Below, one piece after another: positions 1 to 29,023 of a DNA stretch of 29,023 nucleotides. Position numbers and translations under genes: made by a program. The stretch is from a virus. The notes under the pieces were generated by a model. The model searched no databases. It was not told the DNA's origin and worked only from the letters and a program-made list of their open reading frames with translations. The DNA is taken from positions 1-29,023 of the IMG/VR virus record IMGVR_UViG_3300044949_001417; one strand, written 5' to 3'. The stretch's first letter is position 1, and each line of letters begins with the position of its first letter.

Positions 1-90
1 GACCGCATCCTCGCGGCTCGCATGAACCCGTACTACGACGCGGCGTGGCGTCGTGCCGAACGAAAGGCCCGACTCGGAGCCAAGGCGTGA
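1..90 (+). CDS. 3' end of a phage gene, cut by the window edge
   Basis: The first reading frame is open from base 1 to the TGA at 88-90 and ends in a basic helix-like tail (ARMNPYYDAAWRRAERK...). Only 29 codons are visible, so no family can be assigned. The next gene's GTG start overlaps its stop (GTGA, 87-90), the coupling seen throughout this genome, which supports it as a real gene end. From its place between the (unseen) capsid region and the head-tail genes it is probably a head or connector gene; that part is inference. Confidence 0.6.
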   Translation, partial: DRILAARMNPYYDAAWRRAERKARLGAKA

Positions 91-422
91 GTATCCCGCA
101 ACACGACCCGACCGAACATACCGCAGGCTACGAGCTGGCGATCATCGCCCAGGACGTGCGGAGGCTCATTGACGGCCAGTACCGCATCGAGAAGTTCCTG
201 ACCGGCAACGGCGACCCCGCGAGCGGGCTGCTTTTCCGTATGGCCGAGATGGAGCGCCAAGCACGCGAGAAGGCCGAAATTGACAAGGCCCGCAACCTGC
301 GCGTGAACGGGTGGGTTGCGGCTGCAATCACCGCATCAATCACCGCACTCATCGGGCTCGGCGTCAAGGTGGTCGCCAGCGGCAACGCTGCACAGGCCCA
401 GCACACACAGAAGGACCGCTGA
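87..422 (+). CDS. small membrane protein, holin-like (candidate holin)
   Basis: 111 aa from the GTG at 87, chosen because it overlaps the upstream TGA by 4 bp; an in-frame ATG at 45 would run far into the upstream gene. Residues about 15-80 are charged and probably helical or coiled coil (AQDVRRLIDGQYRIEKFL, then a K/E/R-rich stretch). One hydrophobic segment follows near the C-terminus (VAAAITASITALIGLGV, about residues 78-96) with a short polar tail. A helix followed by one C-terminal membrane segment resembles XhlA-type accessory holins, but no signature motif is seen. It is the only clear membrane protein in the left late block. The candidate lysis enzyme lies 11 kb away at 11132, so the lysis role is tentative; a virion membrane-contact role is also possible. 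Confidence 0.6.
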   Translation: MSIPQHDPTEHTAGYELAIIAQDVRRLIDGQYRIEKFLTGNGDPASGLLFRMAEMERQAREKAEIDKARNLRVNGWVAAAITASITALIGLGVKVVASGNAAQAQHTQKDR

Positions 423-2183
423 ATGGCACTCACCACGATCCCATCTGCCCCGCTCATGCGGCTGTCGCAGTTGCCGTATGTCACGCACACGACATTTACC
501 TTCAACAACGCGACCGCCAGCAACAACGTCTTTGCCGCAATCTGCATGTTGCAGCCCGGCGAGACAATCGCGGGCGTATACCTCGTCGGCGGCGGCGCGC
601 CCGCTGGCACCCCGACGTACAACGTCTCGATCGAGGGCGTTGTCAACGGCGGCGCAACGTATGGCGCACGCCCAAACGGAACCCCCCTGACTAGCAACGG
701 GGCTGGTTCTGTCCCGATGATCGTCGAAGACAATCCTGGGTCAGCCGTTACCAGCGGCGCGGTCGTCTCGCACGACTTCGTTGACACCTACACCAACAAC
801 GGCACGGCCCCAATCCTCATCGCAATCACGATCCGCACCGGAACAACCGGCTCGGGCCTGACCAACACCAACACGATCACGATCAAGGGTGGGTATCAGA
901 CGTGGGTAACGAACTACTCGCAGCCGTACTACTCCAGCCTCATCAGCGGATCGTGGGCACACACCGGCAACATTCCGACATTGTGGGCAGTGGACGGTGC
1001 CGGGCGAATAGTTACAAACACGTCCAATGTGTCGATATTCACCAACGAAACGAACTGGAACTCGGCGAGCAACCCGAACCGTCGCGGCATCCGCTGGAAC
1101 GTGCAGTTTGGGTGCCGTCTCAGAGCGGTAAACATCTTGTATCGCACTGGCGGCAACGCGACGCACGAAGTTGTTGTGAACGTCTACGAAAGCGACGGAA
1201 CGACGCTCAAATCCACAAGCACGACTTCGTACAACTCGTGGAACTTGATTCCGTCAAATCCCGCCCAGTTGATGGTCAGCGTCGATGTCCCGCTGACGAC
1301 GCTCGCGGCTGGCGACGTGGTGCGAATCTTCGTCAAGCCGGACGCAACGTCCAACTCCGTGCTGATGTTCTACTGCATGGAGTGGACGACCAGCGGCCAG
1401 CGAAACGTGTTCTTTGATACCGCGAGTACCGACGTGTTCATGTACACCGCGTCGCCGGACGGAACGACCTGGACGGACACCAACACCAAGTGCGCGGCGA
1501 TTATTCCGATCATTGACCAGATTGACACCTCCGGCGGGCGCAGCCTTCGCGGTCGCGCCGCACCGATTGAGAAGGATGCAGACATGGGAACTCACGTTGA
1601 ACGCCTCTCCCGATACCTGCCCGGCGCCGGTCAGGTCACGACCGCCTACGCCCTGACCGTCCCGGCCGATGGCCAGTTCGACAGCCTGGCCGCGATCACC
1701 GCCGTCAACGCCAATCTGCGGGTGGTCCCGCTCGGGCGCGTCGGCGACACCGCGACCGCGTCCCCGGCCCGCGGCGTCCGCATCGTGCCCTTCGGCCGCG
1801 GTGCCGACAACGACACGTTCACCACCCGCGTCTACGCCGTGCACTGCACCTCCGAGGCCGGCTTCAACGGCCCTTGCGAGGTCCATCTGCTGGCGACGCT
1901 GACCGTCACGCTCGGCAACGCGACCGGCGACGGTGCCTCGGGATCGACCCTGTTCGGCAGCAGCGACCGACTTGCGGACACCGTGAGCGTGTCGAAGGAT
2001 TCGTACCTGACGGCCCTCGAATCGGCGTTCGGCCTGTCGTCCGGTGCGGTGGTCTACTCGCCCGCGAACAACACGCAGGCCTCGGTCTGGTTCCCCGACC
2101 TCGGCAACGCGGACGGCATCCTGTTCGACACCGATCTGGGCTCCGGCAGCGGTGCGAACTTCCTCATCCAGAAGGACACCTGA
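423..2183 (+). CDS. two-part virion structural protein (decoration or receptor-binding fibre candidate)
   Basis: 586 aa, ATG directly after the TGA of the holin-like gene. The protein is rich in Thr, Ser, Asn, Gly and Val with alternating hydrophobic residues, the usual look of beta-sandwich phage surface proteins. Residues 1 to about 385 are Asn/Thr-rich with aromatic beta-strand patterns (WNVQFGCRLRAVNILYR), and their DNA uses noticeably more A/T-ending codons than neighbouring genes. Residues from about 388 (MGTHVERLSRYLPGAG) return to the GC-rich codon style of the phage. An in-frame ATG at 1584 has a GAAGG ribosome-binding sequence at 1571-1575, so the C-terminal 199 aa could also be made alone. 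It sits after the head genes and before the head-tail adaptor, where decoration proteins occur. I do not recognise a named family. Confidence 0.7.
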   Translation: MALTTIPSAPLMRLSQLPYVTHTTFTFNNATASNNVFAAICMLQPGETIAGVYLVGGGAPAGTPTYNVSIEGVVNGGATYGARPNGTPLTSNGAGSVPMIVEDNPGSAVTSGAVVSHDFVDTYTNNGTAPILIAITIRTGTTGSGLTNTNTITIKGGYQTWVTNYSQPYYSSLISGSWAHTGNIPTLWAVDGAGRIVTNTSNVSIFTNETNWNSASNPNRRGIRWNVQFGCRLRAVNILYRTGGNATHEVVVNVYESDGTTLKSTSTTSYNSWNLIPSNPAQLMVSVDVPLTTLAAGDVVRIFVKPDATSNSVLMFYCMEWTTSGQRNVFFDTASTDVFMYTASPDGTTWTDTNTKCAAIIPIIDQIDTSGGRSLRGRAAPIEKDADMGTHVERLSRYLPGAGQVTTAYALTVPADGQFDSLAAITAVNANLRVVPLGRVGDTATASPARGVRIVPFGRGADNDTFTTRVYAVHCTSEAGFNGPCEVHLLATLTVTLGNATGDGASGSTLFGSSDRLADTVSVSKDSYLTALESAFGLSSGAVVYSPANNTQASVWFPDLGNADGILFDTDLGSGSGANFLIQKDT

Positions 2184-2570
2184 GTGGGCGCGCTCGACTC
2201 TGACATCTCGGACATGATGGAGGAGGCGATCGGCGACCTCGGGCGCACGATCACCTACTACAAGCGGACGCCCGGCGGGTCGATCAACACGGCCACGATG
2301 ACTCGCGGGTACACGACGACCGCGACCATCTCCGTCGCGGCAATCCGCTCTCCGGGCCGCTCCGAGGACGTTGGCCGCGGGGCTGTCACAGAGTTTGTCT
2401 ACACCCTCCGCAAGTCCGATCTGGGGGCGTCCGTGGTGCCCGACCGCAACGACCAGATCAGCGACACCGTTGGCCCGGACACGTTCACCCTGAGCGTCAC
2501 CAACATCGAAACCGACGCCAACGACCTGGCGTGGCGGATCACGGCCCGATTTAAGCGGAACGAGTCCTGA
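2184..2570 (+). CDS. head-tail connector / head closure-like protein
   Basis: 128 aa from a GTG immediately after the previous stop. The protein starts with an acidic helix (DSDISDMMEEAIGDLGRTITYYKR) and continues as alternating beta strands (TATISVAAIRSPGRSEDVGRG, TLSVTNIETDANDLAWRITARF). This size and the pattern 'xITYYKRTPGG... I... V.PDRNDQI... F.L..V...' match the small beta-barrel head-closure or head-tail joining proteins of siphophages. It lies just before a tail terminator-like gene and the tail tube candidate, the expected place. There is no catalytic motif. The family call rests on size, composition and gene order. Confidence 0.6.
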   Translation: MGALDSDISDMMEEAIGDLGRTITYYKRTPGGSINTATMTRGYTTTATISVAAIRSPGRSEDVGRGAVTEFVYTLRKSDLGASVVPDRNDQISDTVGPDTFTLSVTNIETDANDLAWRITARFKRNES

Positions 2571-2571
2571 T

Positions 2572-3039
2572 ATGGCTGCGGCGATCATCGACGATTCCAT
2601 CGTTCTGAAGCTGCTGGTAGGGCAGCTCAACACCGTGGACCCGGTTGTCCGCGTGCTGGGCGAGCCCGAACGCGACCTCGGCAACGTCGCGGCCGAACTG
2701 ATCCGGCTGTCCGTGTCTCCGCACGACCGCGTCATGGCGGACGAGGCCGAGGACATGGCAGACGTGGAGTTTGAGATTGTCGGCGTCGTCGGCGCGACCG
2801 CCCAAGAGGCTGCGATCAACCTTGTCACGCGGATGGCTATGGAGATCGCCACCGCATTCAACGAACAGCGTCTGTACGACGCGTCCACTGGGCACGAAGT
2901 GCAGATCCACCGCATCTCACGCGAAGTCGAGGCCGCTGGCAGCGACACGGACGCACAGGACGGCCCGTTTGGTCTGTTCCGTTTGGTAGGCACTGGAATG
3001 GCTCGCCGGACCTCTGGCGCGTCGCTCGTCGCTCCCTGA
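2572..3039 (+). CDS. tail terminator / minor tail protein candidate
   Basis: 155 aa, ATG one base after the upstream stop. The sequence is alpha/beta (IIDDSIVLKLLVGQLNTVDPVVRVLG; VEFEIVGVVGATAQEAAINLVTRMAMEIATAFN) and fits the small alpha/beta tail-completion proteins that cap the tail tube, found between the head-closure gene and the major tail protein. No diagnostic motif is visible. A 63-bp gap follows it before the tail tube candidate; within that gap I see only the tail tube gene's ribosome-binding site. The role is assigned by position and size. Confidence 0.5.
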   Translation: MAAAIIDDSIVLKLLVGQLNTVDPVVRVLGEPERDLGNVAAELIRLSVSPHDRVMADEAEDMADVEFEIVGVVGATAQEAAINLVTRMAMEIATAFNEQRLYDASTGHEVQIHRISREVEAAGSDTDAQDGPFGLFRLVGTGMARRTSGASLVAP

Positions 3040-3102
3040 TCACGTTCACCACACCCGCACACCAACGCGACGGACGACCCGCCGCGATTTGGAGGCTTTC
3101 AC

Positions 3103-3609
3103 ATGGCAGTCACCACCGTCAACACCGCCAAGAGTCGCTGTGACGCGACCAACGCCCGCATCCTCATCAAGAACGGCACGGACTACATCAGCATCAGCAA
3201 TCTTCGCCCGAACTCATGGTTTGAGTACACGCCCGGGCTCCGCGAGATCCTGCACGAGACGAACGTCGGCGACCTGACCACTCCCCAGAACGGCGACGCC
3301 AAGCCCACGCAGCTCCGCATCAAGGTCTGGGGCACCGCGTCGGTCGGTTCCACGCAGGTCGAGCAGTGGTTCAGCACGATCGACAACTCGCCGGCGGACG
3401 GCAATCGCAAGCTGCACGACATCTACATCGAGATCCCCAACTTCGCGGGCGCGTCGGCGGGCAAGCTCTACCGCTTCCGCTACTGCGCCGTGAAGGCCGA
3501 GGGCGGTATCTCGGTCAAGGCCGGAAGCTCGTTCGACGAGTTTGACCTGGACCTGACCGACTTCGAAGCCGCCCCGACCATCAGCGCGTATGTCGCCCCT
3601 CTCTCGTGA
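3103..3609 (+). CDS. major tail (tube) protein candidate
   Basis: 168 aa with a very strong ribosome-binding site (GGAGG at 3091-3095, ATG at 3103), the best in the block, as expected for an abundant virion protein. The product is a compact, strand-rich protein (TQLRIKVWGTASVGSTQVEQW, LHDIYIEIPNFAGASAGKLYRFRYCAVKAEGGISVKAG, FDEFDLDLTDFEAAP) resembling siphophage tail-tube subunits: a beta-barrel with a conserved 'G...EFD..L' end. It precedes a tail assembly chaperone-like gene, an HK97 gp10-like gene and the tape measure. No capsid-like or enzyme feature is present. An alternative start further upstream in another frame has no ribosome-binding site. Confidence 0.6.
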   Translation: MAVTTVNTAKSRCDATNARILIKNGTDYISISNLRPNSWFEYTPGLREILHETNVGDLTTPQNGDAKPTQLRIKVWGTASVGSTQVEQWFSTIDNSPADGNRKLHDIYIEIPNFAGASAGKLYRFRYCAVKAEGGISVKAGSSFDEFDLDLTDFEAAPTISAYVAPLS

Positions 3610-4316
3610 ATATGACCACCACACTTGCCACGATCGCCAGCAAGATCGCGTCCCGGCCGGTTCGGCTGGACTCCGATCGCACCGTGACCATCCGGGCGCT
3701 TCGCGTCTCCGAACACGAGGCGGTGCAGGACTGTTTTCCCCGTCCTGCCCCGCCCTTCGGTCCCGACCCGACCAAGGGCAGCAACGCCCCGCCGATCCAG
3801 CGACCGGACGACGTGATCTACAACCGGGCTCTCCGCCGGTGGTATGCGAACGTCATGCTGGCCGAGGTGGCGATCGGCATCGGGCTTGTGCTCGAGGACG
3901 GGCGCCCGTTCCCGGCCTCCGGCGACGCCGTCACCGACAACGGCTGGCTGGTGGACGCGACGAAGCAGCTCCGCGACAAGATGACCGACGCCGACGTGCG
4001 GCTGCTGCACGAGGCGATCGACCAGCTCGGCACGGTGGCGATGGTCAAGGAAGCGATTCGGGTGCTCGTGGTCGAGCGTGACGGCTCGGCAGACGTTGCC
4101 CCCGAGATTCGCATCCCCGAGGACTACGACAACACCGAGACGGGTTTGCTGCTGTCGGCGGCGGAACGGTTCGGCGTCGGCGATCCGATCGCTTGGATTG
4201 ACGGTCTGGACGCGGGCAAGCGGGCGATGATGCTCGCCAACGAACTGGTCCGGCGGCAGGAAGAGAACGAGAAGATGCGAATCGCGGCGGCGGCTGTCGG
4301 CATCGCGGGACTCTGA
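3606..4316 (+). CDS. tail assembly chaperone-like protein
   Basis: 236 aa from GTG at 3606 (GTGA overlap with the tail tube stop); an ATG two codons on (3612) is the alternative start. The N-terminus has strands followed by a long helical region (VIYNRALRRWYANVMLAEVAIGIGLVLEDG; LRDKMTDADVRLLHEAIDQLGTVAMVKEAIRVLVVE), and the C-terminus is helical (AGKRAMMLANELVRRQEENEKMRIAAAAV). Position after the tail tube and before the tape measure is where tail chaperones lie. I looked for a slippery heptamer giving the usual G/GT-type -1 frameshift product near the 3' end and saw none, so the chaperone call is by position and composition only. Confidence 0.45.
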   Translation: MNMTTTLATIASKIASRPVRLDSDRTVTIRALRVSEHEAVQDCFPRPAPPFGPDPTKGSNAPPIQRPDDVIYNRALRRWYANVMLAEVAIGIGLVLEDGRPFPASGDAVTDNGWLVDATKQLRDKMTDADVRLLHEAIDQLGTVAMVKEAIRVLVVERDGSADVAPEIRIPEDYDNTETGLLLSAAERFGVGDPIAWIDGLDAGKRAMMLANELVRRQEENEKMRIAAAAVGIAGL

Positions 4317-4969
4317 TGATCACGCTCAACGCGGACAAATCCCGATGGGACGCGCGTTATCAGCGCATCCTCTCGCGGCGGGTGTACGCGCGTCGCGTGG
4401 CGACGATCGAGAACGCCCGCTCTGTCTGCCGCATCGCGTACAACAACGCCCCGGTCGATACCGGCCGGTTCAAGAAGAATCTGGCCGAGGCCGCGAACCG
4501 CGCCGGCGTCGGGCCGTTGGTGCCAATCAAGACCAAACGCAGCAAGTTCGCCGATCGTCTGGTGCCCCGGCTGGCAGAAGAGGCCGCGTACTGGACCCTC
4601 CGCGACAACCAGTATCAGGCTGCGGGCCGCACCGATGAGCCGTACTACCGCAAGATCCTCAAGAACCGCAACCGGGCCGAGCTTGAGCTGCGGCGATTCG
4701 AGCAGACCGATGACGCGATCGTCATCAACGCCTTCGGCGGTCGTCGGGCGTCGGTTCGGTACAAGGTCTACATCGGTCGCGGTCGCATCCGCCAGACGCG
4801 GACCCGGACCATCGTCGAGGTCCACAACACCGAGGCGCACGCGAGCATCGTCGAGAAGCGTCACAAGGTCATGGCCAGCGCCATCGCCGCGGTGAAGTCC
4901 GGTGGCGGCGGCATCGTCAAGCTGAGCAAGCGTCGGTATCTCGAAGCCCTGGGGGAATCCAATGGCTGA
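4316..4969 (+). CDS. HK97 gp10-like minor tail/neck protein
   Basis: 217 aa from ATG at 4316, overlapping the previous stop by 1 bp. The N-terminal half holds the hallmark of HK97 gp10-like proteins, 'AYNNAPVDTGRFKKNL' (about residues 42-57), where a helix leads into the PVDTG-R/L signature. The C-terminal part has the second family feature, a strand and helix of the form 'VEVHNTEAHASIVEKRHKVM', before the basic tail. Family members act at the head-tail interface or in tail completion. In most siphophages this gene lies before the tail tube; here it lies between the chaperone-like gene and the tape measure, and it is longer than the usual 110-150 aa because of a basic insert (residues about 60-150). 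Confidence 0.65.
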   Translation: MITLNADKSRWDARYQRILSRRVYARRVATIENARSVCRIAYNNAPVDTGRFKKNLAEAANRAGVGPLVPIKTKRSKFADRLVPRLAEEAAYWTLRDNQYQAAGRTDEPYYRKILKNRNRAELELRRFEQTDDAIVINAFGGRRASVRYKVYIGRGRIRQTRTRTIVEVHNTEAHASIVEKRHKVMASAIAAVKSGGGGIVKLSKRRYLEALGESNG

Positions 4970-6026
4970 CCTGATGACGCGAATCTCGGCGGATGATGCG
5001 CAGTTCCAGAGCGCGATGAGCCGCATCGACGGCCGCATGTCGTCCATTGGCCGGACGGCAGGGCAGGTGTCCAAGATCATGAAGGGCTTGGGCGTGATCA
5101 GCGTCGCCAACTTCGCGGTCGGCCTGATCACCCAACTGGACGACGTTCGGGAGAAGGCCGTTTCCGCGTCGGACGCCATCAACCAGATGGGCCGCTCGGC
5201 GGTCGAGGCGATGAACAAGCGCCGCGACGGGTTCATGGGTCGGCAGGCCGAGGGGCCGCAGTCGATCCGAGCGGACGCGGGCAAGAGCATCGACGAGATC
5301 ATCAAGAAGCGCGACGAGGCGATGATCGAGCTGGAGAAGAAGAGCTTCCTGGGCAAAGCCGCCCTGGAAATCTACAACCAAGCCATCGGGGCCGACGAGG
5401 TCACGGTGGAGGCGATGCAGCAGAAGATCAAGGAAGACGCGAAGATCCAGATTGCGGCCATCAACGGTGCCGCCAATCAGGCCGTTGCCGCGTGGAAGGA
5501 CAAGAGCGAACGCGAGCGGGCAGAGAAGATGCGCAGCGCTCAGGACGACGTTGAAGAGAAGTTCATGGCAGACGAGAAGCAGAAGGCGGAAAGCCGCCTC
5601 GGTCTGTCTGACCAGCTCGAAACCCGACGCGTCCAGATGCTGAAGGAAAAGGGACGAACGCGAGAGGCCGAACTGGCAGAGCAGGCCGCACGCTCGGCCA
5701 AGATGCGCCGCGAGATCGAGGGTGCCGACTACCTCAGCGACACCGACCGCAATCGGGCGCTCGGGGCATTGTCCGCCGCCGATGCTGCCGAACGCCAGTC
5801 GATCGACCAGCGTGCTCTGTCGTCTGCACAGGCTGCGGCCCGCGGCGGCTTCCAGTCCGTTGGCGTCGGTGGTTCCACACTCCGCCAGCAGGGAAGCCTT
5901 GAGACGCAGTCGCTGCAGCGGTCTATTCAGAGCATCGACAGCAATCTTGAGAAGGCATCCCGCGATCTGTCCGTCGTCGCCAATCGCTTGACCGACCCTC
6001 GCTACTCACTCGCCAGTTACAAGTAA
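4962..6026 (+). CDS. short tape measure protein
   Basis: 354 aa, ATG at 4962 overlapping the previous gene by 8 bp. It begins like tail tape measure proteins (LMTRISADDAQFQSAMSRIDGRMSSIGRTAGQVSKIM, then a hydrophobic patch VISVANFAVGLITQL at about residues 46-60), followed by long Ala/Glu/Lys/Arg-rich coiled coil (residues about 70-350). The tape measure fixes tail length and guides DNA ejection. At roughly 1.5 angstrom of tail per residue, a known rule for siphophages, 354 residues would give a tail near 50 nm, much shorter than lambda. No transglycosylase or peptidase domain is seen, and the reading frame shows no break. Confidence 0.7.
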   Translation: MADLMTRISADDAQFQSAMSRIDGRMSSIGRTAGQVSKIMKGLGVISVANFAVGLITQLDDVREKAVSASDAINQMGRSAVEAMNKRRDGFMGRQAEGPQSIRADAGKSIDEIIKKRDEAMIELEKKSFLGKAALEIYNQAIGADEVTVEAMQQKIKEDAKIQIAAINGAANQAVAAWKDKSERERAEKMRSAQDDVEEKFMADEKQKAESRLGLSDQLETRRVQMLKEKGRTREAELAEQAARSAKMRREIEGADYLSDTDRNRALGALSAADAAERQSIDQRALSSAQAAARGGFQSVGVGGSTLRQQGSLETQSLQRSIQSIDSNLEKASRDLSVVANRLTDPRYSLASYK

Positions 6027-6029
6027 CCC

Positions 6030-6848
6030 ATGCCCCCATCAGTCCGACGAATCTTCGATCGTGAGTGCGGAATCTCCGACTCATTCGGCGGTGGTCTGCG
6101 CGCACAGGCCAAGTACCGCGTCCAGACCCGCGACGAACTCGCGGCTTTGGATGTTGCGGGCGTGCCGCAGATGGGCGCGGCCTACTCCGCCGGTCGCCCC
6201 GGTCTTGTCGTCACCTCTCGCCGCACGGTGGTCGAGGGCGGCAAGGACGACGCGAACGGCGTCGGCGGCGTCACCACGGTCTACGTCGAGTACACCGAGC
6301 GAAACTACCAGTGGTCCGGCGAGGTCAAGGAAGTCCAGCCGCCGGGCGTCAAGCACACTGTCATCGCCGTTGGCAACGAAAGCGTCGAGGTCGGCGCAGG
6401 CGTGAACGACTCCGGCATCGTCATGGATGCTTACTTCACCGACATCGCCAACAACATCACGGTCGATGGGCCGATCAACAACGGCAAGCCCATGCCGAAG
6501 CAGGTCGGGCGGATCACCGCGACCGTCTACGACTTCCGGCCCCTGAACTACAGCATCCCCTACGCCACGCTTATCGCGCTCGCGTCTGACAAGGCGCTGA
6601 ACTCGGACGCGATCACGCTCCCCGCACCGCTCGGGACGGTCAACGCTGTCAGCCTGCAGCCGAAACAGGCTCTGTACATGGGCTTTGAGCCCGAGATTCG
6701 GCCCGACGCGATTCTCATCAAGCACCAACTCGAGCTGGCCGTCGATTTCTACTACCGCTGGGCGATCATTGACAAGGACGGCAAGCCGACCGGCACGCTC
6801 GGCGCCGTGCAGCTCTACCGCGCGACGCCGTTTACAGGACTTTGGTAA
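6030..6848 (+). CDS. tail-associated structural protein, unknown family
   Basis: 272 aa, ATG 4 bases after the tape measure stop. I do not recognise the family. The sequence alternates beta strands and loops (GVTTVYVEYTERNYQWSGEVKEVQPPGVKHTVIAVGNESVEVGAG cut here into strands of 6-10 residues), ends in strand-rich FYYRWAIIDKDGKPTGTLGAVQLYRA, and lacks enzyme motifs or membrane segments. Directly after the tape measure one expects the distal tail protein (Dit) or tail-tip proteins, so a tail-tip or baseplate role is likely. It carries no lectin repeat that I can see. Confidence 0.5.
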   Translation: MPPSVRRIFDRECGISDSFGGGLRAQAKYRVQTRDELAALDVAGVPQMGAAYSAGRPGLVVTSRRTVVEGGKDDANGVGGVTTVYVEYTERNYQWSGEVKEVQPPGVKHTVIAVGNESVEVGAGVNDSGIVMDAYFTDIANNITVDGPINNGKPMPKQVGRITATVYDFRPLNYSIPYATLIALASDKALNSDAITLPAPLGTVNAVSLQPKQALYMGFEPEIRPDAILIKHQLELAVDFYYRWAIIDKDGKPTGTLGAVQLYRATPFTGLW

Positions 6849-7315
6849 TGCCGCAGATTGGCACTCCAGTTCAGTCAGGCGACGGCATCCGCGCCGAGCA
6901 CCACAACGGCATCGTCCGCGGCTTGCTGCGCGCCCTCCGCATCACCACCGGACCCGGGCTGTCTGGCAAATGGACCGACGACGGCCTGCACCTGATGCTG
7001 TCGCAGTCGCCGGATTGGTTCATCCCGGCCCGCATCACCGCCAAGACCGGCGGCGATCCCGACTTGCCCGCGAACGTCCTGTACACCGTCAAGGGCATCT
7101 TCGAAGACAACGCGATTCTGTCCAACGCGACCCCGTCCTACGGGCGTCCGGTGAAGGGCGCAGATACGGCGTTCACCAAGATCCGGCCCGCGGCTGTCGG
7201 CTCGTTCTGCTACATCCTCCGCGACCGCAACGCCGAGGGCGCCATCACCGCGAAGCTGGTCCTGCTGCCCGGCGGGTCCGAGGGCGAAACCGTCTTCCAC
7301 GAGGCGTGCTCCTGA
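6848..7315 (+). CDS. small tail-region protein, unknown
   Basis: 155 aa. The start is taken as the ATG at 6848, which overlaps the previous TAA (TAATG); a TTG two codons upstream also exists but is less likely. The N-terminus reads MPQIGTPVQSGDGIRAEHHNGIVRGLLRALRITTGPGLSG, a pattern I associate with phage structural proteins of unknown role that carry an N-terminal helix and a Gly-rich beta region ('G.G..V...G'). The rest is short strands (DTAFTKIRPAAVGSFCYILRD). No motif gives a function. It is part of a tight run of tail-tip candidates. Confidence 0.5.
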   Translation: MPQIGTPVQSGDGIRAEHHNGIVRGLLRALRITTGPGLSGKWTDDGLHLMLSQSPDWFIPARITAKTGGDPDLPANVLYTVKGIFEDNAILSNATPSYGRPVKGADTAFTKIRPAAVGSFCYILRDRNAEGAITAKLVLLPGGSEGETVFHEACS

Positions 7316-7316
7316 C

Positions 7317-7751
7317 ATGGCCAACCCGATCTCACGTCAACCCCAGCGATTCAACCGCTTTGATCTCAGCGTTGCCACGCGCGAGTTCATCCGCGTCAAG
7401 GTTCCGACCGCCAAGGCCATGACGGTTGCGGCGTTCAAGGAATCCGGCTCGTGGTCCACGCGAACGCTCGTCGTCAACCGCGTCGTCGGCCCGTCGTCCT
7501 ACGGGTTCGCCACGGCCAAGACCATCGCAGCCGGCGGCGGCTCGGTGTCGCTCTCGTCGATCGAGATGGAAGGCGTCTCTGAGATCGAGATTGTGACCAA
7601 CACGGGCGCTGCCGAGGCTGCAGGCTCCTACGCCACGATCACGATCACGATCGAATCGGACGCCACGCAGCCCGCCACCGAAGAGGACCGCATCCTGTCC
7701 GGCGGCTTTGAGGAAGGCACCGGCGGCGGCTTCCGCGTCATCGGCTCCTGA
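7317..7751 (+). CDS. small virion protein, unknown
   Basis: 144 aa, ATG 2 bases after the previous stop. The sequence is strand-rich (TREFIRVKVPTAKAMTVAAFK; ASYATITITIESDATQPA) and ends in a Gly-rich tail (GGFEEGTGGGFRVIGS). This fits a small beta-barrel tail or decoration protein. It has no cysteine, no membrane segment and no catalytic motif. It ends the uninterrupted tail-tip run; a 51-bp gap with a CTAGAC site and a strong ribosome-binding site follows. Confidence 0.5.
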   Translation: MANPISRQPQRFNRFDLSVATREFIRVKVPTAKAMTVAAFKESGSWSTRTLVVNRVVGPSSYGFATAKTIAAGGGSVSLSSIEMEGVSEIEIVTNTGAAEAAGSYATITITIESDATQPATEEDRILSGGFEEGTGGGFRVIGS

Positions 7752-7783
7752 CCAACTGACCACCAATCCACCCACCACGACCC

Positions 7784-7789
7784 CTAGAC
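7784..7789 (+). promoter_or_regulatory. isolated CTAGAC motif in a late intergenic gap
   Basis: The 51-bp gap between the genes ending at 7751 and starting at 7803 contains CTAGAC, the same hexamer that clusters at the attachment region and in the repressor control region. It lies just upstream of the GGAGGG ribosome-binding site. CTAG is scarce in this window, which makes a chance match less likely, but one copy alone is weak evidence for a site. Confidence 0.3.
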
Positions 7790-7802
7790 ACGGAGGGCCG
7801 CT

Positions 7803-8600
7803 ATGGCCACGTTCACCAATACCGTCCGCGACCCCAACCTGATCACCTCTATCGCTGGCGGAGCGATCGCTGACGGCGACACCGTCCGGCTCACGCAGGG
7901 CAAGGACGCGTACACCGCGGGCCTGTCCAATCCGACCATCGACCTGCTGCTGTTCCACGCCACGCCGGGATTCATGGGCGACATCGCGGATTCGGCGCTC
8001 GACTTCGAGTGCAACCGCACCGCCACGGGCAAGATGATCCTCGAGTGGTCCGGCCAGGTCATCCGCATCACCAGCAACGCGGGCGCGGGCACGATCAACG
8101 AACTGCAGGTCAACCCGGCCCAGAACGGCCAGGTGTCCGCCACGGCCTGTCTGATCACCACGGCGATCGTCTCGGCTGGCACGCTGCTCTGCTCGGACTC
8201 GGCGGCTGTGACGACCTTGAGCCAGACCGGCGGCGTGACCTTCCTCGACAAGGGCGGCACGGCAGCGACGACCGTGACCCTGAACGGCGGCTCGTGCAAC
8301 CTGAACCGCGACGTGACCACGGCCAACGTCTACGCGGGCCAGTTGCTGATCGACAGCACGACCTGCACGCCGACGACTGTGAACCTCGGCGGCTCGGGCG
8401 TGCTCAAGATCAAGCAGGGCGGCAACATCACGACCCTGAATGCCCAGGCTGGCACGCTGGATCTGTCCGAGCTTGCCCAGGACATCACGATTGCGACCGG
8501 CAACGTCGGCCCCGGCCTGACGATCATTCGCCCGCGCTCTGGTGCGGCGTACACGATCACGACCCAGAACACCACCGGCAGCGGCCCCCGGTTCGCCTGA
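7803..8600 (+). CDS. beta-solenoid-like surface protein (fibre/tail-tip candidate)
   Basis: 265 aa with a strong ribosome-binding site (GGAGGG about 7 bases before the ATG at 7803). From about residue 100 the protein is built of short irregular repeats that end in Gly/Asn turns (VTTLSQTGGVTFLDKGG; TVTLNGGSCNLNRDVTTANVYAGQ; TVNLGGSGVLKIKQGGNITTLNAQAGTLDLSEL). Such 'x-strand-GG-turn' repeats are typical of beta-helix/solenoid proteins such as tail spikes, fibres and pectate lyase folds. No catalytic residues can be named. Its own intergenic gap and ribosome-binding site suggest separate or stronger expression than its neighbours. Confidence 0.55.
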   Translation: MATFTNTVRDPNLITSIAGGAIADGDTVRLTQGKDAYTAGLSNPTIDLLLFHATPGFMGDIADSALDFECNRTATGKMILEWSGQVIRITSNAGAGTINELQVNPAQNGQVSATACLITTAIVSAGTLLCSDSAAVTTLSQTGGVTFLDKGGTAATTVTLNGGSCNLNRDVTTANVYAGQLLIDSTTCTPTTVNLGGSGVLKIKQGGNITTLNAQAGTLDLSELAQDITIATGNVGPGLTIIRPRSGAAYTITTQNTTGSGPRFA

Positions 8601-8601
8601 A

Positions 8602-9663
8602 ATGGCTAACGGCGTCCTCGTCAGCACCAACGGCGGCGTGCGCGTCGGCTCGTCTGGAGGCGTGCGCGTCACGAATGCGGCGGGGGCGTGTCCGTCGTGC
8701 GGGTGCGGCAGCACCGGCGAAACGTGGCCGACCTCGGGCTGGATTGTTGGTACGCCGTGCAAAGATGGCGTGTCACCCAACCGTCCGATCGTGCTGGCGG
8801 TGGCAGCGATCCGGGCGTACCTGCTCGCCACCTACGGCAGCGAGAGCCCCGCAAACGTGCCGTGCGTCGTCGCCTCGGCCGCGACCAACGTCGGCGCGGT
8901 CTGTGCCCGCTTTGGTCCGGGCATGCCCGTGGTGACGAGCACGGCGAACACCTACGTGGCGGCTGGCATTTTGCCGAACTGCTGCACCTGCGGCGACTGC
9001 TACAACAACGTCGGCTTCAACGTGAGCCCCACGCAGCCCGGCGGCGTGTCGGTGACGCTGCCTTCGCAGTTGTGCTGCCTGCCTCGGGCGACGACCGGCG
9101 ACATCGTGCGGAACGTGGGCTCGCTGACCTATTCGAGCTTCACGTCGGGCGTGTTTGAGGGAACGAGCTACGAACTGACCAGAAACTCGTCCGTGAACTG
9201 GGACGAAACCCTGATTGTCGGCGGTGGGCAAGTCGTGGTGAGATGGCTCGAGCGTTCCGTTGGCAACTACATCGACCCCTTCGGCAACCCCTACACGATC
9301 ATCAACGACAACGAACGAGGACTCACGCTGCAGGTGACGCCAGCGACGTTCATCAACGGCTGGTACATCACCAGTGACCCGAACGCAGACTTCGTTCTCA
9401 ACTTCGCCACGCTGGAGCAGACGCTCCGGCCGTACATCAGAACCGCTGTCGTCAATCCAGGCAACCCCGCGACCGGCGGAACCGTCACTGTGGCGTGCGA
9501 TCGCATCGCGTTCTCAGTCACGCGGGCACTGTTCGACGGCAGCGAAACGTGGAGCGGCCAAGAACGGTGGCTGCACGAGGACACCAAAGGCTGTGGCCCC
9601 GCGTGCGGTGCTGGTGACGCTCCTCCCGCGTCGCTCTCGGCTCTGGCGGAGATGTTCTCGTGA
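8602..9663 (+). CDS. cysteine-rich tail-region protein, unknown
   Basis: 353 aa from ATG at 8602, one base after the previous stop. The N-terminus is Gly/Val-rich with near-repeats (VLVSTNGGVRVGSSGGVRV). It then has several close cysteines: CPSCGC near residue 33, then an NCCTCGDC cluster near residue 131, and LCCLP near residue 155, and near the C-terminus CGPACG. These spacings suggest metal binding or disulfide knots, unusual in phage tail proteins. The central part is strand-rich with aromatic residues (TYSSFTSGVFEGTSYELTRNSS). I do not recognise the family. It is coupled to another cysteine-rich gene at 9660. Confidence 0.55.
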   Translation: MANGVLVSTNGGVRVGSSGGVRVTNAAGACPSCGCGSTGETWPTSGWIVGTPCKDGVSPNRPIVLAVAAIRAYLLATYGSESPANVPCVVASAATNVGAVCARFGPGMPVVTSTANTYVAAGILPNCCTCGDCYNNVGFNVSPTQPGGVSVTLPSQLCCLPRATTGDIVRNVGSLTYSSFTSGVFEGTSYELTRNSSVNWDETLIVGGGQVVVRWLERSVGNYIDPFGNPYTIINDNERGLTLQVTPATFINGWYITSDPNADFVLNFATLEQTLRPYIRTAVVNPGNPATGGTVTVACDRIAFSVTRALFDGSETWSGQERWLHEDTKGCGPACGAGDAPPASLSALAEMFS

Positions 9664-9959
9664 GCTGCTGCGGCGGGACCATGCACGACCGCGACCGCGC
9701 CGCGTGCCAGTACCTCGGCCTACGCCACGACGGAACGCACGTCTGGGATCTTGAGTTTGCCATCGGTCGCTGGCACTTCCGCGGCATCGCGTTCTACGGC
9801 GTCCCGTTCCACCGGCGGATCGTGCTCGCGTGGCAGATGCACCGCGAACGCAAACGAGCGGGCAAGCCATCGCGGGGCGTCTGGGCCTTCGTTCGCCAGT
9901 TCTCCGGCTGCGGCTGCATCGTGGTTCTCAAGGACGCTTGGACGAAACTCACGGGGTGA
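9660..9959 (+). CDS. small cysteine-containing protein, unknown
   Basis: 99 aa from GTG at 9660 (GTGA overlap with the previous stop). It starts SCCGGTMHDRDRAACQYLG and contains a later CGC; the cysteines and histidines (LRHDGTHVWDLEF, FHRRIV) may bind metal. It carries many basic residues in the middle (HRERKRAGKPSRG). No known domain is recognised. The shared Cys-pair style with the preceding protein suggests the two act together, perhaps in a tail-tip structure; that is inference. Confidence 0.5.
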   Translation: MSCCGGTMHDRDRAACQYLGLRHDGTHVWDLEFAIGRWHFRGIAFYGVPFHRRIVLAWQMHRERKRAGKPSRGVWAFVRQFSGCGCIVVLKDAWTKLTG

Positions 9960-9962
9960 CGC

Positions 9963-10781
9963 ATGGCGACGGCGAAGACGGACGTTTCCTATGTCGTCTC
10001 GGTGGGTGACATCCACGCCGGGAGCGCCTTCGCCCCATGCCCTGACGAGATCGCCGGTCAGTACGATCTGACCATCCACGCCTCGCGCGTGCAGCGATGG
10101 CTTACCCGATGCTGGGAGCACTTCACGGACGAGTACGTCCCGGCCGTCGTCGGTCGCCGCAAGTTCGCTCTGCTGGTCAACGGCGACGTGCTCGAGGGCA
10201 ACCACCACGGCGGGCACCAGTTGGTATCCGCGGCGGTCAAGGTGCAGAGGCGGATTGCTCTCGAACTGCTCCGGCCGCTGGCGGCGCGGGCGTCCGAGGT
10301 CTACGTCGTCAAGGGCACCGAATGCCACACCCGCGACGATGAAGAGGACATCGCGGCCGAGTTGAAGGCCCGGCGCTGCCCCGACACCGACAACTTCGCG
10401 CCCGACTGGTGGGACATCAACGTCCGCGGCTGTCTCACCTCGTTCCGCCACCACATCCCCGCGACCTCGCGCCGAGCACTCAAGGGCTCTCAGCTCTCGA
10501 TTCAGCTCATCGAGGAACAGGCCGAAGCCGCTGGCGCCGGGACGCCCATCCCCCGCGTGGTCGTCCGCTCGCACCGCCACACCTACGGCAGTTATGACGA
10601 CGGCTGCGGCATGGCGGTCGTTCTACCCGCGTGGCAGCTTCTCACCCGCCACGGTCACAAGGTCGTTCCCGCGGCCCAGCGCGGCATCATGGTCGGCGGC
10701 GTGGTGCTCGACTACTCGCGGGTGTCTGATCCCTTCGACCTTCCCACCGTGCACCGGAACCTGTACAGGCCCAAGCCATGA
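9963..10781 (+). CDS. calcineurin-like metallophosphoesterase
   Basis: 272 aa. The metal-binding motifs of calcineurin-like phosphoesterases are all present in order: SVGDIHAG (GDxH, residues 14-20), LLVNGDVLEGNHH (GDxxxG, residues 71-81), VVKGTECH near residue 119 (the GNHD/E position, here GTEC), FRHHIP near residue 160 and RSHRHTYG near residue 200 (the final GHxH position, here SHRH). Substitutions in the third and fifth motifs are tolerated in many phage members. The family hydrolyses phosphodiester or phosphomonoester bonds using two metal ions; the substrate cannot be told. It lies between tail genes and the lysis candidate, so a late function such as DNA or nucleotide processing during infection is possible. 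Confidence 0.8.
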   Translation: MATAKTDVSYVVSVGDIHAGSAFAPCPDEIAGQYDLTIHASRVQRWLTRCWEHFTDEYVPAVVGRRKFALLVNGDVLEGNHHGGHQLVSAAVKVQRRIALELLRPLAARASEVYVVKGTECHTRDDEEDIAAELKARRCPDTDNFAPDWWDINVRGCLTSFRHHIPATSRRALKGSQLSIQLIEEQAEAAGAGTPIPRVVVRSHRHTYGSYDDGCGMAVVLPAWQLLTRHGHKVVPAAQRGIMVGGVVLDYSRVSDPFDLPTVHRNLYRPKP

Positions 10782-11122
10782 AACCGACGCTCGACATTGC
10801 CGAACTGCGGAAGGCGCTCGCCCAGAACCACGCCGGCGACGACGGCGCGACCGTGGCCGAGATGGTGGAGGCGTTGGGCCAGGAGCCGACGCGAAGCCGG
10901 TGCGCGTCGGTGCGGGAGAAGCTGCGGCCCCTCATCCGCGACGGTCGTGTTGTCATCGGCCGCTCTGTCAGGACTCAGATCAACGGCGTACCTCGGCTCG
11001 AAACCGTCTATCGCTTCGCAGGAGGTGGGCATGCTCCCGTGGCCGACGATCAAAGAGGGAACCGAGTACCCCGCCCCGCTCGAGTGGATCGACCCCGACG
11101 AGCAGCCAGAGCACGAGGCTGA
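10778..11122 (+). CDS. winged-helix-like DNA-binding protein
   Basis: 114 aa, ATG at 10778 overlapping the previous stop by 4 bp (ATGA). Residues about 5-85 look like a winged-helix domain: an opening helix (AELRKALAQNHAG), a helix-turn-helix stretch (ATVAEMVEALGQEPTRSRCASVREKLRPLIRDGRV) and a wing (VVIGRSVRTQINGVPRLETVYRF). The same general plan appears in the 18860 gene. After about residue 85 the frame becomes Arg/Pro/Ala-rich and overlaps another small ORF with a strong ribosome-binding site (11031), so the last 30 residues may be poorly constrained. It is likely a regulator; no target site is evident. Confidence 0.6.
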   Translation: MKPTLDIAELRKALAQNHAGDDGATVAEMVEALGQEPTRSRCASVREKLRPLIRDGRVVIGRSVRTQINGVPRLETVYRFAGGGHAPVADDQRGNRVPRPARVDRPRRAARARG

Positions 11123-11129
11123 GGTGTAG
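11031..11129 (+). CDS. 32-aa acidic small ORF with strong ribosome-binding site
   Basis: A short frame (starting MLPWPTIKEGTEYPAPLEW) opens at the ATG at 11031 behind an excellent AGGAGG at 11020-11025. It overlaps the last third of the winged-helix gene in another frame and ends two bases before the next ATG. It is proline- and acid-rich with two Trp. The good ribosome-binding site and protein-like composition favour real translation; it could alternatively serve to couple translation of the hydrolase gene at 11132. No family is recognised. Confidence 0.5.
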   Translation: MLPWPTIKEGTEYPAPLEWIDPDEQPEHEAEV

Positions 11130-11131
11130 CC

Positions 11132-12064
11132 ATGCCCTTCGAATCCTTCGACTCGATGGACTATTCAGCCGCCCGCGCCCCGGGGCAGGACGGCCAGAAG
11201 CCGCCCGCGCACGCGTTGGGCATGCGGCCGATGGTCTACATCGGCACCGGCTGGTACGCCGGGGCTGCTGCCGACGCACGCGTGAACGCCGCCGGCGCGT
11301 TCGCCGCCGGTGGCCGCATTCCGCCCGGGTCGCTGGTCATGCTCGACTTTGAGCCGTGGCTGCACCGGATGATCGACTGGTCCGGCCGCAACCTCGCGCC
11401 GCACGCCGATCGCGCCCGGTTCGCCGCGGCGATTTCCCGCACCGTCTACCTCGTCCGTGCCGCGTGCCCGTCCGCGACGATCGTGACGTACCAGTCTCTC
11501 GTCGGCACCTTCAACGCCGACAACGGCGACGCCTGGCTACGGGCCTACCGCGACACCAACGAGGCCGTGTACATCGAGCCGCATCCCGGGGCACCCAACG
11601 GCATCGGCAACCTGTTCGACGCCGCCGCCGTCTCGTTCTACCGCTGCTACTCCGATCAGCGTGCCAACACCCGCCGCGTGGAAGGGCTCGCCGCCGAGGC
11701 TCGCAGGCTCTACCCCGAGAAGCGTCTGCTGTCCGTCCTCTGGGAGCGATACCCGCAGTCCTACGACGTGGCCGCGCTCCGCTTCGACATCATGGAGCCG
11801 CCGCACATCGCGGACATGATTGGCCTGTCGCGGCGGTTGGCTGACTCCGAGATCTGGTGGGGCAGCAACCTGTACGGCCGCAAGGGGCTGGTGCCTGCCG
11901 AGCGGAACAAGTTCGGGTATGCCGTCGAAGGCGGCAACGGATGGGACGACTCAGCGCCCTGGTGGCAGGAGGCTCGCAAATGGCTACCGATTCCGAGCAA
12001 CCACACGATCGACGCCGCGAGCCCCGGACCCACCTTCCGACGCCGCGAGGATCGAGAGGCGTGA
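11132..12064 (+). CDS. TIM-barrel glycoside hydrolase-like protein (endolysin candidate)
   Basis: 310 aa, ATG preceded by GAGGTG. The sequence reads as an alpha/beta barrel with strand ends MVYIGTGWYAG, SLVMLDFEPWLHRMID (about residues 68-83), TIVTYQSLVG, AVSFYRCYSD, LLSVLWERYP and SEIWWGSNLYG. The D-x-E of LDFEPW at the end of a strand is the arrangement of catalytic acids in hyaluronidase-like and other retaining glycosidases, so cleavage of a surface or cell-wall polysaccharide is plausible. It lies at the end of the late operon near small genes, where endolysins occur. No cell-wall-binding repeat or signal peptide is seen. A virion depolymerase is the main alternative. Confidence 0.5.
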   Translation: MPFESFDSMDYSAARAPGQDGQKPPAHALGMRPMVYIGTGWYAGAAADARVNAAGAFAAGGRIPPGSLVMLDFEPWLHRMIDWSGRNLAPHADRARFAAAISRTVYLVRAACPSATIVTYQSLVGTFNADNGDAWLRAYRDTNEAVYIEPHPGAPNGIGNLFDAAAVSFYRCYSDQRANTRRVEGLAAEARRLYPEKRLLSVLWERYPQSYDVAALRFDIMEPPHIADMIGLSRRLADSEIWWGSNLYGRKGLVPAERNKFGYAVEGGNGWDDSAPWWQEARKWLPIPSNHTIDAASPGPTFRRREDREA

Positions 12065-12237
12065 CGCCGCCCGACCGGACTGAGGAGGAGCAGGCCCGGC
12101 TGGATCGTGAGTTCGCCATTCTGGTCGCGTGCGGCTTCGAGCCCGAGGAGCTGTACGAGATCGAGATGGAGCCAGAGAAGGGCGTGAGCGTCTGGCGGAT
12201 GATCCTGCCGGAAAAGACGCTGCGCAAGTGGCCCTAG
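12061..12237 (+). CDS. 58-aa acidic small protein, end of late operon
   Basis: 58 aa from GTG at 12061 (GTGA overlap with the hydrolase stop). It is strongly acidic and helical (EEEQARLDREFAILVACGFEPEELYEIEMEPEKG) with a C-terminal WRMILPEKTLRKWP. There is no membrane segment, so it is not a holin. The reading frame stops at TAG inside the first CTAGAC motif (12234-12239) of the attachment region. The function is unknown; translational coupling suggests a partner of the hydrolase. Confidence 0.6.
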   Translation: MTPPDRTEEEQARLDREFAILVACGFEPEELYEIEMEPEKGVSVWRMILPEKTLRKWP

Positions 12238-12319
12238 ACGGCGTTTTCCGCTAGACCACAGACTAGACGGATTCCGGCCCGCTCGTAAGTCCTTGTCCCG
12301 CAAGGCGCACGGGAACGCC

Positions 12320-12376
12320 GCGACGGATTGCAAATCCGTTGCGCAAGCTTCGTGGGTTCGAATCCCACCCCGGCCT
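12320..12376 (+). other. tRNA 3'-part attachment site core (attP candidate, tRNA-Cys-like)
   Basis: The sequence reproduces the 3' part of a tRNA gene: an anticodon arm with 5-bp stem ACGGA/TCCGT (12323-12327, 12335-12339) and loop TTGCAAA carrying anticodon GCA (12330-12332); a T arm GTGGG-TTCGAAT-CCCAC (12352-12368); then an acceptor strand CCCGGCC (12369-12375) and discriminator T, the base expected for cysteine tRNA. No matching acceptor 5' strand (GGCCGGG) or normal D arm exists upstream, so it is not a complete tRNA gene. Phages that integrate into tRNA genes carry just such a 3' segment, which restores the gene after recombination. The variable region is 12 nt, long for tRNA-Cys. It lies next to the integrase 3' end, with phage genes on both sides, so attP rather than attL/attR is the better reading. 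Confidence 0.75.
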
Positions 12377-12386
12377 TTTGCCCCTT

Positions 12387-12410
12387 GATTCGCAGGGTTT
12401 TCCGCGAATC
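12387..12410 (+). repeat. inverted repeat beside the attachment core
   Basis: GATTCGC (12387-12393) and GCGAATC (12404-12410) are perfect 7-bp arms around a 10-nt spacer (AGGGTTTTCC). The repeat lies 11 bp after the tRNA-like core. There is no T run after it, so a rho-independent terminator is unlikely, although two convergent operons meet here. It could be an accessory binding site of the recombination complex. Confidence 0.4.
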
Positions 12411-12524
12411 GTCCGAGGAATCAGGCCCGCCGCGTGCGGGTTGGTCTAGGACTGCCACCCCCTCAACTTTCGCCAGCAGGCCCCATCTGGCGCACCGAAT
12501 GTCGGGAACCGACTAGACCACGGG

Positions 12525-13796
12525 CTAGACGGACGGCATGGCGTTTACGGTGGCCGTCCTCGCCTTGGCCTGTTCCTTCGCGTACACGTTCAAGTACAGC
12601 GACGGCGACGAGTGCCGCGTCAGGCTCTGGCCCGTCTTCACATCCGGTGCCGTTGCCGCGACCCGCGTCGCGTAGGTGTGGCGCAGGCAGTGAAAGTCGA
12701 TCGAGCCCTCGGCCGTCTTGACCGGCACCCCGGCGGCTCTCGCGTCTGCCTTCAACGCCGCTCCCCATCGCTTGCTGCCCGGGAACAGCGCCGCCCGCTT
12801 GGGCATGCTCTCGATCCACGCCTGCAGCTCGGCCGCGAACTCGCTCGGCAGCGGCTGAACGTCGTGCCGCCGGCGCTTGGAGTACCCCGCCTCCACCGTC
12901 ACCGTGCAGGCCTTGAAGTCGAACGACACCCGCGTGAGCGTCCCGATCTCGTTCGCACGCAGGCCCGTCGCTGCTGCCAGTCGGTACGCCCACACGCGGT
13001 GGGGGAGCGACAGACGCCGCTTCCCCCCGGACGCGATCTGCCCGATGACCACCACCTCGGACGCTTCCGCCGCGGCTTTGATCTTGTCGAACTCCGCCGG
13101 CGTCAGGGCACGGCGCCGCAGCTTCCGCGTCGGCTCGGTCCTGACCATGTCCAGATCCCGCAGTTGATCCTCGCGCGTTCGCTTCCGACGCCAGAGCCAG
13201 GTCGAGAACGCTTTGCACGCCCGGATGTAGCCGTTGCGGGTTCGGCCTGACAGCGGCTTGTCGTCGTCGCGCAGGGAGGCCACGGCGCGGGAGACGCGGG
13301 AGGACTCGAAGTCGGCCAGCGTGCGGATGTTCGCGGCTGTCAGCACCCGCTGGATCTGGGCTTTGGTGTCGCGGACGTAGCGGGCGGAATCGTCCTTGTC
13401 GGCGAGGTGCTGAAGGTACCCGATCGTGTTTCCCGAGCCGGTCAGGTGGTGCTCAATCGACGTGCGCGAGTGCGTGGCCAGACTCGAGTCTCGCTCATCG
13501 TGTACGCCCGCCTTCTGCCGAGCGACCTTGAGCACGAGTGCCGCGGCGATCTCTTCGGCCCCGGTGCGGCTGGGGGTTCCCGCGCTCTGCTCGCGTTTCT
13601 TCCCGCTCGCGTCGGTGTACTGAATCGTCCAGTTCTCGTCTCGGACCTCAAGCCGCTTGCCATCGGCGGCGAGCTTGGCCCAGCGTTGGTCGCCCGAGGG
13701 TGTGACCCATTCGACGCCCCGGACGCCCCGGCGCGTGGATGGGCGTGCCCCGCCCGGCATTGGCAGTCGCCGGAGTTTGCGGTAGATGAAGGGCAC
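12525..13796 (-). CDS. int: tyrosine recombinase, phage integrase
   Basis: 423 aa from a GTG at 13796. The C-terminal catalytic domain has the tyrosine-recombinase residues: Arg I in ATGLRANEIG (R280), a Lys in the following hairpin (GYSKRRR, K307), the HxLRHT box (FHCLRHTY, H369/R372/H373), the second His (TRHSS, H395) and the nucleophile Tyr in YLNVY (Y405, 10 residues after that His, as usual). Residues about 120-215 form the core-binding helical domain, and residues 1-90 a basic, strand-rich N-terminal region suited to arm-site binding. It integrates the phage at attB and, with an excisionase, cuts it out. Its 3' end abuts the attachment region with CTAGAC repeats. It begins 4 bp after the stop of a membrane-protein gene, so the two are cotranscribed. 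Confidence 0.95.
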   Translation of the reverse strand: MPFIYRKLRRLPMPGGARPSTRRGVRGVEWVTPSGDQRWAKLAADGKRLEVRDENWTIQYTDASGKKREQSAGTPSRTGAEEIAAALVLKVARQKAGVHDERDSSLATHSRTSIEHHLTGSGNTIGYLQHLADKDDSARYVRDTKAQIQRVLTAANIRTLADFESSRVSRAVASLRDDDKPLSGRTRNGYIRACKAFSTWLWRRKRTREDQLRDLDMVRTEPTRKLRRRALTPAEFDKIKAAAEASEVVVIGQIASGGKRRLSLPHRVWAYRLAAATGLRANEIGTLTRVSFDFKACTVTVEAGYSKRRRHDVQPLPSEFAAELQAWIESMPKRAALFPGSKRWGAALKADARAAGVPVKTAEGSIDFHCLRHTYATRVAATAPDVKTGQSLTRHSSPSLYLNVYAKEQAKARTATVNAMPSV

Positions 13797-13799
13797 GGG

Positions 13800-14174
13800 C
13801 TATTGCCGGTTGGCGATGACTTCGTTGACGATCTGCATGACGAACCAGAGGCCGCCGAACAGCAAGAAGCCCACCGGCACGAACAGGATCATGCCCCACA
13901 TAACGCGGTACTGCAGGCCTCCGTGTATCCGCTTGATCTGCAGCGCGGCTCGCATGTCCTCACGCAGCCCAACGACCTCGGCTCGGAGCTGTTCTAGTTC
14001 CGACACCACGGTGCCCGGGTCGTCTACGTGGTCGGCAACCTGGACAACCTCCCCCGCAAGGTGCCCGTCCTCTGCTGCCGTGCGGGCTGCAGCGGCCTTG
14101 TCGGGCGCTTGGGTCAGGATTCGGTACTCGCGGCCGGTTTGGCGGTCGGCACATGTGACAGCAAAGCTTGGCAT
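13800..14174 (-). CDS. small membrane protein in the lysogeny operon
   Basis: 124 aa from the ATG at 14174, preceded by AGGTGGG; a longer frame to 14318 would run into the repressor gene and is rejected. Residues 1-50 are soluble with beta-like segments (FAVTCADRQTGREYRIL), residues about 55-85 are likely coiled coil (VVSELEQLRAEVVGLREDMRAAL), and the C-terminus is one or two membrane helices (MWGMILFVPVGFLLFGGLWFVMQIV). It sits between repressor and integrase on the same strand, so it is probably expressed in the lysogen. Proteins of this place and shape are often superinfection-exclusion or other lysogenic-conversion factors, but no family is recognised. Confidence 0.6.
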   Translation of the reverse strand: MPSFAVTCADRQTGREYRILTQAPDKAAAARTAAEDGHLAGEVVQVADHVDDPGTVVSELEQLRAEVVGLREDMRAALQIKRIHGGLQYRVMWGMILFVPVGFLLFGGLWFVMQIVNEVIANRQ

Positions 14175-14182
14175 GGACCCAC

Positions 14183-14863
14183 CTACATGGGAGGCAACTG
14201 CCTCCGGTGCTGAATGACGACGCCGAACTGCTCGACGTGCTCGCGGGGCACGACCTGCGGCGGATACGCGGCGTTGTCCTTCCGCAGCAGGAGCGACCCG
14301 CCCTCTTGAGGATACCAACGGCAGAGCATTCCGCCCGGACGCGGATGATCCGCCCCGAGCCGGACGTAGACCACAGATCCGGGCGCGGGCATGTTGTCGG
14401 CGTCCGGCGGGATGTTCCGCACGATCACGAGATCATTCTGGTTTAGCGTCGGGGCCATGCTCGACCCGTCCACCACCAAGGCAAAGACGTTTTCCAGATC
14501 GGTCTGGACATCCACGTCCGTGTACGCATACCCAAATCGACTGTCCACACTCCACTCCGCGTTATCGACTTGCTGGCCTGCCGCGGTGCGATTGATAATC
14601 GGTATTCGCGGCTTCGGCCCAGAGGCTAGCACGCTTTCGAGATCGGAGGCCTTGAGTTTCAGCGCCTTTGCCAGTCGCGGAAGCTCCGCGAGCCTGATGC
14701 GCGTGTCGCCCCGCTCCCGACTGGTGATAGCTCCAGTGGACAAGTTCACCAGCTTGGCCAGTTCAGCCGCCGACATGCCCAGCGCGTCTCGGCGTTCTCG
14801 GATGTAGGTGCCAATGTCCAAGACCCAAAGATACGGCGTGACGTTTTCCACAATCTGGACCAT
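14183..14863 (-). CDS. CI-like repressor: HTH plus S24/LexA-type domain
   Basis: 226 aa from ATG at 14863. Residues about 17-75 are an XRE-type helix-turn-helix (IGTYIRERRDALGMSAAELAKLVNLSTGAITSRERGD). The linker holds an Ala-Gly (TAAGQQ, A95-G96), the classic self-cleavage dipeptide. The C-terminal half is an S24 domain with the serine motif VVDGSSMAPTL (S135). The catalytic lysine expected in the 'VKR/FKK' strand is not there: the aligned stretch is GGMLCRWYPQEG, with Cys181 at that place, so self-cleavage may be lost. It should keep the lytic genes off in lysogens by binding the CTAGAC-like repeats upstream. No good ribosome-binding site precedes the ATG, so a short-leader or leaderless message, as for lambda cI, is likely. 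Confidence 0.9.
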   Translation of the reverse strand: MVQIVENVTPYLWVLDIGTYIRERRDALGMSAAELAKLVNLSTGAITSRERGDTRIRLAELPRLAKALKLKASDLESVLASGPKPRIPIINRTAAGQQVDNAEWSVDSRFGYAYTDVDVQTDLENVFALVVDGSSMAPTLNQNDLVIVRNIPPDADNMPAPGSVVYVRLGADHPRPGGMLCRWYPQEGGSLLLRKDNAAYPPQVVPREHVEQFGVVIQHRRQLPPM

Positions 14864-14872
14864 GCAATAATG

Positions 14873-14930
14873 CTAGGCAATATCTAGACTTGCGATTAGA
14901 CGCTAGATTTTTGCTAGACTTTGACTAGAC
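14873..14930. promoter_or_regulatory. operator array: six CTAGAC-like repeats between repressor and early genes
   Basis: The divergent intergenic region holds CTAGGC (14873), CTAGAC (14884), TTAGAC (14896), CTAGAT (14903), CTAGAC (14914) and CTAGAC (14925). Starts are 11, 12, 7, 11 and 11 bp apart, so most copies face the same side of the helix. The area is also the most A/T-rich of its surroundings. It must contain the repressor promoter (minus) and the early promoter (plus). A TTGACT at 14921-14926 overlaps the last repeat and may be the -35 of the early promoter, but I see no convincing -10 at the right distance. Binding by the repressor is inferred from position; the shared hexamer at attP makes other binders possible. 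Confidence 0.75.
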
Positions 14931-14960
14931 GAGGCTCGATTCTGTCGATATTCTGTGGGT

Positions 14961-15191
14961 ATGACCAAGGCGTCACCCACCCCCCACAAGAACGTGCAGG
15001 CCTACCTGCCGGAGCATGAGGCGATTCGCAAGACCGCCCGCGATTTCCGAGTTCCCAACCCAGTTGTCGTCGCGGCGATGTGGGAAGCGTGGAACCGGCT
15101 CGGCGAGCAAACGCAGGAACGCATGCTGCTCGGCGCTCATCGTCGTCGTCCAAACCTGCAGGGCAATCGCGTTGCCGGAGGTGCGGCGTGA
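14961..15191 (+). CDS. small early regulator candidate (Cro position)
   Basis: 76 aa, first gene right of the divergent control region, ATG at 14961. The frame could start earlier but the ATG here follows GTGGGT. The sequence MTKASPTPHKNVQAYLPEHEAIRKTARDFRVPNPVVVAAMWEAWNRL shows two short helices with a strand-like start, loosely like ribbon-helix-helix proteins; the tail is basic (HRRRPNLQGNRVAGG). By position it would be the Cro-equivalent, but no standard HTH is evident. It is coupled by a GTGA overlap to the next gene. Confidence 0.5.
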   Translation: MTKASPTPHKNVQAYLPEHEAIRKTARDFRVPNPVVVAAMWEAWNRLGEQTQERMLLGAHRRRPNLQGNRVAGGAA

Positions 15192-15409
15192 GCATGCCCC
15201 GCGTCACCGAAGTCGCTCCGGCGGCTCTGGACTACCGCGACGCCGCGCGGTTCCTCGGCGTGTCTGAATCCTCTCTGCGTCGCGGAGCCAAGGACGGCTC
15301 CGTGCGCAGCGTTCATGTCCTCGGACGCCGCGTGTTCCGAATCGCGGACCTGCGTGAGTTCCTGAACAACCAAGCCAATCAGCAGCGCGACGCGGCGAAA
15401 GCCACCTGA
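15188..15409 (+). CDS. excisionase/MerR-like HTH protein
   Basis: 73 aa from GTG at 15188 (GTGA overlap) or ATG at 15194. The core LDYRDAARFLGVSESSLRRGAKDGSVRSVHVLGRRVFRIADLREFLNN is a textbook small winged-helix of the excisionase/MerR-like group (HTH_17 type): helix-turn-helix, then a wing with a conserved Arg (GRRVFRIADL), then the 'LREFL' helix. Such proteins bend DNA at att sites for prophage excision or act as early regulators. The N-terminus of the terminase small subunit here (25164) has the same fold, as expected for that family, so this gene should not be confused with a packaging protein. Confidence 0.75.
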   Translation: MSMPRVTEVAPAALDYRDAARFLGVSESSLRRGAKDGSVRSVHVLGRRVFRIADLREFLNNQANQQRDAAKAT

Positions 15410-15465
15410 TCTCACACGCGCCGGTCCTGCGTCGAGAGGCGTGGGGCTGGTTTCCAAAACGCGAA

Positions 15466-15492
15466 CGGGCCGCGTCTTGTACACGCGACCCG
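15466..15492 (+). promoter_or_regulatory. leader hairpin before the 15514 gene
   Basis: The 104-bp gap 15410-15513 can form a stem CGGG/CCCG (15466-15469 with 15489-15492) plus CGCGT/ACGCG (15471-15475 with 15483-15487), with a single mismatch between them and a 7-nt loop. It lies 9 bases before a strong CGGAGG ribosome-binding site (15501-15506). It may be a leader control element or a weak terminator; it has no T run. Confidence 0.4.
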
Positions 15493-15513
15493 CTCAACAC
15501 CGGAGGTAACCCG

Positions 15514-16266
15514 ATGCAGATGAACAGTATCCATCCCGGCTCCCAGCGTCTTGCCGAAGCGATTGCGGCGGGGCATCCGATTGCGGCGACTGCGGCTCAG
15601 GCCCGCGAGTTGGTCGAGATCGAGAACCACAACGCTGCCGCGAACGCTGCCGAGATCGTCGCCGAGTCGATCCTCTGCCGCGAGTGTGGCAAGGTTGGCC
15701 CGCAGGGACGCATGGCGAGCGGGGCTCTCATCCCGATCTGCCGCGCGTGCAAGGCTGCGGCGGACGCTGCGGAAGTGGCGAAGGTGTCGCACCTGAGCAA
15801 CGCGCTCAAGGTCGCGTTCGCTCCGGTCGTCGATGCGGCCGAGCAGCGTAAGGCTGAGCACGCCGCTTGGGTGAAGCGAATCGACGAGACGCAGGCTGCA
15901 CGCACGCTCGCGCCTGCCGCTGTCAAGGAAACGCTGAGCAAGGTTGCACTTGACTGCGAAGCACTGGAGACGGTGCTCGCCCTGGCCGTCACCGCTCTTG
16001 ATCCGAAGGCGATGAGCGACTCCGGCGAGGAGGTCGTGATCTACGCCCGTGCGATCCGTCACGTTCGCCACGTCCTCATCGGCGAGATGGCGGACAACGA
16101 CGAGGCCCAGCTCGCGAAGTTCGTGCGGGCGTTCGCTGACCGCGAGGAACAGCGCATTGACGACGAGATGGGCGACGTGCTTGTCGCGTCGGAGCTTGAC
16201 GAGATCGCGTCGGACCTCGAAGGCGAAGTGACGCGCCGGAAGCAGCGAATGGCGGTGGCATCGTGA
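15514..16266 (+). CDS. Ala-rich helical protein with a zinc-ribbon-like CxxC pair
   Basis: 250 aa, ATG at 15514 behind CGGAGG. Residues 1-50 are helical and Ala-rich. A four-cysteine site (CRECGKVGPQGR, then PICRACK; about residues 55-80) has the CxxC-x(n)-CxxC spacing of a zinc ribbon. The remaining two thirds are long helices, probably coiled coil (AEVAKVSHLSNALKVAF; VIYARAIRHVRHVLIGEMADNDEAQLAKFVRAFADREEQRIDDEM). I do not recognise the family. It heads the early recombination operon and is coupled to a tiny membrane protein. A nucleic-acid-binding or regulatory role is plausible. Confidence 0.6.
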   Translation: MQMNSIHPGSQRLAEAIAAGHPIAATAAQARELVEIENHNAAANAAEIVAESILCRECGKVGPQGRMASGALIPICRACKAAADAAEVAKVSHLSNALKVAFAPVVDAAEQRKAEHAAWVKRIDETQAARTLAPAAVKETLSKVALDCEALETVLALAVTALDPKAMSDSGEEVVIYARAIRHVRHVLIGEMADNDEAQLAKFVRAFADREEQRIDDEMGDVLVASELDEIASDLEGEVTRRKQRMAVAS

Positions 16267-16379
16267 GCCTCTACCAGCTCTCGCTCATCGTCGGCAGCGT
16301 CTCCGCGATGCTGCTCGCCGTGGGCCTGTTGGTCGCGTGTCTGCATCCGAGGGCGTTTCACATTGGGAGGGGACGGTAA
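16263..16379 (+). CDS. 38-aa single-span membrane protein
   Basis: A short frame from GTG at 16263 (GTGA overlap) encodes SLYQLSLIVGSVSAMLLAVG and on through LLVACLHPRAF, a clear single membrane segment with a basic C-terminus (HIGRGR). Its TAA overlaps the ATG of the next gene (TAATG at 16377-16381), so it is embedded in the operon by coupling at both ends. It is too short for a family call. Small early membrane proteins in phages often block superinfection or host functions; here that is speculation. Confidence 0.55.
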   Translation: MSLYQLSLIVGSVSAMLLAVGLLVACLHPRAFHIGRGR

Positions 16380-17239
16380 TGGAACCACGCACGATCGAAC
16401 ACGGCAAGCTCTACGACAACGTGTCATTCGCCGACTATTTGGCGTGGCCGTTCATGTCGCAGTCCACGCTGAAGGCTGGCAAGGACTCTTCCGCCCACCT
16501 GCGAGCAGCGATCGACGGCGAGCGCGTGAAGAAGCCCACCGACGACATGCTGCTCGGATCGGCCCTGCACACGGCGTTTCTGGAGCCTCACCTGATGCCC
16601 GAGCGCGTGGTGCTGTGGGATAACGGTGCCCGTCGCGGCGCGGAGTGGGAAGCGTTCCGTGCCGATCACGCGGACAAGATCATCCTGACCGCTGAGAACT
16701 ACGCGAAGCTGTCCGGGATGATCCGCTCGATCCGCAAGCACGCATGGGCGAAGCAGATCGCGGCGGACATGGGCCGTGTCGAAGTCTCGGCTGTGGACAA
16801 GATCGAGGGCGTGGCATGCAAAGGCCGCTGCGACATTCTCGAAACCGGCGATGGCATCGTGGACGTGAAGAAGGTCCGGTGCGGCGACCTGGGCGCGTTC
16901 ACCAAAGCGGTCATGGTCTTCGGCTACCACATCCAGTCGTACATCTACCGCAAGATCTTCAACCGCGATCGGTTCATCCTGCTCACGGTCGAGGACAAGC
17001 CTCCTTTTGACGTGGTGCCTTACGAGCTGGCCCCGTCGATGCTCCGCGAGGGCGAGCGCGAGGCTGTCAGCCTGCTCCAGAACTACGCGTATTGCGAGCG
17101 TACGGGCTTGTGGCCTGGGCGCTCTGACGAAGTTGTGCCGCTTGAACTGCCCGAGTGGGCGGTCAATCGAGACGAAGCAATGTCGATCACGCTCGGCGGC
17201 GAGAGCGTGTTCGGCGGCGAAGAGGAAGGCTCACTGTGA
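16379..17239 (+). CDS. RecE-type PD-(D/E)XK exonuclease
   Basis: 286 aa from ATG at 16379 (an upstream in-frame ATG at 16337 overlaps the small membrane gene and lacks a ribosome-binding site). The protein carries the RecE/exodeoxyribonuclease VIII-like pattern: MSQSTLKAGKDSSAHL (N-terminal helix), LLGSALHTAFLEP (residues 58-70), the catalytic strand CKGRCDILETGDGIVDVKK (D152, then D162-x-K164 in place of E-x-K), and FGYHIQSYIY with the structural Gln186. RecE-type nucleases degrade one strand of duplex DNA ends to leave 3' tails for annealing. No RecT or Redbeta homologue is recognisable; the next gene occupies that place. Confidence 0.8.
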   Translation: MEPRTIEHGKLYDNVSFADYLAWPFMSQSTLKAGKDSSAHLRAAIDGERVKKPTDDMLLGSALHTAFLEPHLMPERVVLWDNGARRGAEWEAFRADHADKIILTAENYAKLSGMIRSIRKHAWAKQIAADMGRVEVSAVDKIEGVACKGRCDILETGDGIVDVKKVRCGDLGAFTKAVMVFGYHIQSYIYRKIFNRDRFILLTVEDKPPFDVVPYELAPSMLREGEREAVSLLQNYAYCERTGLWPGRSDEVVPLELPEWAVNRDEAMSITLGGESVFGGEEEGSL

Positions 17240-17646
17240 CACGGCCCACACTTGAAGGACGGCTGTTGTTCCCGAGCAACTACCTGTGCGCGGAAGACCT
17301 GCAAGGGCGCGATGCTGTCGTGGAGATCGACTCGGTTGGCACCGACGATCTTCGCGTCGAAGGCGGAGCGACCAAGCGGAGTTTCCTGATCGGGTTCAGG
17401 GGCAAGCAGAAGAAGCTCGTGTGCAACAAAACGAACGCGACGATGATCGCCAGCATCCACGGCCAAGAGGCAAAGTCGTGGGTGGGGAAGCGGATCACGC
17501 TGTACCCCACGAAGACCAAGCTCAAGAAGGAAATGGTGCCGTGCGTGCGAGTGCGACCGGCATCGCCGGACGCGGCGGCGCCGCAAGGTGACGACATCCT
17601 GAACGGCGCATCGCCGAACAGCGAGCCCGACGAGTTCCCCGGCTGA
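17236..17646 (+). CDS. phage recombination-module protein, conserved family of unknown function
   Basis: 136 aa from GTG at 17236 (GTGA overlap with the nuclease stop). The pattern 'PSNYLCAEDLQGRDAVVEIDSV', then 'KRSFLIGFRGKQKKLVCNKTNA' and 'WVGKRITLYPTKTKLKKE' matches a phage protein family I know from many siphophages (AdLqGr.v.v.I..V; K.vL.F.gk.K.LvLNKTNa..I; W.GkrI.LYp). It is usually annotated hypothetical and is often near recombination genes. The strand-rich middle would fit an OB-like single-strand-binding fold. The last 30 residues are a disordered acidic tail (SPDAAAP...EPDEFPG), as in many ssDNA-binding proteins. It may serve as partner of the nuclease; not shown. Confidence 0.6.
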   Translation: MTRPTLEGRLLFPSNYLCAEDLQGRDAVVEIDSVGTDDLRVEGGATKRSFLIGFRGKQKKLVCNKTNATMIASIHGQEAKSWVGKRITLYPTKTKLKKEMVPCVRVRPASPDAAAPQGDDILNGASPNSEPDEFPG

Positions 17647-17964
17647 CACCACGGCTGGCGCGGGCGGACACCTCCCCCGCGTCGGCTTGCCTCTCTCCTC
17701 GTGCTGTCGCCGCTGGCGGAATCGGCGGCGACGGCTTCTGAGTTCTCCTCGCGTTGTGCGTCGTCGAAAGGTGACGCGCCGCAGTCCGACGGGTTCGCCA
17801 CACCTTTCCCGTCGGTCTCATCCCTCCCGCGGCGCTTGTTGCGGCGCGGGGGTTTCAAGCCGGTCGCGTTGACCGGCAGCGCGTGGGTTTAGGCACGCGG
17901 TTCCTGTCGGCGCGACAGCGACGGCAGGGGATTCAGATTCGCGGCGAGGCCGCAGGAGGGTTTC
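17647..17964 (+). ncRNA. hairpin-rich non-coding region, structured RNA candidate
   Basis: No protein-like frame fills this 318-bp gap. On the plus strand it can form a run of stems: CGCGGG/CCCGCG (17659-17664, 17676-17681); a 10-bp stem 17704-17713 with 17725-17734 (one G-U); GCGTC/GACGC (17758-17762, 17773-17777); GAAAGGTG/CACCTTTC (17766-17773, 17801-17808); CCGACGGG/CCCGTCGG (17786-17793, 17808-17815); a 9-of-10 stem 17826-17835 with 17841-17850; GCCGGTC/GACCGGC (17859-17865, 17871-17877); CGCGTG/CACGCG (17880-17885, 17894-17899); CTGTCG/CGACAG (17904-17909, 17913-17918); GCGGC/GCCGC (17941-17945, 17949-17953). The fourth and fifth cross and share one base, so they are alternative or pseudoknotted. 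The last stem sits just before the ribosome-binding site of the next gene. High GC raises the chance level of hairpins, but this density is much above the coding sequence around it. Confidence 0.5.
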
Positions 17965-18351
17965 ATGGAAGGTTTTCATGGTTCGATCTCGTATGTCGGA
18001 TGCCAGACGGTCGTGCAGTCGGGGCAGAGCAACGTCCTTCGCTGCCGAAACTGGGTGGACAAGGACGGCAACCCGAGCAGCGGGTACGCCCACGGAATCG
18101 GCTTCTCGGTGGCGTTTCAGGACGGGCCGCGTGGCAAAGACGACAACGGCACACTGCAACCCGCGAACGGCGCGTTCGTGGAAGACTTGCTCACGGCAGC
18201 GATGCAACGGCTGGCCTTCTTCCAGAACTCGCGGTTCAACTGTTCGGAGAACGCGGAGGCAATCGAACACATCAACAAGGCCCTGCAAGCCCTGAATCGT
18301 CGGGCCAGCGGTCGCGCTCAGCGTGGCGTTCTTGGAAGCAACCAAACGTGA
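17965..18351 (+). CDS. Tad1/Acb2-like protein (candidate cyclic-nucleotide sponge, anti-defence)
   Basis: 128 aa with a strong AGGAGG ribosome-binding site (17954-17959), ATG at 17965. From about residue 50 it follows a phage family pattern I recognise from proteins described as Acb2/Tad1-domain: FQDGP (51-55), NGAFVEDLLTAAMQRLAFFQ (68-87), then FNCSENAEAIEHINKALQALNRR (91-113) and GRAQRGVLGSN. This is two antiparallel helices preceded by strands. Characterised Tad1 and Acb2 proteins bind signalling nucleotides made by Thoeris and CBASS and so block host defence. The 48-residue N-terminal part (YVGCQTVVQSGQSNVLRCRNWVD) would be the extra strands. The family call is from memory of motifs, so the anti-defence role is a hypothesis; ligand residues cannot be verified here. 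Confidence 0.6.
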   Translation: MEGFHGSISYVGCQTVVQSGQSNVLRCRNWVDKDGNPSSGYAHGIGFSVAFQDGPRGKDDNGTLQPANGAFVEDLLTAAMQRLAFFQNSRFNCSENAEAIEHINKALQALNRRASGRAQRGVLGSNQT

Positions 18352-18437
18352 ACCGATTGGCACCTCCCCCGCCGCGAGGTGAGGGGGATTCGAGACGGCG
18401 GCGTGAAAGCGTGCCCGTCTCATTCAAGGAGCAGCGA
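18352..18437 (+). promoter_or_regulatory. two hairpins between the Tad1/Acb2-like and methyltransferase genes
   Basis: This 86-bp gap contains CACCTC/GAGGTG (18361-18366, 18376-18381) and GAGACGG/CCGTCTC (18392-18398, 18415-18421), the second ending just before the AAGGAG ribosome-binding site of the methyltransferase. The first hairpin begins CACCTCCCCCGC, which is also present at 17670-17681 in the structured region upstream, so the two gaps share sequence. Each may attenuate or process the message. No T run marks a terminator. Confidence 0.4.
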
Positions 18438-18863
18438 ATGGACTCGCAGACGAAAGAACGACAGTTCAGCCGCGTGCTGTTCAGCAGCGCGTCGGATGAC
18501 TGGGCAACTCCGGCAGCGGTCTACGACGGGCTGAATGCCGAGTTCCATTTCGTTGACGACCCGTGCCCATTGAAGGGAACTGAGAACGGATTGCTGCGCG
18601 AGTGGCAGTCGCCCTGCTTTGTGAATCCGCCGTACAGCGACATCTATCCGTGGATGGAGAAGGCGTCGCTAGAAGCGGCGGCGGGAAAGACCATCGTTCT
18701 TCTGGTGCCTGCTCGCACCTGTACCCGCTGGTGGCACGACTTCGCGTTGAAGGCCAGCGAGATCCGGTTCATTCGTGGGCGGCTCAAGTTCGGCACAGCG
18801 ACGACCGGCGCGCCGTTCCCGTCCTGCATCGTGGTGTTTCGTGGAACGGAGGTGCGCAAGTGA
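18438..18863 (+). CDS. phage Dam-type DNA N6-adenine methyltransferase
   Basis: 141 aa, ATG at 18438 after AAGGAG. The pattern SASDDWATPAAVYDGLNAEFHFVDDPCP, the catalytic NPPY (CFVNPPYSDIYPW, residues 61-72), KTIVLLVPARTCTRWWHDFA and IRFIRGRLKFG...APFPSCIVVF is that of the short phage DNA N-6-adenine-methyltransferase family. The enzyme transfers a methyl group from S-adenosylmethionine to adenine in DNA; its target site is not deducible. It may protect phage DNA from host restriction or mark it. With the Tad1/Acb2-like gene next door it may form a small counter-defence cluster. Length is normal for the family and all motifs are intact. Confidence 0.85.
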   Translation: MDSQTKERQFSRVLFSSASDDWATPAAVYDGLNAEFHFVDDPCPLKGTENGLLREWQSPCFVNPPYSDIYPWMEKASLEAAAGKTIVLLVPARTCTRWWHDFALKASEIRFIRGRLKFGTATTGAPFPSCIVVFRGTEVRK

Positions 18864-19240
18864 AATCCGCCACCAACGCACAAGGCACCCTCTTCGCCGC
18901 ACGGACGACGTTCTCGGGCCGAGTCGAGTACGCCCCACACAACGGCACCGCGACAAGCAAGGCCGCAGCACGCGCGATCGACCGCAACCACGGCAAGCCC
19001 ACCGGCGAGTCGATGATCCTCAAGATGCTCGCCGCGCCACGGTGGGCGAACGGTGCAACGCGAGAAGACATCGAGGACACCACGGGCCTGTTGACGCAGA
19101 CGGTTTGCCCGCGCGTGAACGGGCTGGTGCGGCTCGGCCAGGTGCAGGTCATCGGCACGCGGAAGTTGCGGAGTGGGCGCGAGGGCGACGTGTACCAGAT
19201 CACGGATGCGGGGCGGGATCGCGTCGGGGGTGCAGCATGA
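18860..19240 (+). CDS. winged-helix protein, unknown
   Basis: 126 aa from GTG at 18860 (GTGA overlap with the methyltransferase stop). Residues 1-50 are low-complexity Ala/Thr with a basic helix. Residues about 50-126 read as a winged helix: GESMILKMLAAPRWANGATREDIEDTTGLLTQTVCPRVNGLVRLGQVQVIGTRKLRSGREGDVYQITDAG, i.e. helix, helix-turn-helix with 'GL..QTV.PRV..L...G', then a two-strand wing ending in VYQIT. This resembles phage and archaeal proteins of the MarR/ArsR-like wHTH class. It is probably a regulator or a DNA-end-binding accessory; no target is seen. Confidence 0.65.
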   Translation: MKSATNAQGTLFAARTTFSGRVEYAPHNGTATSKAAARAIDRNHGKPTGESMILKMLAAPRWANGATREDIEDTTGLLTQTVCPRVNGLVRLGQVQVIGTRKLRSGREGDVYQITDAGRDRVGGAA

Positions 19241-19530
19241 GCAGCCTTTTCGACGCAACCTGTCGCACCGTGCTCGCCCCGTACCTCCCGCGCGGCCTCA
19301 CGCTTGCCCCGCAGTACGCGGACCTGACGCCCGCAGCGTTGGCCGTCGCGTGGTCGTACTTCCCCGACCACGGCGACCGGCGCGTGTGGTGCTTCCCCTT
19401 CGGCGGTGCCCTTCACGGCCTGTGCCGCGAGCGGTTCCAAGTCGTCTGCGATGCGTTGTCGCGGCACTTCGACAGCATCGGCAGGGGCATGGAGTGGATG
19501 GCGACGGCGAGCGAAAGGAGCAGCGGATGA
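19237..19530 (+). CDS. small early protein, unknown
   Basis: 97 aa, ATG at 19237 (ATGA overlap). The protein has a hydrophobic-aromatic middle (ALAVAWSYFPDHGDRRVWCFPFGGALHGLCRERFQVVCDALSRHF) with three of its four Cys spread widely, and no known motif. It lies in a run of five coupled small genes after the methyltransferase. I cannot assign a family. Confidence 0.55.
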   Translation: MSSLFDATCRTVLAPYLPRGLTLAPQYADLTPAALAVAWSYFPDHGDRRVWCFPFGGALHGLCRERFQVVCDALSRHFDSIGRGMEWMATASERSSG

Positions 19531-19892
19531 GCGTTCAACACACCCCCGGCAACGGCCAGCACACGCTGGTTCGCATCGAACACACCACCCCCGGCGACGC
19601 TCGCGTGGTCGTCGAGTTCGAGGACTCCGACGACGAGGCCGGCGACCAGATCGCAACGCCCGGCTGGTGCATCCGCTGGGCGCTGGACAGGTTCCACGGC
19701 GGCACCGACTTGTACGTCGCTCTCGAACTCGCGCACGCCCTGTCGTCGCTGGAGTTGAACGACGACGACACGCGGTACTTGGACGACGCGGCGAAGAAGG
19801 CACTTGCGGCGATGGTGGATGCGGCGAAGGAACTGCACGAGCACCAGGCCGAGAAGCGGCGGAAGCGGAAGGCCGAAAGGAGCGGAGGATGA
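19527..19892 (+). CDS. acidic small protein, copy 1 of a tandem paralogue pair
   Basis: 121 aa, ATG at 19527 (ATGA overlap) behind AAAGGAG. It starts MSVQHTPGNGQHTLVRIEHTT, continues with an acidic strand (VVVEFEDSDDEAG) and WCIRWALDRF, then helices and a strongly basic end (HQAEKRRKRKAERSGG). The neighbour at 19889 has the same layout and nearly the same opening (GQHTLVRIEHT), so the pair arose by duplication. The family is unknown to me. A basic C-terminus after an acidic body may bind nucleic acid. Confidence 0.6.
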   Translation: MSVQHTPGNGQHTLVRIEHTTPGDARVVVEFEDSDDEAGDQIATPGWCIRWALDRFHGGTDLYVALELAHALSSLELNDDDTRYLDDAAKKALAAMVDAAKELHEHQAEKRRKRKAERSGG

Positions 19893-20296
19893 ACATTAGG
19901 CATGTTGCGGCAGAGGGACAGCACACGTTGGTTCGCATTGAACACACGCACGAGGCTGGCGATGCAGTCCAGCGTGTCGAGTACGAGTTCTCAGACGACC
20001 TTGAGGCGATCGACTCGTCTGCTGGCATTGGTCCTTGTTTCTTGTGGGCACTGGACGCGATCACCGGCAGTTCACGGAGTCGAATGACAGACGAGTTTGC
20101 GAGCGCGCTGGACATTCTGGACAACCTCGACGACGACCCGCTGTCGCTCGACGCGGAAGAAGCGGAGTTGAAGCAGAACATGATCGACGCGGCGTGCATG
20201 GTGATGCAGTGGAAGCGTGACAAGGCAAAGCGAAAGAAGGCCGCCACCAAGCAAGCCGCCGAAGACGCGGCGAACGGGATCGGGGGTGGCACTTGA
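19889..20296 (+). CDS. acidic small protein, copy 2 of the tandem paralogue pair
   Basis: 135 aa, ATG at 19889 (ATGA overlap) behind GAAAGGAG. It shares with the upstream gene the motif GQHTLVRIEHT (residues 10-20), an acidic segment (VEYEFSDDLEAIDS), an aromatic FLWALDAI corresponding to IRWALDRF, and a Lys/Arg-rich tail (KRDKAKRKKAATKQAAEDAA). Copies have diverged strongly in the middle, so both are probably maintained by selection rather than a recent accident. The function is unknown. Confidence 0.6.
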   Translation: MNIRHVAAEGQHTLVRIEHTHEAGDAVQRVEYEFSDDLEAIDSSAGIGPCFLWALDAITGSSRSRMTDEFASALDILDNLDDDPLSLDAEEAELKQNMIDAACMVMQWKRDKAKRKKAATKQAAEDAANGIGGGT

Positions 20297-20514
20297 CGCT
20301 ACCAGCACCAGACAGCCCCGGCATGAAGGGGGCCGAGTACGCCAGCAACAAGGGGTGTGGGCCGCTTGTCGCTCGCGTCATCAACGAGTCTTGCGGCGTG
20401 GTTTACATGGAGCGTTGGAACCCCCGCACGAAGTACCCGGTGCGGACGGCGTTCACGCTGCCGACGCGGTGCATTGACAAGAGCGGCTGGAAGAAGATCG
20501 GCGGTGGCACGTGA
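20293..20514 (+). CDS. 73-aa small protein with TTG start
   Basis: The frame begins at a TTG (20293, TTGA overlap with the previous stop) behind GGGGGTGG; an ATG at 20323 gives a 63-aa alternative. The body is basic and strand-rich (GPLVARVINESCGVVYMERWNPRTKYPVRTAFTLPTRC). No family is recognised. It ends 20 bp before a large perfect palindrome. Confidence 0.5.
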   Translation: MTLPAPDSPGMKGAEYASNKGCGPLVARVINESCGVVYMERWNPRTKYPVRTAFTLPTRCIDKSGWKKIGGGT

Positions 20515-20534
20515 CGCACGCCGTTCGCATGGAT

Positions 20535-20566
20535 CACAGTGCGAGGTATATATACCTCGCACTGTG
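20535..20566. repeat. perfect 32-bp palindrome before the RusA-like gene
   Basis: The half-site CACAGTGCGAGGTATA (20535-20550) is followed directly by its exact reverse complement (20551-20566) with no spacer; the centre is TATATATA. The palindrome lies 4 bp before the GGAGG ribosome-binding site (20571-20575 area) of the resolvase gene and fills most of the 64-bp gap 20515-20578. Possible roles are a dimer-binding operator, a cruciform, or an mRNA hairpin controlling translation. The A/T centre would also suit a promoter -10 region. It has no T run, so a rho-independent terminator is unlikely. Confidence 0.8.
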
Positions 20567-20578
20567 GCAGGAGGCCAC

Positions 20579-21097
20579 ATGAACCGCAACTTCCCCCACA
20601 AGGAAATCGCCGACGCCCAGGCTGGCATCGTCGCCGTCGCCGAGCCGTCGCCCGCGATCTTCAGCTTCACCGTCCCCGGCGTTCCCGGCACCGCTGGCAG
20701 CAAGAAGTACGTCGGGCACCACGCGGGCAGGCCGGTGCTCATCGACGACGCCAAGAAGGGCAAGGAGTGGCGGGCGTCTGTGCAGTTGTTCGCGCGGCAG
20801 GCTGGCGTGCAGCCGATCGCCGGCCCGGTGCAACTGTGCGTCACGTTCTACATGCCGCGTCCGGCTGGGCACCACAAGGCCGGCGACAGATCCAAGCCCG
20901 TCAAGGACTCGGCGCCAGCTCGACCCCTGACCAAGCCCGACTGCACGAAGATGCTCCGGGCCGTAGAAGACGCGCTCAAGGGCATCGCGTGGCACGACGA
21001 CTCGCAGGTCGTGTCACAGCGAACTGAGAAGCACTACGCGGGCGCCGAGGGGCCGCGGTGCTTCGTGGCGATCTCTGAACACACGGATGCGTTCTAG
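20579..21097 (+). CDS. rusA: RusA-family Holliday junction resolvase
   Basis: 172 aa, ATG at 20579 behind GGAGG. The RusA pattern is clear: strand PVQLCVTFYMPRP (residues 83-95), RPLTKPDCTKMLRAVEDALKGIAWHDDSQVV (116-145) with acidic residues D121, D131, D140 and D141, and a following Lys (EKHYAG, K151). RusA dimers cut four-way DNA junctions symmetrically and are common in lambdoid phages, resolving recombination and replication intermediates. In the PDCTK segment a Thr stands where E. coli RusA has its second Asp (DLD), a variation seen in phage members. About 30 N-terminal residues precede the usual start. A perfect palindrome lies immediately upstream. Confidence 0.85.
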   Translation: MNRNFPHKEIADAQAGIVAVAEPSPAIFSFTVPGVPGTAGSKKYVGHHAGRPVLIDDAKKGKEWRASVQLFARQAGVQPIAGPVQLCVTFYMPRPAGHHKAGDRSKPVKDSAPARPLTKPDCTKMLRAVEDALKGIAWHDDSQVVSQRTEKHYAGAEGPRCFVAISEHTDAF

Positions 21098-21120
21098 GCC
21101 TGGGTAGCAAGGAAGCAAAG

Positions 21121-21999
21121 ATGATCGTCGATCCTGATTTCCTCGACCACTGGAAGACGCTGATGCTGGCCGACCTGCTGGGCGACCCGCAGGCACCTCT
21201 CTACGTCATCCGCATCTGGGGGCACTGCCAGATGCGCCGGCAGTGGGTCTTCGACAGCCTCCCGCCGTCTGCGCTCAAGGCTCTGTGCCGCTTCGATGGC
21301 GCTGCCGACAAGCTGGACGCCGCCCTGACGACCGCAGGATTCATCCGCCGCGACCAGGCTGGCACCGTCACCGTCTGCGAGTGGGAGATCTACAACGCGA
21401 GCCTCGTGGCGAACTGGACCAACGGAAAGAAGGGTGGGCGTCCGCAGAAATCCCGAGAAGAAAAACCCATGGGTAACCCATCGGTAACCCATGGGCTACC
21501 CATGGCTAACCCATGGCAAACCCATGGAGAACCCACTCCATCTATCTCTTCTTCTTCATCCTCTCTGTCTTCTCTGTCTTCTTCTTCTGAGGCGACAAAA
21601 CCGAACGCGGAGCCGTTCGAGTCCGACACGCCCGCCCCGTGCCCCCCGGAAACCCCCGGCTTCTTCCGGTTCATGAACGCCTACCCGTCGCACCGCAAGA
21701 ACGCCCGGTACGCAGCTGAAGACCTGTGGCGAGCCATGGTGCTGGAACCCAAGACCGAAGCGATCCTCACCGGCCTGGAGGTGTGGAAAGCCTCCGACCA
21801 GTGGCGCGAGGGCAAGGTGAACCGCATCGACAACTTCCTCAAAGACAGCATGTGGGAAAACCTCCCACCGGAGAGCACCAATGGACCCGATCACCGAAAT
21901 CAATCGCATCGCCGCCCGACATCCGAAGACGCCCGCCGTGCAGCGGATCGCGCCAGCCGTGTCGGAGGCGATGCGCGGCCTGCCGTCAAGGTCTACTGA
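21121..21999 (+). CDS. replication initiator, lambda O-like, with internal origin
   Basis: 292 aa, ATG at 21121 behind AAGGAAG. The N-terminal domain (residues 1-95; DPDFLDHWKTLMLADLLGD, LYVIRIWGHCQMRRQW, AGTVTVCEWEIYNASLVANW) resembles the winged-helix DNA-binding part of phage initiators. Then comes a Pro/Gly/Asn/His-rich segment with an 11-residue repeat (PMGNPSVTHGL, PMANPWQTHGE) encoded by DNA iterons, a serine-rich linker, and a C-terminal domain (FFRFMNAYPSHRKNARYAAEDLWRAM ... NRIDNFLKDSMWENLPP) of the type that loads helicase partners. It would bind the iterons in its own gene and recruit the DnaC-like loader. The last 40 codons overlap the loader gene in another frame. Confidence 0.75.
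   Translation: MIVDPDFLDHWKTLMLADLLGDPQAPLYVIRIWGHCQMRRQWVFDSLPPSALKALCRFDGAADKLDAALTTAGFIRRDQAGTVTVCEWEIYNASLVANWTNGKKGGRPQKSREEKPMGNPSVTHGLPMANPWQTHGEPTPSISSSSSSLSSLSSSSEATKPNAEPFESDTPAPCPPETPGFFRFMNAYPSHRKNARYAAEDLWRAMVLEPKTEAILTGLEVWKASDQWREGKVNRIDNFLKDSMWENLPPESTNGPDHRNQSHRRPTSEDARRAADRASRVGGDARPAVKVY
21465..21541 (+). repeat. seven 11-bp iterons, probable replication origin
   Basis: ACCCAT (last copy ACCCAC) begins at 21465, 21476, 21487, 21498, 21509, 21520 and 21531: seven copies in exact 11-bp steps, consensus ACCCATGGSTA. Copies decay towards the end (ACCCATGGAGA, ACCCACTCCAT). All lie inside the initiator gene. This is the arrangement of the lambda origin, where the O protein binds iterons inside its own gene. 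An easily melted pyrimidine-rich stretch follows directly. Confidence 0.85.
21542..21592 (+). other. pyrimidine-rich candidate DNA-unwinding region
   Basis: Immediately after the iterons the plus strand is almost only C and T (TCTTCTTCTTCATCC..., ending TCTTCTTCTTCTGAGG) and is markedly less GC-rich than the rest of the window. It encodes a serine run (SSSSSSLSSLSSSS) that serves as a flexible linker. In the lambda origin an A/T-rich strand-biased stretch next to the iterons is where the helix opens; this looks equivalent. Confidence 0.65.
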
Positions 22000-22600
22000 C
22001 GCCCAGGCCGACCAAGAGCGGCTCCAGAACGCCGAGCGTCGTCAGGCCGAGTACGCAGCCGCCGAACGCTACAACGCCGCCCGCGTGCCCCTGCGCTACC
22101 GACAGACGAAGACCCACGGCCTGAACGAGCGATGGGTCGAGAAGTTCCGCACCGCCTGTCGCCTGATCGAGCAGCCCGGCGCCATCGTCGTCCTGACGGG
22201 CTCCCACGGCACGGGGAAGACTCACATGGCCTGCGAGGTCATCCGCAAGGCGACGACGCGGGGCACGGCTCTGTATGCGACGTGGGCCGACATCTCGCGG
22301 CGCTGGCGTGAGGCCGTCACGGGCGACTCGGAGTCCGAGCGGAAGGTCATCGCCGAGTTCGACACCCCCGCCCTGCTGGTCATCGACGAGATCGAGGTCG
22401 CCAAGGACGGCGAGTTCGGCGACCGGAACATGCGCGAGCTGCTCGATCGGCGGTATCGCAACATGCGGGCGACGCTGCTGCTGTCCAACCTGTCGCGTGA
22501 GGCGTTGCAGGCGAAGCTGGACCCGAGCATCCTGGACCGCATGGCCGAAGCCGGCGGAATCGTCGTCTGCGACTGGCCGAGCATGCGGGGGGTGGCATGA
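21881..22600 (+). CDS. DnaC/IstB-like helicase loader ATPase
   Basis: 239 aa, ATG at 21881 with GGAGA 8 bases before; overlaps the initiator gene by 119 bp. The AAA+ core shows Walker A LTGSHGTGKTH (K113), Walker B ALLVIDEIE (residues 164-172), a sensor Asn (LLLSNLS, N203) and the arginine-finger region ILDRM (R220), as in DnaC and phage loaders. It should load the replicative DNA helicase at the origin opened by the initiator. No phage helicase is seen in the window, so host DnaB is likely recruited. The N-terminal 65 residues are a helical adaptor. Confidence 0.85.
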   Translation: MDPITEINRIAARHPKTPAVQRIAPAVSEAMRGLPSRSTDAQADQERLQNAERRQAEYAAAERYNAARVPLRYRQTKTHGLNERWVEKFRTACRLIEQPGAIVVLTGSHGTGKTHMACEVIRKATTRGTALYATWADISRRWREAVTGDSESERKVIAEFDTPALLVIDEIEVAKDGEFGDRNMRELLDRRYRNMRATLLLSNLSREALQAKLDPSILDRMAEAGGIVVCDWPSMRGVA

Positions 22601-23058
22601 ACCTCCCCGAAGCCATCCCCGGCGTGAACTGTGCCGCCGTCGTCGATCCCGTGACCCGCAAGGGCTTTCGTGGCGCGATTGCTGGCCAGGCTCAGGCTCC
22701 ACGCTCTGGCAACATGAACGTGCCAATGACCGCGATCGTCGGTGCCGTCTGCGCGGCCCTTCGCATCGAGCCCGCAGAGTTCCGGTCTACGTCACGGTTC
22801 AGCCGCGTGGTCATCGCCCGCGAGCTGGTGTCGGCGCTGGCGGCGGATCTGACGCGGCTTTCGTATCCCGCGATCGCACTGGCGATGGGCAGGCCGAATC
22901 ACTCGACGATCATCGACGCACGCGAGCGCTGGTATAACCGCGTCGAGCGTGCCGAGAAGGGCGACAAGTCCGCGTACATCGCGGTGTGGCGAACGGCGTA
23001 TGAACCGAAGGCGTTGTACGAGAAGCTGAGGGCGGAACTGGAAAGGCAGGCCAAGTGA
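22597..23058 (+). CDS. stand-alone DnaA domain IV-like DNA-binding protein
   Basis: 153 aa, ATG at 22597 (ATGA overlap). Residues about 44-116 match the C-terminal DNA-binding domain of DnaA: TAIVGAVCAALRIEPAEFRSTSRFSRVVIARELVSALAADLTRLSYPAIALAMG, then GRPNHSTIIDARERW, where the DnaA signature is G-R-(D/N)-H-S-T-V. There is no AAA+ domain; the first 40 residues look unstructured and the last 35 form a helical basic tail. In bacteria this domain recognises DnaA boxes. Placed after an initiator and a loader, it could support phage replication or compete with host DnaA. Both ideas are inference. Confidence 0.8.
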   Translation: MNLPEAIPGVNCAAVVDPVTRKGFRGAIAGQAQAPRSGNMNVPMTAIVGAVCAALRIEPAEFRSTSRFSRVVIARELVSALAADLTRLSYPAIALAMGRPNHSTIIDARERWYNRVERAEKGDKSAYIAVWRTAYEPKALYEKLRAELERQAK

Positions 23059-23561
23059 ACGACAACAACATGAACAACTGGACTCCGGAGCCGTGGCAGA
23101 CCGGACGCGAAGATGCGCAGTCCTACTACGGAGACACAGGACAGCCGTTTTCCAGCGTCTACCGCCAAGACGACGACGACCGAATGCCGCTGACGCCGGA
23201 TGGATTTGGCGGCATGACTCGCGTTCCACTTCGCATCGCGTACGTCGAAGGCAAAGACATTCCGCGCGACGAAGAGAAGGCCAACGCACGCCGCATCGTC
23301 GCCTGCGTCAACGCCTGCAAAGACCTCGCCAACCCCGCCGCCGAAATCAAGGCCATGAGGGAGGTGTGTTCGGCGGCACTCCGCTACCGCAACGGCAAAT
23401 ACAGCGGCGACTGCGAGCGTCAAGAGCAGGCGTGGTTCGACGTGGTGAGGGCACTTGACGACGCCCTCGCCGTGTTGAAGGCACTTGACGCAGCCCTCGC
23501 CGCGTTGAAGGCACCCACCAGCGACGGCGCGGGGGAAGGAGGGGGCAATGCCCAAGCGTGA
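23055..23561 (+). CDS. phage accessory protein with 'ANAR' motif and tandem C-terminal repeat
   Basis: 168 aa from GTG at 23055 (GTGA overlap). It begins with a polar NNMNNWTPEPWQTG and contains DEEKANARRIVACVNACKDL near residues 72-91, a motif common to small phage proteins of unknown role (EANArlIaaaP.LL). The C-terminal 40 residues include LDDALAVLKALDAALAALKA, produced by a duplicated 30-bp DNA unit, followed by a Gly-rich end. The function is unknown. Confidence 0.6.
   Translation: MNDNNMNNWTPEPWQTGREDAQSYYGDTGQPFSSVYRQDDDDRMPLTPDGFGGMTRVPLRIAYVEGKDIPRDEEKANARRIVACVNACKDLANPAAEIKAMREVCSAALRYRNGKYSGDCERQEQAWFDVVRALDDALAVLKALDAALAALKAPTSDGAGEGGGNAQA
23450..23509 (+). repeat. 30-bp tandem direct repeat inside a gene
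   Basis: 23450-23479 and 23480-23509 are two 30-bp copies starting GGCACTTGACG and ending GTTGAA, differing at a few positions; a third partial copy (GGCAC) follows at 23510. They are in frame and encode (K)ALDxALAxLKA helical repeats. The period is a multiple of three, so copy number can vary without a frameshift. This looks like a slippage-prone helix repeat. Confidence 0.75.
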
Positions 23562-23799
23562 CAACAGCGTGCGGTTCGCGGATACCGCGTGGGGTTTCGT
23601 GGCTGGCGATGCAAGCGACAAGAGCATTATCGTCGTCAACCGAATGGCGTCGTCTCGCTCATCTGACAATCGCAAGTGGGCCGCGATCCGCGTGTGGGCA
23701 GCGGGCCAGTGGATCGACATAACCGCGACACCGACGACGGTACGCGTCAACCGCAAGCCCGCAGCGAAGAAGGCCCGAACGCGGGCGGGAGGCAAGTAG
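23548..23799 (+). CDS. small basic protein, unknown
   Basis: 83 aa, ATG at 23548 behind GGAGGGGG, overlapping the previous gene by 14 bp. The middle is strand-rich (WGFVAGDASDKSIIVVNRM; KWAAIRVWAAGQWIDITATPTTVRV) and the C-terminus is very basic (RKPAAKKARTRAGGK), suggesting nucleic-acid contact. I cannot name a family. Confidence 0.55.
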   Translation: MPKRDNSVRFADTAWGFVAGDASDKSIIVVNRMASSRSSDNRKWAAIRVWAAGQWIDITATPTTVRVNRKPAAKKARTRAGGK

Positions 23800-23800
23800 C

Positions 23801-24193
23801 ATGTTCACAGACGAAGACCACGCGAAGGCGGTGCAACTCTGGGACAAGTTCAAAGGCGCGGAGTGGTGGCCGTTCTACGTCGCGCACGACGGAGCAGCCT
23901 GGACCATTTGCGGCGCCGCTGTTCCGACGCACGTTGCGATGGAGATCGTGTCGCATCACGCGGTCGTGCACATGGCCCGGGGGGGTGTCTGCGAGATCCG
24001 GTTCAGCAACACCAACGAACGAGCGCACGAGAGCCGGCAGTGGAGCGCGACGCGATACGCGGTCGCGTTGCACGTTGCGGAGTATCGTGGCTCGTCGCCC
24101 GTTGACTGCATCCTCGGCTTGGTGGGCACGCCACGAATCCCACGGGGCGATTCGGACGAGCGTGCGAGGCTCCATGTCTACCCTGAACCCTGA
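23801..24193 (+). CDS. last early-operon protein, unknown
   Basis: 130 aa, ATG at 23801 with GGGAGG 10 bases before. The sequence (VQLWDKFKGAEWWPFYVAHDGAAWTICGAAVPTHVAMEIVSHHAVVHMARGG) has several His and Trp but no pattern I know. It ends the early run; a 169-bp non-coding gap then separates it from the late operon. Confidence 0.5.
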   Translation: MFTDEDHAKAVQLWDKFKGAEWWPFYVAHDGAAWTICGAAVPTHVAMEIVSHHAVVHMARGGVCEIRFSNTNERAHESRQWSATRYAVALHVAEYRGSSPVDCILGLVGTPRIPRGDSDERARLHVYPEP

Positions 24194-24362
24194 CCGCACG
24201 GAGGCCGAACAGGGGTACCCCCGGGTAGGTACCGATTTTGTTAGGTGTCCGGTTGCAGGTGCCAAGCGTCGCATTTTTTGACGAATCTGAGCGATTCTAC
24301 GTGGTTCCCGTTAGGATGTCAATAGGTGAACGATCGTTCAACGCAAAGGAGGCGTGTTCGGT
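24194..24362 (+). promoter_or_regulatory. early-late intergenic control region with palindromes
   Basis: This 169-bp gap is the largest non-coding break right of the replication block and is locally A/T-richer (TTTTTT run at 24274-24279). It contains GGTAC/GTACC arms (24214-24218, 24229-24233) followed by GATTTTGTT, a possible weak terminator for the early operon; an inverted repeat GAATC/GATTC (24283-24287, 24293-24297); and a perfect 14-bp palindrome TGAACGATCGTTCA (24327-24340) 7 bases before the GGAGG of the next gene. The last is a good candidate operator or activator site for the late operon. I could not settle on promoter boxes. Confidence 0.55.
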
Positions 24363-24887
24363 ATGAAAAAGGCCCGCAAACTGCTGTCTGACACGTTCCG
24401 GCCGACTCGCGGCGGCGATGGTGGACTGCTGCCGCGCGATGTTGACGCGATGACGAAGCGGCAGGCCCGGCTCGGCATTCGTCGCGCGGTGGCAAAGAAC
24501 GCGTGCGTGTTCCCGACCGTGGCCCCGGCGCCGGTTTGCTTCTCGACCAGGAGCCAAGTGGACCGGGCGCACGACGAGAAGCTGGACGGGAAGCTGCTGC
24601 GTGGTGATCGCGTTCCGACAGCGACGCCGCGGCAGTACCCCGAGCATGAGTTCCACACGCCGATTCAGCGCGTGGGCACGACGACGGACGGGACGCCGGT
24701 GCTGGCGCGTGATCTGGTGCACATGGAACAGGTCTTTGACGCGACGGAGGCCACGACGCGATGGCTCGCGCAGCAGGGGCTGGAGGTGAACGGACGAGCG
24801 GCGGCAACAACCGAGCGTGCGGCGATGCTTTTCGGAAGCGGTTTCCGAGATGCAACGCGGCAGCTCACGAAGCTCTGGAAGAGCTAG
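24363..24887 (+). CDS. first gene of the late operon, unknown
   Basis: 174 aa. The ATG at 24363 is chosen because GGAGG (24348-24352) is at proper distance; an in-frame GTG at 24354 is too close to it. The N-terminus is basic (MKKARKLLSDTFRPTRGG), with a middle of HEFHTPIQRVGTTTDGTPVLARDLVHMEQVFDATEATTRWL and a helical end (RDATRQLTKLWKS). No known domain is recognised. Its place before terminase suggests a packaging accessory or late regulator. Confidence 0.5.
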   Translation: MKKARKLLSDTFRPTRGGDGGLLPRDVDAMTKRQARLGIRRAVAKNACVFPTVAPAPVCFSTRSQVDRAHDEKLDGKLLRGDRVPTATPRQYPEHEFHTPIQRVGTTTDGTPVLARDLVHMEQVFDATEATTRWLAQQGLEVNGRAAATTERAAMLFGSGFRDATRQLTKLWKS

Positions 24888-24898
24888 GAGGCCTCGAC

Positions 24899-25171
24899 AT
24901 GACGGGCATGGAACGCCTGAACACGTGCGCGCGGATGATGGTGCGCGGGATCTTGGGAACGAAGCGGTGGGAGATGCTGCCCGCGATCGAGGCGGCACTG
25001 CTCGACAACTGGGATGAGCGGTCGATGCGCGACATCGCCCAGGAGCACCGTCTACCAGAGGCGACGCTGCGGGCGATCTTGATCGAGGTCCGCCGCGAGA
25101 TGAAGGCAATCTGTGAGGCCGAGAAGGTCACGCCGCAGATGGTTCTGGCAAGGCCGGACACCGATGAGTAA
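24899..25171 (+). CDS. small HTH protein before terminase
   Basis: 90 aa, ATG at 24899 behind AGGAGG (24887-24892). After a first helix (NTCARMMVRGILGTKRWEMLPAIEAALLDNWDERS) comes a likely helix-turn-helix, MRDIAQEHRLPEATLRAILIEVRREMKAIC (about residues 41-70). The layout recalls sigma-like or terminase-associated HTH proteins. It overlaps the terminase small subunit gene by 8 bp. It could be a late gene regulator or a DNA-recognition partner of terminase. Confidence 0.6.
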   Translation: MTGMERLNTCARMMVRGILGTKRWEMLPAIEAALLDNWDERSMRDIAQEHRLPEATLRAILIEVRREMKAICEAEKVTPQMVLARPDTDE

Positions 25172-25706
25172 GCGAACCCTGACAGCATCGCAGGCAGCGA
25201 AGGCGCTGGGCATCTCCAAGGAGTACCTGAACGGTCAGGTACGCGACAAGGGAGCGCCATGCGATACGCACGAGAACGGGCGGCGGCTGTTCAGTGAGGC
25301 CGAGCTGCGTGAGTGGTTCAACAACGTCGGGTCGGTGCAGCCGCGGCTGGCGAACAAGACGGGCGTGTTTTCGCAGGCCGAGCGAGACAAGGCCGAGATC
25401 GTGGTGGGCGATGGCGATGACGCGGCGATGCCAATGGCCGAGGCCTTGCGGCGTCGCACGATCGAGGAGGCCCGCGACCGCAAGATGAAAAACGACATCC
25501 GTGAGGGCAAGCTGATGGACGCGGTCGAGGTCGAGCGTGCATGGGCTCAGGAGTCGATGACGATCCGCATGGCGATCGAGGCGATTCCGGTCAAGGCCGC
25601 TCAGCAGGTGGTCGCGGCGCTGCAGTTGCCGGCGGAACGGATTCAGACGATCCGCAGCCTTCTGGACCACGAGGTGCGAGAAGCAATGCGAGGGCTGAGC
25701 GCGTGA
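25164..25706 (+). CDS. terminase small subunit, Nu1-like
   Basis: 180 aa, ATG at 25164. Residues 1-55 form the MerR-like winged helix of lambda gpNu1-type subunits (TLTASQAAKALGISKEYLNGQVRDKGAPCDTHENGRRLFSEAELREWFNN). The rest is helical with the feature of this family near the middle: AMPMAEALRRRTIEEARDRKMKNDIREGKLMDAVEVERAW, followed by helices (RMAIEAIPVKAAQQVVAALQLP). The subunit recognises the packaging site (cos or pac) and presents DNA to the large subunit. It is coupled to that gene by a GTGA overlap. The binding site is not identified. Confidence 0.8.
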   Translation: MSKRTLTASQAAKALGISKEYLNGQVRDKGAPCDTHENGRRLFSEAELREWFNNVGSVQPRLANKTGVFSQAERDKAEIVVGDGDDAAMPMAEALRRRTIEEARDRKMKNDIREGKLMDAVEVERAWAQESMTIRMAIEAIPVKAAQQVVAALQLPAERIQTIRSLLDHEVREAMRGLSA

Positions 25707-27640
25707 CGCTGTGTGATCCCATTGCAGTGGCTCGGGCGGTTCGGCGGCGTGCCTTTGCCGTCCGCGATCCAATCCCGATCGACGAGTGGTGCGACAAGCA
25801 TCGCGTGGTGGTGTCGGGCAACGCTGAGCCGGGACCGTGGCGCACGGCCCGCACGCCATACCTGCGCGAGCCGATGCGGTGCATGGATGACCCCGCGTTC
25901 CGGCGGGTGACGCTGATGATGGCGTCGCAGTTGGGCAAGACCGAGGCTGGCGTGAACGGCATGCTCAAGCACATGGTCGAGAACCCGAACCACTGGCTGG
26001 CGATCTGGCCGAACGACAAGCTGGCCCGCAAGGTGGTGAAGGACCGCATCCGCAAGACCATTGAGGCGATGCCCGTGTTCGATGGTCTGTTCATGCGGAA
26101 GCGGACGCAGTCATCGACGACGACGCTGGCGATGATGAACGGATCGACGGTCACGGCGGTGGGTTCGGGGTCGAGCACGAACGTCCGCAGCAACCCGATC
26201 GGGTTCATCCTCATCGACGAAGAGGATCTGTGCATTGAAGAGAACGACCAGATCATTCAAGAGGCGATCCAGCGCACCGGCACGTTCCAGCGGTCGCTGC
26301 TGATCGACATGGGCACGCCCGGCCTGCAGAACATGGGCCTGCACGCGGAATACATGAAGTCGGACCAGCGGCGGTACGAGGTGCCGTGTCCGCACTGCTG
26401 GAAGCACCAGGAGCTGATCTGGAAGAATGTCCGGTGGAAGGGCGGCGCGACTGCGGACCCGGACGAGGTCGAGCGGACGGCGGTGTACGTCTGCGAGCAC
26501 TGCGGCGGCGTCATCGAGAACCACCACAAGGAGCAGATGCTAGCGCACGGCGTGTGGGTCCGCGAGGGCCAGTTCGTGCGTCGGCGTGACGACGGAACGG
26601 TCGAGCTGGTCGGCGACGTTCGCCCGTCCACGCACGCGGGCTTCCGGCTGTCGTCGCTGTACTCCCCGTTCAAGACGTTCGGGTGGGTAGCCCGGGACTT
26701 TGTCGAGGCCAAGGGGTTCCCGCCGCGGGTGTGGTTCAACGGCAAGCTGGGCCAGCCGTGGGCGCCGAAGGGCGAATCGCTCGAGGTGTCGCAGCTCGAG
26801 AAGCTGCGGCTGCCGTATGTCGGCGGCGGTCACAAGATGGGCACGGTGCCCGAGCCGGTGCTGGCGCTGACGATGGCCGCAGACGTGCAGGCTGATCACC
26901 TGTGGTGCGTGGTCGAGGGCTGGACCGAGGGCGGCGTGGACTCGCACTTGGTCTGGGCCGAAAAGATCGAGAGTCCGGCCGGTGGCGGCATCGGGCAGCT
27001 CGAGCACGTCCGGCGGCGCGTGTTCCCCACGGCGGACGGTCGGCAGATGCGAATCGTCGCCACGTTCATCGACTCGCAATACCGAACGGAGGAGGTCTTT
27101 GAGTTCTGCCGACAGGGGAAGGCCCGGGGCGAGCGGATCGTGGCGGTTCAGGGACACGATCACCTGACCCTGCCGCACTACGCCAAGGTCATCGAGAAGA
27201 CCGCGAGCGGGCGGGCGCTGATCGGCGGGGTGCAACTGCTGCACGTCAACAACTCGCATTGGACGGAGGCGATTTGGGGCCAGTTGCTGAACAGCCTGCG
27301 GGCGGTGGGGGGGCAGGCGGACGATTCGCAGCCGGACCTGTCGCGCCCGGCCGGACGGCGGTTTCTGCCCGAGGACTGCCCAGCGTTCGTGCTCGAGCAC
27401 ATCACGGCGGAAGCGGCGATCCCCCGGAAGCGTGGCGGTCAGACGATCGTGACGTGGGATCTGCGGCCGGGGCGGCGCGACAACCACATTCTGGATTGTC
27501 TGCGGTACAACGCGGCTGGTGCCGATTGGGCTGGCGCGAAGCGGCTGATGCGGCAAGCTCCGGCGGCGTCGTCGGCCCCTCGCCTGCAGGGCGTGTCGGA
27601 CCCGTCGATTGAGCGGTTCCGGGATCGTTTGCGCCGCTAA
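25703..27640 (+). CDS. terminase large subunit, GpA family
   Basis: 645 aa from GTG at 25703 (GTGA overlap), the usual length for lambda gpA-type terminases. Features in order: the N-terminal IDEWCDKHRVV...GPWRTARTPYLREPMRCMDD pattern of the family, a variant Walker A ASQLGKTE (residues 74-81), Walker B FILIDEED (168-175), a two-Cys-pair zinc site (CPHCWK ... CEHCGG), and the nuclease domain (MAADVQADHLWCVVEGW, D in DVQ; then FIDSQYRTEEVFEFC; DNHILDCLRYN near the C-terminus). It pumps DNA into the procapsid and cuts the concatemer. All visible motifs are intact. Confidence 0.92.
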   Translation: MTLCDPIAVARAVRRRAFAVRDPIPIDEWCDKHRVVVSGNAEPGPWRTARTPYLREPMRCMDDPAFRRVTLMMASQLGKTEAGVNGMLKHMVENPNHWLAIWPNDKLARKVVKDRIRKTIEAMPVFDGLFMRKRTQSSTTTLAMMNGSTVTAVGSGSSTNVRSNPIGFILIDEEDLCIEENDQIIQEAIQRTGTFQRSLLIDMGTPGLQNMGLHAEYMKSDQRRYEVPCPHCWKHQELIWKNVRWKGGATADPDEVERTAVYVCEHCGGVIENHHKEQMLAHGVWVREGQFVRRRDDGTVELVGDVRPSTHAGFRLSSLYSPFKTFGWVARDFVEAKGFPPRVWFNGKLGQPWAPKGESLEVSQLEKLRLPYVGGGHKMGTVPEPVLALTMAADVQADHLWCVVEGWTEGGVDSHLVWAEKIESPAGGGIGQLEHVRRRVFPTADGRQMRIVATFIDSQYRTEEVFEFCRQGKARGERIVAVQGHDHLTLPHYAKVIEKTASGRALIGGVQLLHVNNSHWTEAIWGQLLNSLRAVGGQADDSQPDLSRPAGRRFLPEDCPAFVLEHITAEAAIPRKRGGQTIVTWDLRPGRRDNHILDCLRYNAAGADWAGAKRLMRQAPAASSAPRLQGVSDPSIERFRDRLRR

Positions 27641-27643
27641 GTC

Positions 27644-27680
27644 GTCTAGCCCGTGATCCGGTGCGCAGGATTCCTGCGCA
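27644..27680. promoter_or_regulatory. CTAGAC motif (minus) and 19-bp palindrome after terminase
   Basis: The 55-bp gap 27641-27695 contains GTCTAG at 27644-27649, a minus-strand CTAGAC whose 13-bp context CACGGGCTAGACG is also found at the right attachment repeat (12520-12531 area). It is followed by arms TGCGCAGGA (27662-27670) and TCCTGCGCA (27672-27680) around one central T. The loop is too short for a terminator hairpin, so a dimer-binding site is more likely. It is one of the few breaks in the late operon. Confidence 0.5.
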
Positions 27681-27695
27681 TTCTGGGTATGGGGT

Positions 27696-27959
27696 ATGGC
27701 GAAAGCGAATCAACCCAGCACCGCAGCGACGGCCGACGACCCGCTGACGGCTGCACGCAAACGACTATCCGACGCTGTCCGCAAGCACGTTCAAGCGTGT
27801 CAGGACGGCGATGCTGCTGTTCGTGCGGCACGCGACAAGTACGAAGAGGCCCAGCGCGAGAGCGCCGAGAACCGGGCCGCGACGACGACGGCCAAGGCCG
27901 CAGCCGAGGCCGAGGTCGCACGTTTGGAAGACGAGCAGCGTCGAAAGGACGCAGCCTGA
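27696..27959 (+). CDS. 87-aa coiled-coil protein between terminase and portal
   Basis: ATG at 27696 after a 55-bp gap; a GGGG run serves as a weak ribosome-binding site. Nearly the whole protein is a charged Ala/Glu/Arg helix (LSDAVRKHVQACQDGDAAVRAARDKYEEAQRE; AAAEAEVARLEDEQRRKDAA), so it is coiled coil. The function is unknown; small helical proteins here may assist packaging or portal assembly. Confidence 0.6.
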   Translation: MAKANQPSTAATADDPLTAARKRLSDAVRKHVQACQDGDAAVRAARDKYEEAQRESAENRAATTTAKAAAEAEVARLEDEQRRKDAA

Positions 27960-27960
27960 C

Positions 27961-28209
27961 ATGGCGTGGACCTACGAAGACTTCGAACAGCAGACGACGG
28001 ACGCGGCGAAGCTGTCGCGTCTGCACCTGCACATTGCCGAGGTCCGCGAGAAGTACGGCGGCAAGCAGTCGGTGTCCGGCGGCGGCATGAGCCTGTCGGT
28101 GGACACGGGCTATCTGAGCGGGCTTGAGGCTCGCCGGGCTGAACTGGAAACCCGCGTCCGCCGCTTCAACGGCCGCACTCCCCTGTCGTTTGCACACACG
28201 CAGCGATGA
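27961..28209 (+). CDS. gpW-like small protein (head-tail joining candidate)
   Basis: 82 aa, ATG one base after the previous stop. Two helices (YEDFEQQTTDAAKLSRLHLHIAEVREKYG; GYLSGLEARRAELETRVRRFNG) are separated by a strand-turn-strand (QSVSGGGMSLSVD). Lambda gpW, the head-tail joining protein, has the same helix-hairpin-helix plan and lies between the terminase and portal genes, exactly as here. The match is by plan and position, not by clear sequence identity. Confidence 0.6.
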   Translation: MAWTYEDFEQQTTDAAKLSRLHLHIAEVREKYGGKQSVSGGGMSLSVDTGYLSGLEARRAELETRVRRFNGRTPLSFAHTQR

Positions 28210-29023
28210 GCAAGCGAAAGAACACCCTCACCGACCGCGTCAAGCGGGCGGAACAGCGTGCGCAGCTTGAGCGGCACCGGCTGGTCGAAACAGCCGCCAA
28301 GCGGACCCGCAAGGGCATCGCCGCGCCCCGGGGCTACCTCGACTCCTACGACGCGACCCACCGCGGCCGCAACCGCGTCGGCTACTACGGCCGGGCCGGA
28401 AGCCACGACCAGCACCTTGATCCGCAGTCGCACGACCTGCTGCGCCGGGACTCGCGGAAGCTCGACCGAAACAACGCCCTCGCGCGGTCCCTGATCCGCC
28501 GGCACTGCGACGCGGTCATCGGCAAGGGCTTCACGCTCCGCTGCGAGTCGGGCGATCAGGAATGGAACAAGGTCGCCGAGCGATTCTGGCGCAAATGGTA
28601 CACCGACGAGATCGACGTGCAGGGGCTGGCGATCGGCCCGCAGTTCGACCGGATCGTGCACGATTCCGCCTGTGTGGACGGTGACGTACTCATCGTCAAG
28701 CTCGACAACGGCCAATGTCAGCTCATCGAGAGCGACCGAATCCGCCAGCCTGCCGGAGCGATCGCGTCCGGCCACTCGTGCACCTCGGGTGTCGAGCGTG
28801 ACAAGGCAGGCCGCATCGTCGCGTTCCACGTCGCTGACACCGCTGGCCCCTCGTCCTACTCGCTCGGCTACACCCAGACCCGCCGCATCCCGGCCGAGTT
28901 TTGCGTCTACATGCCCTCGCCGCAGCATCAGCGGGTGAACCAGACCCGCGGCGAGCCGGTTCTGGCCGCGACCATCCCGCTCCTCGAGCAGTTGGACGAC
29001 CTGATTGACGCGTCCGTTGTCGC
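28206..29023 (+). CDS. portal protein, lambda family, 3' end beyond window
   Basis: ATG at 28206 (ATGA overlap); 272 codons are visible before the window ends. The N-terminal region is basic. Then come family features of lambda gpB-type portals: RDSRKLDRNNALARSLIRRHCDAVIGKGFTLRCE, then ACVDGDVLIVKLDNGQCQLIESDRI, then GVERDKAGRIVAFHVAD, and QTRGEPVLAATIPLLEQLDDLIDASVV. The portal forms the dodecameric ring through which DNA enters and leaves. Typical members are about 500 aa, so roughly half the gene is missing. The protease/scaffold and capsid genes should follow outside the window. Confidence 0.9.
   Translation, partial: MSKRKNTLTDRVKRAEQRAQLERHRLVETAAKRTRKGIAAPRGYLDSYDATHRGRNRVGYYGRAGSHDQHLDPQSHDLLRRDSRKLDRNNALARSLIRRHCDAVIGKGFTLRCESGDQEWNKVAERFWRKWYTDEIDVQGLAIGPQFDRIVHDSACVDGDVLIVKLDNGQCQLIESDRIRQPAGAIASGHSCTSGVERDKAGRIVAFHVADTAGPSSYSLGYTQTRRIPAEFCVYMPSPQHQRVNQTRGEPVLAATIPLLEQLDDLIDASVV

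Follow-up and report, generated by a model that had tools for sequence, protein, structure and literature searches.

The window, as we call the whole 29,023-nt stretch of viral DNA analysed here, contains a structured RNA element that is real and is absent from Rfam. The element (17647-17933, + strand) is a non-coding chain of about 290 nt with eight separate hairpins, H1-H8, and starts directly behind the stop codon that ends the upstream gene. The array is independent of its flanking genes, since the genes on either side have been swapped in related phages while the array persists. Conserved but so far uncatalogued, this RNA structure comes from a phage lineage that has been little sampled, and its position is an exchange point for recombination modules and for the anti-defence cassette Tad1-Dam. 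We tentatively describe it as an intercistronic RNA hairpin array of an early operon that would punctuate the transcript in cis and serve as a seam for module exchange, a reading that falls a little short of an even chance.

The gap and its hairpins

The gap from the stop codon at 17646 to the ATG at 17965 is 318 nt long. A codon-usage gene scan detects no gene within it, and all six of its frames differ between the window and a homologue as a result of 1-nt indels; no protein frame is kept across it. An earlier note on this DNA had described the gap as free of genes and as a possible new structured RNA. Both points are borne out, the second by covariation in homologues, by a folding signal on the sense strand (see below) and by the Rfam search. 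No family of Rfam release 15 matches the window at the curated/gathering score, and the best sub-threshold hit of a permissive search is M23 (22.7 bits against the 41.2 needed).

The predicted RNA fold of the gap has an energy of -184.6 kcal/mol, whereas 100 dinucleotide shuffles average -153.1 (z = -5.34). None of the shuffles (0/100) matches it in this comparison, which the earlier note had proposed as a check. The gap also ranks first for energy excess among 198 windows in a 290-nt tiling of the entire 29-kb record. High G+C does yield stable folds, and the element might on that ground be taken for chance structure in GC-rich filler, or else for a decayed gene. This is extremely improbable and in practice already refuted: the shuffles, the homologues, the covariation and the strand bias oppose chance structure, and the reading frames, which are not kept, oppose a decayed gene.

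Two related phages carry the array. The first, a close relative on contig IMGVR_UViG_3300034103_001682 (L013), has a terminase 98% identical to that of the window, and its array at 2573-2858 is 87% identical to the window core. A covariance model built from two sequences, window and L013, matches both of them and a third, distant copy in contig IMGVR_UViG_3300035665_000143 (L030; 109 bits, E about 1e-30). The 16-mer of H5-H6 occurs in 12 contigs, of which only L030 and L018 (the contig of L013) have the array. The phage collection gave no match to the array, and plasmids gave only short chance matches. A pattern scan of genomes returned nothing, and neither did a search of genomes with the terminase for a host.

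Local folding gives the same eight hairpins in the window and L013. The stems within the gap stand in series and are 6-14 bp each, in agreement with the row of stems described before; the count of about ten comes down to eight that are conserved and one private to the window phage. H1 (17653-17687; 12+3 bp) and H2 (17703-17735; 14 bp) fold identically in the window and L013. They are separated by a C/U-rich single-stranded linker (17688-17702) with TCTCCTCGTG, a motif that recurs before H3, and H2 is followed by a second C/U-rich linker (17736-17750) with TCTCCTCGCG. The motif TCTCCTCGYGYTGT likewise precedes both H2 and H3. Across the array 39 of the 53 linker bases are C or U, the longer linkers being C/U-rich.

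H3 (17751-17782) has a GAAA tetraloop and an inner stem with two compensated pairs in L030. H4 (17783-17818) shows two compensated pairs in L013 and L030 and one mismatch. H5 (17824-17852) is followed by TTTCAAG, and H6 (17859-17877) has two compensated pairs in L030. H7 (17880-17899) is shorter by one pair in L013 and is replaced by a larger hairpin in L030, while the loop of H8 (17901-17930) reads GACA, GAAA or GAGA across the three phages. Another short hairpin, H9 (17941-17953), lies 5' of the AGGAGG ribosome-binding site of the next gene (17954-17959), where the earlier note had placed the last hairpin. It is indeed present there, but it is missing from L013 and L030 and lies outside the conserved element, which stops at 17933. 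All of these features are on the + strand.

Covariation and strand bias

Compensatory base changes have kept the stems in the homologues, which is the mark of a conserved structured RNA and bears on a second check proposed in the earlier note. Between the window and L013 substitutions touch 12 pairs, 8 of which still pair. The 4 broken pairs compare with 12 expected for randomly placed changes, and no simulation (0/300) is as low; when the positions are fixed, however, P is no better than 0.09. For the three phages the stems of L030 were aligned by hand, an alignment that favours structure and covers three sequences and few events. On this alignment the number of paired stem cells is 134 of 144, where 125.9 are expected (P 0.002), and both sides have changed in six pairs of H3, H4 and H6, where 2.7 are expected (P 0.013). 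In a model-fitted alignment the observed values are equalled by no shuffle (0/500), and sliding the structure lowers the score greatly. The helix-1 covariation of L030 in the covariance-model alignment is an artefact, as that part of L030 codes for protein, and is not counted.

The folding signal is found mainly on the sense strand. In four chains, the window core being the first, the sense-strand z values are -4.96, -4.09, -4.67 and -2.73, and the antisense values in the same order are -2.55, 0.01, -1.22 and -0.38. The sense-strand excess is due to G-U pairs, which make up 13 of the 88 pairs of the window array. A contrasting case is found in the same genome, in a gap between two early genes that holds a perfect 32-nt palindrome (20535-20566; CACAGTGCGAGGTATATATACCTCGCACTGTG), the single occurrence of this sequence in the window. 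That gap has z values of -4.56 and -4.82 and is symmetric across strands. Because it is structured equally on both, the palindrome is probably a DNA-binding site. The array, with its signal mainly on one strand, is therefore probably folded as RNA and not as DNA, and the molecule under selection is most simply an RNA of the same sense as the operon.

Module exchange and the Tad1-Dam cassette

The phage is lambda-like and temperate, with an integrase, a CI-like repressor and a repeat-rich operator-like region (14864-14960). Its rightward operon includes an exonuclease, the array, Tad1, Dam, RusA, an initiator with iterons, a DnaC-like loader and the gpA terminase. Beside the integrase, at 12313-12383, lies a partial tRNA (3' half; anticodon GCA, Cys) that is 91.5% identical in the genome of L030. 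It is probably the attachment site of the phage, located in a tRNA-Cys gene of the host. The hexamer CTAGAC has 11 copies in the window, where 3.9 would be expected, and these cluster in the operator-like gap (14884-14930) and around the attachment site (12234-12530). These copies are possibly repressor or integrase/excisionase sites. The frequency of another motif, GGGGATT, is no higher than chance.

Both sides of the array have been exchanged relative to L013, at whose locus the window DNA of 16394-17646 and 17934-18874 is unmatched. The exonuclease of L013 is 33% identical to that of the window, and the gene that follows it is RecT in place of the phrog_21613 protein, which has no assigned function and is encoded directly upstream of the window array (17266-17646, + strand). 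On the other side the L013 array adjoins a homologue of the phrog_1123 gene found at 18860-19240 (+) in the window (94% identical), with no Tad1 or Dam at that site. A short frame of about 38 aa at 16264-16380, with one hydrophobic stretch and containing LIVGSVSAMLLAVGLLVACLHPRAFHIGRGR, is kept in L013 despite changed flanks and likely encodes a small membrane protein.

The L030 copy retains H3-H8 directly ahead of a gene of the phrog_1123 family, the usual downstream neighbour of the array. For the first part of this copy the alignment runs only into coding sequence, which is not homologous, and H1-H2 and their linkers are lacking here. A second, shorter chain lies behind the SSB gene of the L030 phage and combines an H1-like hairpin, a C/U-rich linker and the H5-H6-junction unit. 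Between the two hairpin chains is a 346-aa gene with no family match (L030 905-2325, minus strand), which resembles cargo placed inside the array. Judging by the layout, its insertion may have split the chain and duplicated part of it.

As DNA the array acts as a seam, with recombination modules exchanged upstream and accessory cassettes such as Tad1-Dam exchanged downstream. It is quite improbable that the array is nothing more than a conserved seam in the DNA, a linker for recombination with hairpins that play a role as DNA or none. The exchange of flanking modules around a constant array and the apparent insertion in L030 fit such a linker, but a folding excess mainly on the sense strand, with G-U pairs, does not, and the symmetric palindrome gap of the same genome is unlike the array.

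The gene after the gap had been called Tad1/Acb2-like, and the first name is confirmed. It encodes a 128-aa homologue (17965-18351, +) of Thoeris anti-defence 1, for which the solved structures 8kbb and 7uav (PDB) are matched at E 5e-14 by profile and 4e-9 by single sequence. The second gene of the cassette is a Dam-family adenine methyltransferase (18438-18863, +; PF05869, 1.5e-21), and the gap between the two (18352-18437, +) holds two hairpins and has CACCTCCCCCGC in common with H1. Tad1-Dam is a cassette between the array and its usual neighbour, and it is absent at that place in L013 and L030. Nor was the array found at nine other viral loci with Tad1 relatives. No conserved association of array and Tad1 emerges from these loci and the two phages. 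The link of the array to Tad1 is circumstantial, and the array is not a private switch of this gene.

The earlier note had suggested either a riboswitch-like regulatory leader that might sense a nucleotide signal or a free phage RNA. A ligand- or RBS-controlled leader dedicated to Tad1 is highly improbable. In the folding model the Shine-Dalgarno sequence of Tad1 pairs with CUCUCC with a probability of 0.8-0.9 and costs 6.4 kcal/mol to open, and its pairing with C/U linkers is predicted in both the window and L013. The opening cost is not significantly higher than in shuffled leaders, however: in four cases it is reached by 9/80, 23/80, 58/80 and 36/80 of them, and translational control is therefore not claimed. 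Two phages have the array next to another gene, the nine other Tad1 loci are without it, and sensing of a nucleotide signal by the gap RNA finds no support.

Two crossing 8-bp pairings had further been proposed as a pseudoknot or a two-state switch. For GAAAGGTG/CACCTTTC, L013 keeps 4 of the 8 pairs (a GGUG/CACC core) and two detached ones, and L030 is without the 5' partner. The crossing pairing is not conserved while H3 and H4, the hairpins that compete with it, persist in the homologues, and the switch is therefore unsupported; this also counts against a dedicated Tad1 leader.

Possible functions and known systems

In each of the three genomes the array is placed on the coding strand between a stop codon and the next RBS. 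As punctuation, it would be an untranslated intercistronic segment of the early polycistronic mRNA, which we infer to be transcribed together with the operon, and its RNA is predicted to form eight separate hairpins with short linkers between them. Acting in cis, the chain would halt or slow transcription, or 3'-to-5' decay, at the junction of recombination genes upstream with accessory and regulatory genes downstream. It would thereby set the relative dose of upstream and downstream genes. If so, the uptake of accessory genes that land behind the array ready-regulated would be explained. The hairpins are not classic intrinsic terminators, because good U-tracts are absent (the 8 bases that follow each hairpin hold 1-4 U). 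Several other early gaps, in the window and in the genome of L030 (G016), have one or two hairpins in the space from stop codon to RBS. These hairpins are shorter, and the array looks like a long form of this habit of the lineage. That the array has eight hairpins where other gaps manage with one or two counts against punctuation.

The main rival, possible if unlikely, is a free trans-acting phage RNA, either processed out of the early mRNA or transcribed from a separate promoter, whose C/U linkers would bind a protein or the Shine-Dalgarno sequences of other mRNAs. The size of about 290 nt would suit such an RNA, as would the presence of TCTCCTCG twice in the linkers, identical in L013, and the persistence of the array whatever its neighbours. 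The + strand of the gap has no terminator-like site, though, and no promoter-like one, with 0 sigma-70-like sites in 13500-21000 by a consensus that may not be that of the host. The L030 copy before the common gene lacks the linkers in question, and the 3' end of the array leads directly into an RBS. A discrete eight-hairpin trans RNA of a new phage structured-RNA family, for example a decoy for a defence or RNA-binding protein of the host, or an anti-Shine-Dalgarno regulator, kept as its neighbours change, is rather doubtful. Any such free RNA would represent a new phage RNA family.

It is likewise rather unlikely that the array is a transcription attenuator or a put- or nut-like antitermination RNA, by which RNA polymerase would be loaded or modified within the early operon. 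In favour are the setting, a lambda-like early operon that follows a gene for a CI-like repressor, and the make-up of the array, whose GC-rich hairpins form a chain and carry pyrimidine tails. The array, however, is not at the transcript start but follows the operator region at a distance of about 2.7 kb, U-tracts are absent and no Rfam family is matched. A replication origin was also considered and rejected for the array, as the iterons sit in the replication initiator gene instead. There an 11-bp iteron (AACCCATGGGT) is present in 6.5 copies at 21464-21535, also with a strong folding signal. The lambda origin likewise has its iterons inside the initiator gene.

Among known systems, the promoter early stem-loop (PeSL) cassettes of T4-like phages are intergenic and are found where phage genes are shuffled, as outlined in PMC4503421 (citing Arbiol 2010, Comeau 2014). 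The array likewise lies at seams of module shuffling. Compared with PeSLs as outlined in that source, it is without an early promoter (the host consensus may differ from the sigma-70 one used) and without a U-tract stem-loop terminator, and it is a chain of eight hairpins in a lambda-like temperate phage. It thus lacks two defining PeSL features, the promoter and the terminator. GOLLD and ROOL, which are large structured RNAs of phages and bacteria, resemble the array in being non-coding and strongly folded, with a function long unknown (PMC12286853). The array differs as a linear chain of simple hairpins inside an operon, with no Rfam match. Both of these RNAs are larger than the array of about 290 nt.

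The put and nut antitermination RNAs are hairpins in the early transcripts of lambdoid phages, whereas the array is 2.7 kb into its operon, has eight hairpins and matches no family. The intercistronic stem-loops that partition mRNAs by differential decay in bacterial operons number one or two, against eight in series in the array. They share with it the placement of sense-strand hairpins between a stop codon and the next RBS.
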